Below are positions 1 through 64,000 of a stretch of 64,000 nt of DNA, one piece after another. The translations under genes and the position numbers were made by a program. The DNA is taken from the NCBI RefSeq assembly GCF_900089605.1, contig NZ_LT594324.1, positions 2,046,001-2,110,000 on the forward strand, given 5' to 3'. Source of the DNA: Micromonospora narathiwatensis. GTDB lineage: Bacteria > Actinomycetota > Actinomycetes > Mycobacteriales > Micromonosporaceae. Below the pieces are notes generated by a model that made no database searches, had not been told where the DNA came from, and saw nothing but the letters and a program-made list of their open reading frames with translations. Positions within the stretch are counted from its first letter, which is position 1, and every line of letters begins with the position of its first letter.

Positions 1-946
1 GGAAGCCGCTGCGGGCGTCGTACCCCGCCGCACGCAGCCGGCGGTAGCCGTCGTCGAGCACCGCGTTGACGCCCGGTGCCAGCTCGGGCTTCTCGACGGC
101 GTCCCGGCCGTAGCTCTCCACGAACGCGACCAGCACGTCCTTGCCGCGCAGCCCGGTCAGCAGCCGGTCACCGGGCACATCCCGGTACGCGTCGGCGGCC
201 ACCTCGGCGGCGAACGCGGCGCGGTCGCGCAGTCCGGCGCGTACCTGACCGGCGTGCGCCGCGACCAGGGTGCTGGCGTCCCGGCCGGCGACCGGTACGC
301 CACCGGCGAGCCGTACGCCGGCCAGGGCGCAGCCCAGCCAGAGCACGGACAGCGCCGCGACCACCCGTACGGCGCCGGCCCGGTGCCGTACGGCGAGCCG
401 GGTCAGCCGCAGCACCGACCCGGTCATCAGGACGGGCAGCCCGACGGCGAGGAGCAGCATCCCCGCCGCCGCGGCGACCGCGCCGGCCCGCCCGACCGAG
501 TCGGCGACGAAGCCGAAGCCGTCGTCGACCAGCCCCCAGTCGAGCAGCACGTCGAACGGCCGGTCCCGGGCCACGAAGAGGCCCAGGTCCAGCAGCCTGA
601 GCACGGCGAGCAGCCCGAGCGCCAGGCCGAGCAGCACCGCGACCGGACGGCGTACCCGGGCCGGGAGGACGAGCAGCAGCGCCGCGGCGATCAGCCCCTC
701 CACCGGGATCCGCAGGAACGCGGCCGGCCCGATTCGGCCCGGCTGACCCGGTACGACGAGAGCCGCGAGCACCAGCAGCGCGGCGAGACCGGTGAGCGAG
801 CCGGCCGCGAACCGGTGCCGCCGAGTCGGCGACGCCGGGGAGCCCACCGGCCCGGTCCCGTCCGGCGGGGTGGCCGGGGTGGTGGTGGGGGACGGTCCGG
901 TCGGCGGGTTCCCGGCGGGCCGGCGGGGGCGGGCGAGGAGTGGCAA
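1..946 (-). CDS. Sulfatase-fold membrane protein (LTA-synthase/phosphoglycerol-transferase type), 3' part outside window
   Basis: The 315 residues in view start with a Pro-rich, Thr-rich tail of about 47 residues. Several hydrophobic helices follow (roughly 48-66, 80-120, 150-170, 195-215), and then the start of an extracytoplasmic domain with GKDVLVAFVESYGRDA near residue 275. That motif is the opening strand of the alkaline phosphatase/sulfatase superfamily, including the E that precedes the metal site. The catalytic Thr/Ser and remaining metal ligands lie beyond the left edge. I chose the TTG start because AGAAGGA sits 6-7 bases upstream in the right frame and no in-frame ATG exists nearby. 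It follows the CDP-alcohol phosphotransferase by 37 bases, so the two are probably co-transcribed. Known relatives transfer phospho-alcohol head groups from phospholipids or hydrolyse sulfate/phosphate esters; the substrate here is unknown. Confidence 0.75.
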   Translation of the reverse strand, partial: MPLLARPRRPAGNPPTGPSPTTTPATPPDGTGPVGSPASPTRRHRFAAGSLTGLAALLVLAALVVPGQPGRIGPAAFLRIPVEGLIAAALLLVLPARVRRPVAVLLGLALGLLAVLRLLDLGLFVARDRPFDVLLDWGLVDDGFGFVADSVGRAGAVAAAAGMLLLAVGLPVLMTGSVLRLTRLAVRHRAGAVRVVAALSVLWLGCALAGVRLAGGVPVAGRDASTLVAAHAGQVRAGLRDRAAFAAEVAADAYRDVPGDRLLTGLRGKDVLVAFVESYGRDAVEKPELAPGVNAVLDDGYRRLRAAGYDARSGF

Positions 947-983
947 GTCATGTCCTTCTTGGCGGGCGGCGGTGGGCCCGGTG

Positions 984-1790
984 TCACACCGGCTGCCGTG
1001 TGGCCAGGGGTGCCGGCCGTGTGGCCAGGGGTTGTTGTCGCGCGGCCAGGGGTGCCGATCGGGGGCGGCGGGACGGGTGGACGGCCTCGACCGCCGCGAC
1101 GGCGGGACGGTGCCGCCACAGCCAGACCACGTCGCGGCCGAACGACTCGACCAGCAGGGCCAGCGCGCCCGCGACCAGCGCGGTGGCCGCCACCGGGGGC
1201 AGCACCCCGCCGGCCGCGACCAGCAGCACCACGCCCTGGGTCGCCGCGACGACCTTGCGCCAGTGCCGCGCCGGCAGCGTGCCCCGCATCCAGGGCAGCA
1301 GCCGGCTCGCCGCGACGAAGGCGTACCGCATGCCGCCGATGGCCAGCACCCAGCCGCCGAGCGACGGTGCGAGGTGGACGCTGAGCAGCAGGATCAGGAA
1401 CGCGTCGACCTCCATGTCGAAGCGCGCGCCCAGGGCGCTCGTCGTGCCGGTACGCCGGGCCACCCGGCCGTCGACCGCGTCCAACGCCAGCGCCACGGCG
1501 GTCAGCGGGACCAGCGCCGCCACCGGCGCCGTCCCGCCCCGGCCGGACACGACCAGGGCCAGCACCCCGCCGACCAGCAGCGCCCGGGCCAGGGTCACCC
1601 GGTCGGCCGGGCCGAGCCGGTCCGCGCCGACGGCCCGCAGGCCGTGCCGGAGCAGGCCACCGAGCGCCACGCCGTACGCCAGGCCGGCGAGCCACCCCGA
1701 CACCCCGATCTCCGTCGTGCCGGCGAGCCCCGCCAACAGGACGAACTGGACGATCAGCCCGACCAGTGGGCCATTTCGAACCGTGGACAC
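984..1790 (-). CDS. CDP-alcohol phosphatidyltransferase family membrane enzyme
   Basis: The full family signature is present: DGRVAR, then eight residues, G, three residues, D, three residues, D (DGRVARRTGTTSALGARFDM followed by EVD). The first D of LDAVDG is also present, so metal and CDP binding should be intact. About six hydrophobic helices surround it. The enzyme would join a CMP-activated phospho-alcohol to an acceptor alcohol in the membrane, as phosphatidylglycerophosphate or phosphatidylinositol synthases do. The acceptor cannot be read from sequence. I prefer GTG at 1790 (GGAGG just upstream, spacing short at 4); GTG at 1832 or TTG at 1829 in the same frame are alternatives that would intrude on the divergent promoter. 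The C-terminus carries a short PLATR-type repeat. It is divergent from the pterin-like operon and upstream of the sulfatase-fold gene. Confidence 0.85.
   Translation of the reverse strand: MSTVRNGPLVGLIVQFVLLAGLAGTTEIGVSGWLAGLAYGVALGGLLRHGLRAVGADRLGPADRVTLARALLVGGVLALVVSGRGGTAPVAALVPLTAVALALDAVDGRVARRTGTTSALGARFDMEVDAFLILLLSVHLAPSLGGWVLAIGGMRYAFVAASRLLPWMRGTLPARHWRKVVAATQGVVLLVAAGGVLPPVAATALVAGALALLVESFGRDVVWLWRHRPAVAAVEAVHPSRRPRSAPLAARQQPLATRPAPLATRQPV
994..1050 (+). repeat. Short tandem repeat in the C-terminal coding end of the CDP-alcohol phosphotransferase
   Basis: Three near-copies of a GGCCAGGGG-centred unit (spacing about 18-21 bases) encode the C-terminal PLAAR/PLATR/PLATR residues of the minus-strand gene. 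The repeat lies after the last membrane helix, so copy number could vary without touching the catalytic part. Confidence 0.6.
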
Positions 1791-1881
1791 CCGGCCTCCG
1801 TGTCTATGATCGACAACCCTGTTACTCAACACGGGATAACCGGCCGTCCGGTTCGGTCCACAGTCGGAAAAGAGGAAATTC
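1791..1881. promoter_or_regulatory. Divergent promoter region of the pteridine-like locus
   Basis: About 90 bases separate the leftward CDP-alcohol phosphotransferase from the rightward dehydrogenase. The stretch is less GC-rich than its surroundings and includes GATAACCGG and TATGAT, which could serve as -10 elements. The right end carries AGAGGAAA, a ribosome binding site 5 bases before GTG at 1882. I cannot identify an operator with confidence. Confidence 0.4.
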
Positions 1882-2859
1882 GTGACCGGCGATGCCCAGG
1901 CATTCTGGCTCCGCGCCCCCGGCGAGGGCGAGATCCGCCGGGTCGAGCTGCCGTCGCCCGGCCCCGGGGAGGTGCTGGTCCGGACCCGCTACTCCGGCGT
2001 CAGCCGGGGCACCGAGACGCTGGTCTTCACCGGCCGGGTTCCCGCCGACCAGCACGCCAGCATGCGCGCCCCGTTCCAGGAGGGCGACTTCCCGGCCCCG
2101 GTCAAGTACGGCTATCTCAGCGTCGGTGTCGTCGAGCAGGGGCCGGACCGGCTGCTCGGGCGTACGGTCTTCTGCCTGCACCCGCACCAGACCGCGTACG
2201 TGGTGCCGGCCGACGCCGTGGTGGTCGTACCCGAGAACGTGCCGGCCGCCCGGGCGGTGCTGGCCGGCACGGTGGAGACGGCGGTGAACGCGCTCTGGGA
2301 CGCCGCGCCGCTGGTCGGCGACCGGGTGACCGTGGTCGGCGCCGGCATGGTCGGCTGCTGCGTCGCCGCCCTGCTCGCCCGCTTCCCCGGCGTACGCGTC
2401 CAACTCGTCGACGCGGACCCGGCGCGGGCCGCGGTGGCCGCCGCGCTCGGGGTCGGGTTCGCCGTGCCCGCCGACGCGGCCGGCGACCGGGACCTCGTGG
2501 TGCACGCCAGCGCCACCGCCGACGGGCTGCAACGCGCCCTCGACCTGCTCCGCCCCGAGCGCACCGTGCTGGAGCTGAGCTGGTACGGCGACCGTCCGGT
2601 GACGCTCGCCCTGGGCGGGGCGTTCCACTCGAAGCGGCTCGGCATCCGCAGCAGCCAGGTCGGCACCGTGTCGCCCCGGCGGGCCGACCGCGGCTACGCC
2701 GACCGGCTGGCGCTGGCCCTGGAGCTGCTCGCCGACCCGGTGTTCGACGCGCTGCTCACCGGCCCGTCCCGCTTCGCCGACCTGCCCGACGTGCTCGACC
2801 GGCTCGCCGCCGGCCGGCTGCCCGCGCTCTGCCACCTCATCACCTACGCCGAGGAGTGA
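1882..2859 (+). CDS. MDR-superfamily dehydrogenase lacking the catalytic zinc motif (BchC/threonine-dehydrogenase-like)
   Basis: This 325-residue protein has the medium-chain dehydrogenase layout: an N-terminal GroES-like part with SGVSRGTE near residue 39, and a Rossmann part with VTVVGAGMVGCCVAALL near residue 150 for NAD(P). The usual structural zinc Cys cluster and the GHE catalytic zinc site are absent, as in the BchC-like branch. It would oxidise or reduce an alcohol/carbonyl group on an unknown substrate. It is the first gene of the operon, with a GTG start preceded by AGAGGAAA. The next gene starts 3 bases after its stop, so translation is probably coupled. Its constant company of PTPS-like, glycosyltransferase and RibA genes suggests it modifies the sugar or side chain of the locus product. 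Confidence 0.75.
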   Translation: MTGDAQAFWLRAPGEGEIRRVELPSPGPGEVLVRTRYSGVSRGTETLVFTGRVPADQHASMRAPFQEGDFPAPVKYGYLSVGVVEQGPDRLLGRTVFCLHPHQTAYVVPADAVVVVPENVPAARAVLAGTVETAVNALWDAAPLVGDRVTVVGAGMVGCCVAALLARFPGVRVQLVDADPARAAVAAALGVGFAVPADAAGDRDLVVHASATADGLQRALDLLRPERTVLELSWYGDRPVTLALGGAFHSKRLGIRSSQVGTVSPRRADRGYADRLALALELLADPVFDALLTGPSRFADLPDVLDRLAAGRLPALCHLITYAEE

Positions 2860-2862
2860 ATC

Positions 2863-3261
2863 GTGTTCAGCGTGACCGTCCGGGACCACATGATGGTCGC
2901 CCACAGCTTCCGTGGCGAGGTGTTCGGGCCGGCGCAGCGGCTGCACGGCGCCACCTTCGTCGTCGACGCCACCTTCCGCCGGCCGGAACTCGACGCCGAC
3001 GGCATCGTGGTCGACATCGGCCTGGCCACCGAGCAGCTCAAGGCCGTGCTCGGCGCGCTGACCTACCGCAACCTCGACGACGAGCCGGCCTTCGCCGGGG
3101 TGAACACCACCACCGAGGTGCTGGCCCGCACGGTCGCCGACCGGCTCGCCGAGGCCGTGCACGCCGGCCGCCTCGGCGACGGCGCCCACGGCCTCGCCGG
3201 GATCACCGTCACGCTGCACGAGTCGCACGTCGCCTGGGCCAGCTACGAAAGGTCCCTGTAG
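2863..3261 (+). CDS. 6-pyruvoyl-tetrahydropterin synthase/QueD-fold protein with altered active site
   Basis: The 132-residue length, the N-terminal MVAHSF, the LHGATF element near residue 28 and the C-terminal [12 protein letters not shown] identify the PTPS/QueD (T-fold) family. In QueD the zinc ligands are the His of the AAH motif and both His of LHGH, and a Cys just before LHGH is catalytic. Here the Cys is replaced (AQRLHG), the second His of HGH is Ala, and the DHHYLND catalytic His region reads LTYRNLDD. The pterin-anchoring Glu (HES) is kept. It therefore probably binds a pterin or related heterocycle but cannot use the textbook mechanism. The GTG start is preceded by GAGGAG. The glycosyltransferase gene begins 4 bases downstream. 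Confidence 0.8.
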
Positions 3262-3265
3262 CCGG

Positions 3266-4303
3266 ATGACGCTCGTCCACGTGGTGCTGCCCGGCGACAT
3301 CGACGACCCGGCCGACCCCAGCGGGGGCAACGCGTACGACCGGCGGGTCTGTCACGGCCTGGCCGCCCTCGGCTGGACCGTCCGGGAGCACCCCGTGCCC
3401 GGCGGCTGGCCGCATCCCGAGCCGGCGGCGCGGGCCGCCCTCGCCGGACTGCTCGCCGCGCTGCCCGACGCCGCGCTCGTCCTGCTCGACGGCCTGGTCG
3501 CCGCCGTGGTGCCGGAGGTGCTGGCCCCGCACGCCCGGCGGCTGCGCCTGGTGGTGCTCGTCCACCTGCCCGCCGGGGACGAGGCCGAGGCCCGGTCGCT
3601 GGCCGGGGCGGCCGGCGTGATCGCCACCAGTGAGTGGACCCGCCGCCGGCTGCTCGACCGCCATCGGCTCCCCGCCGGGCGGGTACGGGTCGCCGCGCCC
3701 GGAGCGGACCCGGCACCGGTCGCCCCCGGCTCGCCGGCCGGCACCCGGCTGCTCTGCGTCGCGGCCGTCACTCCGCTCAAGGGGCACGACGTGCTCGCCG
3801 CCGCGCTGGCCACCCTCGCCGACCTGCCCTGGACCTGCGACTGCGTCGGTCCGCTCAGTCGGGACCCGGGCTTCGTCGAGCGGCTGTGCCGGCAGCTCGC
3901 CGACACCGGCCTGGCCGACCGGGTCCGGCTGCCCGGACCATGGGCCGGGGCCGCCCGGGACGCCGCGTACGCCGCCGCCGACCTGCTGGTGCTGCCGTCC
4001 CGGCGGGAGACGTACGGGATGGTGGTAACCGAGGCCCTCGCGCGGGGCGTACCGGTGCTCGGCAGCGACACCGGCGGGCTGCCCGAGGCGCTCGGACACA
4101 CCCCGGACGGCCACCGGCCCGGCCTGCTCGTGCCCGCCGACGACCCGGCGGCGCTGGCCGGCGCGCTGCGCCGCTGGCTCACCGACCCGACCCTGCGGGA
4201 CCGGCTGCGCCGCGCGGCCCGGCGGCGGCGGGACACCCTCACCGGCTGGACGGTCACCGTGGACCGGCTCGCGGCGGCCCTGAAGGAGGCGGCGTCGGCT
4301 TGA
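3266..4303 (+). CDS. GT4-family glycosyltransferase (GT-B fold)
   Basis: The 345-residue protein starts with a nucleotide-sugar-type Rossmann strand and a Gly-rich turn (PSGGNAYDRRV near residue 18). Its C-terminal half has the GT4 hallmarks LLCVAAVTPLKGHD near residue 165 and ETYGMVVTEALARG near residue 250, the EX7E motif that holds the donor sugar. The acceptor is unknown. In this operon an acceptor derived from the cyclohydrolase/PTPS-like branch or a lipid made by the divergent phosphotransferase would both make sense. No membrane helix is visible, so it should be cytosolic or peripheral. The stop overlaps the TTG start of the methyltransferase by 4 bases. Confidence 0.85.
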   Translation: MTLVHVVLPGDIDDPADPSGGNAYDRRVCHGLAALGWTVREHPVPGGWPHPEPAARAALAGLLAALPDAALVLLDGLVAAVVPEVLAPHARRLRLVVLVHLPAGDEAEARSLAGAAGVIATSEWTRRRLLDRHRLPAGRVRVAAPGADPAPVAPGSPAGTRLLCVAAVTPLKGHDVLAAALATLADLPWTCDCVGPLSRDPGFVERLCRQLADTGLADRVRLPGPWAGAARDAAYAAADLLVLPSRRETYGMVVTEALARGVPVLGSDTGGLPEALGHTPDGHRPGLLVPADDPAALAGALRRWLTDPTLRDRLRRAARRRRDTLTGWTVTVDRLAAALKEAASA

Positions 4304-5106
4304 CCATCCAACTTCCCCCCGACTTCGCCGACTGGTTGTGGCTGCGCGAGCCCGCCGACGCGGCGGCCCGCTCGGTCGACCTGGTGGACGCGGTCCGCCG
4401 CCGGCTGCCGGCCGACCGGCCCGTGGTCGTGCACGACCTGGGCAGCGGCACCGGCTCGATGGCCCGCTGGCTCGCGCCCCGCCTGCCCGGCCCGCAGCAC
4501 TGGGTGCTGCACGAGCGCGACCCCGACCTGCTGGCCCGCGCCGCCGCCGAGTGGGACACCGCCGACGGCGGGCCGGTCACCGTGGCGACCCGGGGCTCCG
4601 ACATCACCCGGTTGCGGGCCGCCGACCTCGCCGACGCCCACCTGGTCACCGCGTCGGCGCTGCTGGACATGCTCACCGCCGACGAGGTCGAACGGACCGT
4701 GGCCGCCTGCGCCGGCCGCCCCACGCTCTTCGCGCTCACCGTGGTCGGCCGGGTGGAGTTCACCCCGACGGACCCGCTCGACGCGGAGCTGACCGCCGCG
4801 TTCAACGCCCACCAGCGCCGCACCGTCGACGGCCGGACCCTGCTCGGGCCGGACGCCGTGCCCGCCACCGTGGCCGCGTTCCGCCACCGGGGAGTCGACG
4901 TCCAGATCCGGTCCAGCCCCTGGCGGCTCGGCCCCGATCAGCCGGCGCTGACGGCCGAGTGGCTGGCCGGCTGGCTCGACGCGTCCGTCGAGGAACGGCC
5001 GGACTTGGCCGGCGCGGCCGGGGCGTACCGGGAGCGGCGGCTGGCGGAGGCGGCGTCCGGTCGACTGCGCGTGGTGCTGCACCACGCCGACCTGCTGGCC
5101 GGGTGA
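4300..5106 (+). CDS. Class I SAM-dependent methyltransferase
   Basis: Residues 40-55 contain VVHDLGSGTGSMARWLA, the glycine-rich SAM-binding motif I, followed by an acidic strand end (HERDPDLL) fitting motif II. At 268 residues the length is normal for a class I fold. TTG at 4300 overlaps the upstream stop (TTGA) and has AAGGAGG about 10 bases upstream, which supports coupled translation. The family methylates many small molecules; nothing in the sequence fixes the acceptor. Its position between the glycosyltransferase and the membrane protein suggests tailoring of the same product. Confidence 0.8.
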   Translation: MTIQLPPDFADWLWLREPADAAARSVDLVDAVRRRLPADRPVVVHDLGSGTGSMARWLAPRLPGPQHWVLHERDPDLLARAAAEWDTADGGPVTVATRGSDITRLRAADLADAHLVTASALLDMLTADEVERTVAACAGRPTLFALTVVGRVEFTPTDPLDAELTAAFNAHQRRTVDGRTLLGPDAVPATVAAFRHRGVDVQIRSSPWRLGPDQPALTAEWLAGWLDASVEERPDLAGAAGAYRERRLAEAASGRLRVVLHHADLLAG

Positions 5107-5155
5107 ACCACCCCGCGCCGGGGCCCGTGACATCAGGGGACCGAGGGAGGACCGC

Positions 5156-6166
5156 TTGGCACCCGCCATCACCACCACCACCGTCCGCCCCGCACCCGCC
5201 GCGCCCGCCGGGCCCGAGGCGCGACCGGTCCGGTCGCCCTGGCCGTGGGTACGGGCGCTCGGCGGGCTCGCGGTGCTCGGCGTCCTGGTCTGGTCGGTGG
5301 GCGCCGGCCCGTTCCTGACCGGGCTGCGGATGATCGACGCGCCGGCACTCGCCGCCGCCCTCGCCATCGGCGCGGTCACCACCGTCTGCAGCGCCTGGCG
5401 CTGGTCGCTGGTCGCCGACGGGCTCGGCGTACGGCTGCCGCTGCCGACCGCCGTCGCCCACTGCTACCGGGCGGTCTTCCTCAACTCCACCCTCCCGGGT
5501 GGGGTGCTCGGCGACGTGCACCGGGCGCTCCGGCACGGCCGCGACGCCGGAGACATCGCCCGGGGCATCCGGGCCGTGGTCTGGGAGCGTACGGCCGGTC
5601 AGCTGGTCCAGCTCGGCATCGCGGTGGGCGTCCTGACGGTGCTGCCGTCGCCGGTCCGGGCGTACCTGCCGGTGCTGGCGGCCGGGCTGGCCGTCGCCGG
5701 GCTGGCGCTGGTGCTGCTGGCCCGGGCGGTGCCCCGCTCCGGCGCGTCCCGCTGGGCGCGGGTGGCGCGTACCGCCGTGGCGGACGTCCGCGCCGGCCTG
5801 CTGGCCCGGCGTACCTGGCTCGGCGTGGTCACGGCGTCGGTGGTGGTGGTCGCCGGCCACCTGGCCACCTTCGTGCTCGCGGCGCGCACCGCGGGCGCCG
5901 ACGCGCCGCTGCCCCGGCTGCTGCCGCTGGCCCTGCTCGCGCTGCTGGCCATGGGGCTGCCGGCGAACGTGGCCGGCTTCGGGCCGCGTGAAGGGGTGGC
6001 CGCCTGGGCGTTCGCCGCCGCCGGGCTGACCGCCGCCCAGGGCGTCGCCACCGCCACGGTGTACGGCGCGCTGGTTCTGGTCGCCAGCCTGCCCGGCGCG
6101 GCGGTGCTGCTGCGCCGGATCCCCCGCCGGGAGGCCGGCAACTGTCGGTCATCCCGCCTACGGTGA
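5156..6166 (+). CDS. UPF0104/AglD-type multi-pass membrane protein (lysylphosphatidylglycerol synthase TM region family)
   Basis: The 336-residue protein has a Pro/Ala/Thr-rich N-terminus and about eight hydrophobic helices. The family landmarks are visible: a first element resembling N-x-x-LPGGVLGD near residue 118, and PANVAGFGPREGVAAW near residue 275. Members act as, or resemble, lipid or polyprenyl-linked sugar flippases, or as the membrane half of aminoacyl-phospholipid synthases; this one lacks the aminoacyl transferase half. The start is TTG at 5156 with GAGGGAGG upstream. In this locus it may move a lipid-linked or glycosylated product across the membrane. That is inference. Confidence 0.75.
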   Translation: MAPAITTTTVRPAPAAPAGPEARPVRSPWPWVRALGGLAVLGVLVWSVGAGPFLTGLRMIDAPALAAALAIGAVTTVCSAWRWSLVADGLGVRLPLPTAVAHCYRAVFLNSTLPGGVLGDVHRALRHGRDAGDIARGIRAVVWERTAGQLVQLGIAVGVLTVLPSPVRAYLPVLAAGLAVAGLALVLLARAVPRSGASRWARVARTAVADVRAGLLARRTWLGVVTASVVVVAGHLATFVLAARTAGADAPLPRLLPLALLALLAMGLPANVAGFGPREGVAAWAFAAAGLTAAQGVATATVYGALVLVASLPGAAVLLRRIPRREAGNCRSSRLR

Positions 6167-6220
6167 GGGTGCGAGGTGCTCGTTGCCGGCGCGTCCGGCA
6201 GCCCCGGACGAAGGAGAACG

Positions 6221-6874
6221 ATGGACGAAACGCTGCCCACGGCCACGGTTCGGACCCAGGTCACGGTCCCGCTGAGGTTCCCCGACGGGTACGTCACGAC
6301 CGCCCGGCTGCACTCCTTCCACGGCCTGGTCGACGGTCGGGAGCACCTCGCGTTCGGGCTCGGCGACCGGGCCGCCGCCGAGGACCGCCCGGCGCCGGAC
6401 GTCGTACCGCCGCTGGTCCGCCCGCACAGCGAGTGCCTCACCGGGGACGTGTTCGGCAGTCAGCGTTGCGACTGCGGGCCACAGCTGCGGGAGGCGGTCG
6501 AGCGGATCGCCGAGGCCGGCGGATACCTGCTCTACCTGCGCCAGGAGGGCCGGGGCATCGGCCTGTACGCCAAACTCGACGCGTACGCCCTCCAGGACGG
6601 GGGTCTGGACACGTACGAGGCGAACGTGGCGCTGGGCCGGGGCGCCGACGAGCGTGACTACACGGTGGCCGCGCAGATGCTCGCCGCGCTGGGCGTGAGC
6701 CGGGTGGCCCTGCTCAGCAACAACCCGGACAAGGCGGCCCAGCTCGACCGGCTGGGCGTGACGGTGGTCGACCGGGTACCGACCGGCGTGCACCTGTCCC
6801 CGGCGAACGCCAACTACCTGGCGGCGAAGGCGACCCATGCCGACCACGCCCTCGACCTGCCGTTCGTGCCGTGA
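6221..6874 (+). CDS. ribA: GTP cyclohydrolase II
   Basis: This 217-residue, monofunctional enzyme (no RibB domain) has the zinc motif CLTGDVFGSQRCDCG near residue 80 with all three Cys, and RQEGRGIGL near residue 108. The catalytic Tyr is in KLDAYALQD, and the Asp/Arg pair is in GADERDY. It should convert GTP to 2,5-diamino-6-ribosylamino-4(3H)-pyrimidinone 5'-phosphate plus formate and pyrophosphate. Because the Tyr is retained (some actinobacterial paralogues carry Met there and stop at the formylated product), full deformylation is expected. ATG at 6221 follows AAGGAGAACG. It overlaps the RibD-type reductase by 4 bases. No other riboflavin genes are nearby, so this may be a pathway-specific paralogue. 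Confidence 0.9.
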   Translation: MDETLPTATVRTQVTVPLRFPDGYVTTARLHSFHGLVDGREHLAFGLGDRAAAEDRPAPDVVPPLVRPHSECLTGDVFGSQRCDCGPQLREAVERIAEAGGYLLYLRQEGRGIGLYAKLDAYALQDGGLDTYEANVALGRGADERDYTVAAQMLAALGVSRVALLSNNPDKAAQLDRLGVTVVDRVPTGVHLSPANANYLAAKATHADHALDLPFVP

Positions 6875-7563
6875 CCGCCCGGCCGTACGTGCTGCTGAGC
6901 TGCGCCATGTCGATCGACGGCTACATCGACGACGCCACCACCGATCGGCTGCTGCTCTCCAACGACTCCGACCTCGACCGGATCGACGCGGTCCGGGCCG
7001 CCTGCGACGCCATCCTGGTCGGCGCGGCCACCGTCCGCCGCGACGACCCACGGTTGCTGGTGCGCTCCGACACGCGGCGGGCCGACCGGGTGGCGCGCGG
7101 CCTGCCGCCGTCGCCGGTGAAGGTCACCGTCACCGGCAGCGGCGACCTCGACCCGACGGCCCGGTTCTTCGCGCTCGGCGACGGGGTGAAGCTGGTCTAC
7201 TGCCCGACCGGAGCGGCGGAGAAGACCCGCGAGCAGGTCGGCCAGGTGGCGACCGTGGTCGACGTCGGCGAACCGGTCACCCCGCAGGCGATCCTCACCG
7301 ACCTCGCCGTCCGGGGCGTCCGCCGGCTGATGGTGGAGGGCGGCGGCAGCGTGCACGGCCAGTTCCTCACCGCCGGCGTCGCCGACGAGTTGCACCTGGT
7401 GGTCGCGCCGTTCTTCGTCGGCGACCGCCGGGCGCCCCGGTTCGTCGGGGACGGGCGTTTCCCCTGGCGTCCGGGCCGCCGCGCCCGGGTCGTCGAGGTA
7501 CGCCAGATCGACGACGTGGTGCTCACCCGGTACGCCCTCTCCGACCGCTGCCCGCCGGGCTGA
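6871..7563 (+). CDS. RibD C-terminal-type (dihydrofolate reductase fold) pyrimidine reductase
   Basis: The 230 residues cover only the reductase half of RibD. LLSCAMSIDGYIDD lies at the N-terminus, AILVGAATVRRDDPRL near residue 48 and LMVEGGGSVHGQFL near residue 152 (the VEGG NADPH/substrate element). The zinc-dependent deaminase domain of RibD is missing. The likely reaction is NADPH reduction of a ribosylamino-pyrimidine to the ribitylamino form, which fits the product of the adjacent cyclohydrolase. GTG at 6871 overlaps the ribA stop. It is the last gene of the operon; a hairpin follows at 7624-7662. Confidence 0.85.
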   Translation: MTARPYVLLSCAMSIDGYIDDATTDRLLLSNDSDLDRIDAVRAACDAILVGAATVRRDDPRLLVRSDTRRADRVARGLPPSPVKVTVTGSGDLDPTARFFALGDGVKLVYCPTGAAEKTREQVGQVATVVDVGEPVTPQAILTDLAVRGVRRLMVEGGGSVHGQFLTAGVADELHLVVAPFFVGDRRAPRFVGDGRFPWRPGRRARVVEVRQIDDVVLTRYALSDRCPPG

Positions 7564-7623
7564 CCCGGTCGCTGGACGCCCCCGGCTTCGACCCGGGCCG
7601 TGCCGGCGGTGAGCGGCGCGCCA

Positions 7624-7662
7624 CCCGGCCCCGCTACCGGAGGACGAGGCGGCGGGGCCGGG
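7624..7662. terminator. Bidirectional hairpin between convergent operons
   Basis: CCCGGCCCCGC (7624-7634) pairs with GCGGGGCCGGG (7652-7662) across a 17-base loop. It lies between the stops of the rightward reductase and the leftward ABC ATPase. There is no U-run, as is common in high-GC actinomycetes. Confidence 0.5.
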
Positions 7663-7673
7663 CAGCACCGGGG

Positions 7674-8417
7674 TCAGAGCACCTGGGACAGGAAGCGGCG
7701 TAACCTCGGGTGCTCCGGCGCTTCGAAGACGGCGGCCGGCTCGCCGGCCTCGAGGACGACGCCGGCGTCCATGAAGGCCACCGTGTCGGCGACCTCGCGG
7801 GCGAAGCCCATCTCGTGGGTGACCACCACCATCGTCATGCCGGCGGCGGAGAGGTCGGCCATCACCTTGAGCACGCCCTTGACCAGCTCCGGGTCGAGCG
7901 CCGAGGTGGCCTCGTCGAAGAGCATCACCTGCGGGCGGAGGGCCAGCGCGCGGGCGATCGCCACCCGCTGCTGCTGCCCGCCGGACAGGTGCGCCGGCCG
8001 GGCGTCGGCCTTGCCGGCCAGCCCCACCAGGTCCAGTTGTTCCCGGGCGACCTGCGCCGCCTCGTCCTCACCGAGCTTCTTGAGCTTGCGCAGCGCGAGG
8101 GTGATGTTGCGCAGCACGGTCATGTGCGGGAAGAGGTTGAACTGCTGGAAGACCATGCCGATGCGCTGGCGCAGCGCGTCCGGGTCGTCGCCGAGCACGC
8201 TGCGGCCGTCCAGCAGCACGTCGCCGCGGTCCGGTTCGATGAGCCGGTTGATGGTGCGCAGCAGGGTCGACTTACCGGAGCCGGACGGGCCGATCACGCA
8301 GGCGGTGGCGCCCCGGGCCACGTCCAGGTCGGCGCCGCGCAGCACCTGATGGGCGCCGAAGGCCAGGTGTACGTCCCGGACGGCGAGGCTGACCGAGGTG
8401 GCGGTGACGGTGCTCAA
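7674..8417 (-). CDS. Polar amino-acid ABC transporter, ATP-binding protein
   Basis: This 247-residue ATPase has Walker [10 protein letters not shown] near residue 41, the Q-loop [13 protein letters not shown], the signature LSGGQQQR, Walker [13 protein letters not shown] and the switch His in VVTHEMGFA. The closest family feel is GlnQ/HisP/TcyC. TTG at 8417 overlaps the permease stop (TTGA) and is preceded by AAAGGA; in-frame sequence further upstream is the permease gene in another frame. It works with the permease and lipoprotein encoded upstream. Control by a SAM-IV riboswitch and a cysteine leader points to cystine, methionine or a related sulfur compound as cargo. Confidence 0.93.
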
Positions 8418-9193
8418 CGCGCGTCCTTTCCGGGCGGGGCCGCCGTGCCGGCGGGAGCGAGGTCGAGGTCCGGGTCGGGGAGGGCGGCCGTACGGCCCTG
8501 GCGCAGCCGCCGGTCGATCCAGTTGACCGCGTGGGTCAGCGGCACGGTCAGTACCAGGTAGAACAGCCCGGCCAGCAGCAGCGCCGACTCGTTGCCGGTG
8601 GTGGCCGCGTAGTCCTGACCGATCCGGAACAGCTCCCGCTCGCTGGCCACCAGCCCGAGGAAGTAGACCAGGCTGGAGTCCTTGATGAGCGCGATGAGCT
8701 GGTTCACCCAGGCGGGCAGCACCCGGCGTACACCCTGCGGGACGATCACCAGGCGCATCGCCTCGCCCCAGGAGAAGCCGAGCGCCCGGGCACCCTCCAG
8801 CTGGGCGGCCTCGACGCTCTGGATGCCGGAGCGGAAGATCTCGCCGATGTAGGCGGCGGCGATCAGCGACAGCGCCAGGATGCCCAGCGGGTAGGGGTTC
8901 GGCCCCCACACCTGCATGCCGAGCGGCGCCAGGCCGACGCCGATCAGCAGGATGGTCGCCGCCGCCGGCAGGCCGCGGAACACGTCGGTGTAGACCCGGG
9001 CCGGCCACCGCAACCATCGGGTACGCGAGATGCCCGCGACGGCCAGCAGCATGCCCAGCACCGAGCCGAGCAGGGCGGCGGAGACCGCCAGGATCAGCGT
9101 GTTGGGCAGCCCGACGGTCAGCATCTCGGGCAGCGCCTCGCGCATGGCGTCCCAGTCGAAGAAGGTCTCCCACAGGGTGCGCAACGGATCCAT
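8414..9193 (-). CDS. Polar amino-acid ABC transporter permease (HisM/GlnP type)
   Basis: The 259-residue protein has the five-helix layout of the HisM/GlnP family with an N-terminal [20 protein letters not shown] helix. The cytoplasmic EAA loop is seen as [20 protein letters not shown] near residue 130. A single permease gene is present, so a homodimer is expected. The C-terminal tail of about 30 residues is charged and Pro-rich. It lies between the lipoprotein gene (38 bases upstream) and the ATPase (4-base overlap). Confidence 0.92.
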
Positions 9194-9231
9194 CGTCTTC
9201 TCCTACCGCCCCGCTCGCTCGTCCGGACTAC

Positions 9232-10089
9232 TCAGGAAGCGGCCGACGGCGACGGCACCGCGACCGTTCCGCTGCCCGGCTTGAAGTCGGCCGGGATCGG
9301 CCGGCCCGGGTAGTACTGCGCCTGGAGCCTGCTCCAGGTGCCGTCGGCGATCACCTCGTCGAGGCCCTTGTCCAGCGCCTCGCGCAGCTTGTCGTTGCCC
9401 TTGGCCACGGCGTACGCGGTCGGGGCCGGACTGAGCTGCTTGGCGGCCACCGTGATCTTGCCGTTGCTGTCCGCGGCGGACTTGTCGCCGATCTCGGCCG
9501 GGGCGATCCAGGCGTCGGCGGTGCCGGCCTTGAGCTGGTTGATCGCGCCGTTGTAGTCGGGCACCCGTACCGGGTTGAGGTTCTCCCGGGTCGCGTAGTC
9601 GTCCTGCACCGTGCCCTGTACGACCACGACCCGCTTGCCGGTGAGCTGGTCGAAACCGCTGATCGAGGAGCCGGCCGGCACGTCGAGTCCGAAGTAGCCG
9701 AAGTCGTAGCCGTTGCCGAAGTCGACGGTCTTCTTGCGCGCCTCGGTGATCGTGATGGACGAGCTGCCCACGTCGAACTTGTGGTTGTTGACCTGGGAGA
9801 GCAGCGCCGAGAAGTCGGTGCCGACGAACTCGACCTTCAGGCCCACCTTCGCGGCGACCGCGGTGAGCAGGTCGTTGTCGAAGCCGGTGAACTTGCCGTC
9901 CTTGAGGTACACGTTCGGCGGGGCGTCGGTGAGCGTGCCGGCCCGCAGCACGCCGGCCTGGAGCAGGCCGTACGGGTTGGCGGTCCCGTCGGTGGAGCCA
10001 CCGTCGCCGCAGGCGGCAAGGCCGGTGGCGGCGAGCACGGCGGCGGCGCCGAGCGCGGCGACGCGGGTCAGGGCGGGAAGGAATCGCAC
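9232..10089 (-). CDS. ABC transporter substrate-binding lipoprotein (family 3, amino-acid type)
   Basis: A lipoprotein signal with the lipobox LAAC places Cys near residue 27. The mature part has the family-3 landmarks: KFTGFDNDLLTAVAAKVG, DVGSSSITITEARKKTVDF and LTGKRVVVVQGTVQDDYA. I chose GTG at 10089 because GGAG lies 6 bases upstream; the in-frame ATG further up adds a basic tail that does not look like a signal peptide. It should capture a polar or sulfur amino acid outside the membrane. It is the first structural gene of the operon, downstream of the leader peptide and riboswitch. Confidence 0.9.
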   Translation of the reverse strand: MRFLPALTRVAALGAAAVLAATGLAACGDGGSTDGTANPYGLLQAGVLRAGTLTDAPPNVYLKDGKFTGFDNDLLTAVAAKVGLKVEFVGTDFSALLSQVNNHKFDVGSSSITITEARKKTVDFGNGYDFGYFGLDVPAGSSISGFDQLTGKRVVVVQGTVQDDYATRENLNPVRVPDYNGAINQLKAGTADAWIAPAEIGDKSAADSNGKITVAAKQLSPAPTAYAVAKGNDKLREALDKGLDEVIADGTWSRLQAQYYPGRPIPADFKPGSGTVAVPSPSAAS

Positions 10090-10117
10090 AGGTTTCTCCA
10101 GGGTCGGATGGCGACGT

Positions 10118-10143
10118 GGGCGCACGCCGCCAACGGTGCGCCC
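10118..10143 (-). promoter_or_regulatory. Hairpin between leader peptide and lipoprotein gene
   Basis: GGGCGCAC (10118-10125) pairs with GTGCGCCC (10136-10143) across a 10-base loop. It lies about 30 bases upstream of the lipoprotein start and downstream of the leader stop. That position fits an attenuation structure whose folding depends on ribosome stalling in the leader. No U-run follows, so it would more likely act on translation or Rho-dependent termination. Confidence 0.35.
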
Positions 10144-10194
10144 GGGTTCGGGCGAGCCGCGAGGGGTGGTTCAGGGAAAGGAGGAGGTGGTGCG

Positions 10195-10326
10195 TCAGCG
10201 CGCGCCGGCGCGGCGACAGGAGTCGCTGCACACCCGCATCAGATCGACGTGCCGACGCTTGACCAGCGCGAAGTCGGCCGGGTAGGCGACGCCGTCGACG
10301 GGCGGGGTGCGGAGTTGAGCAGACAT
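10195..10326 (-). CDS. Cysteine-containing leader peptide (RRHVDL family)
   Basis: This 43-residue ORF ends in LVKRRHVDLMRVCSDSCRR, the conserved pattern of small actinobacterial leader peptides found before sulfur-assimilation and transport operons. Two Cys codons lie just downstream of RRHVDL, where ribosome stalling under cysteine shortage would change downstream RNA folding. ATG at 10326 follows AGAGGGAACC. It lies between the SAM-IV aptamer and the ABC transporter. The peptide itself probably has no function beyond being translated. The motif family is established; the regulatory mechanism here is inferred. Confidence 0.85.
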   Translation of the reverse strand: MSAQLRTPPVDGVAYPADFALVKRRHVDLMRVCSDSCRRAGAR

Positions 10327-10354
10327 GGTTCCCTCTGGTCGGTGATGACCTGGG

Positions 10355-10470
10355 TGCCAGGCCACGCTTGCACCGGCGTGCTGCCGGTGCCTGGTCCTCA
10401 CCCGGGGCACCCCACCGCGGAGGAGGGTTGCCGGCCAGCGAGCCGGGGCTTGGCGCTGGCGCTCATGACC
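10355..10470 (-). promoter_or_regulatory. SAM-IV riboswitch
   Basis: Read on the minus strand from 10470, the sequence matches the actinobacterial SAM-IV aptamer almost base for base. It contains GGTCATGAGCGCCAGC, CCCCGGCTCGCTGGCCGGCAACC, CGCGGTGGGGTGCCCCGGGTG and the closing AGGACC. A GCACCGGCAGCACGCCGGTGC stem follows. SAM-IV shares the SAM-I ligand-binding core with a different scaffold and senses S-adenosylmethionine. It sits directly upstream of the leader peptide and amino-acid ABC operon, which should therefore be switched down when SAM is plentiful. Confidence 0.93.
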
Positions 10471-10574
10471 TGGCGATCACGTTAGCAGCAGCGCCACCCG
10501 GGGCGTCCAGCCGTTATGACCACCCTCACGTGCCGCGCCTTACGTCGGTCCGGTCGGGCTGCTAGGTTTCTCCG

Positions 10575-11117
10575 GTGTTCGCCCTACCCCTGACCGACGA
10601 CGCCGAGCTGCGGCCGCTCGACCCGTGGCGCTCCGACGAGTTCCTCGCCAACCTCGACCGCTGCCGGGAGCGCATCGCCCCCTGGGTGGGCGCGTCCTTC
10701 GTCGCCACCGACGCCGACTCCGCCCGCCGGGTGCTGCAGAACTACGCCGACCGGTGGGCGCGCGACGGCGGCGGCATCTGGGGCATCTGGCAGCGTGGCA
10801 CCCTGGTCGGCGGGGTGATGTTCGTGTCGTTTGACGCCGCCCGTGGCGTCTGCGAGGCCGGCTGCTGGGTGGAGGCCGCCGCCGAGGGGCAGGGCCTGAT
10901 CACCCGGGCCGCCCGCGTGATCATCGACTGGGCGATCCGGGAGCGGGGCATCCACCGCGTGGAATGGGTGACCAAGGCCGGCAACGACCGCAGCATCGCC
11001 GTCGCCCGGCGGTTGGGCATGCGGCGCGACGGCGTCCTCCGCGACGCCGTACCCGGGCCGACCGGCCGCGCCGACATGGAGGTCTGGTCGGTGCTGGCCC
11101 CGGAATGGAAGCCCTGA
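10575..11117 (+). CDS. GNAT acetyltransferase (RimJ/RimL-like)
   Basis: The 180-residue protein has the RimJ/RimL pattern: LRPLDPWRSDEF at the N-terminus, a central WVEAAAEGQGLITRAARVIIDWA (acetyl-CoA-binding loop and helix, with Q-G-x-G replaced by GQGL) and NDRSIAVARRLGMRRDGVLRDA near the C-terminus. It should acetylate an N-terminal amine or small-molecule amine; the target is unknown. GTG at 10575 is the only start near the beginning of homology. It is divergent from the riboswitch operon, with about 100 bases between them. Confidence 0.85.
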   Translation: MFALPLTDDAELRPLDPWRSDEFLANLDRCRERIAPWVGASFVATDADSARRVLQNYADRWARDGGGIWGIWQRGTLVGGVMFVSFDAARGVCEAGCWVEAAAEGQGLITRAARVIIDWAIRERGIHRVEWVTKAGNDRSIAVARRLGMRRDGVLRDAVPGPTGRADMEVWSVLAPEWKP

Positions 11118-11190
11118 CGGGCCGGTCGCCGCGGGCCGGACGGGGACCACGCGGGGGAGTTTTGTCATACCCGTACGTGAACATCTGTCC

Positions 11191-11601
11191 ATGGCTGCCC
11201 CCGCACTGGCCGATCGGTCCCCCCAGCCGCGCGCCCTGCCGCTGCGCGAGGTCCGCACCCGGCTCACCCAGCTCGTCGCCCTCGCCGAGCTGACCGACAC
11301 CATCACCGTGGTCACCCGCGACGGCGACCCGCGTCCGGTCGCCGCCATCGTGCCCGCCTCGACGGCCCGCACCGCGGCGCAGGCCCGGGCCGACGTCGAA
11401 CGGCTGGCCGCGATCAACGCGGGCTGGTCCCGTCGCCTCGAGGAGCTGCACCGGCAGAGCAGCCGGCGACACGCGGCCGAGCGGCGGGCGCTGACCGACG
11501 CTCTCGCCGAGGTCTGGGCCGAGCTGGAGCGCCGCGCCCCGGCCGGTGACCCGGCACTCGCCCGGCTCCGCGCCGCCCACGCCGAACTGTTGCGGGACTG
11601 A
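11191..11601 (+). CDS. Phd/YefM-like antitoxin-fold protein, no partner toxin
   Basis: Residues 16-60 resemble the Phd/YefM DNA-binding fold: a LREVRTRLTQLV helix, TITVVTRDGDPRPVAAIVPAS strands. A long Arg/Glu/Ala-rich helical C-terminus follows, which is longer than in typical antitoxins (136 residues in all). No toxin-sized ORF lies immediately downstream: the next gene, 80 bases away, is a transporter-type binding protein. I therefore read it as a solitary DNA-binding or structural relative, not half of a working pair. The ribosome binding site is weak; a leaderless transcript is possible. Confidence 0.6.
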   Translation: MAAPALADRSPQPRALPLREVRTRLTQLVALAELTDTITVVTRDGDPRPVAAIVPASTARTAAQARADVERLAAINAGWSRRLEELHRQSSRRHAAERRALTDALAEVWAELERRAPAGDPALARLRAAHAELLRD

Positions 11602-11681
11602 CCGGCGCAGGTCCGACGGCCGCTGGGCCCGGTCGGCCACAATGGAGCCTCGTTCCGAGCGGCGGAGGCGGGAGGCCGGAC

Positions 11682-12788
11682 GTGAGCCAGATCAGCGAAC
11701 CGGGCATCGGCCCGCCGGAGCAGCTCGTCGCCTCGGGCGGCGCCGCCCGGTTCCGGCAGCTTCGGTTGTCGGCCCTGCTGCTGGTGCTCGTGCTGCTCGG
11801 GGTCGCGGTGGTCGGCGTGACCACCGCCACCGGTCCACCCACGCTGGCCGAGCTGCGCAGCCAGGCCGGCCTGGACGGCAAACAGGAACTCCTGATCGGG
11901 GTCAAGGACGACCAGCCCGGGGTTTCCCAACTCATGGAGGACGGGAGCTACCGCGGCTTCGACATCGACATCGCCTACATGATCGCGGCCGACCTGGGGT
12001 TCAAGCGCCGGCAGGTGAGGTTCCTGCCGATCGAGAGCGAGGACCGGGCGCGCCGGCAGGCGTACGACGGGACGAAGTTCGTCACCGTGGACCTGGTGAT
12101 CGCCTCGTACAGCATCACCCAGCAGCGCAGGGAGCAGGGCGTTGTCTTCTCCGAGCCGTACCTGGCGACGGAACAGTCGGTGCTGACGCTGCGCGACTAC
12201 CCGGGCCGGGTCGACGGGCTGGGGGACCTGCGCGGCCGTAAGGTCTGCACCCTGGCCACCTCCACCTCGGAGCTGCGGCTGCGGTCGTACGGGGCCGAGG
12301 CCAGTGGCAAGAACCGGATCAGCGAGTGCGTGCAGGAGCTCTACGACGGCACTGTCGACGCGGTGACCACGGACGCGGCGATCCTGTCCGGCTTCGTGGC
12401 GCCGCTGGCCCCCGACGCGGCCCCGAAGTACCCGCTGCGCGGGGTGAAGCCGCTGCGGCACTGGGACATCGGTGAGGACCTGGAGGAGAAGTGGGGGGTG
12501 AACACCGGCCCGAAGCCGGCGATGAGGGAGCTGGTCGACTGGTCCCTCTACCAGGCCGCCTCCCGGCCCGGTAAGGACGCCTGGGACGCCGCGTTCGAAG
12601 CGAACCTGGCCCGGGAGCAGCCCGCCAACGGGCCGCAGCAGGTGGCGGTGGGGCAGCAGCCGGAGTGTCGGAAGGTGAAGGTACGCCAGTGGCCGTGGGA
12701 GTCGATGGTCCTCGTCCCCTCGGGTCCCGCCCGTCGGGTGGCCCGGCGCGCCGGCCGGGCGCGCGGCAGGGGCAGCAGTGGCTGCTGA
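11682..12788 (+). CDS. GlnH/GluB-like substrate-binding protein with N-terminal membrane anchor
   Basis: An N-terminal helix (about residues 30-50, LLLVLVLLGVAVVGV) without a lipobox precedes a family-3 binding domain with ELLIGVKDDQPGVSQL, YRGFDIDIAYMIAADLG, VDLVIASYSITQQRREQGV and LRGRKVCTLATSTSEL. It probably faces outward and binds glutamate, aspartate or a similar ligand. The last 40 residues are Arg/Gly-rich and are read from DNA that also encodes the start of the next gene. GTG at 11682 has GGAGG upstream. With no ABC permease next to it, a sensing role with the adjacent membrane protein is plausible, similar in idea to mycobacterial GlnH-GlnX, but the partner here is not a recognisable GlnX. 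Confidence 0.75.
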   Translation: MSQISEPGIGPPEQLVASGGAARFRQLRLSALLLVLVLLGVAVVGVTTATGPPTLAELRSQAGLDGKQELLIGVKDDQPGVSQLMEDGSYRGFDIDIAYMIAADLGFKRRQVRFLPIESEDRARRQAYDGTKFVTVDLVIASYSITQQRREQGVVFSEPYLATEQSVLTLRDYPGRVDGLGDLRGRKVCTLATSTSELRLRSYGAEASGKNRISECVQELYDGTVDAVTTDAAILSGFVAPLAPDAAPKYPLRGVKPLRHWDIGEDLEEKWGVNTGPKPAMRELVDWSLYQAASRPGKDAWDAAFEANLAREQPANGPQQVAVGQQPECRKVKVRQWPWESMVLVPSGPARRVARRAGRARGRGSSGC

Positions 12789-13765
12789 CGCTGCTGCCGG
12801 CGTTCCCCGTGCTGCTGCTGGTGCTGCGCCTGTGGCAGCTCAGTCGGCAGGACATGCCGACCATGCTGCTGCTGGTGCAGTACGTCAGCCCACTCGGCCT
12901 GCTCAGCGCGCTGCTCATCGCGCTTGTCTGGGCGTTTCCGCTGGTGGTGCTCGGCACGGGCGTGCTCGGTTCGGTGCTGCGGGTCAGCGCGCCGGAGCGG
13001 TTCGACCCGGACCGGTCGCTGCTGGCGTACGCGACCGCGCGTACCCCGGGCTGGGTGCTGGCCGCGGCGTCGGTGCTGGCGGCGCTCACCTGGCAGATGC
13101 GCTTCCTGCCGGCGCTGCTGATGATCGTGCTGTGGCTCGTCGGGCTGCGGGTCCGCCACCGGTACCCGGACCGCGTCGACCTGCTGCTCGCGTTGGGGCT
13201 GGTGCTGCCACTGCTCGCCGGCCTGGTCGCGTACGTCTGGCTGGCCCCGGCGATCGTCGCCGCGCTGCGCCACGGTGAGCTGGCCACGGCGGCGCTGCTC
13301 GGGGTGCCCCCGGCGGCGGCCGTGGTGCTCACCGGGCCGATCCCGCGCCGGTCCGCGCCGCTGCTGACCCAGCTGGCGTCCTACGTGATGGCCGCGGTGG
13401 TGCCGCTGGTCAGCGGCACGGTGTTCCTGCGCGTGCCGCTGCTGCCGCCGGTGGCGGTCGAGGTCGGGCCGCCGCCGCCCGAGCCGGCGGTCGAGGTGGT
13501 GCCCGGCCAGGCGATCACGGTGACCGACCGGATGACGATCGTGATGGACAGCCACGGCCGGGTCCGCTTCCTCCCCAACGAGGAGGTTCGGGCCCAGATT
13601 CTCTGCCCCGGCCCGGAACGGCTGCCGGTCAGCGAGGTCACCGTCCAGGGCTGGCCGGTCGAGCGGACCGCGCTGGACTGGATGATGCCGCGGCAACGAC
13701 CCGAGCCGGTGGACGGCCGCTGCTCCGGCCGGCTGGAGGTGCCGCCGCGAAGGGCGAGCGACTGA
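12665..13765 (+). CDS. Multi-pass membrane protein with extracytoplasmic C-terminal domain, function unknown
   Basis: The 366-residue protein has about seven to eight hydrophobic helices between residues 40 and 265, then a C-terminal region of about 90 residues outside the membrane. That region contains AITVTDRMTIVMDSHGRVRF and two Cys (ILCPGPE, GRCSGR). I do not recognise the family. The frame stays open from GTG at 12665, which overlaps the upstream binding-protein gene by 124 bases. GTG at 12692 would shorten the overlap. Co-expression with the binding protein suggests the two form a ligand sensor or an unusual transporter. Confidence 0.65.
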   Translation: MSEGEGTPVAVGVDGPRPLGSRPSGGPARRPGARQGQQWLLTLLPAFPVLLLVLRLWQLSRQDMPTMLLLVQYVSPLGLLSALLIALVWAFPLVVLGTGVLGSVLRVSAPERFDPDRSLLAYATARTPGWVLAAASVLAALTWQMRFLPALLMIVLWLVGLRVRHRYPDRVDLLLALGLVLPLLAGLVAYVWLAPAIVAALRHGELATAALLGVPPAAAVVLTGPIPRRSAPLLTQLASYVMAAVVPLVSGTVFLRVPLLPPVAVEVGPPPPEPAVEVVPGQAITVTDRMTIVMDSHGRVRFLPNEEVRAQILCPGPERLPVSEVTVQGWPVERTALDWMMPRQRPEPVDGRCSGRLEVPPRRASD

Positions 13766-13820
13766 CGCCGACAGAGCAGCCGGAGGGCGGCCCACGCCGA
13801 CCTTTGCGGCCGGTTGACCG

Positions 13821-13862
13821 CGCCGGCGGCGGCGACCCGGGTCGAGGTCGCCGCCGCCGGCG
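13821..13862. terminator. Strong bidirectional hairpin between membrane protein and pgi
   Basis: CGCCGGCGGCGGCGACC (13821-13837) pairs with its complement at 13846-13862 across an 8-base loop, a 17-bp perfect stem between two convergent stops. Confidence 0.75.
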
Positions 13863-13868
13863 TACGGG

Positions 13869-15503
13869 TCAGTCCCGGCCGCGCTCGGCGCGGTAGCGGC
13901 GGATCAGCGCGGCGGTGGAGGAGTCCACGTCGCCGAGGTCCGGTGCGCTTCCGGTGAGCTTCGGCGCGAGCTGGTTGGCCATCACCTTGCCCAGTTCCAC
14001 GCCCCACTGGTCGAACGCGTTGATGTCCCAGACCGCCGCCTCGGTGAACACGATGTGCTCGTAGAGGGCGATCAACTGGCCCAGCGTCGACGGGGTCAGC
14101 TTCGGCGCGATGATCGACGTGGTCGGGTGGTTGCCGGGCATCACCCGGTGCGGCACCACGTCGGCCGGGGTGCCCTCCGCCTCGACCTGTTCCCGGGTAC
14201 GTCCGAACGCGAGCGCGGCGGTCTGTCCGAGGAAGTTCGACATGAACAGGTCGTGCATGTCCCCGAGGTCGTGGTTGGGCTGGCTGAACGCGATGAAGTC
14301 GGCCGGGACGAGCCGCGTCCCCTGGTGGATCAGCTGGTAGAAGGCGTGCTGACCGTTGGTGCCGGGCTCGCCCCAGAAGATCTCCCCGGTCGGGTACGTC
14401 ACCGGGGTGCCGTCGACGGTCACCGACTTGCCGTTGCTCTCCATGGTGAGCTGTTGCAGGTACGCCGGGAACCGGTGCAGGTACTGCGCGTACGGCAGCA
14501 CCGCGTGGGTCTGCGCGCCGAGGAAATCGGTGTACCAGACGTTGAGCAGGCCCAGCAGCGCCGGCAGGTTCCGCTCGACCGGCGTGGTGCGGAAGTGCTC
14601 GTCGACGGCGTGGTAGCCGGCCAGCATGTCCCGGAACCGTTGCGGCCCGATCGCCAGCATCACCGACAGCCCGACCGCCGAGGGCAGCGAGTACCGGCCG
14701 CCCACCCAGTCCCAGAAGCCGAACATGTTCTCCGGGTCGATGCCGAAGTCGCGGACCCGCTGCTCGTTGGTGCTGATCGCGACGAAATGCCGGGCGATCG
14801 CGGAGTCTTCCGCGTCCAGCCCGGCGAGCAGCCAGCGCCGGGCCTGGTCGGCGTTGGCCAGGGTCTCCTGGGTGGTGAACGACTTGGAGACCACGACGAA
14901 AAGCGTGCTGGCCGGGTCCAGGTCGGTGGTCTTGTCGTGGATGTCGGTCGGGTCGACGTTGGACACGAACCGGCAGGAGATCCCGGCGTCCCGGTACGCC
15001 TTCAGCGCCTCGTACGCCATCACGGGCCCGAGGTCGGAGCCGCCGATGCCGATGTTGACCACGGTGGTGATCCGCTCGCCGGTGTATCCACGCCAACTGC
15101 CCGAGCGTACCCGGTCGGCGAAGGCCGACATCCGGTCGAGCACGGCGTGCACGTCGGCGACCACGTCCTGCCCGTCGACCGTCAGCGAGGCGTCGCGCGG
15201 CAGGCGCAGCGCGGTGTGCAGCACGGCGCGGTCCTCGGTGGAGTTGATGTGCTCGCCGGCGAACATGGCGGCGATCCGGTCGGTCAGCCGGACCCGCTCC
15301 GCGAGCGCGGTGAGCAGGCGCAGCGTCTCGTCGGTGACCAGGTTCTTGCTGTAGTCCACGTGCAGGTCGGCGACGTCGCCGGTGAGCCGGGCACCTCGCT
15401 GCCCGTCGGTGGCGAACAGCTCCCGCAGGTGGGTGTCGCGCAGCGCCTCGGCATGTTTGCGCAGGGCCTGCCATTCGTCCGTGGTGGTGACGTCCACAGC
15501 CAT
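13869..15503 (-). CDS. pgi: Glucose-6-phosphate isomerase
   Basis: The 544-residue length is typical. Recognisable motifs are [20 protein letters not shown] near residue 150, the sugar-phosphate loop [12 protein letters not shown] near residue 205, the catalytic Glu/His region MESNGKS and [15 protein letters not shown] near residues 350-390, and the C-terminal Lys in [11 protein letters not shown]. It interconverts glucose 6-phosphate and fructose 6-phosphate in the cytosol. ATG at 15503 is preceded by AAGGAGAG at good spacing. It is a single gene, divergent from an aldo/keto reductase. Confidence 0.97.
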
Positions 15504-15777
15504 CGGGTCGATCTCTCCTTCACGACGAGGTCTGCCAGCGGGCCGTCGTCGCCCCGCTGCGGCGACCCCATCAGCCTGCCACCCGAAGGAGGCCGGCGCG
15601 ACGCGACCCGACATCGCCCATCCCTTGGACGTCGGATGTCGACCGGCCGCCGTTGGGACGCCTGTTCGACCCACGCCGCCACCCGGTCGGTCCGATTGAC
15701 CTCGAGTGCACTCGAAATCCTACGGTGGCCGGACCGCCCGCCGTCCGATCCGGCGGGTCCATCGGAAGGAGCAACCC

Positions 15778-16827
15778 GTGCGCTACCGAGTGCTCGGCGG
15801 CACCGGCATCCAGGTGAGCGTCCACTGCCTCGGCACGATGATGTTCGGCGCGGTCGGCAACCCCGACCACGACGACTGCGTCCGCATCATCCACGCCGCC
15901 CTCGACCAGGGCGTCAACTTCGTGGACACCGCCGACATGTATTCCGCCGGCGAGTCTGAGGTCATCGTCGGCAAGGCGCTGCGCGGTCGCCGGGACGACG
16001 TGGTCCTCGCGACCAAGGTGCACTTCCCGATGGGGGAGGGCCCCAACCGGGGCGGCAACTCGCGGCGCTGGATCGTCCGGGAGGTCGAGGAGAGCCTGCG
16101 CCGGCTGGGCACCGACTGGATCGACCTCTACCAGGTGCACCGGCCCGATCACACGACCGACGTCGAGGAGACCCTCGGCGCGCTCACCGATCTGGTACGG
16201 GCCGGCAAGATCCGCGCCTTCGGCTGCTCCACCTTCCCGGCGGAGGAGATCGTGGCGGCGCACCACGTCGCCGAGCGGCGCGCGCTCGGCCGGTTCCGCA
16301 CCGAGCAGCCGCCGTACTCGATCATGGCCCGGGGGATCGAGACCGCGGTGCTCCCGGTCTGCCAGCGCTACGGCATGGGTGTCCTGGTGTGGAGCCCGCT
16401 GGCCTCCGGGTTCCTGTCCGGCCGCTACCGGCAGGGCCGGTCGGTGGACCTGACCGCCGGGCGGCCGGCGCTCACCCCGGCCCGGTTCGACCCGGCGCTG
16501 CCCGGCAACGCCGCCAAGTACGCCGCCGTGGAGGACCTGGCCGTGCTCGCCGAGGAGGTCGGCTGCACCCTGCCGGAACTGGCTGTCGCGTTCACGGTCG
16601 CGCACCCGGCGGTCACCTCGGCGATCACCGGACCGCGCACGATGGAGCAGTTGGAGGGGCTGCTCAAGGGCGCCTCGCTCACCCTCGACGACGCCGTCCT
16701 GGACCGGATCGACGAGATCGTCCCGCCCGGCACCAACCTCTACCAGCCGGACGGTGCCTGGTCGCCGCCGGTGCTCACCGATCGGGCCGCGCGGCGCCGG
16801 CCCCTCGCCGACCGAGCCGCCGCCTGA
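15778..16827 (+). CDS. Aldo/keto reductase (AKR superfamily)
   Basis: The 349-residue barrel enzyme starts with VLGGTGIQVSVHCLGTM and carries the catalytic tetrad: Asp and Tyr in NFVDTADMYSAGESE, Lys in VLATKVHF and His in DLYQVHRPD. The C-terminal ITGPRTMEQLEG element binds NADPH. It should reduce a small aldehyde or ketone. GTG at 15778 follows GGAAGGAG; an upstream ATG at 15706 has no ribosome binding site. It is followed by a hairpin terminator. Confidence 0.92.
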   Translation: MRYRVLGGTGIQVSVHCLGTMMFGAVGNPDHDDCVRIIHAALDQGVNFVDTADMYSAGESEVIVGKALRGRRDDVVLATKVHFPMGEGPNRGGNSRRWIVREVEESLRRLGTDWIDLYQVHRPDHTTDVEETLGALTDLVRAGKIRAFGCSTFPAEEIVAAHHVAERRALGRFRTEQPPYSIMARGIETAVLPVCQRYGMGVLVWSPLASGFLSGRYRQGRSVDLTAGRPALTPARFDPALPGNAAKYAAVEDLAVLAEEVGCTLPELAVAFTVAHPAVTSAITGPRTMEQLEGLLKGASLTLDDAVLDRIDEIVPPGTNLYQPDGAWSPPVLTDRAARRRPLADRAAA

Positions 16828-16836
16828 ACACTCCGG

Positions 16837-16869
16837 GCTCCGGCCCGGCGGATTCCGCCGGGCCGGAGC
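16837..16869. terminator. Hairpin between aldo/keto reductase and LVIVD protein
   Basis: GCTCCGGCCCGGCGGA (16837-16852) is complementary to 16854-16869. The tip opens to a small loop. It lies between two convergent stops. Confidence 0.7.
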
Positions 16870-16894
16870 TCTGGTGCCGTTGACGGGCCGGGGA

Positions 16895-18655
16895 TCAGCT
16901 CGTCTTCACCGATCCGGTGACCTTGCTGTCCCGCACGGTGGCGCCGACGGCGGCCACCGAGCCGTTCACGTTGCTCTCCACGATCGACACCACGGAGGCG
17001 TCGGTCGCGGTGACCGAGCCGTTGAGGGTCGAGTTGAAGGCGATCAGACCGGCGCCCGGCGCGACCTTGGTCGCACCGTTGACCGTCACCCCGTCCAGGC
17101 AGGTGATGCCGGAGTTGATGTCGAGCCCACCGTTCTGCCGGTTGGTCAGGATGGTGGTGCAGGCCGGGTAGCTGGGCTGCGTCTGCACGTTCAGCTCATC
17201 GAACGCGATCGCCCGGGCGTTGTTCGTCCGCGGGTCGTCCAGCTTGATGACGTCGAGGCCCTTCTGGATGTCGTTCGAGTAGATGTATCCGTTGTGGTAG
17301 TACGTCGACCAGGCCCCGCCGAGGATGTTGCGGGTCTCCGAGAGCGGGCCCCGCTCCCAGTAAGCGATCTCGACCGGGTTCGCCGAGTCGGTGAAGTCCC
17401 AGACCGAGATCCCACCCTGGTACCACGCCTGGACCATGATGTCGCGGCCCATCGCCGGGATCAGCGAGCCGTTGTGCGCCACGCAGTTCTCCCGAGGGCT
17501 GTTCAGCCGCGGGATCTTGAAGTAGCTCCGGAACACGAGCTTGCGGTCCGCACCCGAGCCGACGATGTCGTAGATCGCGTCCGCGCCCTGGTTGGCCCGG
17601 TAGCTGCTGGTGCAGATCGCGCTGCTGCCGCCGCCGAGTTCGTCGGTGAAGACGACCTTGGTGCCGGCGTTGTTGAAGGTGGCCGAGTGCCAGAACGCGA
17701 AGTTCGTGTCCCGGACCTGGCTGATGATCACCGGGTTCTCGCGGTCGGAGATGTCCATCAGGACGCCGTCGCCCATGCAGGCGCCGGCGGCCAGGTCAAG
17801 CTCCGGGTAGACGGTGATGTCGTGGCAGCCGCTGGTGGAGTTCGCACCGGTGGTTCCCGGGAAGAGGACCGGGGTGGCCACCACCGCGGCAGCGGTCGGG
17901 TTGTCCAGCGGCACCTTGATGATCGAGATCTTGTCGTGCGGCAGCTTGCAGTACGCGGCGCTGGCCGACGGGCTGTACGACTGCACGTAGATGTACGCGG
18001 TCTTGCCGTCCTTGCCCGGCACCAGCGTCTGGGTGTGCGAACCGCAGTCGGTGCGGACCGACTTGATGTACTGCGGGTGCGCCTTGTCGCTGATGTCGAA
18101 GATCCGGACGCCCTCCCAGTGGGCCGGGTTGGTCACGGAGCCGACCGCGCTGGTGCACGAGTCGTTGGTCCGTACCTGGTCGACCGCGAGGAACAGGAGG
18201 TTACCGATGACCGACGGGTCGCCCTGCGAGCCGGAGCAGACGACCTGGCTGACCACCTGAGGCGAGGCGGGGTTGCTGACGTCGAAGACGCTGAAGCCCT
18301 CGTAGTTGCCGGCGAAGACGTAGTTGCCCTGGAACGCCAGGTCCGAGTTGTACGCCCCTTCGCTGGCGAACCCGCCGAACTTCGGGTAGTTGGCGATCTG
18401 CCGGATGTTGGGACTGCTGACGATCTCGTCGACGCCCGGAATGGCGTTCGCGGCGACCGCGTCGTTGGCCGCCTCCTCGGCGATGCAGTACTCGGCGAAG
18501 TTGTCTCCGGCAGCCTCGAACGAGTCACACACGTCTGTGGTCTCGGTGGCGCCGCTCGCCGGCGCCGCGGCCACGGCGGCCGTGAGAAGAAGGGCGCCTG
18601 TGGCGGCCAGGGTGATGGCCAGCCTTCGGCTTCCTCGTGGGGTTGGTTCCAACAT
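16895..18655 (-). CDS. Secreted LVIVD-repeat (beta-propeller-like) protein with C-terminal repeat domain
   Basis: A Sec signal peptide (LAITLAATGALLLTAAVAAA, cleavage after ASGA near residue 35) precedes several LVIVD-type blades. These are seen as YVFAGNYEGFSVFDVSNPASP, VRIFDISDKAHPQYIKS, VLMDISDRENPVIISQV and GISVWDFTDSANPVEIAYW. The last 80 residues differ: INSGITCLDGVTVNGATKV followed by short NGSV/TGSV repeats that look like a beta-helix or a surface-attachment module. ATG at 18655 has AAGGG upstream. The gene is divergent from a DUF305 protein, a common actinobacterial pairing, and a perfect CRP-type palindrome lies between them. The molecular role is unknown; repeated Cys suggest disulfides. 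Confidence 0.85.
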   Translation of the reverse strand: MLEPTPRGSRRLAITLAATGALLLTAAVAAAPASGATETTDVCDSFEAAGDNFAEYCIAEEAANDAVAANAIPGVDEIVSSPNIRQIANYPKFGGFASEGAYNSDLAFQGNYVFAGNYEGFSVFDVSNPASPQVVSQVVCSGSQGDPSVIGNLLFLAVDQVRTNDSCTSAVGSVTNPAHWEGVRIFDISDKAHPQYIKSVRTDCGSHTQTLVPGKDGKTAYIYVQSYSPSASAAYCKLPHDKISIIKVPLDNPTAAAVVATPVLFPGTTGANSTSGCHDITVYPELDLAAGACMGDGVLMDISDRENPVIISQVRDTNFAFWHSATFNNAGTKVVFTDELGGGSSAICTSSYRANQGADAIYDIVGSGADRKLVFRSYFKIPRLNSPRENCVAHNGSLIPAMGRDIMVQAWYQGGISVWDFTDSANPVEIAYWERGPLSETRNILGGAWSTYYHNGYIYSNDIQKGLDVIKLDDPRTNNARAIAFDELNVQTQPSYPACTTILTNRQNGGLDINSGITCLDGVTVNGATKVAPGAGLIAFNSTLNGSVTATDASVVSIVESNVNGSVAAVGATVRDSKVTGSVKTS

Positions 18656-18723
18656 GTATGGACACCCTTCGTCATGGGGTTGAGCAGGGTAGCGGGACCC
18701 TAACCCGGAGATCGATCTCATAT

Positions 18724-18739
18724 TGTGATCCAGGTCACA
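18724..18739. promoter_or_regulatory. CRP-type operator in divergent promoter
   Basis: TGTGATCCAGGTCACA is a perfect TGTGA-N6-TCACA palindrome, the consensus bound by Crp-family regulators including actinobacterial Crp/Cmr. It lies 69 bases upstream of the LVIVD gene start and 170 bases upstream of the DUF305 gene, in a locally AT-richer stretch. Confidence 0.75.
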
Positions 18740-18908
18740 GTCTGTGCCGGCTCGTGGTCACGGTTAGGTGAATGTGGTGGTGGCGTGGCGACGCGAATAA
18801 CCGCAGGTGGGACCAAAATAGAATCTTTTCGCTGCCCGCGATCCTCCCGGTGCAGGTCACCCCGCGTTACGATCCCGGCCATCCTCGACGGACGGCGGGA
18901 GTCAAGTT

Positions 18909-19637
18909 GTGCTAGGTGTACGGATCCGGGCTCTTTTTGGACGGTCGCGGGCGATTGTGCTGGTCGAGCTGGTCGTGCTCGCGGTGGTGGCCGCCGGGGT
19001 CGCGGCGGTCGTCTGGTGGCCCGACGACCAGCCGAAGCCGGTGGCGAAGGCGAACCCGCCGGAACCGCTCGCCCTGCCCGGCGTGCCCGACGCGACCGCG
19101 CCGGTGCTGCTGCCCGGGGCTCCCGGTGAGCCGGCGAAAACCCTCCAGGCCAACGAGATGTCGCCCCTGCCGCGCCGGTCGCACAACAACGCCGACATCC
19201 GGTTCGTGACGATGATGATTCCGCATCACGAGCAGGCGCTCGTGATGGCCAGGCTGGTGGCGGACCGGGGGCAGAACCCGCAACTCAAGATCATCGCCGA
19301 CCGGATCCTGGCGGCCCAGGAACCGGAGATCAAGGTGCTGGAGACCTGGCTGACGGACCGGGGCCTGGACCGGAACTCAGGCGGCCGCCACCAGCACGGC
19401 ATGGCCGGCATACAGTCGGCGGAGGCATTGGAGCTGCTCACCGCCGCCCGGGGCGCCGACTTCGACCGGATGTTCGTCACGATGATGATCGAGCATCATC
19501 AGGGTGCGATCGACATGGCGGGCGAGGTGTTGGCGCTCGGGGTCGACGGCATCATCAACGAGATGGCCACCAGCGTCATCGCGGAGCAGAGCGCCGAGAT
19601 CAACCGGATGCGCGAGGCGCTGGGCACCGCGAAGTAG
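18909..19637 (+). CDS. DUF305 family membrane-anchored protein
   Basis: One N-terminal helix (about residues 14-37) anchors the protein. The extracytoplasmic part holds two DUF305 half-repeats: FVTMMIPHHEQALVMARLV near residue 98 and FVTMMIEHHQGAIDMAGEV near residue 185. Each contains the paired His and the Met-rich helix expected of a four-helix bundle that binds metal, copper being the usual suggestion. GTG at 18909 follows CGGGAG. It is divergent from the LVIVD gene. Confidence 0.88.
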   Translation: MLGVRIRALFGRSRAIVLVELVVLAVVAAGVAAVVWWPDDQPKPVAKANPPEPLALPGVPDATAPVLLPGAPGEPAKTLQANEMSPLPRRSHNNADIRFVTMMIPHHEQALVMARLVADRGQNPQLKIIADRILAAQEPEIKVLETWLTDRGLDRNSGGRHQHGMAGIQSAEALELLTAARGADFDRMFVTMMIEHHQGAIDMAGEVLALGVDGIINEMATSVIAEQSAEINRMREALGTAK

Positions 19638-19718
19638 TCCCATCACCTGCCGCGCGAGGGACGGGAGAGCGGGCGCATCATCGGCGCACGACACGGGGGA
19701 CGGTGCCACACTGGTGGA

Positions 19719-20261
19719 GTGGATCATCGTGACCTCGTCCGGGTGAGCAAGAAGATGTCCCTCGCGCTGCGGCACCGCCCGGACCGGTTCGGCCTGGCGC
19801 TCGACCGGGCCGGCTGGGTGCCGGTCGCCGACCTGCTCGCCGCGCTGCGGATCACCCGTCGCCAACTCGACGCCGTGGTCGCCGGCAACGACAAGCAGCG
19901 CTTCGCCGTCGAGCGCGGGCCGGACGGCGTCGACCGGGTCCGGGCCAACCAGGGCCACTCCGTCCCGGTCGAACTCGGGCTGGCCCCGGCCACGCCGCCC
20001 GACCGGCTGTTCCACGGTACGAGCGACAGCGTGGTGCCGGCGATCCGCGTCGAGGGGCTGCGCCGGGGTCGCCGGCACCACGTGCACCTGTCACCGGACG
20101 TGGAGACGGCCCGGCGGGTGGGCGCCCGGCGCGGCGGCGCGGTGGTGGTGCTCACCGTCGACGCCGCCCCCATGGCCGAGAACGGATACGTCTTCTACCG
20201 CAGCGCCAACGGGGTCTGGCTCACCGACGCGGTGCCGCCCGCGTACCTGAGCTTTCCATAG
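19719..20261 (+). CDS. kptA: RNA 2'-phosphotransferase (KptA/Tpt1)
   Basis: The 180-residue length matches the family. Visible motifs are SKKMSLALRHRPDRFGL and GWVPVADLL at the N-terminus, NQGHSVPVELGLAP in the middle, then FHGTSDSVVPAIRVEGL, RHHVHLS and VFYRSANGVWLTDAVPPAYL. The conserved Arg-His-Arg-Arg active-site set is present. In eukaryotes Tpt1 removes a splice-junction 2'-phosphate using NAD+; bacterial members have the same activity in vitro but an unclear role. GTG at 19719 is followed directly by DHRDLVRVSKK. It is a single-gene unit. Confidence 0.93.
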   Translation: MDHRDLVRVSKKMSLALRHRPDRFGLALDRAGWVPVADLLAALRITRRQLDAVVAGNDKQRFAVERGPDGVDRVRANQGHSVPVELGLAPATPPDRLFHGTSDSVVPAIRVEGLRRGRRHHVHLSPDVETARRVGARRGGAVVVLTVDAAPMAENGYVFYRSANGVWLTDAVPPAYLSFP

Positions 20262-20294
20262 CCGCGGTCACCGTCGACGGGGAGGTCTGGCGGC

Positions 20295-20933
20295 TCAGGT
20301 CGCGCCGATCAGCGTCACCACACCGGCGGCCACCAGCACGCCGGCCCAGAGCCGGTCCACGTTGAACCACGCGCGGCGCAGCACACCGACACCGAGCACC
20401 TCGTACACGAGCAGGGCGACCGCGGCCGCGACGCCGAGCATGGCCGCGGTGTGCACGCCCGCCGCCGCCAGCCCGGTCAGCGCGCCGGCCGGCGCGGCGG
20501 CGAGGTGCCCGGCGTGTGATCCCGCGTCCGCCGCCGGCTCGGCGAGCAGCACCGGCAGCAGCATCAGCCCCGCGCCGTGCGCCGAGGACATCAGGAACGA
20601 CCAGGCGGTGAGCTGGGGCGGTGACAGTCGCATCCCCGCCCAGCGGAAGTGCCGCTCGGAGAGCAGCCGCCACAGCCCGAACCCGACCAGCAGCACGCCG
20701 CCGCCGACCGCGACCGCCGTGCTCGCCGTCACCGAGCGGGTCGCGCTGACCAGCGCCGCGACCACCGCGACGGAGGCGAGGTGGCCGGCCGCGATCGGCG
20801 GCAGCGCCCACAACAGCGCCGCCCGGCGGCGTTCCTGCAGGCCCCGGGCGACCGCGAAGAGCCAGCCCATCGCCGGGTTCACGCCGTGGAACGCGCCGAG
20901 GCCGGCCAGCGCCGCCCAGGTCGCGCCGGTCAC
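20295..20933 (-). CDS. Six-helix integral membrane protein coupled to SBP56, function unknown
   Basis: The 212-residue protein has about six hydrophobic helices with two His-containing turns, GAFHGVNPAMGWLFAVA near residue 12 and SSAHGAGLMLLPVL near residue 95. These recall small metal or metabolite permeases but do not match a family I can name. GTG at 20933 overlaps the SBP56 stop (GTGA), so the two are translationally coupled. A role in importing copper for SBP56, or moving its sulfur substrate or product, is a guess from that coupling. Confidence 0.7.
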   Translation of the reverse strand: MTGATWAALAGLGAFHGVNPAMGWLFAVARGLQERRRAALLWALPPIAAGHLASVAVVAALVSATRSVTASTAVAVGGGVLLVGFGLWRLLSERHFRWAGMRLSPPQLTAWSFLMSSAHGAGLMLLPVLLAEPAADAGSHAGHLAAAPAGALTGLAAAGVHTAAMLGVAAAVALLVYEVLGVGVLRRAWFNVDRLWAGVLVAAGVVTLIGAT

Positions 20934-22336
20934 GGGAAGCAGTACGAGTCGGAGGACGCGTCCCCGCCCTGCAACCGCGTCTGGTGCACCCGCAGTCCCC
21001 GGAAGTCGTCGCCCCGCGGGAAGAACCGCGGGTCGGGGGCCAGCCCGCCGCGTTCCGGGTCGACGTCCAGCTTGGCCAGCCAGGCGCCCACCCCGTCGGG
21101 GTAGAACTGGTCGTCCCACGATCCGTAGAGCGAGTTGCTCACGTAGACCCGGCGTCCGTCCCGGCTGATCTCGACCATCTGCGGGCCGCCGGAGAGCGGT
21201 TCGTCGGGGTAGGCGGGGTGGGCGGTCCGCGCGACGATGCCGCCCAGCCGAACCGAGCCGGTTCGCACCGGGTGGAACGGGTCGCTGACGTCGTACTGGA
21301 TCAGCTCACCGGTGCCCCAGCAGGAGACGTAGAGGAACCGGTCGTCCACCGACAGGTCGATGTCGGTGACCAGGGGCGGCACCGCGCCGAAGGGTTTGAG
21401 CAGGTCGGGCAGGTCGGCCGGGTCGGCCGGCTCGGCGGGGATGTCGATCACCTTGGTCACCGCCCAGGCGTCGCCGTCGCGGTGCCAGAGCCAGATCGAG
21501 GCGGAGAGGTCCGCCACGCTGATCACCACGCCGACGAACCCGTACGTCTTCGTCGGGTCGTGCGCCGGGCGCAGCTCCAGGGGCATCTGGTACTGGTCGC
21601 CGAGGTCGACGCGCTGCACGTGCCGGCGCTTCGCCAGGTCCCAGAAGTGGATGGCGTGCCCGTAGCGGCGGCCGAGCAGCAGTTCGCCGATGATGCCGTC
21701 CTCGATCATCGACGGCGTGCCCCATTCGCTGGTGACCAGCACGTCCCGGTTGTAGTGCCACCAGAAGTCGTACGCCAGGAACTGCGGTCCCCGGTCGGCC
21801 TCCCACGCTCCGCGTACCTCGAACGAGGTGTGGTCCAGCACGGCGATGCCGCCCGGCCCCTCCTGCCCGTCGGCGCCGCCCAGCGCCGAGACGTAGATGC
21901 CGTCGGGGCCGCAGTGCACGGTGTGCGGGCGCGAGTAGCCGGCCCGCTCGGCCAACTCCTCCGGACCGATCACCTTGACCAGCCTGGGCTGTCGGGGGTC
22001 GGGCCGGGTGTCCAGGACGTGGATCCGGGACGACCGCAGCCCGGGCACGATCAGGTAGCGCCGTTCGACGTGCGGGTGGGGCGCCGTCGGGCAGAGCGCG
22101 CTGCTGCACGCGTTCCAGCCGAAGTGGTGCAGCTCGTCGCCGGTGAAGGGCAGCTCGGTCCAGCCCACCACCTGCCCGTACGCGTCGGAGCCGGGGTCGG
22201 TGTCGAGCACCGCGATGGCGTCGGGGCGCTGCCCCGCCCGGTCGAAGGCGGCGACGTACGCCAGCTTCTCGGCGGGTGCGGTGGCCGCCTCGCGGGGCGA
22301 CGGGTAGAAGCTCGGGTCGGGGGTCCAGCGGGTCAT
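20930..22336 (-). CDS. SBP56 family protein, probable methanethiol oxidase
   Basis: The 468-residue protein matches selenium-binding protein 56/SELENBP1 throughout: EKLAYVAAFD near residue 23, ELHHFGWNACSSALC near residue 68, SRPHTVHCGPDGIYVSALGG, the YDFWWHYNRDVLVTSEWGTP stretch and VYVSNSLYGSWDDQFYP near the C-terminus. Family members bind copper and oxidise methanethiol to formaldehyde, H2S and H2O2. The conserved His residues and the Cys in WNACSS are kept. ATG at 22336 has GGAGA upstream. It is coupled to a small membrane protein and divergent from ssuD, which supports a sulfur-scavenging role. Confidence 0.88.
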   Translation of the reverse strand: MTRWTPDPSFYPSPREAATAPAEKLAYVAAFDRAGQRPDAIAVLDTDPGSDAYGQVVGWTELPFTGDELHHFGWNACSSALCPTAPHPHVERRYLIVPGLRSSRIHVLDTRPDPRQPRLVKVIGPEELAERAGYSRPHTVHCGPDGIYVSALGGADGQEGPGGIAVLDHTSFEVRGAWEADRGPQFLAYDFWWHYNRDVLVTSEWGTPSMIEDGIIGELLLGRRYGHAIHFWDLAKRRHVQRVDLGDQYQMPLELRPAHDPTKTYGFVGVVISVADLSASIWLWHRDGDAWAVTKVIDIPAEPADPADLPDLLKPFGAVPPLVTDIDLSVDDRFLYVSCWGTGELIQYDVSDPFHPVRTGSVRLGGIVARTAHPAYPDEPLSGGPQMVEISRDGRRVYVSNSLYGSWDDQFYPDGVGAWLAKLDVDPERGGLAPDPRFFPRGDDFRGLRVHQTRLQGGDASSDSYCFP

Positions 22337-22404
22337 GGCGTCTCCGGTCTGCGGTTCAGGGGTGGCTACGCCGAGGCGGTCGAGCAACCGGCGAGCTGAA
22401 GTAA

Positions 22405-22421
22405 CCTATCAACCCGATAGG
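22405..22421. promoter_or_regulatory. Inverted repeat CCTATC-N5-GATAGG in the SBP56/ssuD divergent promoter
   Basis: CCTATC (22405-22410) and GATAGG (22416-22421) form a perfect 6-bp inverted repeat around AACCC. It lies between two sulfur genes read in opposite directions. Spacing suits a dimeric regulator (an Rrf2-type factor is one possibility). No regulator gene is nearby. Confidence 0.6.
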
Positions 22422-22492
22422 ATTTATGGGTAGTCTGTCGGCGTGGCCGTCCCATCCCTCAGGAGGCGGCCCCCACCGCCCCGGAGGTCCCG

Positions 22493-23668
22493 ATGCCGCT
22501 CACCTTCCACTGGTTCCTGCCGACCTACGGCGACAGCCGGAACATCGTGGGCGGCGGGCACGGCGTACCGGTCGGCACCGCCGGTGGCGCCCGCCCGGCC
22601 AGCGTCGGCTACCTCGGCCAGATCGCCCGTGGCGCCGAGCAGCTCGGCTTCGTCGGCGTGCTCACCCCGACCGGCGCCTGGTGCGAGGACGCCTGGCTGA
22701 GCACCGCGATGCTGGCCCAGGTGACCGAGCGGCTGAAGTTCCTCGTCGCCTTCCGCCCCGGGCTGCTCTCACCCACCCTCGCCGCGCAGATGGCCTCGAC
22801 GTTCCAGCGGCTCTCCGGCGGCCGGCTGCTGCTCAACGTCGTCACCGGCGGGGAGTCGGCCGAGCAGCGGGCGTACGGCGACTTCCTCGACAAGGACGCC
22901 CGGTACGCGCGCACCGACGAGTTCCTGCACGTCGTCCGGGCGCTCTGGCGCGGCGCGCAGGTGGACCACACGGGCGCGCACCTGCACGTCGAGGGTGCCC
23001 GGCTGAGTCGGCTGCCCGACCCGGTGCCGCCCGTCTACTTCGGCGGCTCGTCGGCCGCCGCGGGGCCGGTGGCGGTGCGACACAGCGACGTCTACCTGAC
23101 CTGGGGCGAGCCACCGGCGCAGGTGGCCGGCAAGCTGGACTGGATCCGGGGCCTGGCCGCCGAGGCCGGCCGGGAACTGCGCTTCGGCATCCGGCTGCAC
23201 GTCATCTCGCGGGACACCACCGACGAGGCGTGGGCCCAGGCCCGCCGGCTGCTCGACCGCATCGCCGACGCCGACGTCCGGGCCGTCCAGGAAGGGCTGC
23301 GGCGCAGCGAGTCGGAGGGCCAGCGGCGGATGTCGGCACTGCACGGCGGGTCCCGCGACGGCCTGGAGGTCGCGCCGAACCTGTGGGCCGGGGTGGGACT
23401 GGTCCGGGGCGGCGCGGGCACCGCCCTGGTCGGCAGCCACACCGAGGTCGCCGATCGGATCGCCGAGTACCACGCCCTGGGGATCGACGAGTTCATCCTC
23501 TCCGGGCACCCGCACCTGGAGGAGGCGTACTGGTTCGGCGAGGGGGTGCTGCCCATCCTGCGCCGGCGCGGGCTGTGGCGGCACCCGGCCGGCGAGACGG
23601 CCACCGCCCCGGCGGGCATCCCGTTCACACCGCAGGCGGCCGCCGTACCGGTCTCGGCGCGGGGTTGA
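22493..23668 (+). CDS. ssuD: FMNH2-dependent alkanesulfonate monooxygenase (luciferase-like)
   Basis: At 391 residues it matches SsuD: FHWFLPTYGDSRNI at the N-terminus, RPASVGYLGQIARGAEQLGFVG, LKFLVAFRPGLLSPTLAAQMASTF near residue 83, GGRLLLNVVTGG and VYFGGSSAAAG near residue 183. It would release sulfite from alkanesulfonates with O2 and FMNH2 supplied by a separate reductase (no ssuE and no ssuABC are adjacent). ATG at 22493 follows CGGAGGTCCCG. It shares a divergent promoter with the SBP56 gene. Confidence 0.92.
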   Translation: MPLTFHWFLPTYGDSRNIVGGGHGVPVGTAGGARPASVGYLGQIARGAEQLGFVGVLTPTGAWCEDAWLSTAMLAQVTERLKFLVAFRPGLLSPTLAAQMASTFQRLSGGRLLLNVVTGGESAEQRAYGDFLDKDARYARTDEFLHVVRALWRGAQVDHTGAHLHVEGARLSRLPDPVPPVYFGGSSAAAGPVAVRHSDVYLTWGEPPAQVAGKLDWIRGLAAEAGRELRFGIRLHVISRDTTDEAWAQARRLLDRIADADVRAVQEGLRRSESEGQRRMSALHGGSRDGLEVAPNLWAGVGLVRGGAGTALVGSHTEVADRIAEYHALGIDEFILSGHPHLEEAYWFGEGVLPILRRRGLWRHPAGETATAPAGIPFTPQAAAVPVSARG

Positions 23669-23710
23669 CCCGGGTGAGCCGCCCGTCCGCGCGGGTCACG
23701 GTCCGGTGGC

Positions 23711-24226
23711 TCAGGCCGGCGACTGGCCGGCGAGGAAGTCGGCGAGCACCCGGGTGTGGGTGGAGAAGGCCAGCTCGACCGGCTCGGTGACGACCAGCCA
23801 CTCGGTGGCCTCCTCGGTCGGCGCCGACGGCGGGAGGTCCCCGATGGCACGTTCGGGCAGCACGCCGAAGACCATCATGGTGCCCCCGGCCGGCGCCCCG
23901 TGCACCGCGAAGAGCCGCGCCTGGCCGAACTCGGCCAGCAGGCCGGTCTCCTCGCGCAGCTCCCGGACCAGCGCCTCGTCCCACTCCTCGCCGTACTCGA
24001 TGAAGCCGCCGGGCAGCGCGAGCTGGCCGCGGGCCGGCTCGATGTCCCGGCGGACCACCACCACGCCCAGCCCGGTCGGCGTCCGTACCGGCAGCACCGC
24101 CACCGCCACCGGCAGCGGATTGCGCCACATCGTGCCGCCGCAGGCCGCACAGACGCGCGGCCAGCCGGCCTCCGCCGGGTAGGCGGCGCCGCAGTACGAG
24201 CAGTACGAGTGGGGTACGAGGGTCAC
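23711..24226 (-). CDS. NUDIX hydrolase with N-terminal zinc ribbon
   Basis: The 171-residue protein starts with two CxxC knuckles (CSYCG and CAACGG) and then the NUDIX box GGFIEYGEEWDEALVREL followed by REETGLL, with all catalytic Glu residues. The ribbon-plus-NUDIX layout resembles NudC/YjaD-like and related small-substrate hydrolases; the substrate is a nucleoside diphosphate linked to something unspecified. GTG at 24226 starts MTLVPHSYCSYCG. Neighbours give no hint. Confidence 0.88.
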   Translation of the reverse strand: MTLVPHSYCSYCGAAYPAEAGWPRVCAACGGTMWRNPLPVAVAVLPVRTPTGLGVVVVRRDIEPARGQLALPGGFIEYGEEWDEALVRELREETGLLAEFGQARLFAVHGAPAGGTMMVFGVLPERAIGDLPPSAPTEEATEWLVVTEPVELAFSTHTRVLADFLAGQSPA

Positions 24227-24298
24227 GCCGCAGCACGTTACCCGCCCGGCCCCCGGGGCGTCAGGCGTCCGCCCCGACCCCGTCGTGGCCCGGGCCGG

Positions 24299-24883
24299 TC
24301 ACGGCCGGGACTCGCGCAGCGCGGCGCGGGCGTCCATCAGCGCGAAGCCGAGCAGGTTCTCGCCCCGCCACCGCGCCGGATCCGCGGCGTGTGGGTCGGC
24401 GGCGGCCAGGCCGATGCCCCAGATCCGGTCCACCGGGCTCGCCTCGACCAGCACCCGTTCCCCGGTGCCGAGCAGGAACCGGCCCAGGTCCTCGTGCTGG
24501 CCGAACTTGGCCACGCTGCCGGCCACCACGATCTCGTAGCGGCGTGCCGCCCAGGTCGCCTCGTCGAAGCCGCGCACCTGTCGGCCGAGTGCCTTGGCCC
24601 GGTGCGGATGCCCGGTGGTCAGGAGGCGCTCGGCGATCTCCGCGTCGCCGAACAGGCTCGCTTTGTGCCACATCATCCAGTGCTCGGCGGTGGCGTACGT
24701 CCGGCCGTCCACGGTGAACGGAGCCGGCCACCACTGGCTCAGGCAACCGGCGCCGACACTGCCGTCGCGTTGCGGGCGGTGGCCCCAGAAATGCAGGAAC
24801 TTCACCGGCCGGCCGGACCGGACGGTGGCGACGAGCTCGGCGACGGATCGGGGCGACACGATGGACAGTGTGCCCGAGGGCAC
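24299..24883 (-). CDS. NADAR-family protein (YbiA-like N-glycosidase)
   Basis: The 194-residue protein contains FLHFWGHRPQ near residue 30, LSQWWPAPFTVDGRTYATAE and WMMWHKASLFGD, the NADAR/YbiA pattern with the conserved Glu and Trp residues, and VDRIWGIGLAAADP near the C-terminus. Family members cleave N-glycosidic bonds of riboflavin-pathway intermediates or remove ADP-ribose from nucleic acid; which applies here is unknown. GTG at 24883 is supported by homology starting soon after. Single gene. Confidence 0.88.
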   Translation of the reverse strand: MPSGTLSIVSPRSVAELVATVRSGRPVKFLHFWGHRPQRDGSVGAGCLSQWWPAPFTVDGRTYATAEHWMMWHKASLFGDAEIAERLLTTGHPHRAKALGRQVRGFDEATWAARRYEIVVAGSVAKFGQHEDLGRFLLGTGERVLVEASPVDRIWGIGLAAADPHAADPARWRGENLLGFALMDARAALRESRP

Positions 24884-24956
24884 CGACAGTTCGCCTCCCT
24901 GGTTGCCGGCTGAGCCGGCGGTCGCGGGGCGCCCCCGGCGACGCCCCGCGAAGCCT

Positions 24957-25631
24957 TCAGCCGCCGAGCCGGGCGGCGACCGCGCTGCGCAGCTCGGGCA
25001 GCCGGTCGTGCAGCAGTCCGGGGCACTGCGTGCTGTTGAAGTCCTTGTGCCCGTAGATCTCGCTGGACGGGATGCCGTACTGCTGGCAGGTGAACGCGCA
25101 GAACCACACCAGGCTGTCCCAGAGGGCCTTCGGTGGCTGCACGTCGAGGTAGATGCCGTCGTTCTCGATGCCGATGGCCTGGCTGTTCTGACCGACGCAG
25201 TGCGCGCCCTGGACCATGGTCTGCCCGTGCAGCAGCGCGTACAGGCTGCCGTGCCGGCCCTCGGTCAGGTATCCACCACGGCTGTTGGTGAAGTGCTGCC
25301 CGGAGTCGAGCCAGCCGTTGGTGTCCATGTGCAGGTTCTGGATGTCGCGGGAGTTCCGGTATGCCTGCGCCAGGCTGTAGTCGGTGGTGTTCGGGAACGC
25401 CGTGTGATGAATGATGATCTTGTTGGGCCGGCTCTGCACCACGCTGACGTTGGTCGAGGGCGGGCGGGCGCCCCAGGTCGCGCAGTTGGCGATATCCGGC
25501 TGGTCGACCCGGGTGGCGACGGCCCGCGCGTCGTGGTCGCCGCCGACCTGGGTGAGTGCGGTGGCGCCGGCGGCGGCGCCGAGCAGGACCGCGCCGCGCA
25601 GCACGGCCCGGCGGGGGACGGGAACGGACAT
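24957..25631 (-). CDS. Exported PGRP-type N-acetylmuramoyl-L-alanine amidase
   Basis: A twin-arginine-like signal (VPRRAVLRGAVLLGAAAG) precedes a PGRP/amidase_2 domain with IIIHHTAFPNTTDYS near residue 72 (first zinc His), AIGIENDG and IYGHKDFNSTQCPG near residue 195 (second His and Cys zinc ligand). It would cut the amide between muramic acid and the stem peptide outside the cell. The 224-residue length covers just one domain; there is no wall-binding module. It follows the lysozyme gene on the same strand after about 120 bases. Confidence 0.9.
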   Translation of the reverse strand: MSVPVPRRAVLRGAVLLGAAAGATALTQVGGDHDARAVATRVDQPDIANCATWGARPPSTNVSVVQSRPNKIIIHHTAFPNTTDYSLAQAYRNSRDIQNLHMDTNGWLDSGQHFTNSRGGYLTEGRHGSLYALLHGQTMVQGAHCVGQNSQAIGIENDGIYLDVQPPKALWDSLVWFCAFTCQQYGIPSSEIYGHKDFNSTQCPGLLHDRLPELRSAVAARLGG

Positions 25632-25660
25632 CGGTGCCTCCTCATCGGGGATGGACGCCG

Positions 25661-25742
25661 CCGGTGGCGGGCGGCTGCTCCGGGCCGCGGCGTGGCATCA
25701 GACACGCCGAGCCGCAGTGGCCGGAGGGCAGCCCGCCACCGG
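25661..25742. terminator. Long-loop inverted repeat between lysozyme and amidase genes
   Basis: CCGGTGGCGGGC (25661-25672) is complementary to GCCCGCCACCGG (25731-25742), with a 58-base loop. It follows the lysozyme stop on the minus strand, so it could terminate that transcript. The long loop makes this uncertain. Confidence 0.35.
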
Positions 25743-25748
25743 TACGGG

Positions 25749-26495
25749 TCAGCAGGTTCCGTTGCAGGCCAGCACCTTGAGCCGGTCCAGGGTGCCGTTC
25801 CAGACGTTCTGGTCACCGGGGAAGGTGCCCGAGTCGGCCCACTGCCAGAAGGAGTACGTCCCCCAGCCGGCCGGCAGGGTGCCGACGCTGCTGGAGTAGC
25901 GGGCGATCCAGAGCGGGTTGTTCGCGGCGAACTGCGAGGTGTTGCCGGTGCAGGTGCTCCACCAGTCGGTGGTGGTGTAGATGGTGGCCCACCGGCCGGT
26001 GCGGGCGTAGTACTGGTTGACGAACGAGGCGATCCAGCTACGCATCGACGCCTGGCTCAGCCCGTAGCAGGTCGCGCCGTACGGGTTGTACTCGATGTCC
26101 AGCGCGCCGGGCAGGGTCTTGCCGTCCTTGGACCAGCCTCCGCCGTGGTCGACGAAGTAGTTGGCCTGGGTGGCGCCGCTGGACTGGTTCGGCAGCGCGA
26201 AGTGGTACGAGCCGCGGATCATGCCGACGTTGTACGAGCCGTTGTACTGCTGGGCGAAGTACGGGTTTGTGTAGCCGGTGCCCTCGGTGGCCTTGACGTA
26301 CGCGAACCGGGCGCCGTTGTTCCAGGCGCCCTGCCAGTTCACGTTGCCCTGCCAGCTGGAGACGTCCATGCCGGGCAGGCCGGCCGGCGCGGCGCTGGCG
26401 GGCGTCGCGCCGACCAGGGCCGAGGCGGCCATGGCGACGGTGGTGATCAGGGCGGCGCCGGCCGTACGCAGCGCCGTTCGCAGGGGACGCTTCAT
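25749..26495 (-). CDS. Secreted GH25 lysozyme
   Basis: A Sec signal peptide ends near residue 35 (PASA/APAG). The GH25 barrel follows: GMDVSSWQGNVNW (catalytic Asp region), FAYVKATEGTGYTNP, MIRGSYHFALP, GALDIEYNPYG (the second catalytic acid pair) and WATIYTTTDWW. Cys pairs near the C-terminus (ACNGTC end) suggest a disulfide. It hydrolyses peptidoglycan glycan strands outside the cell. At 248 residues it has no wall-binding repeats. Confidence 0.92.
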   Translation of the reverse strand: MKRPLRTALRTAGAALITTVAMAASALVGATPASAAPAGLPGMDVSSWQGNVNWQGAWNNGARFAYVKATEGTGYTNPYFAQQYNGSYNVGMIRGSYHFALPNQSSGATQANYFVDHGGGWSKDGKTLPGALDIEYNPYGATCYGLSQASMRSWIASFVNQYYARTGRWATIYTTTDWWSTCTGNTSQFAANNPLWIARYSSSVGTLPAGWGTYSFWQWADSGTFPGDQNVWNGTLDRLKVLACNGTC

Positions 26496-26807
26496 CTTTC
26501 CTCCCTGGGGGTTGCCGCGGTGCGGCGGGTGAAAGGAACTGTCAGTATTAGGTCACAAGCTGGAGACAAATTTCAATAGATGTATGGAAGATCATCTCTT
26601 AACTTGAGGTATCAGCCGGGCGAAGGCAGCCCTCGGCCCCCGGCAACGGTCGTGGCCGCGCCGGCTCGGCGCAGGCGCGGCACCTTGCCGAGCGGGCGGC
26701 ACGGCGAGGACCGGCGAAACCCGTGGCGGCCGGCGTGTCGATCCCGACGCCGCCCGTTCGTATGGAGGGTGGAGGGGGCAGCGGGCCCCCAGGACGAGGA
26801 GGATCGC
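26496..26807. other. Intergenic region between lysozyme and ECF42 locus
   Basis: This 312-base divergent gap holds the two promoters. The first 120 bases are AT-richer (TCAGTATTAGGTCACAAGC, then AGACAAATTTCAATAG) and probably contain the lysozyme promoter. The rest is GC-rich with no ORF I can support. Confidence 0.4.
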
Positions 26808-27158
26808 ATGAGGCAGTACCTGATCAGCATTTACCAGCCGGCCGGCGCGGGGACGCCCGCCCCGGAGTTCCTCGCCGAGGTGATGCGCAAAGTCGACGCC
26901 ATCGGTCGCGAGTTGAAGGAGTCCGGGTCCTGGGTCTTCGGCAACGGCCTGCACGCGCCGGAGACCGCGACCGTGCTGCGCCCCAAGGGAGAAGAGGTGC
27001 TGGTCACCGACGGGCCGTTCGTCGAGGGCAAGGAGTACCTGGGCGGCATCACCATCATCACCGCGCCCGACCTCGACGCCGCCCTGGAGTGGGGCCGCCG
27101 GTACGCCGTCGCGACGACCCTGCCGATCGAGGTCCGCCCGTTCCAGGGCGAGGTATGA
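26808..27158 (+). CDS. DGPF/YCII-domain protein paired with ECF42 sigma factor
   Basis: The 116-residue protein is one YCII domain with the diagnostic [15 protein letters not shown] near residue 72. Proteins with this DGPF motif are genetically linked to ECF42 sigma factors across actinobacteria. Its biochemical role is unknown; it is unlike a membrane anti-sigma factor. ATG at 26808 has AGGACGAGGAGG upstream. The stop overlaps the sigma-factor start (ATGA). Confidence 0.9.
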
Positions 27159-28375
27159 CGGATCCGGCCGACGTCGAACGGATCTTCCGGGCGCAGTACG
27201 GTCGCGCGGTTGCCGTCCTGGTCCGCGTGCTCGGCGACATCGGGCTCGCCGAGGACGCGGTCCAGGACGCCTTCACCACCGCGGTCGAACGCTGGGCGGT
27301 GGACGGTTCGCCGCCCAGCCCGGCCGGCTGGATCATCACCACCGCCCGGAACCGGGCCGTCGACCGGCTGCGCCGCGAGGCGTCCCGCGCCGACCGGCAC
27401 GCCCAGGCCGCCCTCCTGCACGCCCCCGACCCGCCCGCCGAGGAAGGCCCCGTGCACGACGACCGGCTTCGCCTGATCTTCACCTGCTGCCACCCGGCGC
27501 TGGGCGTCGCCGCCCGGGTCGCGTTGACCCTGCGGCTGCTCGGCGGTCTGAGCACCGCCGAGATCGCCCGGGCCTTCCTGGTACCGGAGGCGACCATGGC
27601 GCAGCGCCTGGTCCGGGCCAAGGCCAAGATCCGCGACGCCGGCATCCCGTACCGGGTGCCGCGCGACGCGGACCTGCCGGACCGGCTACCGGCGGTGCTG
27701 GCCGTGGTCTACCTGGTCTTCAACGAGGGGTACGCCGCCAGTTCGGGGCAGCGGCTGGTCCGCGCCGAGCTGTGCGCCGAGGCGATCCGGCTGGGCCGGC
27801 TGCTGGCCGAGCTGATGCCGGACGAGCCGGAGGTGCTCGGGCTGCTCGCGTTGATGCTGCTCGTCGAGGCGCGGCAGGTCGCGCGTACCGGGCCGGACGG
27901 CGTGCTGGTGCCGCTGGGCGAGCAGGACCGGGACCGGTGGGACGACGCCCTGACCGCCGAGGGGCAGGCGCTCGTGCGCCGCTGTCTGCGGCGGGACCGG
28001 CCCGGCCCGTACCAGATCCAGGCGGCGATCAACGCCGTGCACAGCGACGCCCCGACAGCGGCCGACACCGACTGGGCCCAGGTCCTCGCCCTGTACGACC
28101 AGCTCATGGCGTACTCGCCGGGGCCGGTGGTGGCGCTGAACCGGGCGGTCGCGCTGGCCGAGGTGGCCGGGCCGGGGGCCGCGCTCGCCCTGGTCGACGC
28201 GCTGGACCTGGCCGGCTACCACGTCCTCCACGCGGTCCGCGCCGACCTGCTGCGCCGCCTCGGCCGGCCCGGCGAGGCCGTCGCCGCCTACGACGCGGCG
28301 ATCGCCAACACCGACAACGACGCCGAGCGGGCGCACCTGTGCCGCGCCCGGAATCTGCTGGCCGGCCACGCCTGA
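27155..28375 (+). CDS. ECF42-type RNA polymerase sigma factor with C-terminal TPR-like extension
   Basis: Region 2 lies at residues 5-80 ([37 protein letters not shown]) and region 4 at about 110-165 ([20 protein letters not shown]). A helical C-terminal extension of about 220 residues ends with TPR-like helices. The long extension, rather than a separate anti-sigma factor, is thought to control ECF42 members. Total length 406 residues fits. It is translationally coupled to the DGPF gene. Target promoters cannot be read here. Confidence 0.92.
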
Positions 28376-28409
28376 GGTGACCGTCGTGGCCGCCCCCGGC
28401 GCGCGACGC

Positions 28410-29903
28410 TCAGCCGGCCGCCGGCGGCGGGACGGTGATGGACCGCTTGAGGATCTTGCCGGTGGGTCCCTTCGGCAGGGCCGGCACGATCCACACCTGG
28501 CGCGGGTACTTGTACGCCGCTATCTGCGCCTTCACGTGTTCCCGCAGCTCCTCCGGCGTGGCCGACGCCCCGGGACGCAGCGCGACCACCGCCACCACCT
28601 CCTCGCCGAGGGTCGGGTGCGGGGTGCCGAGCACCGCCGCCTCGGCGACGGCCGGGTGCTCGTAGAGGACCTCCTCGACCTCGCGCGGGTACACGTTGAA
28701 GCCGCCCCGGATCACCAGGTCCTTGGTGCGGTCGACGATGCGGTAGTAGCCGTCGGCGTCCCGGGTGCCCAGGTCGCCGGTGCGGAACCAGCCGTCGACG
28801 ATTGCCTCGGCGGTCGCCTCCGGCCGCCGCCAGTAGCCCTTCATGATGTTGTGGCCACGGATGACGATCTCGCCGACCTCGCCGGTCGCGGCCGGCGTGC
28901 CGTCGGCGGTGCGCACGTCCATCTCCACCCCGTCGATCGGGGTGCCGATGGTGCCCGGCCTGCGCGGCCGGTCCGGATGGTTGAACGAGGCGACGGGGGA
29001 GGTCTCGGAGAGGCCGTAGCCCTCCAGGATCACGCAGCCGAACTTCTCCTCGAACCGGCGCAGCAGCTCCACCGGCAGCGCCGCCCCACCCGAGACGCAG
29101 GTCCGCAGCGCGGACAGGTCCGGCTCGTCGTCGCCGGCGGCGGCCAGCAGCGCCGCGTACATGGTCGGCACGCCGGCGAAGATCGTGGCCCGCTCGCGGA
29201 CCAGGATCTCCAGCGCCTGCGCGGCCTCGAAGCGGGGCAGCAGGGCCAGGCCGGCTCCGGCCGCGACCGCGCAGTTCAACGCGACGGTCTGGCCGAACGA
29301 GTGGAACAGCGGCAACGCGCCGAACACCACGTCGTCGGGGCCCAGTTCGAGCAGGGTCGACCGGGTGACCTCGACGTTGCGGCGCAGGTTGTCGTGGGTC
29401 AGCTCGGCGCCCTTCGGCTGGCCGGTGGTGCCGGAGGTGTAGAGGATGACGGCGGTGTCGTCGCCGGCCCGCTCGGTCAGCCCGGCCGCCGGCTCGTACC
29501 CGGCCAGCAGCGCGGCGAAACCGTCGGGCGTCACGGCCGTGCTCACCCCGTCGGCCCGGTCGACGCCGGCCTGCTCGGTGGTGTGCCAGGCGAGGATGCC
29601 GCGCGCCCCGGAGTCCTCCAGGAAGTAGTCGACCTCCCGGGGCTTGAGCAGCGGGTTCATCGGTACGACCACCGCGCCGGCGCGCAGGATGCCGTAGTAG
29701 CCGACGGCGAACTCGGGCACGTTCGGCAGCATCAGCGCCACCCGGTCACCGGGGGCCACCCCGTGCGCGCGCAGGTAGCCGGCGCACCGGGCCGAGGCGT
29801 CGTCCAGCTCGGCGTAGCTGACCGTCCGGTCGCCCAGTTTGAGGGCCGGCCGGCGCGGGTCACGGGCGGCCGAGTCGACCAGGATCGAGGCGAGGTTCGT
29901 CAT
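28410..29903 (-). CDS. Fatty acyl-CoA synthetase (ANL superfamily)
   Basis: The 497-residue enzyme has the P-loop-like AVILYTSGTTGQPKGAELTH near residue 153, GYGLSETSP near residue 290, DGWFRTGDLGTRDADGYY near residue 370 and the hinge DRTKDLVIRGGFNVYP. The catalytic Lys lies in KGPTGKILKR near the C-terminus. It should activate a carboxylic acid to acyl-AMP and then acyl-CoA. ATG at 29903 follows GAAGGAGC. It lies 11 bases after an alpha/beta hydrolase gene and 3 genes into a TetR-linked group, so lipid or ester catabolism is likely. Confidence 0.92.
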   Translation of the reverse strand: MTNLASILVDSAARDPRRPALKLGDRTVSYAELDDASARCAGYLRAHGVAPGDRVALMLPNVPEFAVGYYGILRAGAVVVPMNPLLKPREVDYFLEDSGARGILAWHTTEQAGVDRADGVSTAVTPDGFAALLAGYEPAAGLTERAGDDTAVILYTSGTTGQPKGAELTHDNLRRNVEVTRSTLLELGPDDVVFGALPLFHSFGQTVALNCAVAAGAGLALLPRFEAAQALEILVRERATIFAGVPTMYAALLAAAGDDEPDLSALRTCVSGGAALPVELLRRFEEKFGCVILEGYGLSETSPVASFNHPDRPRRPGTIGTPIDGVEMDVRTADGTPAATGEVGEIVIRGHNIMKGYWRRPEATAEAIVDGWFRTGDLGTRDADGYYRIVDRTKDLVIRGGFNVYPREVEEVLYEHPAVAEAAVLGTPHPTLGEEVVAVVALRPGASATPEELREHVKAQIAAYKYPRQVWIVPALPKGPTGKILKRSITVPPPAAG

Positions 29904-29914
29904 CTGCTGCTCCT

Positions 29915-30778
29915 TCACGCGCCGGTCAGGTGCCGGACGATGGCGGCGGCCGGGCCGTCGGTCATCAGGATCGTGTAGTGGTTGGCGTCGACCAGTTCGG
30001 TGACCAGGTGCGGCGCCCGTTCCTGCCAGTACGTGACGAGTGGTTCCGGCAGCAGCCCGGGGGCCTGGCCGAACATGCCACGCGGGGCGTGCAGCAGCAC
30101 CACCGGGACGGTCAGCCCGACCAGGTCGGCCCCGAACGAGTCGGCGTCGACCAGCAGGTCCCGGCCGTCCGCCCGGACCGCTTCCCCGCTGACCCGGGAG
30201 CGGATCGCGCCCGCCTCGCCGGTGGCGTCGTACCGGACGTACTCGGTCATGTCGTCGGTCCACTCCGTGGCCAGTGCGGGGTGGGCGCGGAAGAACTCGA
30301 CGTACGCCTGCTCGGAGGGGAACGTGTCGCTGAGCCGGGCGATGGCCGGGCCGAGGGTGGCCACGAGGACCGCGTCCGGGTCGGCGCCGGCGGGCACCGG
30401 CAGCGGCAGGCCGCCGTCGACCAGCACCAGCCGGCTGAACAGCTCGGGCCGGCGGGCGGCGGCGCGCAGGGCCGCGTACGCCCCCATGGACTGGCCGACC
30501 AGCGCGACCGGCCGGCCCTGCCCGAACTGGACGGCGGCCGCGCAGAGGTCCTCGGCGTGCCGGGACATGCCGTACGGGCCGGGCGCTGCGGCGCTGCCGC
30601 CCCGGCCACGCAGGTCCAGCGCGATCAGGCTCCAGTCGGCTGGCAACTGCCGGGCGACGGCCCGGTAGGCCATGCCGGAGGCGGTGATGCCGTGCGCGGC
30701 GACGGCGATCTTCGGGCCGGTGCCGAACCGGAGGGCGGTCAGCGTGCCGTCCGGCACCTCGACCTTCACCTGTTGCAT
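29915..30778 (-). CDS. Alpha/beta hydrolase
   Basis: The 287-residue fold has the oxyanion region VAAHGITASG near residue 30, nucleophile elbow LVGQSMGAYAAL near residue 93 and a likely catalytic His in DANHYTILM near residue 265. No signal peptide is present, so it is cytosolic. It may cleave an ester or thioester whose acid is then activated by the downstream acyl-CoA synthetase. It lies 28 bases after the TetR gene stop. Confidence 0.88.
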   Translation of the reverse strand: MQQVKVEVPDGTLTALRFGTGPKIAVAAHGITASGMAYRAVARQLPADWSLIALDLRGRGGSAAAPGPYGMSRHAEDLCAAAVQFGQGRPVALVGQSMGAYAALRAAARRPELFSRLVLVDGGLPLPVPAGADPDAVLVATLGPAIARLSDTFPSEQAYVEFFRAHPALATEWTDDMTEYVRYDATGEAGAIRSRVSGEAVRADGRDLLVDADSFGADLVGLTVPVVLLHAPRGMFGQAPGLLPEPLVTYWQERAPHLVTELVDANHYTILMTDGPAAAIVRHLTGA

Positions 30779-30806
30779 GGGTCAACCTTTCCTGAGGGAT
30801 GCCCGG

Positions 30807-31460
30807 TCAGCCGCGGGGGAGCGGACTGCCGACGAGACGCAGCGCGAAGCCGACGAAGGCGTCGGCGACCTGCTCACGGGTGTACGGCTGGTCGGGGCCG
30901 AACCAGTTGGCGACGCGCATGCCGAGGCTGCCGATGGCGATGCCGGTGAGCGCCACGTCGCCGACGTCGAACGCGCCGGAGGCGGCCCCCCGCTCCAGCA
31001 CGGCCCCCAGCAGTTGCCGGGCCTCCTCGCGCAGCGCGAGCGCGGGCGCGGCGCGTTCCGGCGAGAGGGCGTGCAGCTCGTGGTTGGCGACCAGGGCCAG
31101 CAGCGGGTGGTCGGTGTGCACCAGGACCTGCGCCCGGACCAGGGCGGCGAGCTGCGCCGCCGGATCGTCGCCGGCCCCCGCGTACGCCTCGCCGAGGCGG
31201 TGCCGCAGCTCCTCGTGGCCGAGCCGGATCAGCTCGGCCAGCAGGTGCTCCTTGCCGGGATAGTGCGCGTAGAGGGTGGCCGAGTTGATGCCGACCACCC
31301 GGGCGATGTCCCGGATCGAGGCGCCGTGGAAGCCGTACTCGGCGAAGAGCTTGAGCGCCGCCTGGAGGATGCGTCCGCGGGTGCCGGGCGGGGTGACGCC
31401 CTCGGGCAGGTCGGCGGCGACGGCGGTGAGTCGACGGGGGTCCCAGGGGGTCTGCGTCAC
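30807..31460 (-). CDS. TetR-family transcriptional regulator
   Basis: The helix-turn-helix lies in residues 25-70 (GRILQAALKLFAEYGFHGAS followed by IRDIARVVGINSATLYAHYP). The all-alpha ligand domain follows, 217 residues in total. GTG at 31460 with AAGGAGCG upstream is preferred to in-frame starts that would run through the operators. It is the first gene of a leftward operon with the hydrolase and acyl-CoA synthetase, and is divergent from an exported esterase. Two palindromes in the divergent promoter are its likely binding sites. Confidence 0.92.
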   Translation of the reverse strand: MTQTPWDPRRLTAVAADLPEGVTPPGTRGRILQAALKLFAEYGFHGASIRDIARVVGINSATLYAHYPGKEHLLAELIRLGHEELRHRLGEAYAGAGDDPAAQLAALVRAQVLVHTDHPLLALVANHELHALSPERAAPALALREEARQLLGAVLERGAASGAFDVGDVALTGIAIGSLGMRVANWFGPDQPYTREQVADAFVGFALRLVGSPLPRG

Positions 31461-31485
31461 CGGCGGCGCTCCTTCGGGGTCGTCC

Positions 31486-31503
31486 CAACCGAACGATTGG
31501 TTG
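31486..31503. promoter_or_regulatory. TetR operator, site 1
   Basis: CAACCGAACGATTGGTTG is an imperfect palindrome 26 bases upstream of the TetR start, related in sequence to site 2. Confidence 0.7.
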
Positions 31504-31546
31504 ACACCGTAGTGGACCGGGCGGATAGTGACCACCATCACTTTCC

Positions 31547-31564
31547 CAACCGATCGATCGGTAG
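31547..31564. promoter_or_regulatory. TetR operator, site 2
   Basis: CAACCGATCGATCGGTAG contains a perfect 14-bp palindrome (ACCGATCGATCGGT) 29 bases upstream of the esterase start. It shares CAACCGA with site 1, so one regulator could control both directions. Confidence 0.75.
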
Positions 31565-31592
31565 TCACACCGCCCAGCAGAGGAGCACGGTC

Positions 31593-32594
31593 ATGCCCGA
31601 TCCGGTTCCCGCGCGGCGTTTCCCCACCCGGGCACGCCGTATCGCCGCCACCCTTCTCGTCGCCCTGCTCGCGCTGGTGGCGGCCCCCGCCACCCCGGCC
31701 CGCGCCGCGACCGGCGGCTACTTCCACGGCACCTACACCAACCTCGCCGGCACCCGTGACTACCACGGCTACCTGCCCTCGACCTACCGCACCGGCACGC
31801 CGATCCCACTGCTGGTCGCGTTGCACGGCTGCACCGAGAACGACGTCGGCTTCGACCTGCTCACCGGGCTCAGCGCGCTCGCCGAGCGGCGCGGCTTCCT
31901 CGTCGTCTTCCCCGACCAGTCCACCTTCGCCAACCCGGCCCAGTGCTGGAACTGGCCCCTCTCGATCAACCAGCACCGCGGCCTGGGAGAGCCGTCGATC
32001 ATCGCCGGCATCACGAACCTGATGCGCTCGCGCTACACGGTCGATCCCGCCCGGGTGTACGTCACCGGCGTCTCGGCCGGCGGTGTCATGTCCATGATCA
32101 TGGCAGTGACCTACCCGGACCTCTACGCCGCCGCGGCCACCGTCGCCGGCTGCGAGTACGAGTGCGACGTGCTCCGGCTCCGTACGCCCGACCAGGCCGG
32201 CCTCGACGCCTGGCGGGAGATGGGCAGCCGGGCCCGTCCGGTGCCCGTGCTGGTCTTCCAGGGCGGCGCCGACCTGGTGGTGCCTCCCGTCACCGCCGAC
32301 CGGATCGTCGGACAGTGGGCGCAGACCGACGACCTGGCCATCGACGGCCGCGACGACGACGATGTCACCGCCACTCCCACCCTCGTCGAACGCGGGCAGG
32401 TGCCCGGCGGTCGCAGCTTCACCCACTCGATCCATCGTGGCCCGGACGGGACGGTGCTGATCGAGAAGTACCTGATCGACGGGGCCGGGCACGTCTACCC
32501 GGGCGGCTGCTGGTGCAGCCTCTACGGCGATCCGTCCGGTCCGGACGCCAGCGGCCTGAGCTGGGACTTCTTCGTCGCCCACCCGCGCGCCTGA
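31593..32594 (+). CDS. Secreted PHB-depolymerase/feruloyl-esterase-type hydrolase
   Basis: A signal peptide (IAATLLVALLALVAAPATPA, cleavage near residue 37) precedes an esterase fold with LLVALHGCTENDVGF near residue 70, the nucleophile in YVTGVSAGGVMSM near residue 153, an Asp in LVFQGGADLVVP and a His in GAGHVYPGG. Four Cys suggest disulfides. It resembles LpqC and extracellular PHB depolymerases, and would release hydroxy- or aromatic acids from polymers outside the cell. The linked acyl-CoA synthetase could then use them. Confidence 0.88.
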   Translation: MPDPVPARRFPTRARRIAATLLVALLALVAAPATPARAATGGYFHGTYTNLAGTRDYHGYLPSTYRTGTPIPLLVALHGCTENDVGFDLLTGLSALAERRGFLVVFPDQSTFANPAQCWNWPLSINQHRGLGEPSIIAGITNLMRSRYTVDPARVYVTGVSAGGVMSMIMAVTYPDLYAAAATVAGCEYECDVLRLRTPDQAGLDAWREMGSRARPVPVLVFQGGADLVVPPVTADRIVGQWAQTDDLAIDGRDDDDVTATPTLVERGQVPGGRSFTHSIHRGPDGTVLIEKYLIDGAGHVYPGGCWCSLYGDPSGPDASGLSWDFFVAHPRA

Positions 32595-32682
32595 CACCGC
32601 GTGCGGCCGGTCAGTCGAACAGCCGGTGAAAACCCGATCTCCAACACATGATTTACACATCCATCATGGGTAGAGTGGCGCG

Positions 32683-33369
32683 GTGCAGAACGGAGTGCAG
32701 GCCCAGGTGCCGGTGCTGTACGTCGCGGACCTGGACGCCGCACGTCGCTTCTACGAGCGCTTCGGCTACTCCGAGCTGCGCGGCGGGGGCGACGGCGAGT
32801 CCCGCTGGTCGTACCTGCAGTGCGCGGAGCTGACCCTGCTGCTCGCCGCGGTCACCCCCCGCCTGATCACCGTCGAGCTGCCCCTGCTCATCTACCTCTA
32901 CGTCGACGACCTCGACGCGACGACCGACCGCCTGACCGCCGTCGGGTACGCCGTCGAGCGGGCCGGATACCCCGAGCACGCCCCGGGCGGCGAGTGCCGC
33001 ACCACCGACCCCGACGGCAATGTGATCGTTTTCGGACAGCGCCGGGCCGTACCCGAGCAGGCGCGCGGCCCGCAGGACGGCCGGCAGGCCCGGTTCTCGC
33101 TGATCCGCGAGGCCGCGAAGCGGGTCGGTCAGCGGGGCGGCGCGCCGCCCCGCTGCCAGATCGGCGGCCCGCGCGGCGAGGCGTGCGCGGCGCCGGCCGA
33201 GCTGAAACTCGCCGACTCCTGGGGCGACACGGTGTGGGGCTGCCTGGCCCACGCCGACGAGATCCTGCTCAACGTGCGGGGCGTGTTCCTGGCCACCGAG
33301 GACGGGCTGGGACTCAGCGCGTTCCTGCGCGCCCGGCAGGCCCAGCCGGGCGGCGTGACACAGGGCTGA
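32683..33369 (+). CDS. VOC (glyoxalase-like) protein fused to a Cys/His C-terminal domain
   Basis: Residues 5-120 are one VOC module: VPVLYVADLDAARRFYERFG, LIYLYVDDLDATTDRLTAVG and TTDPDGNVIVFGQ. A basic linker follows, then about 60 residues with C-x9-C (CQIGGPRGEAC) and WGCLAHADEILLNVRGVFLA, which could form a zinc site from three Cys and one His. I do not know the role of that domain. GTG at 32683 is the only start before the fold. It may bind a small molecule or act as a resistance/sensor protein. Confidence 0.75.
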   Translation: MQNGVQAQVPVLYVADLDAARRFYERFGYSELRGGGDGESRWSYLQCAELTLLLAAVTPRLITVELPLLIYLYVDDLDATTDRLTAVGYAVERAGYPEHAPGGECRTTDPDGNVIVFGQRRAVPEQARGPQDGRQARFSLIREAAKRVGQRGGAPPRCQIGGPRGEACAAPAELKLADSWGDTVWGCLAHADEILLNVRGVFLATEDGLGLSAFLRARQAQPGGVTQG

Positions 33370-33375
33370 ACCGCC

Positions 33376-34374
33376 TCAGCGCCGCTCCTCCCGGCCCGGC
33401 TGCGGCGGGCCGCCCTCGGCCGGCGGGGCCCCGGCGGCCCGCCCGGCCGCGTCCGTCGTGCTCCCGGGTGCCTTCCTCGTCGGCCCGGCCGCCTTCGGTG
33501 CCGACCCGGACGGCTTCGCCGCCGCCCCCGATGTCTGCTGCGGGACGATGTCGATGGCGGTGAACGGCTCGAAGATTCCCGCCTGACGGTCCCGGTCCCG
33601 CATCAGGTCGGCGCTCCACCGCGCGGCGGCCTGCCGTTCCGCGGCCATGTGCCGCCGGGCCCGGGCCAGCTCCTCGCTGATCGTTTTCGCCTCCTCGCCG
33701 CCGGCCGGGTCGTCGACGAACTCCTTCGCGATCGTCACCCAGCGGCGGTTCAGCTCCTCGGCGTACCGGGCCCGCTTCAGGTACAACTCGTACTGGCACT
33801 CCAACTCGATCATGCGTTCCCAGTACGGCCGCAGCGCCTGCCGGACCCGCTCGTCGTGGCGTACCCACACCTCCGGTCGGCACTCGACGGTCACCCCGCC
33901 GTGCGTGTACCGCCACGGCTCCTCCGTGGCGAACGCCGCCTGGAGGGCCACCTCCAGGTCGCCCGCCCGGTGCGGGGGCAGGTCGCGGGCCCGGTCCGCC
34001 GCGGCCCGCCGCAACCGCTGGATCACCGCCGGCAGGAAGTACCGTGCGTACCAGGTCAGCGACTCCGTGCGCAGGCCGGTCGCCGACCAGGTGAGCACGG
34101 CCCGGACACCGAACGTGAACACATGCCCCTTCGCGGCGACGGTGATCGGGCCCGCCATCTCCCGGTATTCCACGACCTCGTCCAGCGGGGGAGACAGCAC
34201 CTCGCCCTCCGCCGCCGCCTGCAACCTCCGCCAGGCCGGCAGCAGATGACCCCACAGCGTACGCACGACCGCCAGCAAACGCGGGCCCGCTCGGCGGGCC
34301 TGTTCGCGCCCTCGGTCGATCCACCGCTGCCGCCGGCCCGGCGAGTGCGCCTTCCCGCCCGACGCGTCGGTCAT
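33376..34374 (-). CDS. Hypothetical charged, helical protein
   Basis: The 332-residue protein has no signal peptide or confident membrane helix. The middle (residues 60-130) contains beta-type sequence such as GPITVAAKGHVFTFGVRAVL. Residues 190-270 are rich in Arg/Glu/Ala and probably coiled-coil (ELYLKRARYAEELNRRW, ISEELARARRHMAAERQ). The last 60 residues are Pro/Ala/Gly/Lys-rich and probably disordered. ATG at 34374 has GGAGGGG upstream. I do not recognise the family. It is convergent with the VOC gene, 6 bases away. Confidence 0.7.
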   Translation of the reverse strand: MTDASGGKAHSPGRRQRWIDRGREQARRAGPRLLAVVRTLWGHLLPAWRRLQAAAEGEVLSPPLDEVVEYREMAGPITVAAKGHVFTFGVRAVLTWSATGLRTESLTWYARYFLPAVIQRLRRAAADRARDLPPHRAGDLEVALQAAFATEEPWRYTHGGVTVECRPEVWVRHDERVRQALRPYWERMIELECQYELYLKRARYAEELNRRWVTIAKEFVDDPAGGEEAKTISEELARARRHMAAERQAAARWSADLMRDRDRQAGIFEPFTAIDIVPQQTSGAAAKPSGSAPKAAGPTRKAPGSTTDAAGRAAGAPPAEGGPPQPGREERR

Positions 34375-34727
34375 GTCACCCCTCCTCCGCACCGTCAGCC
34401 GGTGCCACCGTCCGGCGGCGGGTGACTGGTCGAGGGGTGTCGCGCCGTCGGCGCGGACCAGCCGGGACGTGTCGACGATGACGAACGTCGACCCACGCTA
34501 ACAAGGCGGACGGCCAGCCGCCCGCAGCCGCGCGGGCGCACCGCGCGCACCCACGAAGTCATCCTCGGTGGCTTGACCGGGTGGAAAGCGGGCCGCCACA
34601 CGATTCGACCCGAGATGGAGTCGGGTAGTGGCCACGGCTGGGGTATCGCCGTGCGCAAGAGGCACCCTCGCCCGAGGGTGCCTCTTGCGAATTGCATTGC
34701 TGGTTGTCGTTCGGAGTCAGCGGATCG
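34375..34727. other. Intergenic region with terminator
   Basis: This 353-base gap holds the promoter of the hypothetical gene at its left end and a perfect 17-bp hairpin at 34654-34689. I see no ORF with plausible codon use or start site. Confidence 0.5.
34654..34689. terminator. Perfect 17-bp hairpin
   Basis: CGCAAGAGGCACCCTCG (34654-34670) pairs with CGAGGGTGCCTCTTGCG (34673-34689) around CC. On the minus strand it lies 39 bases after the stop of the CocE/NonD hydrolase gene, so it is most likely its terminator. Confidence 0.8.
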
Positions 34728-36617
34728 TCAGCGAAGCGGGATCCCGGCGAGACGAGCGGCCTGCTGACCGCCGAGCACCGGCAGGGAGATGTGACTGACC
34801 TTGGTGTTGACCGTGATGGTCGGGCGCGAGGTGAGCGTTTCGGCCGAGTAGCCGCGGTAGCTGCCGACGATGATGACGCCGATCCGGTTGCCGGCGGAGA
34901 AGACGTAGTCCTCCGGCAGTAGCGGAATACTCATCTCGTATGTCGTGCCCGGTGTCATGGGCTCGGCGGCCTCGATCGAGTTGCGGTTCCGCCCGTCGAG
35001 GATCCCCTTGCTCACCCGCCACTGCGTGACGTTGGTCGGCCGGTACGCAACGGGCCGGTAGCACCCGTCGTCGAACGGGCTCGACTCGCCGTAGCACTCC
35101 TCGGGCAGCGTCGTCTGGAGGATTCCGTCGCCGGTCCGGCTGTTCTGCGTGCTCGGCCCATACTCGACGAGGATCGCCCCGAGGTAGGCGCTGTCGAGGC
35201 TCGACGACGCGGTCAGGCTGACCACGGGAGTGCCGGAGATACGCAGGTCCTCGGCGAGCGGCGGGGACAGGAAGGCCAGGCGGTTCGCGTTCGACCGGCT
35301 CGGGTTGTCGATCATCGTCGCTTCGGTCTGGCTGGGGTTGTCGACGAACGAACGGGTCGTCGGCGCGCCCGTGGCCGGGGTGAGTGCGAGGTCTCCGGCG
35401 CTGTCGGCACCCGGGCGCAGCCAGATGTTGACGTTCCCGGTGCGGGGGATCGGCCAGTCGGCGTGCTGCTCCCAGACGCCGACGGACGGTTCCACGTCGA
35501 CCTTCGGCTCGCTCATGATCCCGTTGTTGATCCCCTGGAGCCAGTAGTCGAACCAGTGGTGGAGCGTGTCGACCCACACGTCCCGGCGGAAGTCGAACGG
35601 ATCGATGTGACCGACCCGCCCGACCCACAGCTTGCGCGGGATGTCGTACGTCTTCAGCGCCTGCCAGTACTTGCTGAAGTGGTCGGCGCGGACGTTGTCG
35701 TCCTGGATTCCGTGGACGAGGAACACGCTGGCCTTGATTTTCGCGGCGTCGTCCAGGTAGTTCCGCTCGTGCCAGAACGGCGTGTAGTCGCCGTGTTCGT
35801 CGCCGTCGTTGGCCGCCATCTCCTTCCAGACCGGCGCGCACCTGGCCTGACGCGCCGGGTCGTCAGCGGTGATGGTCCGGGCGAGCGACACCAGGTAGTC
35901 GTTGCCACGCGTCACGATCCCGTTGCTGCGGGTGTAGTCGTAGTAGTTGTAAGGCCCCGAGATGGGGACAACGGTGGACAGGCCGTCAACACCGGACGCC
36001 GCCGCGGCCATCGCCAGTGACCCGTCGTACGACTTTCCGATCATCCCTGACTTGCCGTTGTGCCAGTCGGCCACGACCCGGTGACCGTTGGAGTCGTGCC
36101 CGTCGCGGCGGCCGTTGAGCCAGTCGATGACCGTCGGTCCGGAGGCGTTCTCGTTCGCGCCCTGGATCGTCGGGCAGCCGGTGGAGCCGGCCGTGCCGGC
36201 CATGTCGACGAGCGCGACGGCGTAGCCACGGGGCACGAAGTAGTTGTCGTAGAACAGCGGCCACCGGTCGAGGAGGCCATCACCGTCGAGGTCGGCCTTG
36301 AGTTCGGACTCGTTGCCGCGCCCGAGAGTCGTGTAGTACGGGCTGTTGTCGATGATGACGGGCACCTTCAGGCCCTGCTCGGTGGCGGCCGGCCGGATGA
36401 GGTCGACGCGGATGACGTCCTTGACGCCGTCCCGGTCGCTGTCGAAGTCGGTCTCGACCCAGACCCGCTCGCGGATGGCACTGGCGTAGCCGAATGCCGG
36501 CTGGGTGACTCCGTCCTCCACGACGATCGTCGGCGTCTCGACCCGCTCGGCGGCGACCGCCGGCGCCGTCACGGTTAGCAGCGCTATCGCTGTGCCGACC
36601 GAAACGATCGCCCTCAT
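34728..36617 (-). CDS. Secreted CocE/NonD (X-Pro dipeptidyl-peptidase S15 family) hydrolase
   Basis: A signal peptide (residues 1-23) precedes a large alpha/beta hydrolase. The nucleophile is in GMIGKSYDGSLAMA near residue 195, the Asp in FLVHGIQDDNVRADH near residue 308 and the His in VGRVGHIDPF near residue 335. A C-terminal jelly-roll runs from about residue 390. Two calcium-loop-like stretches, FDSDRDGVKD and DLDGDGLLDRW, are unusual decorations. The length of 629 is normal. Members remove X-Pro dipeptides or act as acylases/esterases. ATG at 36617 follows GAGGGAGGAAAC. Confidence 0.9.
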   Translation of the reverse strand: MRAIVSVGTAIALLTVTAPAVAAERVETPTIVVEDGVTQPAFGYASAIRERVWVETDFDSDRDGVKDVIRVDLIRPAATEQGLKVPVIIDNSPYYTTLGRGNESELKADLDGDGLLDRWPLFYDNYFVPRGYAVALVDMAGTAGSTGCPTIQGANENASGPTVIDWLNGRRDGHDSNGHRVVADWHNGKSGMIGKSYDGSLAMAAAASGVDGLSTVVPISGPYNYYDYTRSNGIVTRGNDYLVSLARTITADDPARQARCAPVWKEMAANDGDEHGDYTPFWHERNYLDDAAKIKASVFLVHGIQDDNVRADHFSKYWQALKTYDIPRKLWVGRVGHIDPFDFRRDVWVDTLHHWFDYWLQGINNGIMSEPKVDVEPSVGVWEQHADWPIPRTGNVNIWLRPGADSAGDLALTPATGAPTTRSFVDNPSQTEATMIDNPSRSNANRLAFLSPPLAEDLRISGTPVVSLTASSSLDSAYLGAILVEYGPSTQNSRTGDGILQTTLPEECYGESSPFDDGCYRPVAYRPTNVTQWRVSKGILDGRNRNSIEAAEPMTPGTTYEMSIPLLPEDYVFSAGNRIGVIIVGSYRGYSAETLTSRPTITVNTKVSHISLPVLGGQQAARLAGIPLR

Positions 36618-36819
36618 GTTTCCTCCCTCATCCGGTGCGGACGGCGCTCACCTGGCGCGCCGACTCGATCACTAAGCGCACCCTAGAAAGAGGTCGATTG
36701 ATCGTCATCAGGCAGATGCACGAAGTCCGCGGCGTGCCGCATGGACATCTGCCGAGACGCCGCGCCGGCTGTCGCTGACATCCAGGTCAACGAGATTCGG
36801 CCGCCGCGTGGATTCCGCC

Positions 36820-37722
36820 TCAGTCGAGCAGGGCGAGGAAGCGGCGCAGGGCCGGGTTCGTACTGTCGCGCGGCCAGGCCAGGGCAACGTCCACGGTGGG
36901 CGTCGGGGCGGTGAACCGGCGCAGCCGTACGCCGCGCAGCCGCAGCGCGCGGGCCCGGCCGGCGGGGACGGCCGCGACCACGTCCCCCTGTGTCACCGCC
37001 CGCAGCAGTTGCTCGTCGTCCGGCTCCTGTCGGACGAGCCGGAAGCCACCGCGCGGCCAGACCTGGGCGATCGTCCGGTCGAACATGCCGGGCCCGTTCT
37101 CGCGCGGCCACATCACGGCCGGCAGGTCGACCACCTCGGCCCGGCCGATCCGGCGGCGGCCGGCGGCGAGGGGGTGGCCCGCGGGCAGGGCCAGCAGCAG
37201 CTCCTCGGTGTCGACCGCCCGGCAGGCCAGCGCCGGCTCGTCGACCGGTGGGCGGACGAACGCCGCGTCGAGCCGGCCGGCGAGCAGGCCGGCCACGTTC
37301 GGCGCCGTCCAGGCCGTCTCCGGGACCACCTCGACGTCCGGGTGGGCGGCCCGGAACCGGGCGACCAGCGCGTCGACCCGGCCGCCGCGCGCTGATCGGG
37401 TGTACGCCAACCGGAGCCGGCCGCCCCGCCCGCGTACCAGATCCCGGATCCGGGAGGTTCCCGCGTTTACCTCGGCGAGCAGCCGGTTGGCCTCGTCGGC
37501 GACCCGCGCCCCCACCTCCGTCAGCGTGCAGCCCCGGCTGGTGCGGTGCACGAGCGGCACGTCGAGCTGGCGTTCCAGGGCGCGGATCTGCTGGCTGAGC
37601 GCGGGTTGGGCGATGCTCAGCCGGGCGGCGGCCCGGGTGAAGTGCAGTTCCTCGGCGAGCACCGCGAAGTAGCGCAGCCGCCGCAGATCCGACCAGGCGT
37701 CCGGGATCGGCGTGTCGGACAT
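36820..37722 (-). CDS. LysR-family transcriptional regulator
   Basis: The wHTH is at residues 10-70 (LRYFAVLAEELHFTRAAARL, QPALSQQIRALERQLDVPL), followed by the periplasmic-binding-like effector domain, 300 residues in total. ATG at 37722 is preferred because the upstream in-frame ATG at 37782 would place the operator palindrome inside the gene. It is divergent from a D-amino-acid oxidase-like gene, with a LysR box in between, so it likely controls that gene and itself. Confidence 0.9.
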   Translation of the reverse strand: MSDTPIPDAWSDLRRLRYFAVLAEELHFTRAAARLSIAQPALSQQIRALERQLDVPLVHRTSRGCTLTEVGARVADEANRLLAEVNAGTSRIRDLVRGRGGRLRLAYTRSARGGRVDALVARFRAAHPDVEVVPETAWTAPNVAGLLAGRLDAAFVRPPVDEPALACRAVDTEELLLALPAGHPLAAGRRRIGRAEVVDLPAVMWPRENGPGMFDRTIAQVWPRGGFRLVRQEPDDEQLLRAVTQGDVVAAVPAGRARALRLRGVRLRRFTAPTPTVDVALAWPRDSTNPALRRFLALLD

Positions 37723-37731
37723 GGACCAATC

Positions 37732-37746
37732 ATAAGCACCGCTTAT
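37732..37746. promoter_or_regulatory. LysR-type T-N11-A operator
   Basis: ATAAGC-ACC-GCTTAT is a perfect palindrome of the T-N11-A type bound by LysR regulators. It lies 10 bases upstream of the LysR start and 86 bases upstream of the oxidase gene. Confidence 0.75.
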
Positions 37747-37831
37747 CGCCGGCTGCCCGATTCGTCTTGGACGGCGGGCCACCGCGACAGCGACGATCCG
37801 AGGCCAACGACACTAGCGAGGGGAGCGGACG

Positions 37832-38794
37832 ATGACGGCAGCGACGGACGTGGTGGTGGTCGGCGGCGGGGTCATCGGGCTGACGGCGGCGGTCACCATT
37901 CAGCAGCGGGGCGCGCGGGTGACCGTGCTGGCCGCCGACGACCCGGCGGACACGGTCTCCACGGTGGCCGCCGCGGTCTGGTACCCGAGCCACACCGACC
38001 AGGACCCGCGGGTGCTGCGCTGGGCGGTGGAGACGCACCGGGAGCTGGGCCGTCAGGCGGCGGACGGCGTGCCGGGGGTGGTCGACCGGCCGACCCGGAT
38101 GCTGCTGCGCCATCCGTACGCCGAGCCGCCGTGGTGGGCGGAGGCGTGCGGGGACCTGGTGGCCGAGTCGGCGCGGGCGCCGTACACGGCGCTGCTGCGG
38201 TTCACCGTGCCGATGGTGGAGATGACGCCGTACCTGGCCTGGCTGCGGCAGCGGTTGACGGCCGGCGGCGGCCGGGTGCTGCGCCGTCGGGTGCGACGGC
38301 TCGTCGACGCGTACGACACCGCGCCGGTGGTCGTCAACGCGACGGGGCTGGCCGCCGGCCGGCTCGCCGCCGACCCGGCCGTGCATCCGGTCCGCGGGCA
38401 TCTGGTGCTGGTGGCGAACCCGGGGCTGACCGTCTCGGTGCGCGACGAGGACGACCCGGCCGGGATCACGTACGTGCATCCGCGCCGGTACGACGTGGTG
38501 CTCGGCGGCACGTACCAGCGGGGGGTGGGGCACACCGCGCCCGACCCGGACACGGCGGCGGCGATCCTGCGTCGTTGCGTCGCGCTGGTGCCGGAGTTGG
38601 CCGCCGTGCCGGTGCTCGGCGAGCGGATCGGGCTGCGGCCGGCCCGCCACGGCGGCCCCCGGGTCGAGATGGACCCGGACCCGGCAGGCCCGCCCGGCAG
38701 CCGGCTCGTGCACGCGTACGGCCACGGCGGGGCGGGGGTCACCCTGTCCTGGGGCTGCGCCGCCGAGGTGGCGGACCTCGCCCTGGGCGGCTGA
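37832..38794 (+). CDS. D-amino-acid oxidase family FAD enzyme
   Basis: The 320-residue protein begins with VVVVGGGVIGLTAAVTIQQRG, the FAD Rossmann motif. Further DAO features are AAAVWYPSHTDQDPRVLRWA near residue 48, VVNATGLAAGRLA near residue 167, VRGHLVLVANPGL, and the C-terminal VHAYGHGGAGVTLSWGCA, where the active-site loop and FAD contacts lie. It would oxidise a D-amino acid or glycine to the imino acid with H2O2. ATG at 37832 follows GAGGGGAGCG. The divergent LysR gene is the likely regulator. Confidence 0.9.
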   Translation: MTAATDVVVVGGGVIGLTAAVTIQQRGARVTVLAADDPADTVSTVAAAVWYPSHTDQDPRVLRWAVETHRELGRQAADGVPGVVDRPTRMLLRHPYAEPPWWAEACGDLVAESARAPYTALLRFTVPMVEMTPYLAWLRQRLTAGGGRVLRRRVRRLVDAYDTAPVVVNATGLAAGRLAADPAVHPVRGHLVLVANPGLTVSVRDEDDPAGITYVHPRRYDVVLGGTYQRGVGHTAPDPDTAAAILRRCVALVPELAAVPVLGERIGLRPARHGGPRVEMDPDPAGPPGSRLVHAYGHGGAGVTLSWGCAAEVADLALGG

Positions 38795-38933
38795 GCGACC
38801 TCCCGCACGTCGCCGACCCGGTGGAGCGGCCGGCCGCCGTCGGTGATCGTCCGGGCCGAAAGCGCGTACCCGTTCCGGTGTCGATCGACCGATCCGCACG
38901 CGGTGGCGACCCCGTCCTTGGGACACTGCGCCG

Positions 38934-40295
38934 GTGGACGGACCTGCGCGGACCCCGGCCGGGCCGGAGGGTTCGGCCGGGTCGGGGGCGAACGACGGCA
39001 GCCGGTGGTCGCGCATCATCATGCTCGGCGCGCCGGGCTCCCGGGGGACCCGCCTGGAGCTCTTCTACGACCTGGTCTTCGTGCTGGCGTTCCTCAACGT
39101 CACCCACCTGACCGCGAGCCACCCGTCCTGGATCAACCTCTATCAGGCCCTGCTGGTGCTGGCGTTGCTCTGGTGGTGCTGGACCGGATTCGCCGGCCTC
39201 GGCAACATGGTCCGCGCCGACCAGGGTGTGCTGCCGGTGGTCGGTTTCGTCACCGTGGCCGGCATCTTCCTGCTGGTGCTGAGCATCCCGCGGGCGTTCG
39301 TCGGCGAATCCACGGGGCTGAACGGTCCGCTCGTCTTCGCCGGCTGCTACTTCCTGGTCCGGGCCGCGCAGCTCGCCGTCTTCGGGTGGGTGGCCCGGTC
39401 CGACCGGGCCGCGTTCCGGCGCTGGCTGAAGCTCGCCGCCGTGGCGGTGATCGCCACCGCGCTGCTGGTCGCCGCCGGACAGGTGCCGCACCGGGTCGCC
39501 GACTCCACCGTGGCGACGGGGCTGCAGCTCGGGTTCTGGACGGCGGCGGTGCTGGTCGAGTACGTGGCGGGGATCGCGCTCGGCGGTTCGTACTGGGTGG
39601 TGATCTCCGCCGGGCACTGGGCGGAGCGGCACGCGCTGATGATCCTGATCGCGCTCGGCGAGTCGATCATCACGCTGGGGCTGGGGTGGGTGGGGGGCAA
39701 CGCCCCGCCGCTGACCGTGCCCGTGATGACCGCCGCGGTGCTCGGCATCGCGACCGCCGCGGTGCTCTGGTGGGCGTACTTCGACACCCTGGCCTTCGGG
39801 GTCGAGCAGGTGATGCACCACGCCCGGGAGCCGGCCACCCGGGCCCGACTGTCCCGCAACGCGTACACGTACCTGCACCTGCCGATGATCACCGGGATCA
39901 TCTTCTTCGCGCTCGGGCTCAAGGATCAGCTCTCCGAGGCGGCCTCACCCAGCACGCCGCCCTGGGGCGAGCCGCTCGGCGGTTTCCGGATCATCGTGCT
40001 GTACGGCGGCGTCGCACTCTACCTGCTCAGCCTGGCCGGCTGCGCGCGGTTGGCGCTGCGGACCGTGCACTGGCCGCTGCTGGGGGCGGTGGTGGTGATC
40101 GTCCTGGTCGCGCCCGCGGCGGCCCGGCTGCCGGAACTGGTGGCGCTGGTGATGCTGGCGGCGTTGTGCGTCGGCGCCACCGTCGCGGAGACCCTACGCG
40201 AGGACGGGCTGCGCCGCCGGATCCGGGGGCTTGCGCTGGAGGAGCAGGTCGCCGTCGAGGGGGCGGAGAGCGAGTGGCGCCGCCGCCACCTGTGA
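38934..40295 (+). CDS. Low-temperature-requirement A (LtrA) family membrane protein
   Basis: The 453-residue protein has about eleven hydrophobic helices. LtrA landmarks are LELFYDLVFVLAFLNVTHL near residue 42, SYWVVISAGHWAERHALMIL near residue 218, ALGESIITLG, and ARLSRNAYTYLHLPMITGII near residue 300. The biochemical function of the family is not known. GTG at 38934 is closest to the homology start. Confidence 0.9.
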   Translation: MDGPARTPAGPEGSAGSGANDGSRWSRIIMLGAPGSRGTRLELFYDLVFVLAFLNVTHLTASHPSWINLYQALLVLALLWWCWTGFAGLGNMVRADQGVLPVVGFVTVAGIFLLVLSIPRAFVGESTGLNGPLVFAGCYFLVRAAQLAVFGWVARSDRAAFRRWLKLAAVAVIATALLVAAGQVPHRVADSTVATGLQLGFWTAAVLVEYVAGIALGGSYWVVISAGHWAERHALMILIALGESIITLGLGWVGGNAPPLTVPVMTAAVLGIATAAVLWWAYFDTLAFGVEQVMHHAREPATRARLSRNAYTYLHLPMITGIIFFALGLKDQLSEAASPSTPPWGEPLGGFRIIVLYGGVALYLLSLAGCARLALRTVHWPLLGAVVVIVLVAPAAARLPELVALVMLAALCVGATVAETLREDGLRRRIRGLALEEQVAVEGAESEWRRRHL

Positions 40296-40303
40296 CCGCC
40301 GGT

Positions 40304-40341
40304 CGCGAGCGGTGCCCCGGTGTCACGGGGCACCGCTCGCG
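40304..40341. terminator. Strong hairpin between ltrA and the NAGPA-phosphatase gene
   Basis: A 16-bp perfect stem (40304-40319 with 40326-40341) and a 6-base loop separate two convergent stops. Confidence 0.8.
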
Positions 40342-40353
40342 CGCACGGTTACG

Positions 40354-43300
40354 TCAGGTCACCGTGACGGTGGCGGTGGCGCCCATCGCCCCTGCCCGTA
40401 CGGCGATCCGAACCGTTCCCCTGTGGACCCCGGTCAGCGTGCCCGAGCGGATGTCGAGCACAGCGACGACTTTGGGGCTCCTGAGCGCCTGCGACAGCGC
40501 CCGGTCGTCCTCGACGACCGCCAGGTTCGGGTCGCCCGCCCACGTCACCGACATCGGGTAGCGCAGCGGCACGTTACGCCCGTTCTGGCCCTCGTCGATC
40601 GCGTCGGCCGTCACCCGCGCGGTCGCGCCGACCGCCACCTGCTCCGGCGCGTGCAGCTCCACCCGGGTCAGCACCGGCCGTACGTCCGCCTGGAACCAGC
40701 CGAAGCCCCGCGGGTCGATCCGGTCCGGGTCGACCGTCGCCCGGCTCGGGTCGACCGTGACCAGTGACCAGGCGGCGAACCCGCCGTGGCCGGCGTCGCC
40801 GTACGGAACCTTGCCGACAACCGGCGCGTTGAACTCCAGTACGCCGTCGGCCCGTCGGACGTGCGCGGTGTGCGCGTGCCCGGTCACCAGCGCGACCTGC
40901 TTGCCGGAGCTGGCCCGGAACTCGGCCAGCCACTGCTCCAGCAGCTCGGCCTCGTACGGGTCGGACAGTTGCGACGAGCCGGTGCCGGTCGGGTCGAGCA
41001 CCGGGTGATGCGCCGACACCACCACCGAGGAGATCGACGGGTCGGTCCTGGCGGCGTCGAGTTGCGCCCGCAACCACGGCACCTGCGACCAGTCGGACAG
41101 TCGCAGCGAGGCCAGCGTGGTGTTGAGCAGGATGAACCGGGTGCCGGCGTGGTCGAAGACCTGCCGGGTCGGACGCCCGGTGGAGGCGGTGAACTGGTTG
41201 AGCGTACCGGTGGCCGTCGCACCCGACTCGTGGTTGCCGACCGCCCAGTACAGCGGGATGTCCTCCGGCAGATGCTCGCTGAGCAACCGCTGGAACAGGG
41301 CGAAGTCCTGCGGCCGGTTGCTGTCCACCCCGTCTCCGGAGAGCAGCACGAAGTCCGGCTCGGCCGCCACGATCTCGTCGAGCGCCCGGCCGGTCTGGGT
41401 GTACGCGTACGACGTGGTGCCGCCGTCGGCGTTGATGTGCGTGTCGGAGAGGACCGCGAAGCGCCATCCGCGCCGGCCGTCCCCCGCCTGCCCGTCGGTC
41501 TGCTCCAGCACCGCCGGGTCCGGCTGGTCCGGCACGTCCGGCACGTCCAGCGCCACGCCGACCCGCGCGTCGAGCAGCGCGAGATCGAGCTGGCCGACGT
41601 CCCGCTTGTTGGTGTCCGTCTCCACCACGTAGATGCGGCTGAGCGTGATCGGCGCGCTGAACCCGGTCGGGATCGCGCCCTCGACGCGCCTCCAGCCGGT
41701 CCAGTCGACCTCGGTCGCGAACGTGAACGGCACGTTCGTCGAGCCCTGCGCCGCCATGGTGGCCCGCATCCAGTGTTTGTGCCCATCCCCCTTGATCCAG
41801 AGGGCGAGCCGCTGCGCGCCGTCCGGGATCAGCAGCGGGGTCTTCGCCACCGCGTACGCCGCCGAGGTGCCCGCCGCCTGGTTGGTGAAGTCGTAGCTGA
41901 GCCGCAGGCCCCTCTCGCCGGGCGCCGCGCCGGGGCGGTCACTGGTGTCGACCGAGGCGACGCCGGCCCTGGCGAGCACCGCCGCCGACGACCACTGGGT
42001 CGCGTCGGCCAGCGACGACAGCCGTACGTCGCTCAGGCCGATCGTCACCGGGATGCGCAGCACGTGCCCCTGCACGGTGGCGGTCACGATCGTGCCGCTG
42101 CCGGAGGCGGCGTCCAGGCCGTTGATCCGTACCGTGCCGTTCGGCTGGGCGCTGACGTCGAGCACCGACCGGTCGTAGTCGAAGGTGATGTCGCGCGGTT
42201 CGATCGGCGCGCGGAAACCCTCCGCGTCGACGCCCGTGACGGTCACGTCCCGGTGGTCGCCCGGTTCGAGGGCCAGCGCCTGCACGTCGGCCTCGAGCTG
42301 GTCGAGGTCGCCGAGTACCCGCAGGTCGACCTCCTGCCGGATGCCACCGGAGCGGGCGACGAGCTTGCCGCTTCCGCTGTGGAATCCGCGCAGCCCCCGC
42401 TGGGCGTCCGGCTTGACCAGGCTGCCCGGCACCGACTGCCACTTCACGTTGGTCAACGGCGCCGGTCCGTACGTCTCGTCGTAGCCGGCGGCGGCGACGT
42501 CGCGGGACAGGCCCGGGAAGACCCGGTCCGAGCGCAGGCGTACGTCGATGCCGTGCAGCTCGCCGCTACCCTTCGGCGGGATCAGGCCGATGCCGTTCGG
42601 CACGGGACGCTGGGTGCCGTCGGAGGGCACGTTGGTGACGCTGACCCCCGAGTCGCCGTGGCGGCGGGTCACCAGCTGGGTCGAGCCGCCACCGTCGAGC
42701 ATCACCGCGTCGACGGCGCCGACCGCCTTCATCCGGTCGGCGAGTTCGAAGGCGGTCAGCCCACGCGAGCGGCTGGAGCTGCCGTCCGCGACGTACACGA
42801 GGAGCTTCCCGTCGGCGGTCCAGCCGACGGCGGTACGCGGCTTGAGCGCCGGGTTGTTGGTGTCGCCCGGGTTGATCGGCTGGGTCACCCCGTCCCGCAG
42901 GATCACCAGGTGCGCGCCGAGCGCCAGCGAGTACGGGTTGGGCGCGTCGGAACGGGCGTGGTGGTCGACCGTGACCGGCGTACCGGGGGCGGTGCCGGCG
43001 AGCTGGTCGGCGAGGCTCCCGGCGGCGAGGAGGACGTACCCGTCGCTCGGTACGGGCTCGGCCGTCTTGGCCCGGCGTACCTCGGTGACCGTGCCCTGCC
43101 TGATGACGAGTTCGACGACGGCGCCGCTGCTGCTGACGTACCCGCGGTCGCCCGGTCCCCACTTCGGCGTGTAGAGCACCGCCGAGTTGGCGGGTACGCC
43201 GTTGCTGTTCAGGCCGCCCAGCGCGAAGGTGCGGGTACCGACGGTGGCGGTGCCTTCCAGGAACATGTCGGTGATCTGGCCGACGCCGTCCGCGTCGAGC

Positions 43301-43881
43301 CCGACCATGGTGCCGCCGGAGCGGTCCGCCTTGATCAGCTCGCCGTCCTGGACGGCGCCGCCGATCGGCGCGTTGGTGCCGTTGATGGCGAAGAAGTCGC
43401 CGTTGGTGCCGGCGACGGCGCGGGCGGCGTCCGCCAGTTCGGTGGGCACCATGGCGCCGCTGACGCTCTCCGCGAGCAGCTTCGGCTTCGTCGGGCCCTT
43501 GAGGTCGGTGGTGAGCAGGAAGCTGTCCACGAAGCCGCCGCTGTCGTAGCTGCGGTCGCGGCTGAGGGTGACGCCGGGGGCGAGTTCTTCGACGCGGTGG
43601 CTGACCGGCAGCCAGGCGGTGTCCGCCGCCGCCGGTGCGGCCGCGGAAACCATCGCACCGTCCTCGGGCGGTACGGGTACGACCGGACCGCTGGGCGGGC
43701 GATGCCCTTCCTTGTCGTGCTCGTGATCGTGGTCGACGGCTGAGGCGTTGGCGTAGGCCGGCAGCGGTCCGGTGCCGGGCAGCGCACCCGGAGGGGTGCT
43801 CAGTGGTGCGGCCACCACGGCGAGTACGGCCAGCAGCCCGACAGGACGGGCTGACCGCCGGCGTGAGGGATGGGGTGTCAT
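40354..43881 (-). CDS. Secreted phosphodiester glycosidase (NAGPA) - calcineurin-like phosphoesterase fusion
   Basis: This 1175-residue protein has a signal peptide (about residues 1-44) and a His/Asp-rich stretch (DHDHEHDKEGH). An NAGPA-type phosphodiester glycosidase domain spans about 95-430, with GTNGDFFAING near 163 and MLDGGGSTQLV near 397. Ig-like and carbohydrate-binding-like regions cover about 440-790. A metallophosphoesterase domain covers about 810-1060, with VLSDTHIN, LSGDGVDS, VGNHES, SAHHPVLD and TGHAHTAHV supplying all metal ligands. A bacterial Ig-like tail ends the protein. NAGPA domains cleave a sugar from a phosphodiester; the second domain could then remove the phosphate. 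The combination suggests stepwise degradation of sugar-phosphodiester polymers such as teichoic-acid-like material outside the cell. Confidence 0.9.
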   Translation of the reverse strand: MTPHPSRRRSARPVGLLAVLAVVAAPLSTPPGALPGTGPLPAYANASAVDHDHEHDKEGHRPPSGPVVPVPPEDGAMVSAAAPAAADTAWLPVSHRVEELAPGVTLSRDRSYDSGGFVDSFLLTTDLKGPTKPKLLAESVSGAMVPTELADAARAVAGTNGDFFAINGTNAPIGGAVQDGELIKADRSGGTMVGLDADGVGQITDMFLEGTATVGTRTFALGGLNSNGVPANSAVLYTPKWGPGDRGYVSSSGAVVELVIRQGTVTEVRRAKTAEPVPSDGYVLLAAGSLADQLAGTAPGTPVTVDHHARSDAPNPYSLALGAHLVILRDGVTQPINPGDTNNPALKPRTAVGWTADGKLLVYVADGSSSRSRGLTAFELADRMKAVGAVDAVMLDGGGSTQLVTRRHGDSGVSVTNVPSDGTQRPVPNGIGLIPPKGSGELHGIDVRLRSDRVFPGLSRDVAAAGYDETYGPAPLTNVKWQSVPGSLVKPDAQRGLRGFHSGSGKLVARSGGIRQEVDLRVLGDLDQLEADVQALALEPGDHRDVTVTGVDAEGFRAPIEPRDITFDYDRSVLDVSAQPNGTVRINGLDAASGSGTIVTATVQGHVLRIPVTIGLSDVRLSSLADATQWSSAAVLARAGVASVDTSDRPGAAPGERGLRLSYDFTNQAAGTSAAYAVAKTPLLIPDGAQRLALWIKGDGHKHWMRATMAAQGSTNVPFTFATEVDWTGWRRVEGAIPTGFSAPITLSRIYVVETDTNKRDVGQLDLALLDARVGVALDVPDVPDQPDPAVLEQTDGQAGDGRRGWRFAVLSDTHINADGGTTSYAYTQTGRALDEIVAAEPDFVLLSGDGVDSNRPQDFALFQRLLSEHLPEDIPLYWAVGNHESGATATGTLNQFTASTGRPTRQVFDHAGTRFILLNTTLASLRLSDWSQVPWLRAQLDAARTDPSISSVVVSAHHPVLDPTGTGSSQLSDPYEAELLEQWLAEFRASSGKQVALVTGHAHTAHVRRADGVLEFNAPVVGKVPYGDAGHGGFAAWSLVTVDPSRATVDPDRIDPRGFGWFQADVRPVLTRVELHAPEQVAVGATARVTADAIDEGQNGRNVPLRYPMSVTWAGDPNLAVVEDDRALSQALRSPKVVAVLDIRSGTLTGVHRGTVRIAVRAGAMGATATVTVT

Positions 43882-44062
43882 GTTAGGAACATTAGGCCCC
43901 TATTGCCGCTTGTCGTCCGAAACAGTTGGCGAATTTTGATCTCTTTGGACGCCAGGGACCGGCGCACTGAGGCGCGTGGCGGGGAAGCGGGCGGGCAGCT
44001 CGCTCACGTTGCTCCGGCGAACTGCCCACCCCGCGTCACTGCCGGGGCGGCTCGCTCCTGCG

Positions 44063-44350
44063 TCAGAAGGCGGGCAGGACCGAGCCCTTGTACTTGTCCT
44101 CGATGAACGTCTTCACCTCGGGCGAGTGCAGCAACTCCTCCATGAACGGCAGCGACCGTCCGATGTTGACGATCAGGCCGAGCAGCGTGTTCAGCGGCGG
44201 CGCCGCCAGCAGGCCGCCGCGGTCGGTCAGGACCAGCAGCACGCCGATCAGCAGCCCGCCGGCGCCAGAGAGCAGGGTCGCGACCCCGACCATGTACGCG
44301 GTCTCGCCGAGCCCCTGCCAGAGCAGGTCGAGGAGGTCCGGGGCGTTCAC
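44063..44350 (-). pseudogene. metI'-'metQ remnant (in-frame internal deletion)
   Basis: Reading from GTG at 44350, the first 70 residues are the N-terminal part of a methionine ABC permease (LLDLLWQGLGETAYMVGVAT, LLGLIVNIGRSLPF). Then the text switches without a stop to the C-terminal end of a MetQ/NLPA lipoprotein (LLHSPEVKTFIEDKYKGSV and LPAF). The rest of metI and most of metQ are missing, about 1 kb by family length. The 95-residue product cannot transport anything. It overlaps the metN remnant by 4 bases, as in a normal metNIQ operon. Confidence 0.85.
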
Positions 44351-44498
44351 CGCGCCGGCTCCACACCGAGCCCGGCCGTGCGAAGTTCGCGCAGCGCGTC
44401 CGCCAGTCCGGGTGCCGTCTGGGGGAGTGCGATACGCAGCCGTCCCGCCCGGGTGGCCGCGAGCTGCTCGACCGCTCCGGCGACGATCCGTACGTCCA
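44347..44498 (-). pseudogene. 'metN remnant (C-terminal NIL domain only)
   Basis: The last 50 codons of a methionine ABC ATPase are present: LDVRIVAGAVEQLAATRAGR, LRIALPQTAPGLADAL, then the C-terminal AGLGVEPAR and stop. Walker motifs and the whole ATPase domain are absent. The sequence stops matching at about 44498, exactly where the oppositely oriented carboxypeptidase remnant begins, so this is a deletion or rearrangement junction. Confidence 0.8.
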
Positions 44499-45733
44499 GA
44501 CCACACGGTCTTCCCCCGGTCGTACGTCATCCCGACCGGTCCCGGCCAGCACTCCGAGCCAGCCGCCGCCCGTCTCGTCGACCTGCTGATCGGCAGTGGC
44601 GGCCGGGTGTGGCGGGCCAAGCACGACTTCCGGGCCGGAGGCAGGAGCTACCGGGCCGGCTCCTATGTCGTCGACCTGCACCAGCCCAAGCGCGGCCTGG
44701 TCAACTCGCTGCTCGAACCCGGGGCCGACATCACCGATCGGGTGAACGACCTCTACGCCGGCCCGGCCGCGTGGAGCCAGGGGTTGACCTGGGGTGCCAC
44801 CGTCGACCGCTCTGGGACCGGTTGCCGAACGTACAGCTGACCCGGATCTACGACGGCGTTGCCCAGGGTGAACTGCCGTCCGCCGACACCGACCTGCGCC
44901 TGGACCTCCAGGACGCCGCCGACCTGCTGGCGGTCAACTCGCTGATCCGCAAGGGTGTCCGGGTGTGCCGGCTCGCCGACGGGTCGGTGGCGATTCCGGC
45001 CACCCCGGGCAGCCGTCAACTGCTCAAGGACGAGGTCCGTGCGCATGGCGTCACCTTCCAGCGTGCCCCGGCCGGCTGGCACGGGACGCCGCTGAACGAG
45101 ATCGTCGTCGGCTACCTGGGCAGCGTCGAGGAACGCGACACCCTGATCGACCTCGGCTTCGCGACCCGGGCGGTGACCGCCGCGACGCTGGCCGGCACGT
45201 TGACCGACGAGGTCGATGTGCTGTTGGTGGCGAGCAACGTCAATCTGGCGAACCTGACGGCTCCGAACCGGAACGCGCTGGAGGCGTTCCTGGCCCGGGG
45301 CGGCGGCGTCGTCGGGCTGGGCACCGCCGGCGCGAGCTTCGGCAGGGCCACCTCGTTGCTGAGCGTCACCGCCACCGCCGGGCCGTCGTTGGCCAGCGGA
45401 GTGGCCAACGTCGTCAACCACGACGGCCCGGTCACCTCCGGCGCCGTCCCGCACTCCTTCATCAGCCAGCCGGTCTGGTTCACCAACCTCGGCACCGAGG
45501 TGACGGTCGAGCAGTCGTACGCCGCGGACCCGCCGCTCGCCGGCTGGTGGGCGGCAACCGGCGCCGGTACGAACGGGCAGAGCGCCGCCGCGAACCAGGC
45601 CAGCATCATCCGGAGCGTCAGCGCGGGCGGCAACGGTGTGGTGCTCTTCGGTACCGCCCCGACGTTCCGGCTGCACCGGAAGGGCCTGCAGCCGCAGTTG
45701 GGTCGAGCGCTGCTCTGGGCCGCGCAGCCGTGA
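44499..45733 (+). pseudogene. M14 zinc carboxypeptidase remnant, 5'-truncated and frameshifted
   Basis: From 44499 the frame reads FPRSYVIPTGPGQHSEPAAA, GSYVVDLHQPKRGLVNSLL, DITDRVNDLYAGPAAWSQG, then TWGATVDR. This resembles the region after the catalytic domain of large actinobacterial M14 carboxypeptidases. At about 44805-44812 the match jumps to another frame (LWDRLPNVQLTRIYDG) and continues to TAG-free sequence ending in ALLWAAQP at 45733. The whole catalytic domain and the start are missing. The later part still looks well preserved, so the decay is recent. Confidence 0.75.
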
Positions 45734-45764
45734 CGACGCCGACACAATGAGCTGATCGCACAAC

Positions 45765-45804
45765 GGCGCGGGCCCGGATCGTCAATGCTTTCCGGGCCCG
45801 CGCC
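45765..45804. terminator. Hairpin after the M14 remnant
   Basis: GGCGCGGGCCCGGA (45765-45778) pairs with TCCGGGCCCGCGCC (45791-45804) across a 12-base loop. Confidence 0.7.
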
Positions 45805-46071
45805 GAATCGTGGTTCGCCCCGCGGTTCTCGCGCATTGACCGCCAGGGCGCGCGTCACCCATCGGAGAATGTCGAAATGTTGGCGGTGGGGCATTATCGG
45901 CGCGTCCACCCGCCTGGCATGCGCCTGTTCGACCACGTGGGTCAGTTGCCGCCTCCGCTCGGCCAGCGCGGCCTCTCCGCCGCAGGCAGGCGTGGCTGGA
46001 GCCGGGCCGCTTCGAAGCCGTTTCCGTCATTTGGGCGACATGACCTATTAACGCCGCTGCAATATGGCTGG

Positions 46072-46091
46072 CCATTTCGACCCATTTCGAC
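46072..46091 (+). repeat. Tandem 10-bp direct repeat CCATTTCGAC x2
   Basis: Two exact head-to-tail copies of a 10-base unit (one helical turn) lie about 130-145 bases upstream of the glycosyltransferase start. The spacing suits a regulator binding on one face of the DNA. Confidence 0.5.
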
Positions 46092-46217
46092 AGTCCGCCT
46101 GCGGACGGACGCGCCGCTGTATCCTGCACTGGCCCAGGTCGAGTCCCCCTTCGCGTCGACCTGGGTCGGACGCTCAATCGTGCCTCCGTACGCCCCTCAC
46201 ACGCATGGTGAATATAG

Positions 46218-47756
46218 ATGTCAATCGACGCCCAGACTGCGCTGATTCCCAGCCGGCGGGATCCCGTCCCAGACACGCCGCAGGCGGACGCCTGGGACCG
46301 GCAGGGAGACGGCGGCCACGAGGAGCGGAGCCTGGCCACCCGGCGCCGGGCGCTGAGCACCCTGGCGTGGGTGCTTCCCGCGTTGCTGGTCGCAGGGCTG
46401 GGCATCGTCCGCGCCACCTGGCCCGGCCAGCGGCCCGAAGAGCTCGACCACTGGGCTTTCGTGACCCGGCCGTGGGCCGAGGCGATGCGTCTGCTCGACG
46501 GCCTGGACACCACCACGGCGCTCTACTACGTCGGGCTCAAGGGGTGGGCGGAGCTGCTCGGCACGTCTGACTTCGCCCTGCGGCTGCCGTCGGTGCTCGC
46601 GATGGCCGTTGCCACCGCGCTCTGCGCGAGGGTGGGCACCGGCCTGGCCACGCCGCGGGTCGGCTTCATCGCCGGCCTGTTGTTCGCGCTGCTGCCGACG
46701 ACGTCCCGCTACGCGCAGGAGATCGGTCCGCAGGCGCTCATCATCTGCCTCGCCGCCCTCGCCACCGCCGCGCTCGTCTGGCTGTTCGAGCGGCCGAAGG
46801 CACTTCGCGTGGCCGGCTACTCCCTGGTCGTCGTACTGCTGGGGGTGGTCAGCGCCCCGGCGGTGAGCCTGGTCTTCGCGCACGGTGTGGCGGTCTTCGT
46901 CATGCGGCGGCGGCTCTTCCTGGGATGGCTGGCCGGGGTGCTCGTCGCGCTCCTTCCGATCGGCGCCGTGGCGTACGCGTTGAATTCGACGGTTTTCCAC
47001 CTGGGCGACGGCAAGGCCGCCGCGCTGTCGGAGGTCGCCCGGCTGCCCGAGGTGCTCTTCGGGGTGCCGCTGCTCGGCGGCATCCTCATCGGGCTGGGGC
47101 TGCTGAGCGTCTCACTGCGCAAGCCCGGCATCGTCTTCACCACCTGGGCCGTCGGGACCGGCGCCGTGCTCTACCTGGTGTCGTCTCTCACCCCGTTCTG
47201 GAACGTCGAGTCGCTGCTCCTGACGCTCCCGGCCTGGACGCTGCTGGCCGCGATGGCACTCAACCACGCCCCGGTGTTCCGCGGAGTGGTCGTCGCGGTG
47301 GTGGCCACGGTGCTGGCCGTGCCGCAACAGGTCGAGATCCGGCAGCCGGACGGGCACGGGCTGGCCGGGGCCGAGTTCGCCGCCGTGCTGACGGAGAACG
47401 TCAAGCCCGGCGACGTGATCGTCTTCGGTCCGGCGGACCGCGACGGGCAGATCGGGCGTGACCTGTTGGCGCGCTACGTGCGGCCCGACGCGCGGCCCAA
47501 GGACGTCCTCGCGGTGCGGGCCCCACGCACCGACGGCGCGCTCTTCGCCGAGGAGTGCCCGGACGTCGCCAAGTGCCTCGGTGTCGCGCCCCGGGTGTGG
47601 CTGCTCCGCGCGGGCGCGACGGATGAACCACTGGAGGGCATGCCGGCGACGAAGGACGGGCCGCTCCGCACCGCGTACGCCGCCGAGCGGACGTGGCAGC
47701 CCGCCGGGCTCACGCTCACGCTCTTCGCGCTCGTCCCCACGACCGCCCGACGATAG
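46218..47756 (+). CDS. GT39-like multi-pass glycosyltransferase/mannosyltransferase-type membrane protein
   Basis: The 512-residue protein has a charged N-terminus, about ten hydrophobic helices and an extracytoplasmic C-terminal region of about 140 residues. ELDHWAFVTRPWAEAMRLLD near residue 75 and the following LGTSDFALRLPSVLAMAVAT match the acidic first loop and adjacent helix of GT39/ArnT-like enzymes, which use polyprenyl-phosphate sugars. The first gene of the cluster, it lies 14 bases before the GT2 synthase. It could add a side sugar to, or help export, the polymer made by the GT2 enzyme. Confidence 0.8.
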   Translation: MSIDAQTALIPSRRDPVPDTPQADAWDRQGDGGHEERSLATRRRALSTLAWVLPALLVAGLGIVRATWPGQRPEELDHWAFVTRPWAEAMRLLDGLDTTTALYYVGLKGWAELLGTSDFALRLPSVLAMAVATALCARVGTGLATPRVGFIAGLLFALLPTTSRYAQEIGPQALIICLAALATAALVWLFERPKALRVAGYSLVVVLLGVVSAPAVSLVFAHGVAVFVMRRRLFLGWLAGVLVALLPIGAVAYALNSTVFHLGDGKAAALSEVARLPEVLFGVPLLGGILIGLGLLSVSLRKPGIVFTTWAVGTGAVLYLVSSLTPFWNVESLLLTLPAWTLLAAMALNHAPVFRGVVVAVVATVLAVPQQVEIRQPDGHGLAGAEFAAVLTENVKPGDVIVFGPADRDGQIGRDLLARYVRPDARPKDVLAVRAPRTDGALFAEECPDVAKCLGVAPRVWLLRAGATDEPLEGMPATKDGPLRTAYAAERTWQPAGLTLTLFALVPTTARR

Positions 47757-47770
47757 CGAGGACCAGAGCG

Positions 47771-49090
47771 ATGTTGGCTTTCCTCCTCCAGCTCAGGGCC
47801 TGGACGGAGACGGGTGAATTCTTCCTGTTCGCCCTCTTCATGCTGGGCATCTGGCTGCTGTGGATCCTGCGGGTGTGTCTCGCTGCCTACTACCGTCCGG
47901 TCGACGAGCCGTACGAGGTGACGACGTCGGTCATCATCCCGGTGGTGGACGAGCCCGAGGACCTCTTCCGGTCGGTGGTCGGGCGGATCATCGAGCAACG
48001 CCCCACCGAGATCATCGTCGTGATCAACGGTCCGCGTAACGAGGTGCTCGAAAAGATCTGTACGGATCTGGGCGTGCGCTGGGTCTGGACGGACATCCCG
48101 GGTAAGCGCAACGCCCTGAAGGTGGGCATCGGCATGGCCACCTCCGACATCGCGGTGCTCGTCGACTCCGACACCGTCTGGTCCAGCCACACCCTGTCGG
48201 AACTGGTCAAGCCGTTCCGCGATCCGAAGGTCGGCGGCGTCACGACCCGTCAGCGGATCCTCGATCCGGGCCGCACGGTGCTGACCCGGTGGGCCGACTG
48301 GCTGGAGAACGTCCGGAACGAGTACTCGATGCCGGCAATGAGCGTGCTCGGCACGGTCGGCTGCCTGCCGGGCCGGACCATCGCGTTCCGCCGGTCCATT
48401 CTGGTGCGCTGCATGGACCGCTTCCTCACCGAACGCTTCCTCGGCGTGTTCCTTGAGGTCAGCGACGACCGCACGTTGACCAACTACACGCTGCTGAGCG
48501 GGTTCCGGACGGTGTACCAGTCGACGTCGCTGGTCTACACGGACGCGCCGACGCAGCTCAAGAAGTTGGCCAAGCAGCAGTACCGCTGGGCGCGTGGGTC
48601 GCAGTACAACACCCTGCGCATGCTGCCGTGGATGCTGCGGAACACCCCCCTGCTCGCCGTGTTCTACATCGCCGACATCATCGTTCCCTTCGTCCTCGTC
48701 GGCTCCTTCGTCTCCTGGGGGGTGACGCTCGCGACGGGGGCGAACTCGGAGCTGTACAACTCCCTGCCGCTGCCCTCCCAGCCGCTGGTGGCGGTGCTCT
48801 CGATCCTGCTCCTGGCCGGGCTGATGACCACCCTCTCGCTGGCGGTGCGCTTCGGCCGGCACTTCGCGTACCGGCCGAGAGACATGCTGCACCTGCCCGC
48901 GTTCATGCTGATCAACACCCTCATGTTGATGCCGATCCGGGTGCTCGGGTTCTTCCGGATGGCGCACAACGCGGGCTGGGGCACGCGGGCCGGTGGGTTC
49001 GCCGGCGAGAAGGAACGCAACCCGCAGTTGATCGTGCCGTACGTGCTAGGGAGTCTGATGCTGGCCGCATCGGTGATGATCGGTGTCTGA
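47771..49090 (+). CDS. GT2 processive polysaccharide synthase (hyaluronan/cellulose-synthase-like)
   Basis: The 439-residue enzyme has one N-terminal helix, a cytosolic GT-A domain and about four C-terminal helices. Processive GT2 residues are all visible: TTSVIIPVVDEPEDL near residue 50, VLVDSDT (DxD) near residue 131, EVSDDRTLTNY near residue 230 and QQYRWARGSQYN (QxxRW) near residue 270. These predict beta-linked polymer synthesis coupled to secretion. The sugar is not fixed by the motifs. ATG at 47771 follows GCGAGGA. Its end overlaps the next gene by 8 bases, so the GH26 protein is co-translated. Confidence 0.9.
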   Translation: MLAFLLQLRAWTETGEFFLFALFMLGIWLLWILRVCLAAYYRPVDEPYEVTTSVIIPVVDEPEDLFRSVVGRIIEQRPTEIIVVINGPRNEVLEKICTDLGVRWVWTDIPGKRNALKVGIGMATSDIAVLVDSDTVWSSHTLSELVKPFRDPKVGGVTTRQRILDPGRTVLTRWADWLENVRNEYSMPAMSVLGTVGCLPGRTIAFRRSILVRCMDRFLTERFLGVFLEVSDDRTLTNYTLLSGFRTVYQSTSLVYTDAPTQLKKLAKQQYRWARGSQYNTLRMLPWMLRNTPLLAVFYIADIIVPFVLVGSFVSWGVTLATGANSELYNSLPLPSQPLVAVLSILLLAGLMTTLSLAVRFGRHFAYRPRDMLHLPAFMLINTLMLMPIRVLGFFRMAHNAGWGTRAGGFAGEKERNPQLIVPYVLGSLMLAASVMIGV

Positions 49091-50159
49091 GCATGGGCGT
49101 CGCTCGCGGCGCACCTTCTGGATCTGGATGGCCGCCAACGGGGTGATCCTCGCCCTGATCGCCGGCTGGCTACTCCGGCCCGGCGAAGCGGACCCGACGG
49201 TCGCCGGCACCAAGCCGCCGTCCGGCGTTGCCGGCGCCACCCCCTCGCCGACCGAGGTCCCGATCCCGACCAAGGCCGAGATCATGGGCATCAAGGGCCA
49301 GCGCTTCGGACTCAGCGCGCCGGACGTGCCGTGGTCGGCGGCGAAGACCGAACGGTTGTCCACCGCCGCCGGGGCCAATCCGTCGATGATGATGGTCTTC
49401 GTCAAGTGGACCGAGGAGTTCCGGGTCGAACCGATCGAACTCTGCTACGAGCGGGGGGCGTTGCCCGTCCTCTCCTGGGAGCCCTGGGCCGGCAACGACA
49501 GCGGGACCAGTCAGCCGAAGTACGCACTGTCCAAGATCATCGACGGGTCGTACGACGAGTACGTGACGCGGTTCGCCACCGCGGTACGCGACGCCCGCTG
49601 GCCCGTCGCGATCCGGTTCGCCCACGAGATGAACGGTTCCTGGTATCCGTGGTCGGAGAGTCGGTCCGGCAACAAGAAGGGCCAGTACGTGCGCGCGTGG
49701 CGGCACGTGCACGACATCTTCCAGAAGGTGGGCACCACCAACGTCATCTGGATCTGGAGCCCCAACATCCTCCGCCCGGTGCCGAAGGTGAGCATTGCCG
49801 CGTTGTACCCCGGCGACGACTACGTCGACTGGGCGGGCATGGTCGGCTACGCGGTCAAGGAGAGCACCGCCGCGCCGGTCTTCGAGCCCACCATCAAGGC
49901 GATCCGGAAGGTGACTCAGAAGCCGATCGTGATCACGGAGACGGGGGTCCAGCCCGGTCCGCGCAAGGTCGGGTGGATAACGAACTTCTTCGCCTGGCTG
50001 CCCAAGCATCCGGATGTCATCGGCTTCATCTGGTTCGAGTACAGCAAGGAGCAGGGCGGCTCGGCCGACTGGCGGTACACCGCCACGCCCGCGGCGACCA
50101 CGGCGTTCAAGGCGGGCCTCAAGTCCCTGAAGCCGGCCCCGGGGCCGGCCGCGGGGTAG
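49083..50159 (+). CDS. GH26-family membrane-anchored glycoside hydrolase (beta-mannanase-like)
   Basis: One N-terminal helix (residues 11-30) anchors the protein; a Pro/Thr linker leads to a GH26 barrel. The acid/base Glu is in IRFAHEMNGSWYPW near residue 181 and the nucleophile Glu in PIVITETGVQ near residue 284. VLSWEPWAGNDSG and TNVIWIWSPN are further GH26 features. GH26 enzymes cut beta-mannans or beta-1,3/1,4-glucans and -xylans. GTG at 49083 overlaps the GT2 synthase. As with cellulose synthase-linked hydrolases, it may trim or release the nascent polymer. Confidence 0.88.
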   Translation: MSEHGRRSRRTFWIWMAANGVILALIAGWLLRPGEADPTVAGTKPPSGVAGATPSPTEVPIPTKAEIMGIKGQRFGLSAPDVPWSAAKTERLSTAAGANPSMMMVFVKWTEEFRVEPIELCYERGALPVLSWEPWAGNDSGTSQPKYALSKIIDGSYDEYVTRFATAVRDARWPVAIRFAHEMNGSWYPWSESRSGNKKGQYVRAWRHVHDIFQKVGTTNVIWIWSPNILRPVPKVSIAALYPGDDYVDWAGMVGYAVKESTAAPVFEPTIKAIRKVTQKPIVITETGVQPGPRKVGWITNFFAWLPKHPDVIGFIWFEYSKEQGGSADWRYTATPAATTAFKAGLKSLKPAPGPAAG

Positions 50160-50257
50160 CTGTGAACGGGTACCGCCGTCGCCGGCGGGCGCGGCCGGGG
50201 CACCGGTAGACGCCGGCGACGGTGGCGGCCCGCCGCGACAACCACGCCAGTAATGAA

Positions 50258-50287
50258 CCGCCCCGTCCCGGAGCCGGGACGGGGCGG
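50258..50287. terminator. Bidirectional hairpin between the two GH26 genes
   Basis: CCGCCCCGTCCCGG (50258-50271) pairs with CCGGGACGGGGCGG (50274-50287), a 14-bp perfect stem between convergent stops. Confidence 0.75.
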
Positions 50288-50319
50288 CGGCGTGCCCGGC
50301 CTCAGCCGGCATTCTCCGA

Positions 50320-51342
50320 TCAGGCGGCCGGGGCCGCCTGGCAGTCCTTGATGATGCCCCGGATGACGGGCTGCGTCTCAGGGTCGGTCGTGACATTCCA
50401 GGACAGGTTTCCGACCTTGTTGCCGAGCTGCGCCGCGCCCCGCGACTCGGCCTGGGAGAGGACGACGCCCTCGACCCAGGAGGCGCCGGTGGTGGCGAGC
50501 CAGGTGCGCAGGTCGACCAGCCACTTCACGCGACCCTGCGCCGCGGTGTTCATCTCGGTGATGATGAGCTTCTTGCCGAAGAGCTGCCGCGCCCGCTCGA
50601 ACCGCTCGACGAACTCGCCTACCGTGTACTCCTTCTTGCCACCGAAGTTGATCATGGTGGAACCGAGCAGGTCGACGTACTCGTCGCCGGGCCAGTACCG
50701 CCGGACGGTGGCCTCCCAGGTGGCGAGCGGCTCGAAGAGCGACGGGTTGACCGAGAACACGAACCGGGCGTTGTCGGCGCCGGCCTCGCGGAAGATGTCC
50801 ACCATCCTTCGCCACGCCGCCACGTAGTTTGCCGGATCCCGGCTCCACGGGTACCAGTCGCCATTCATCTCGTGCCCGAACCGGACGTAGACCCTCAGCC
50901 CGGACTTGGCGATGGACTCGGCGAAGGCCCGGATGTACGCGTCCTTCTTGCCCGCGGCGATCGCCGCGTTGCTGAACTCCGGCTGCTCGGCGTACTGGGC
51001 TTCCTTGCCCTCCGCCGCGCTGACCGTCGTCCACGGCTCCCACGTCAACATGAAGGTCTGTACGCCGTTGCGCCGCAGCTCCTCGAAGTGGTTGTCGATG
51101 GTGCGGTCGCGGCTCCAGGCCTCGAACTCCATCACCATGGTCGGGTTCTCGCCGACCGCGGCCGCCCAGTCGTCGACCTTCCAGGGGTCGGTGGCGACGC
51201 CGAACACCCGAGCCGGTGCGGCCTTCGCCGCTGCCGCGCTGCTGGCGCCGGGGGTCGCCTTGTCCGACGCGCACCCGGTCAGGCCCGCGATCGGCAGCAC
51301 AACCGCGAGCGCGAGCGCGAGCATGCCACGCTTGGCAGCCAT
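50320..51342 (-). CDS. GH26-family lipoprotein glycoside hydrolase
   Basis: A lipoprotein signal (LALAVVLPIAGLTGC) puts the lipidated Cys near residue 24. The GH26 catalytic residues are in YVRFGHEMNGDWYPW near residue 157 (acid/base) and KLIITEMNT near residue 262 (nucleophile). It is a paralogue of the protein encoded just to the left but divergent in sequence. ATG at 51342 follows GGAGGAG. It is convergent with the synthase operon rather than part of it, so the two hydrolases may be expressed at different times. It sits on the outer face of the membrane. Confidence 0.88.
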   Translation of the reverse strand: MAAKRGMLALALAVVLPIAGLTGCASDKATPGASSAAAAKAAPARVFGVATDPWKVDDWAAAVGENPTMVMEFEAWSRDRTIDNHFEELRRNGVQTFMLTWEPWTTVSAAEGKEAQYAEQPEFSNAAIAAGKKDAYIRAFAESIAKSGLRVYVRFGHEMNGDWYPWSRDPANYVAAWRRMVDIFREAGADNARFVFSVNPSLFEPLATWEATVRRYWPGDEYVDLLGSTMINFGGKKEYTVGEFVERFERARQLFGKKLIITEMNTAAQGRVKWLVDLRTWLATTGASWVEGVVLSQAESRGAAQLGNKVGNLSWNVTTDPETQPVIRGIIKDCQAAPAA

Positions 51343-51595
51343 CTGACTCCTCCTACTGACGTGGCATCCGGCCCACATGTTATCGACCATCGACCGTGCC
51401 GCAGATAGGCAGTATCTAGCTGGTATTGAGCCGAATTGTCCTTGCGCTGCCCTCCTGTTCGCGTCGGCGTGGCTGGTGCCGGTCGAGGCCGGCGAGGCCG
51501 GACCAGCGCCGCAGCCGACGAGGAAACTGGCTACAGGTCCCGCGAACCAGGGCATTCCGGGCCGGCGGATGGACGCCGCTGGTCACCATGGCGGC

Positions 51596-52306
51596 ATGCG
51601 CAGATGGCAACGCCCGTACTCGCTCGACGCCGTGTCCGGCTTCGCGGTGCAGGGACTGGTCGCGGCGGTCGGTGTCGGCACGTTCCTCGTGGTCATGTTT
51701 GCCCGCGAGGAGGTGCCGACACCGTTGGCGATCCTCTTCGGGGTGTGGTTGACCGGTTCCGTCGCCGTCACGGCGCGGCGGGCGATGCTCGGGGTCTACG
51801 TCAGTGACGACGGGATCCGGTCCCGGTCCATGCTGCGTACGACCACGGTGCCGTGGGCGTCGGTATCGGCCGTCCGCAGCGGCGCGGCCATCGTGGCGGG
51901 CCTGGATCAGGGCCGCACCGCGATCACCATCGAACGAACCGACGGAGTCTCGGTACCGACTCCGATACAGCGCGGCGGCCTCGTCCGGTCGTTCCTGTTC
52001 TGGCTCAACCTGGGCCAGGTGGCCACCTGGCCGGAACACTACGACGAGATCCTGGCGACACTGCAGGCCCACCACCGTGACGCGCGGCGCCGCCGGCAGA
52101 CGGCGTCCGACGATCGGCCGGCCCAGCCTTCCGCCGCCGGGCCGGCGAGCCCGTCCACCGACGTCGGCCGGGCACCCACGGCCCGCGATGCCTCGACCGA
52201 CGACAGGCGGCGCGACATCCACACGCTGACCCGGCAGCACCAGCGCGGCGCGCTCACCGACGCCGAGTTCGCCGCGGAACTGGCGAGGATCCGCGACACC
52301 GACTGA
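51596..52306 (+). CDS. Membrane protein with PH-like and SHOCT domains
   Basis: Two hydrophobic helices at the N-terminus (about residues 10-60) are followed by a bacterial PH-like region (GVYVSDDGIRSRSMLRTTTV, PWASVSAVRSG) that is predicted cytosolic. A Pro/Ala-rich linker then leads to a C-terminal SHOCT module (LTRQHQRGALTDAEFAAELA). ATG at 51596 or 51569 (both in frame) could be the start. The role is unknown; SHOCT modules mediate oligomerisation. Confidence 0.75.
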   Translation: MRRWQRPYSLDAVSGFAVQGLVAAVGVGTFLVVMFAREEVPTPLAILFGVWLTGSVAVTARRAMLGVYVSDDGIRSRSMLRTTTVPWASVSAVRSGAAIVAGLDQGRTAITIERTDGVSVPTPIQRGGLVRSFLFWLNLGQVATWPEHYDEILATLQAHHRDARRRRQTASDDRPAQPSAAGPASPSTDVGRAPTARDASTDDRRRDIHTLTRQHQRGALTDAEFAAELARIRDTD

Positions 52307-52342
52307 CTTGATCCTTGCCGGACGCGGCGGCGTCGTTCGGGC

Positions 52343-53272
52343 TCAACGGCTGACCGCCGTCTCCCGCTCGATACGGGACAACTTCGCGGGATTACGCACG
52401 GCGTAGAGCCCGGTGACGAGGCCGTCGTCGACGCGGACCGCGACGACGGTGTCGATCTCACCGTCGATCCGGAGAATCAGCGCCGGGCAACCATTGACCT
52501 GTGCCGGATGCGGCGACACCGCGGCGGCGATCCTGCCCAGCCCGGCGGTCAGCAGGCGGCACACCTTGTCGGCCCCCACGACGGGCGACAGGACCGCCTT
52601 CACGACTCCGCCGCCGTCACCGATCAGGACGACGTCCGGTGCGAGGATGTCGAGCAGTTGCCGCAGGTCGCCCGTCTCGACCGCCCGTTGGAACGCCTCG
52701 ATCGCGTCGCGGGTCTCGGCGGCGGAGGTGACCCCGCGCGGTCGACGTGCGGCGACGTGTGCCCGGGCCCGGTGGGCGATCTGACGGACCGCGGCAGGAC
52801 TCTTGTCGACGGCCTCCGCGATCTCGTCGTACGCCAGGTCGAACACCTCGCGCAGTACGAACACCGCCCGCTCGGTCGGGGTGAGGGTCTCCAGCACCAG
52901 CAGCATGGCCATCGAGACGCTGTCGGCCAACTCGACGTCCTCGGCCACGTCGGGCGCGGTCAGCAGCGGCTCGGGCAGCCAGGGGCCGACGTAGGACTCC
53001 TTGCGCCGGCGCAGCGTTCGCAGCCGGCTCAGCGCCTGACGGGTGGTGATCCGGACCAGGTACGCGCGCTGGTCCCGCACCACGCCGAGGTCCACGCCCA
53101 CCCACCGCAGCCAGGTCTCCTGCAGGACGTCCTCCGCGTCGGCGGCCGAGCCGAGCATCTCGTACGCGACCGTGAAGAGCAGGTTTCGGTGGGCGAGGAA
53201 CGCCTCGGTGGCGGAGTCCATGGGATCGCCGGACGCGAGCGGCTCGGTCGTGTCCATTGTTCGCTCGCTCAC
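52343..53272 (-). CDS. ECF41-type RNA polymerase sigma factor (SigJ-like) with SnoaL-like C-terminus
   Basis: Region 2 (FLAHRNLLFTVAYEMLGSAA followed by DAEDVLQETWLRW) and region 4 (LTPTERAVFVLREVFDLAYD) are followed by a SnoaL-like domain. It carries the ECF41 signatures GDGGG near residue 218 and NPAKL near the C-terminus, which modulate activity in this group. GTG at 53272 has AGGAG at good spacing; ATG at 53257 is the alternative. ECF41 factors usually neighbour an oxidoreductase or carboxymuconolactone decarboxylase, but none is adjacent here. Confidence 0.9.
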   Translation of the reverse strand: MSERTMDTTEPLASGDPMDSATEAFLAHRNLLFTVAYEMLGSAADAEDVLQETWLRWVGVDLGVVRDQRAYLVRITTRQALSRLRTLRRRKESYVGPWLPEPLLTAPDVAEDVELADSVSMAMLLVLETLTPTERAVFVLREVFDLAYDEIAEAVDKSPAAVRQIAHRARAHVAARRPRGVTSAAETRDAIEAFQRAVETGDLRQLLDILAPDVVLIGDGGGVVKAVLSPVVGADKVCRLLTAGLGRIAAAVSPHPAQVNGCPALILRIDGEIDTVVAVRVDDGLVTGLYAVRNPAKLSRIERETAVSR

Positions 53273-53395
53273 CGCTGGCTCCTGCCTGTTCACTGCCGAC
53301 CCTGCCACACACACGAGACGCCGGCACCCGCCGCCGGTGTGACACCCGCAGCCGGTGGCGCACGCCACATGACCGCGGGCGCCACGCCGGATCGG

Positions 53396-55231
53396 TCAGT
53401 CGGTGCCTGCCCGGGTCGACGGGGGCCAGGCGGCGAGCGGGTTGCGGAGGGTGCCGACGAGTTGCAGGGCGGCGGAGGGGTCGGCCAGGTCGACCATCTG
53501 CTGGTTGTCGCGGAGTTGGAGCCGGTTGAGGCAGGACAGGGCGAACTCGTCGGCGAACAGGTCGTACCGCTGGAACCGGTCGGCCAGGTGGGGCATCCGG
53601 TCGCGGTAGTCGGCGGCGCAGGTGGCCACGGTCCGCCAGAAGGTCTCCTCGGCCAGTACGCCCTCGGTGGCGAGCAGCGCGCCCAGGTGCCGGAAGAAGC
53701 AGTCGAACACGTCCGTGAAGATCGACAGGAGGCGCGTCTCCTCCGGGATGTCCGCCTGGATCCGGCGTACCTGCTCGGGCAGCGTCATCGCCGGGTCCAT
53801 CACCACGATCTCCTCGGCGATGTCCTTGAAGATCACCCGTTCCACGCGTCCGCCGTCCAGCACCAGGATGACGTTCTCGCCGTGCGGCATGAACGCCAGG
53901 TCGTACGCGTAGAAGGTGTGCAGCAGCGGGACCAGGTACGCGTCCAGGTAGCGACGCAGCCACCCCTCGGCGGACAGCCCGGACTCCGCGATCAGCGCGG
54001 CGGCCAGCGACCGGCCGGCGGCGTCGGTGTGCAGCAGCGACGCCATGGTGGCCAACCGCTGACCCGGCTCCAGGGTCGGCACGGGGCTCTCCCGCCACAG
54101 CGCGGCGAGCATCTTCCGGTAGGGGGAGTACCGGTCGGTGGCCGCCTCGAACTGCCGGTGCCGGTACCCGATCGCGGCGCGTTCCCGCAGGATCGTCAGG
54201 CCGGTCGACTTGATCAGGTCGTCGCCGTCGAGGAGGTCGGCGAGCCAGTCGTTGATCGCCGGGGTGGCCGCCATGTACGCGGCGGACAGCCCCCGCAGGA
54301 AGCCCATGTTCAGTACGGACAGGGCGGTCTTGACGTAGTCCCGGTGCGGCGCGGTGATGTTGAAGAAGGTCCGGATCGACTGTTGGGCGAGGTGTTCGTC
54401 CGGGCCCTCGCCGAGGCAGACCAGCCGGCGGGTGGCCACCTCGCCGGCGAAGGTGACCGAGATCCGGTTCCACCACTGCCAGGGGTGCACCGGGATGAGC
54501 AGGTAGTGGGCCGGGTCGAGACCGAGGCCGGTGAGGGTGGCGGCGAACCGGGCCAGGGTCTCGTCGCCGAGCTGCTGCCGGAGGTGGGTGTCGTAGTCCA
54601 GGTCCGTCGTACAGGTGAAGGTGGCGTGGTCGCGGTGCGCGGCCAGCCAGAGCAGGCGGACCGGCCGGCCGGCCTCCGGGGCGTACCGGTGGTAGTCGCG
54701 GATGCCGAAGCCGAGCCGCCCGTTGTTGGCGACGAAGCAGGGGTGCCCCTCGGTCATGCCGGTCTCGATGGCCTGGAAGTCGGCTCGGGCCAGCTCGGCG
54801 GCGGGCACCGGCGGCCGGCTGAGCTTGTACGCCGTCCCGGCCAGCGTCGAGGTGATCTCCTCCAGGTAGAGCGGCAGCACCCGGTCGGAGAGGCCGAGCG
54901 CGCCGCGCAGGTCGGTGCAGAGGTCCAGGGCGTCCAGCGGCAGCTCCCGCCCGTCCCGGTGTCGGGTGATGCTGTCCGGGTCGATGTGCCAGTGCTCCAG
55001 GGTGAGCACCTGGGCGGTGAACCGGTACTCGACGGTGCCGTCGTCGCCGCGCACCACGTACCGGTCGGCGCCGATCGGTTCCGGGGTGAGCAGCCGTTCG
55101 TGGGCGAACTCGGCGAGCGCCTTGCGGACCAGCAGCCGGTTGGCCCGCTCCCAGTGCGCCGGGGTCAGGTGCGCGACCGACCGGTCCGGGGCGGGCGACA
55201 GGTCGGGAGCGGGGGACTGGACGGGGTTCAC
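53396..55231 (-). CDS. desD: Desferrioxamine synthetase (NIS family, IucA/IucC type)
   Basis: The 611-residue enzyme has NIS-synthetase features: TEGHPCFVANNGRLGFGIRD near residue 165, LIPVHPWQWWN near residue 275, and the C-terminal AYDLAFMPHGENVILVLDGG near residue 450 of the ATP- and metal-binding part. DesD joins three N-hydroxy-N-acyl-cadaverine units with ATP into desferrioxamines (E, or B-type when one unit carries acetyl). GTG at 55231 overlaps the desC stop. It is the last gene of desABCD. Confidence 0.95.
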   Translation of the reverse strand: MNPVQSPAPDLSPAPDRSVAHLTPAHWERANRLLVRKALAEFAHERLLTPEPIGADRYVVRGDDGTVEYRFTAQVLTLEHWHIDPDSITRHRDGRELPLDALDLCTDLRGALGLSDRVLPLYLEEITSTLAGTAYKLSRPPVPAAELARADFQAIETGMTEGHPCFVANNGRLGFGIRDYHRYAPEAGRPVRLLWLAAHRDHATFTCTTDLDYDTHLRQQLGDETLARFAATLTGLGLDPAHYLLIPVHPWQWWNRISVTFAGEVATRRLVCLGEGPDEHLAQQSIRTFFNITAPHRDYVKTALSVLNMGFLRGLSAAYMAATPAINDWLADLLDGDDLIKSTGLTILRERAAIGYRHRQFEAATDRYSPYRKMLAALWRESPVPTLEPGQRLATMASLLHTDAAGRSLAAALIAESGLSAEGWLRRYLDAYLVPLLHTFYAYDLAFMPHGENVILVLDGGRVERVIFKDIAEEIVVMDPAMTLPEQVRRIQADIPEETRLLSIFTDVFDCFFRHLGALLATEGVLAEETFWRTVATCAADYRDRMPHLADRFQRYDLFADEFALSCLNRLQLRDNQQMVDLADPSAALQLVGTLRNPLAAWPPSTRAGTD

Positions 55232-55830
55232 GCGGGCACTCCTCCGGGGGTGGCCGGACCGCCGGTGGTCAGGCCGGTGGCGTTCTCGAACATGGCGCGG
55301 GTGCAGACGCTGAGCAGGGCGTCCTTTTCGGGTTTGGCGATCGGGCCGACGACGGTGAAGCCGACGGCCGCGTTGAGGGCGTGCACCGCGCTGTTGCGCA
55401 CGTCCGGTTCGACCACCACCCGTCGGGTCGCCGGGTCGGCGAAGAGCCAGGCCATGACCGTGGTGATCACGGCCAGGGTGAAGCCGTGCACCGGCGTGTC
55501 GGTGGGCGCGCAGAGGAAGTGCATGCCGACGTCGCCCTCCGCCGCGTCGTGCAGGCCGACCAGTTCGACGTGCGCGGGGCCGTACCGTTCGGCGAGGAAG
55601 GCCGGCTGGTCCCGCCACAGGCCGACGAAGGCGTCGTGGTGCGGGTGGGCGTGGATGCGGCGGTACTCGCCGGCGACCGCGGCCAGGTCGGCGTCGAGCA
55701 TCATCCAGAACGCGGCCTTCGGGTGGGTCACCCAGCCACGCAGCAGCGCGGCGTCCGCGTCCGGGTCGAGCGTACGCAGGGCGAACGCGCCGAGCCGTCG
55801 GTCGTTCCGGCGGTACACGACGGTGGTCAC
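55228..55830 (-). CDS. desC: N-hydroxycadaverine acyltransferase
   Basis: The 200-residue GNAT-type protein has the siderophore acyltransferase pattern: [20 protein letters not shown] near residue 16, HPKAAFWMM, and [10 protein letters not shown]...GFT leading to [20 protein letters not shown] near residue 145. DesC acylates N-hydroxycadaverine with succinyl-, acetyl- or longer acyl-CoA, which sets the type of desferrioxamine formed. GTG at 55830 overlaps the desB stop. Confidence 0.93.
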
Positions 55831-57122
55831 GACGACGCTCCCGCCGGCACGCCGAACTCCTGGAACGCGATCCGCTTCTCGATCGGGTAGTGCTCCCGTC
55901 CGGTCAGCTCCCGGATGATCCACGAGTTGCGGTACGGGCCCATGCCCAGGTCGGGCGAGGTGATGCTGTGGGTGTGGGTGCCGGCGTTCTGGAGGAAGAC
56001 CTCCCGTCCGGCGTGGTCGATGGTGTAGTTGCGGGCCACGTCGAAGCGGCCGTGCGCGTCCCGGCGGAGCCGGTCGCGCACCGGTTCCAGGAAGTCCGGC
56101 ACCTGGTAGCGGTAGCCGGTGGCCAGGATCAGCCCATCGGTGTCCAGGGTGAAGTCCCGTTCCTGCTCGACGTGGCGCAGGTCGAGCGTGTAACCGCCGG
56201 TCGACTCGTCGTACCGGGCGTCGGTCAGCTCGGTGTTGGTGAGCAGCCGGGTGCGTACCGGCCCGTCCAGGCCGTGGGCGTAGAGCAGGTCGAAGATGTC
56301 GTTGATCAGGTCGGAGTTGATCCCCTTGAACAGGCCCTTCTGCTCGGACTCCAGGCGGTAGCGGGTCGGCTCGGGCAGGGCGTGGAAGTAGTCCACGTAG
56401 TCGGGGGAGGTCATCTCCAGGGTGAGCTTGGTGTATTCGAGGGGGAAGAAGCGGGGCGACCGGGTCACCCAGTTGAGCTGGTAGTGGTGGTTGTCGAGGT
56501 CGGTGAGCAGCTCGTGGTAGATCTCGGCGGCGCTCTGTCCACTGCCGACGATGGTGATGCTGTCCTTGGCCCGCAGCGTGTCCCGGTGTTCCAGGTAACG
56601 GGAGTTGTGGATCACATCCCCGCCGAGCCCGGCGCAGGCCGCCGGCAGGTACGGCGGGGTGCCGGTGCCCAGCACCAGGTGCCGCCCGCGGAACTCCCTC
56701 GTCTTCCCGGTCGCACCGACCGTGGCACTGACGGTGTACCCGTCGTCGTCGTACCGGACCGACGTGACCTCGTGGCCGAAGCGGAGGCCCGGCAGCTTTC
56801 CGGCCGCCCAGCGGCAGTAGTCGTTGTACTCCCGGCGCAGCGGATAGAAGCTCTCCCGGATGTAGAACGGATAGAGCCGTCCGGACTCCTTCAGGTAGTT
56901 GAGGAACGAGTACGGCGAGGTCGGGTCGGCCAGGCTGACCAGGTCGGCGATGAACGGCGTCTGGAGCCGGCTCGACTCCAGCAGCATTCCGGGGTGCCAG
57001 TCGAACTCCGACCGGGCCTCCAGGAAGACACCGTCCAGGTCGGCGATCGGCTCGGCCAGGCAGGCCAGCCCGAGGTTGTACGGGCCCAGGCCGATCGCGA
57101 CGAAGTCGTGGGTGGTGGACAT
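55827..57122 (-). CDS. desB: Cadaverine N-hydroxylase (flavin-dependent N-hydroxylating monooxygenase)
   Basis: The 431-residue flavoenzyme has the FAD motif [20 protein letters not shown] at the N-terminus, the [17 protein letters not shown] substrate region, the NADPH motif [18 protein letters not shown] near residue 193 and the C-terminal [14 protein letters not shown]. This is the SidA/IucD/DesB family. In the des context the substrate is cadaverine. ATG at 57122 follows GGAGAAAGA. Confidence 0.95.
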
Positions 57123-57173
57123 GCGGCTCTTTCTCCAGGGCGCGGGACGCGGGGAAACGGGGGACGCGGGTGG

Positions 57174-58736
57174 TCAGCCGACGTGGCAGGGCTGGGCGGC
57201 GACGCCGGCCGGCGGCACGGCTGTCTCGGCGGCGGTCTTCGTCCGCACGTACCGGCTCGCGTGGTCGGCGACCAGGTCGAGGACGTGGGCGATGTCGTCC
57301 ACGGTGGTCTCCGGGTTGAGCAGGGTGAACTTCAGGTAGTGCGCCCCGTCGACCTTGGTGCCGGCGACCAGGGCGGCACCGGAGGCGGCCAGCGCCTCCC
57401 GGGCGTACAGGTTGGCGTCGTCGGCCAGGTGGTGCTCGGTCGGCAGATACCGGAACACGACGGTGCTGAGCTGCGACCGGGTCACCACCTCGAAGCGGGG
57501 GTCGGCGGTGAGCAGCCGCCAGGCGTCGGCGGCGAGGTCGAGCACCTCGTCGAAGAGCGTCCCGACCGTGTCCGGACCCATGATCCGCAGGGTCAGCCAG
57601 AGTTTGAGGGCGTCGAAGCGGCGGGTGGTCTGCAGGCTCTTGTCCACCTGGTTGGGGATGTGCTGTTCGGCCATCCGCTCCGGGTTGAGGTAGTCGGCGT
57701 GGTAGGTGGCGTGTCGCAGCACCGCGCGGTCGCGGACGAGCAGTGCGCTGGAGCTGACCGGCTGGAAGAAGGACTTGTGGTAGTCGACGGTCACCGAGTC
57801 GGCCTGCTCGATGCCGGCGAGCAGGTGCCGGCGGGTCGGCGAGACCAGCAGCCCGCAGCCGTACGCGGCGTCGACGTGCAGCCAGACCCCGGCGGCCCGG
57901 CACAGGTCGGCGATGGCCGGCAGCGGGTCGATGGTGCCGAAGTCGGTGGTGCCGGCGGTGGCGACCACGGCCATCACGATCAGGCCGTCGCGCCGGCAGC
58001 GGGCGATCTCGTGGGCCAGCGCGGCGGTCCGCATCCGCCGGTCGGGGCCGGCTTCGACGGGGATGACCGCGGTCCGGGCCAGGCCGAGCAGCTTTGCCGA
58101 CTTCTGCACGCTGAAGTGCCCGGCCTCGGAGGTGAGGATGCGTAGCCGGGGCAGCAGGTCCTCGCGCGGTCGGGCCACCGCCGCCAGGGCCTCCTCCCGG
58201 GCCAGCAGCATGGCCTGGAGGTTGGACTGGGTGCCGCCACTGGTGAACACCCCGTCGGCGGTGGGGCCGAGGCCGATCCGGTCGGCCGTCCAGTTGATCA
58301 GGCGGCGCTCGATCAGGGTCCCTCCGGCGCTCTGGTCCCAGGTGTCCAGGGAGGAGTTCACCGCGCTGAGCACCGCCTCGCCGAGCAGCGCCGGGATCAC
58401 CACCGGGCAGTTGAGGTGTGCCAGGTAGCGGGGGTGGTGGAACCAGACCGCGTCGCGCAGGTAGACCGATTCCAGTTCGTCGAGGGCGGCGGCCGGGTCG
58501 GTCAGCGGCCGGTCCAGGTCGACCCGGTCGACCTCGGGAGCGAGTCGGGCCGGGGTGACCCCGCTGAAGGGACGGTCGACGTCGGCGACCCGGTGGGCGA
58601 CCCGGTCGACCGCGGCGGCCAGCAGGTGCCGGTAGCTGTCGACCGTGCCCTGGTGGAACAGGTGTGCGCGAGCGGCCGTCGGCCGGCCGCTCGTCGGGCT
58701 CGGTGCGGCCTCGGCGGGATGCCCCTGGAATGTCAT
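57174..58736 (-). CDS. desA: PLP-dependent L-lysine decarboxylase
   Basis: The 520-residue group II decarboxylase has GVFTSGGTQSNLQAMLLARE near residue 158, the PLP Asp in WLHVDAAYG near residue 280 and the Schiff-base Lys in VTVDYHKSFFQPV near residue 320. It makes cadaverine from lysine, the first step of desferrioxamine synthesis. ATG at 58736 follows GAGGAAAC. An iron box lies 81-99 bases upstream, predicting repression by IdeR/DmdR-type regulators when iron is plentiful. It leads the desABCD operon. Confidence 0.95.
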   Translation of the reverse strand: MTFQGHPAEAAPSPTSGRPTAARAHLFHQGTVDSYRHLLAAAVDRVAHRVADVDRPFSGVTPARLAPEVDRVDLDRPLTDPAAALDELESVYLRDAVWFHHPRYLAHLNCPVVIPALLGEAVLSAVNSSLDTWDQSAGGTLIERRLINWTADRIGLGPTADGVFTSGGTQSNLQAMLLAREEALAAVARPREDLLPRLRILTSEAGHFSVQKSAKLLGLARTAVIPVEAGPDRRMRTAALAHEIARCRRDGLIVMAVVATAGTTDFGTIDPLPAIADLCRAAGVWLHVDAAYGCGLLVSPTRRHLLAGIEQADSVTVDYHKSFFQPVSSSALLVRDRAVLRHATYHADYLNPERMAEQHIPNQVDKSLQTTRRFDALKLWLTLRIMGPDTVGTLFDEVLDLAADAWRLLTADPRFEVVTRSQLSTVVFRYLPTEHHLADDANLYAREALAASGAALVAGTKVDGAHYLKFTLLNPETTVDDIAHVLDLVADHASRYVRTKTAAETAVPPAGVAAQPCHVG

Positions 58737-58816
58737 GGCGGTTTCCTCAACGGTCGCGTGGACACGGTGGAACGGCCGTGCCGACGGGCCGGTGAGGCGG
58801 TCGACGCGAGCCGAAG

Positions 58817-58835
58817 TTAGGCTACCCTAACCTAA
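58817..58835 (-). promoter_or_regulatory. Iron box (IdeR/DmdR1 site) upstream of desA
   Basis: On the minus strand TTAGGTTAGGGTAGCCTAA matches the actinobacterial iron-box consensus TTAGGTTAGGCTAACCTAA at 17 of 19 positions. It lies 81 bases upstream of desA. Confidence 0.93.
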
Positions 58836-58910
58836 CTTTCTGTCAAGGAGTTGTCGCCGCCTCGCGGGGGGTCACCGAACGGGGCGGATTGCGTCCGCTG
58901 GAGAGATTTC

Positions 58911-58929
58911 GTAGGTTAGGCAAACCTAA
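58911..58929 (+). promoter_or_regulatory. Iron box upstream of the penicillin-acylase gene
   Basis: GTAGGTTAGGCAAACCTAA matches the iron-box consensus at 17 of 19 positions and ends 17 bases before the TTG start, so bound repressor would block transcription start. It places the rightward genes in the same iron regulon as desABCD. Confidence 0.93.
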
Positions 58930-58946
58930 TAGACGAGGGGGCGGAG

Positions 58947-60995
58947 TTGGCGCATCGGGTCTACCGCGATCCGTGGGGGATCCCCCACCTGCGAGCCGCC
59001 GACCCCCGTACGCTCGCCTACGCCCAGGGCCGCGTCACCGCCCTCGACCGGGCATGGCAGATCGAGGTGGAACGGCACCGGTCACAGGGGACCGGCGCGT
59101 CCTTCCTCGGCCCGGAGGCCGTCGACTGGGACCGGTTCGCCCGACAGGCCCGACTGGACGACACCGCCCGCCGCTGTCACGCCAATCTCGACCCGGACAC
59201 CGCCGCCTGGCTGCACGCGTACGTCGACGGGGTCAACGCCGGCCTCGCCGCGGGCGCCCGGCGGGCCCCGCAGTTCGCCGAGGTCGGGCTGACCCCCGGC
59301 CGGTGGCGGCCCTGGACCCCGCTGGCCGTCTGGCTCACCCACCACGTCCTCTTCGCCGGCTTCCCGGCCAAGCTCTGGCGCACCGAGGTCGCCCGGCATC
59401 TTGGCGAGGACGCGGTCGACTGCTTCGCCACCGACGGTCCGGACACCTCCGGCAGCAACGGCTGGCTGCTCACCGGGACACGCACCGCCGGCGGCGCGCC
59501 GATCGTCGCCGGTGACCCGCACCGCTACATCGAGGACCCGGGCGTCTACCAGCAGGTCCGGCTCTCCTGCCCGGCGTACGACGTGGTCGGCCTCGCCGTG
59601 CCCGGCGTGCCCGGCATCGCCCACTTCGGCCACAGCGGCACGGTGGCCTGGGCGATCACCAACGCCATGGCCGACTACCAGGACCTCTACGCCGAACGCC
59701 TGCGCCGCCGGGACGGGACGGTCGAGGCGCTCGGCCCGGCCGGCTGGCGCCCCACCGAGGCCCACGTCGAGACGATCGCGGTGGCCGGCGGTGACCCCGT
59801 CGACATCGAGGTGATCGAGACCGAACGCGGCCCCGTCGTCGTCGGCGGACCGGACGCCGACCTGGCGGTCAGCCTCCGGTACCCGCCCCGGGTCCGCGGC
59901 GACCTCGGCTTCGCCGCGCTGCCCGCCCTGCTCGCCGCCACCCGGGTCGCCGACGTGGACGCCGCCTTCGACCGTTGGGTGGAACCGGTCAACGTGGTGC
60001 TCGCCGCCGACACCACGGGCGGGCTGCTGCACCGGGCCGCCGGAGCCGTGCCGGTCCGCGACCGAGCCAACAGGCTGCTGGTCGTGCCGGGCTGGGAGCC
60101 CGGACACGAGTGGCGCGGCTGGCACGCCATGCCCCGCGCCGACGTGACCGACCTCGCCGTGATGGCGAACGAGCGGGGGATCGCCACGCCGCTCGGCGTC
60201 GAGTTCGCCCCACCGCACCGGGCGGACCGGATCCGAGCCCTGCTGACCGGCCGCAAGGACTGGTCCGCCGAGGACCTGACCAGCGTCCACACCGACACCC
60301 GGCTGGCGTCGGCCGAACCGCTCCTGGCCCGGCTCGCCGACCTGGACGGGCTCAGCCCGGCCGCCGTCGCGCTGCGCGACCGGCTGCTCGGCTGGGACCG
60401 CGAGATGCGCGCCGACAGCGTCGACGCCGCCGCCTTCGCCACCGTCCGCGCCGCCCTGGTACGTTGCCTGACCGCCCACCCGACACTGACCCCGCTGGCC
60501 GACCCGTCGCACTACCCGCCGCTCTTCCATCCCTGGCTGGCGCTGGCGTCCAGGGCCGGCTTCGCCCTGGAAACCCTGCTGCGGGCCGACCTCCTGCCCG
60601 CCGCCGACCTGGCCGACGCGGCCCGCGCCGCCGTCGAGGAGGCGGCGCACGCGACCCCGGTGCCCTGGGGCGAGCTGCACCGGCTCGCCCCCTGGCAGGC
60701 GCTGCCCGATCCGGCCGCGCCGGCCCCGGGCCTCTCCGGCGACCACGACTGCGTGCTGGCCACCTCCAGCGTGCCCGGCGTCACCCACCACTGCTTCCGG
60801 GCCTCCGCCGCCCGCTACGTCTGGGACCTCGGTCGGCGCGACGACAGTCGATGGATCGTCCCGTTCGGGGCCTCCGGGGTGCCCGGCGACCCGCACCAGC
60901 GTGACCAGTCCCCGTACTGGCTGCGCGGCGACCTCATCCCGGTCGTCACCGACTGGCACCGGCTCACCGAGGAGCGAGATGACCACGACCACTGA
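58947..60995 (+). CDS. Penicillin-acylase family Ntn hydrolase, DesG-like
   Basis: The 682-residue protein begins with DPWGIPHLRAADPRTLAYAQ, then the auto-processing site GSNGWLLTG near residue 170, whose Ser becomes the N-terminal nucleophile, and VPGVPGIAHFGHSGTVAWAI. The C-terminal DHDCVLATSSVPG region also matches the family. No signal peptide is present, although most characterised penicillin acylases are exported, so a cytosolic role is predicted. A homologue (desG) flanks des genes in Streptomyces and has been proposed to trim or swap acyl groups, including arylacetyl groups, in desferrioxamine metabolism. TTG at 58947 follows GAGGGGGCGGAG. Confidence 0.88.
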   Translation: MAHRVYRDPWGIPHLRAADPRTLAYAQGRVTALDRAWQIEVERHRSQGTGASFLGPEAVDWDRFARQARLDDTARRCHANLDPDTAAWLHAYVDGVNAGLAAGARRAPQFAEVGLTPGRWRPWTPLAVWLTHHVLFAGFPAKLWRTEVARHLGEDAVDCFATDGPDTSGSNGWLLTGTRTAGGAPIVAGDPHRYIEDPGVYQQVRLSCPAYDVVGLAVPGVPGIAHFGHSGTVAWAITNAMADYQDLYAERLRRRDGTVEALGPAGWRPTEAHVETIAVAGGDPVDIEVIETERGPVVVGGPDADLAVSLRYPPRVRGDLGFAALPALLAATRVADVDAAFDRWVEPVNVVLAADTTGGLLHRAAGAVPVRDRANRLLVVPGWEPGHEWRGWHAMPRADVTDLAVMANERGIATPLGVEFAPPHRADRIRALLTGRKDWSAEDLTSVHTDTRLASAEPLLARLADLDGLSPAAVALRDRLLGWDREMRADSVDAAAFATVRAALVRCLTAHPTLTPLADPSHYPPLFHPWLALASRAGFALETLLRADLLPAADLADAARAAVEEAAHATPVPWGELHRLAPWQALPDPAAPAPGLSGDHDCVLATSSVPGVTHHCFRASAARYVWDLGRRDDSRWIVPFGASGVPGDPHQRDQSPYWLRGDLIPVVTDWHRLTEERDDHDH

Positions 60996-61527
60996 CCCGA
61001 CCTGGCTGCGGCACGTCGAGGGCTTCGGGGAGGTGCTGATCCGGCCGGTCGACCCGGCGAGCGACGCCGACCTGATCCACGACTGGGTCACCCGGGACCG
61101 GGCCCGGTTCTGGGGGATGCGCGGCGCCAGCCGGGAACGGGTACGGGAGATCTACTCCTACGTGGACTCGCTGGCCACCCACCACGCGTACCTGATCCAC
61201 CGCGACGGCCGCCCGGTGGGGCTGTTCCAGACGTACGAGCCGGCGGCCGACCCGGTGGGCGAGTGCTACGAGGTCCAGCCCGGCGACTTCGGCATCCACC
61301 TGATGATCGCCCCGCCGGACGGCGGCGCCGAACCGGGCTTCACCGGCGCCGTCCTCGGCGCCTTCCTGGAGTTCGTGCTGGCCGACCCGGCCCACCGACG
61401 GATCGTGGCCGAGCCGGACGCCCGCAACGACAAGGCCATCGCCCGGCTGGTCCGGGCCGGCTTCGTACCCGGTCCGCGGATCGACCTGCCCGACAAACGC
61501 GCCCGGCTGCTCTTCCTGGACCGCTGA
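60979..61527 (+). CDS. Siderophore-type GNAT acyltransferase, DesH-like
   Basis: The 182-residue protein resembles DesC/RhbD-type acyltransferases: LIRPVDPASDADLIHDWVTR near residue 20, ARFWGMRGA, DFGIHLMIAP and RIVAEPDARNDKAIARLVRA near residue 145. It overlaps the penicillin-acylase gene by 17 bases, with GAGGAGCGAG before ATG at 60979. In Streptomyces a similar desG-desH pair sits beside des genes. It may supply an alternative acyl group to N-hydroxycadaverine, complementing DesC. Confidence 0.85.
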   Translation: MTTTTDPTWLRHVEGFGEVLIRPVDPASDADLIHDWVTRDRARFWGMRGASRERVREIYSYVDSLATHHAYLIHRDGRPVGLFQTYEPAADPVGECYEVQPGDFGIHLMIAPPDGGAEPGFTGAVLGAFLEFVLADPAHRRIVAEPDARNDKAIARLVRAGFVPGPRIDLPDKRARLLFLDR

Positions 61528-61549
61528 CCGACCCGGCCCGGGTCGCTCT

Positions 61550-61581
61550 GGGCGGGGCCGCACCACCGGCGAGCCCCGCCC
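61550..61581. terminator. Hairpin between DesH-like and SIP genes
   Basis: GGGCGGGG (61550-61557) pairs with CCCCGCCC (61574-61581) across a 16-base loop, between convergent stops. Confidence 0.5.
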
Positions 61582-61595
61582 GACGGCCCGCCGGC

Positions 61596-62519
61596 TCAGG
61601 AGTCGGCGCGGCCCAGCCGCCAGTAGCCCATGAACGCCACCGCGCCCCGGTCGAGGCCCCGTTCGGCGACCAGGTGCCGGCGCAGCCGACGGATGACGCC
61701 CGCCTCGCCGGCCAGCCACGCGTACAGCGGTGCGGGGTCGGACGACGGCGGCACCTCCCAGAGGATCTCCTGGTCCACGTCCACGTCGGTCAGCGCCCGG
61801 GGCGCGCCGGCCACCGCCGGCACGAGGACCGACCGGTCGGCCGGGAGCAGTTCGGCGGCGAGCGCCGTCACGGCCGGCACCAGACGGCTGCCGTACTCGC
61901 CGCCGGTGCGGGCCAGCCAGGTCACGGAGACACCCGCCGGCGTGGTCACCGGCAGCACATCCCCCGGATCGGGCGCCTCGATCAACGCGTGGCCGTGTGC
62001 GTCGGCCGGCAGCCGTTCCAGGATCGCGCAGATCGCGGGCGCGGCGGTCTCGTCCCCGGCGAGCAGCAGCGTCCCACCTCGCGGCGGCCGGAACTCGACA
62101 CCCCCGTGCCTGCCCGGGTACTCGGCGTCCGGCCCGACCAGGGCGAGCCGGTCACCGAGCCGGGCCCGCCGCGCCCATCGGGTCGCCGGGCCGCCGTCGC
62201 CGTGCAGGACGAGGTCGACGTCCACCTCCTGCGCCTGGGGACGGACCGCGCGGACGGTGTACGTGCGCACCGGGCTGCGCCGCCCGACGGGCAGCTCCCG
62301 CCACCGCTGGTACCAGTCGGGGCCGTCCGGCAGGTCCGCCACCCGGTTGTTGGGCAGCGGCAGCGCCACCTTGATCCGCTGGTCGTAACCGTTGTCGGCG
62401 AACCGGTCCAGATCCGGGCCGGCGAAGGTGACGCGCAGGAACGACGGGCTGAGCCGACGCAGCGCGCGGACCTCGACGGTGAAGACGCGCCAGGGCGCGA
62501 CGGAGACGGTGCTCGGCAT
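61596..62519 (-). CDS. Siderophore-interacting FAD/NAD(P)H ferric reductase (ViuB/SIP family)
   Basis: The 307-residue protein has FLRVTFAGPDLDRFADNGYD near residue 28, the FAD-binding RSPVRTYTVRA near residue 82, VLHGDGGPATRWARRARLGD near residue 103, and TLLLAGDETAAPAICAILE near residue 150. The C-terminal WLAGEAGVIRRLRRHL and GYWRLGRA match SIP reductases. It would reduce ferric siderophore in the cytosol to release iron, the role assigned to DesF. ATG at 62519 follows GAGGAAG. It lies 12 bases after the permease stop. Confidence 0.92.
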   Translation of the reverse strand: MPSTVSVAPWRVFTVEVRALRRLSPSFLRVTFAGPDLDRFADNGYDQRIKVALPLPNNRVADLPDGPDWYQRWRELPVGRRSPVRTYTVRAVRPQAQEVDVDLVLHGDGGPATRWARRARLGDRLALVGPDAEYPGRHGGVEFRPPRGGTLLLAGDETAAPAICAILERLPADAHGHALIEAPDPGDVLPVTTPAGVSVTWLARTGGEYGSRLVPAVTALAAELLPADRSVLVPAVAGAPRALTDVDVDQEILWEVPPSSDPAPLYAWLAGEAGVIRRLRRHLVAERGLDRGAVAFMGYWRLGRADS

Positions 62520-62531
62520 GGCAGCCTTCCT

Positions 62532-64000
62532 CTAGCGGGGCGCCGACCGTCCGGCGGACCCGCCGTACGGTGGACAGAATCTCATCGGGCGGGCCGCCGT
62601 GCCGCGCGAGCGCCACAACAGCCATACGAAGTACGGGGTGCCGATCATGGCCACGACCAGGCCGGCGGGCACCTGGGCGGGCGCGATGGCGGTGCGGCCG
62701 AGGGTGTCGGCGAGGCTGACCACCACCGCCCCGAGCAGCACCGCGACCGGTAGCACCCGGGCGTGCCGGCCGCCGACCAGGGCCCGCGCCGCGTGCGGGG
62801 CGACCAGGCCGACGAAGCCGATCACGCCGACCGCGGAGACGGCCGTGGAGGTGAGCAGCGCCGCCGCGCCCAGGGCGAGCAGCCGGGCGCGTTCCAGCCG
62901 GACCCCGAGCACCCGGGGCGTGTCGTCGTCCAACGCCAGCAGGTCGAGTTCCCGGCGGGCCGCGATCACCGCCGGGATGCTGAGCAGCAGGGCGATCGCC
63001 ACCGGCAGCACCTGCGGCGCGGTGCGCCCGTAGGTGGAGCCGGAGAGCCAGGTCAGCGCCTTGCCGGTGTTCCACGGGTCCGAGGTGACGATGATGAACG
63101 TGATGATCGCGGTGCCGCCCTGCCATACGGCGAAGCCGATCAGCACGAGCCGGTCGGAGCTCAGGCCGCGATGCCGGGCCAGGCCGTAGACCAGCGCGAA
63201 CGCCAGGATCGCGCCGACGCCGGCGGCCCCGGAGATGGCGGCCACCCCGGCCAGCGGGACGAAGGTCAGCAGGGACACCGCACCGATCCCGGCCCCGCCG
63301 GTGATGCCCAGGATGCCCGGTTCGGCGAGCGGGTTGCGGCACACCGCCTGGACCGTGGTGCCGGCCACCGCGAGCGCCGCACCGGCCAGCGCCGCCGCCG
63401 CGACCCGCGGCCACCGCTGGTCCAGCACGAAGGTGTACGCCGGACCGGTGCGCCCCTGCACCCAGTTGACGATGTCGCCGAACAGGACCCAGGTGTCCCC
63501 GGCGAGCATGCCGAGCACCGTCGCCCCGACGGCCACCACCGCGCACACCGTGACCACGGTGAGGTGGAACGCGCGGGACCGGACGGCGGCGTGCCCGCCC
63601 GGGGGCCGGCGGGTCGGACCCGCGTCGCGGTGCCGTCGGGCCAGCCAGACCAGCAGCGCCGCGCCGAAGAGGGTGGTGACCACGCCGGTCGGCACGTCCA
63701 CGCCGGCCTGGCCGCCGAGCACGGCACGCAGCAGCACGTCGGAGCCGAGCACGATGACCACCCCGGCGATCCCCGACAGCGGCAGGAGGATCCGGTGCCG
63801 GTGCACCCCGGGCACCACCCGGCCGAGCAGCCGTACGATGACCGGCGCGCAGAGCCCGACGAAGCCGATCGGCCCGGCCAGGGTCACCGCGGCGGCGGAG
63901 AGCAGGACGGCGAGCAGGACGACCACGAGCCGGGTACGCCGTACGTCCAGCCCGAGCACGGTGGCGGTGTCGTCGCCCAGGGCGAGGATGTCCAGCCGGT
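62532..64000 (-). CDS. Fused FecCD-type ferric-siderophore ABC permease, 5' part outside window
   Basis: The 489 codons in view hold the end of one FecCD module (LAGPIGFVGLCAPVIVRLLG, then ILLPLSGIAGVVIVLGSDVL) and a complete second module from about 63600 to 62532. The second module contains NPLAEPGILGITGGAGIGAV, LTWLSGSTYGR, LLALDDDTPRVLGV and GVIGFVGLVAPHAARALVGG. Thus a FepD-like and a FepG-like permease are one polypeptide, expected at about 680-700 residues. The frame is open through the right edge. Together with the SIP gene it forms the uptake side of the siderophore locus; the binding protein and ATPase must lie outside the window. Confidence 0.9.
   Translation of the reverse strand, partial: RLDILALGDDTATVLGLDVRRTRLVVVLLAVLLSAAAVTLAGPIGFVGLCAPVIVRLLGRVVPGVHRHRILLPLSGIAGVVIVLGSDVLLRAVLGGQAGVDVPTGVVTTLFGAALLVWLARRHRDAGPTRRPPGGHAAVRSRAFHLTVVTVCAVVAVGATVLGMLAGDTWVLFGDIVNWVQGRTGPAYTFVLDQRWPRVAAAALAGAALAVAGTTVQAVCRNPLAEPGILGITGGAGIGAVSLLTFVPLAGVAAISGAAGVGAILAFALVYGLARHRGLSSDRLVLIGFAVWQGGTAIITFIIVTSDPWNTGKALTWLSGSTYGRTAPQVLPVAIALLLSIPAVIAARRELDLLALDDDTPRVLGVRLERARLLALGAAALLTSTAVSAVGVIGFVGLVAPHAARALVGGRHARVLPVAVLLGAVVVSLADTLGRTAIAPAQVPAGLVVAMIGTPYFVWLLWRSRGTAARPMRFCPPYGGSAGRSAPR

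Follow-up and report, generated by a model that had tools for sequence, protein, structure and literature searches.

A conserved actinomycete locus that may direct a GTP-derived pathway apart from riboflavin synthesis

Introduction

The tetrahydrobiopterin-glycoside pathways of cyanobacteria and Chlorobium begin with GTP cyclohydrolase I, use an active PTPS, and are not known to include RED (a RibD_C reductase) or lipid genes. In archaea and fungi, the front end of riboflavin synthesis opens GTP, deformylates the product in an optionally separate step, and carries out reduction before deamination. Two proteins of a Streptomyces coelicolor locus also bear on the present work: SCO6655, whose activity has reportedly been studied in that organism and which is said to make the formamide product because of Met120, and SCO6650, which reportedly lacks zinc and PTPS activity. 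These two were studied singly, SCO6650 by structure (PDB 3d7j). PMC9478397 names the deformylase ArfB and describes the Sinorhizobium protein BrbF, annotated as a creatininase, as a formamidase that acts on the same formamide compound and serves riboflavin. No description of a pathway or product for the SCO6650-6655 locus was found in the open-licence PMC literature; the pathway was not treated in the portions consulted of a review of COG0720 paralogs (PMC5041015), and those of a 2026 pterin review (PMC13259868) held no passage on the terms sought.

Results and Discussion

Gene content and organization

The window analysed here is a stretch of 64,000 nucleotides from Micromonospora narathiwatensis. 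A sequence-only reading had described nine genes at its left end, and open reading frames and Pfam matches agree with it in essentials, including the divergent placement of the CDP-alcohol phosphotransferase and the sulfatase-fold membrane protein:

1..946, minus strand: SULF, membrane protein with an LtaS-type alkaline-phosphatase/sulfatase domain, truncated by the window edge (PF00884 near-miss; LtaP/LtaS model match)
984..1790 (longest reading frame to 1832), minus strand: CDPA, CDP-alcohol phosphotransferase (PF01066, motif, co-occurrence, upstream sequences)
1882..2859, plus strand: MDR, divergent medium-chain dehydrogenase/reductase, distant BchC relative (weak profile matches)
2863..3261, plus strand: PTPS-like T-fold protein, SCO6650 ortholog (PF01242, PDB 3d7j, altered active site)
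3266..4303, plus strand: GT4 glycosyltransferase (Pfam, above curated cut-off)
4300..5106, plus strand: MT, SAM-dependent methyltransferase with a TTG start (Pfam, barely above cut-off)
5156..6166, plus strand: LPGS, LPGS-TM/UPF0104 membrane protein, putative lipid flippase (PF03706)
6176..6874, plus strand: GCH2, GTP cyclohydrolase II, Tyr-type (PF00925, NF001591, residues)
6871..7563, plus strand: RED, RibD_C reductase without a deaminase domain, overlapping GCH2 by 4 bases (PF01872, TIGR01508 as best match, PDB matches)

The PTPS, GT4, LPG_synthase_TM (UPF0104), GTP_cyclohydro2, RibD_C and CDP-OH_P_transf domains scored above their curated Pfam cut-offs. MT passed narrowly (27.2 against 27 bits) and SULF narrowly missed PF00884 (24.0 against 25 bits); the full-length SULF, which runs off the left edge of the window, has 581 residues (L003:9201-10946). 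Orthologs and a GGAGG box suggest that CDPA starts at 1790. The seven plus-strand genes span 1882..7563 with intergenic gaps of 3, 4, -4, 49, 9 and -4 bases by reading frame coordinates. The tight run described earlier as a gapless operon therefore holds, but it is near-gapless rather than strictly so. A palindrome upstream of MDR was matched in 49 of 123 upstream stretches when up to three mismatches were allowed, a count made with no shuffle control. An Rfam scan of seven related loci (the window was not among them) at gathering thresholds gave no riboswitch at the cluster.

The PTPS-like protein is 79% identical to SCO6650 (104 of 132 residues), which identifies the window locus as the SCO6650-6655 locus. 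S. parvulus (L140) has the genes PTPS-GT4-MT-LPGS-CRN-GCH2 in this order (CRN, creatininase), which would fit the numbers SCO6650 to SCO6655. Compared with that arrangement, the window has a Tyr-type GCH2 together with RED and no creatininase gene. The cluster creatininase, which resembles BrbF in its annotation, sits in SCO6650-type clusters of other genera and not in the window. With the tetrahydrobiopterin-glycoside pathways the locus shares a GTP-opening enzyme, a PTPS-fold protein, a reductase and a glycosyltransferase. The archaeal and fungal front end (GTP-opening enzyme, the deformylase ArfB, RED/Rib7) is matched in GTP opening, optional separate deformylation and reduction ahead of deamination, but the window locus lacks a deaminase and lumazine or riboflavin synthase and has MDR, PTPS and GT4 instead.

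Conservation of the locus

Co-conservation of these gene families, proposed earlier as a check, was found for the core of the locus. MDR (at 1e-30) occurred in 44 of 296 genomes of the class Actinomycetes (the core genomes), each of which was also one of the 46 that matched PTPS; the remaining two PTPS matches were weak (4e-4 and 6e-4) and had no MDR match. All 91 distinct loci of at least 19 kb kept the MDR-PTPS-GT4 order and strand, shorter loci being left out of this count. As the order recurs in many genera, a strain-specific oddity was rejected. Outside the class, 20 of 34 MDR-bearing genomes were examined, and in 19 of the 20 loci RED stood beside MDR and a PTPS-like gene; 13 of these PTPS-like genes were recognized by tblastn and six by motif and position, two of the six with Pfam confirmation. 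Locus counts refer to 125 distinct loci, with L048 and L151, on the same contig, counted once and L089 and L090 (weak PTPS matches, no cluster) left out; the loci given names number 80 and are the best among the matches listed. Counts take the best match per gene within the fetched stretch, where a nearby paralog could be counted, and the Fisher tests on co-occurrence ignore kinship.

Relation to riboflavin synthesis

A complete rib operon, with another ribBA and ribD, lies elsewhere in the genome (L004), and no ribB, ribE or ribH was present among the reading frames of the locus. The locus is therefore not the riboflavin operon, as had been proposed in calling it no standard vitamin operon; an ordinary riboflavin operon, for which a deaminase was also absent here, was rejected. 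Consistent with this, at least two copies of GCH2 were present in 39 of 44 core genomes compared with 17 of 252 others. The best explanation as a whole, which we regard as somewhat probable, is a dedicated GTP-derived pathway, apart from riboflavin synthesis, with a sugar-bearing product akin to riboflavin and pterin precursors and, in actinomycetes, a membrane-lipid module. Co-occurrence and gene order supply its candidate members and a predicted first intermediate, and to this extent the dedicated non-riboflavin pathway of the sequence-only reading is supported.

GCH2, deformylation and RED

The window GCH2 scored above the cut-off of NF001591 (258.9 against 148) and below that of TIGR00505 (184.1 against 205.85). 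By comparison with an E. coli sequence, it has the three zinc Cys, Arg128 and Tyr105. Presumably an enzyme without Tyr105 stops at the formamide. Among GCH2 frames above 90 bits, Tyr105 was absent in 64 of 64 distinct creatininase loci and present in 42 of 42 other loci, the window included, a correlation that amounts to about one split of the GCH2 tree rather than 106 independent cases. Cluster GCH2s form four groups in this tree, three of which join, so that two separate origins at most are safe. In the pathway that we favor, GCH2 would first open GTP to 2,5-diamino-6-ribosylamino-4(3H)-pyrimidinone 5'-phosphate, a step that the sequence argues for strongly. The Tyr-type window enzyme is predicted to yield the deformylated product itself; at Streptomyces-type loci, a GCH2 without Tyr105 would give the formamide and the cluster-encoded creatininase-family deformylase would complete the step.

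RED fell below the TIGR01508 cut-off (127.9 against 186.45 bits), yet this was its best NCBIfam match, and its best matches in both NCBIfam and the PDB were pyrimidine reductases. It carries DDPRLLVR, an instance of D[DN]PxLxxR, which we take to be a substrate-site motif; at six further RibD_C loci in the genome, no reading frame showed the strict DDP form. RED kept the motif in 56 of 59 class loci. Three core genomes of Streptomyces type (L171-L173) have an unlinked RED in which the Arg of the motif is missing. At E of 1e-40 or below, RED was present in 36 of 44 core genomes compared with 36 of 252 others. Of the eight core genomes without it, three encode a different RibD_C protein within the cluster, two have a GCH2-RED fusion and one has a split RED gene; in two, none was found. 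A search for RED2 covered 17 genomes, which included no Streptomyces-type genome lacking the core, and neither RED nor RED2 was matched in core genomes G002 and G281. By analogy with archaea and fungi, RED very probably acts second, converting the ribosyl to a ribityl group with no deamination to give a ribitylamino-diaminopyrimidine phosphate.

GCH2-RED fusions without a deaminase domain (L086, L138 and L222) suggest that the two enzymes take consecutive steps. Both are riboflavin-type enzymes, and in G221 and G273 the fusion is the sole GCH2 and may thus serve riboflavin there. One could then suppose that spare riboflavin genes came by chance to lie beside a cell-envelope operon. Against this stand the complete rib operon elsewhere, the recurrence of RED beside MDR and PTPS outside the class and the fusions themselves, and we consider it highly improbable. 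Against the favored pathway, RED is also present in the 36 genomes that lack the core, and a separate deaminase-like gene adjoined the unlinked RED in 8 of 18 contexts examined.

The PTPS-like protein, MDR, GT4 and MT

The T-fold domain is present in the window PTPS (PF01242, 83 bits), which scored 36.7 bits on TIGR03367, below the cut-off of 89.25. With an E. coli QueD sequence as reference, the catalytic Cys was replaced by Ala in 121 of 123 distinct orthologs and the third zinc His by Ala in 120 of the 123 of the class, and the window protein, which is outside this count, has Ala at both positions. It thus does not have the QueD/PTPS hallmark of a Cys before HGH with a full zinc triad, while the other PTPS of this genome has an intact CGRLHGH motif. 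Because the catalytic residues are replaced, an ordinary queuosine or biopterin PTPS or QueD was rejected for the locus protein. MDR gave ADH_zinc_N at E = 0.0022, with no match at 1e-3, and BchC as its best NCBIfam match, far below cut-off; its profile gave no match in the PDB at 1e-8. It apparently lacks a catalytic zinc site.

These proteins could instead make a true pterin by way of GCH2. The unreduced deformylated ribosyl compound would be rearranged and closed by the T-fold protein to dihydroneopterin phosphate, the chemistry that GTP cyclohydrolase I performs in the latter half of its reaction; MDR would correspond to sepiapterin reductase, GT4 to a pteridine glycosyltransferase and RED to a dihydropterin reductase. 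RibD_C proteins do resemble DHFR. All 123 distinct orthologs kept the pterin-binding Glu, the outside-class PTPS-like copies inspected keep the His-x-His motif, and bacterial pteridine glycosyltransferases exist, as the consulted part of PMC5683033 describes. Loss of the third zinc His across the class, the pyrimidine reductase matches and conserved motif of RED, and the consecutive steps suggested by the fusions argue the other way and make a true pterin quite unlikely.

In the favored pathway, in which GCH2 and RED act first, MDR and the PTPS-like protein may, tentatively, alter the ring or side chain, perhaps by phosphate elimination or tautomerization together with a reduction, comparable to PTPS plus sepiapterin reductase. 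Glycosylation by GT4 would follow and, in actinomycetes, methylation by MT. MT gave weak generic PDB matches by profile, its structure model matched generic class I methyltransferases, and a GT4-MT fusion occurs in L087.

Lipid-module genes

CDPA contains the motif DxxDGxxAR(x8)GxxxDxxxD in the window sequence and alignment. It was present in 42 of 44 core genomes, mostly adjoining MDR, compared with 3 of 252 others of the class; it was not found in core genomes G071 and G273. In G002, G281 and G196 it lies on another contig with neither MDR nor PTPS beside it. In the class Actinomycetes, this co-occurrence would place CDPA at a fifth step, coupling the sugar-alcohol or phosphate end of the product to phospholipid much as PgsA and PIP synthases act with glycerol or inositol phosphate. 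The UPF0104 protein would flip the product, and the LtaS-like enzyme, where present, would move the head group outside.

Both the product structure and its lipid attachment are what we infer from these genes. Tentatively, and with considerable doubt, we propose a new bacterial metabolite class, widespread in Actinomycetota, in which GCH2, RED, the remodelled PTPS and MDR convert GTP to a ribityl-pyrimidine or pteridine that is glycosylated. In Streptomyces, Micromonospora and their relatives this compound would serve as head group to a new phospholipid, which after flipping to the outer face would provide a membrane-bound redox or light-absorbing cofactor. As a guess at function, the glycoside might be redox-active or absorb UV light, and in actinomycetes it would be anchored in the membrane. 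If the lipid reading is true, major antibiotic producers would contain a membrane lipid of a new kind, with a vitamin-type heterocycle as a building block.

The glycosylated, methylated, lipid-linked heterocycle proposed earlier is borne out in part: a glycosyltransferase belongs to the core and the strong class-level genetic link to CDPA and UPF0104 holds. In the 20 outside-class loci, tblastn at 1e-4 gave no homolog of CDPA, LPGS, MT or SULF, which suggests that an older RED-MDR-PTPS-GT4 core acquired the lipid part later. The same absence would suit a soluble metabolite, a heterocycle with sugar and methyl groups that the cell stores or exports, with CDPA, UPF0104 and SULF linked to it otherwise, for example through export or membrane homeostasis. 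G211, which has CDPA and no PTPS, MDR or GCH2 match, and the presence of SULF in 27 of 91 long loci point the same way. The near restriction of CDPA to core genomes, and its persistence on another contig in the three genomes named above, speak against this reading, which we judge unlikely.

SULF keeps conserved Glu, Ser and Asp-His residues that may form an LtaS-type active site. By structure model it may resemble LtaS/GacH phosphoglycerol transferases, with identities of 12 to 15% in the Foldseek rows for LtaP, LtaS and GacH. For the L095 SULF ortholog model, LtaP and LtaS topped the Foldseek list at TM scores of 0.31-0.36 by query length.

Organization of the locus

Open reading frames, Pfam matches and start sites in the window bear out the nine genes listed in the sequence-only reading. 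Seven, encoding MDR (dehydrogenase/reductase), PTPS (PTPS-like), GT4 (glycosyltransferase), MT (SAM methyltransferase), LPGS (LPG_synthase_TM/UPF0104), GCH2 (GTP cyclohydrolase II) and RED (RibD_C reductase lacking a deaminase domain), form an operon at 1882-7563. The operon had been called gapless; it is compact, but its intergenic gaps are 3, 4, -4, 49, 9 and -4 bases. As also claimed, CDPA (CDP-alcohol phosphotransferase) and SULF (LtaS-type sulfatase-fold membrane protein) are transcribed divergently from the operon, and SULF extends ~800 bases beyond the left window edge (L003). CDPA and MDR are separated by a short divergent promoter region (1791-1881), which is similar among the Micromonospora rows compared and contains an imperfect AACCGG-CCGGTT palindrome. 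A convergent operon lies 3' of the nine genes and, by reading of translations, encodes an amino-acid transporter.

The genome contains 2 GCH2 genes, 10 RibD_C matches and 2 PTPS genes. The view that this is not a standard vitamin operon held, as the rib genes stand apart: the search for a second rib operon found it at C1:909501-929500 (L004), where Pfam detects RibBA and a RibD with a deaminase domain, alongside frames read as riboflavin synthase and RibH. In the other PTPS of the genome (L013, C1:1166777-1167133), the CGRLHGH motif that marks active QueD/PTPS enzymes is intact.

Distribution and co-occurrence

PTPS (E ≤ 1e-3) was found in 46 of 296 genomes of the Actinomycetes and MDR (1e-30) in 44, all among the 46. 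A scan of named species gave at least 444 confirmed candidates; the 80 best, which were retained, come from Micromonospora, Streptomyces, Amycolatopsis, Pseudonocardia, Actinomadura and other genera. Co-conservation was evident: MDR-PTPS-GT4 occurred in that order on one strand in 91/91 distinct loci of ≥19 kb; CDPA was present in 83 of these, LPGS in 86, MT in 82, GCH2 in 80 and SULF in 27. Sampled and named-species loci can overlap: L048 (genome G241) and L151 (Thermomonospora echinospora) are the same contig. GT4 and MT are fused into a single frame in L087. The core (MDR plus PTPS) lies on two contigs of one fragmented genome, G009 (L052 and L073), reflecting two copies or a mixed assembly.

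CDPA (1e-12) was detected in 42/44 core genomes (not G071 or G273) compared to 3/252 others (G123, G211 and G239). Two or more GCH2 genes were present in 39/44 core and 17/252 other genomes, and RED (1e-40) in 36/44 and 36/252, respectively; the larger co-occurrence tests gave p ≤ 1e-18 with kinship ignored. Within genus g23, taken to be Streptomyces, RED was found in 12/15 core and 3/12 non-core genomes (Fisher p 0.007), and the three core genomes without RED carry a different RibD_C protein within the cluster. In G002, G281 and G196, CDPA is on another contig with no adjoining MDR or PTPS; in G196 it adjoins SULF. G123 (genus g23), which has no MDR or PTPS matches, carries partial CDPA- and GCH2-like frames (L205), possibly left over from the cluster. 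The CDPA homolog of G211 (L199; 53-57%), a genome without PTPS, MDR or GCH2 matches, is a stand-alone use of the enzyme.

Unlinked RED adjoins a separate deaminase-like gene, as though RibD had been split in two, in 8 of 18 contexts read (L174, L175, L177, L178, L181, L183, L184 and L185). Three Streptomyces-type genomes with the cluster also have an unlinked RED, its motif ending VN rather than VR, near a second Tyr-type GCH2 that is 64-67% identical to that of the window (L171, L172 and L173; about 3.9-7.5 kb).

PTPS residues and GCH2 front ends

The window PTPS matches PDB 3d7j ('Uncharacterized protein SCO6650') with E = 9.4e-68 and 104/132 identical residues. In S. parvulus (L140) the gene order is PTPS, GT4, MT, LPGS, a creatininase-family gene (a predicted deformylase/formamidase) and GCH2, and these six genes fit SCO6650 to SCO6655. 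Spoonamore, Bandarian and colleagues reportedly found neither zinc nor PTPS activity in SCO6650 and traced the formamide product of SCO6655 to Met120. A metabolic-model paper (PMC2853524) tabulates SCO6655, named as GTP cyclohydrolase II, among anticorrelated genes and states that most of these are up in stationary phase.

Of 123 distinct orthologs from the class compared with E. coli QueD, 121 have Ala in place of the Cys, 120 have Ala at the position of the third zinc His and 119 have Tyr where the catalytic His would be, while Glu110 is present in 123/123. This pattern suggests that the PTPS pocket is retained and the chemistry altered. The copies examined outside the class retain the His-x-His motif but not the Cys.

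Among 106 distinct loci, the window included, the GCH2 residue at the E. coli 105 position is Tyr in 42/42 without the creatininase gene. In the 64/64 with it, the residue is Met (47), His (12), Leu (3), Cys (1) or Gln (1); the gene lies ≤1 kb from GCH2 in 52 and elsewhere within the fetched locus in 12. The Tyr/non-Tyr pattern is one split in the GCH2 tree, indicating one event kept in two clades. The window GCH2 is of the Tyr type and is accompanied by RED. A Sinorhizobium creatininase-annotated protein is a formamidase acting on the GCH2 formamide compound (PMC9478397). GCH2 of L088, L135 and L138 stand apart in the tree from the other three groups, which fall together; at least two origins of the cluster GCH2, and no more, can safely be proposed. 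An inositol-monophosphatase family gene, a candidate for 5'-phosphate removal, lies near GCH2 in seven loci (L131:14477-15280, by Pfam, and L120, L128, L129, L134, L137 and L150).

Proposed pathway

The analysis establishes which genes belong to the locus, how they are ordered, which of them co-occur and which residues they keep or change. The locus is an orphan pathway whose first half is testable. The earlier proposal of a glycosylated, methylated heterocycle attached to or exported with a membrane lipid is partly supported: a GTP-derived, non-riboflavin pathway is supported, and glycosylation, methylation and lipid attachment are tentative. GTP would be converted to ribosyl-diaminopyrimidine phosphate and then to ribityl-diaminopyrimidine phosphate. 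RED is closest in the PDB to 5xux ('Conserved protein'; an archaeal Rib7) and to a diaminopyrimidine reductase, and keeps D[DN]PxLxxR in 56/59 class loci (exceptions L115, L135 and L168). By analogy with PTPS and sepiapterin reductase, PTPS and MDR might carry out an elimination-reduction, and the product might then be glycosylated and methylated. MshA (3c48), which glycosylates inositol phosphate, is among the best GT4 matches.

The catalytic motif is present in CDPA, and PDB searches match the protein weakly to choline and serine phosphotransferases; it could transfer a phosphatidyl group onto a sugar-alcohol phosphate, and the UPF0104 protein could flip the product. Where present, SULF, whose predicted structure (mean pLDDT 79) first matches LtaP and LtaS, might transfer a head group. 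A SAM-IV riboswitch (L095:17584-17695, minus strand, 103.7 bits) lies outside the cluster.

The core beyond the Actinomycetes

MDR was found in 43 of 396 genomes of the Actinomycetota, 34 of the 43 outside the class (35 to 45% identity). In 20 outside-class loci fetched, RED or a GCH2-RED frame adjoins MDR in 19, a PTPS-like gene is present in 19 and GT4 in 18; L230 lacks all three, and L216 stops short of the expected GT4 position. PF00925 and PF01872 occur in a single protein without a deaminase domain in L086, L138 and L222. No homologs of CDPA, LPGS, MT or SULF were detected in the 20 loci (tblastn, 1e-4), and from this absence the lipid module looks like a later gain. A different methyltransferase follows GT4 in L224.
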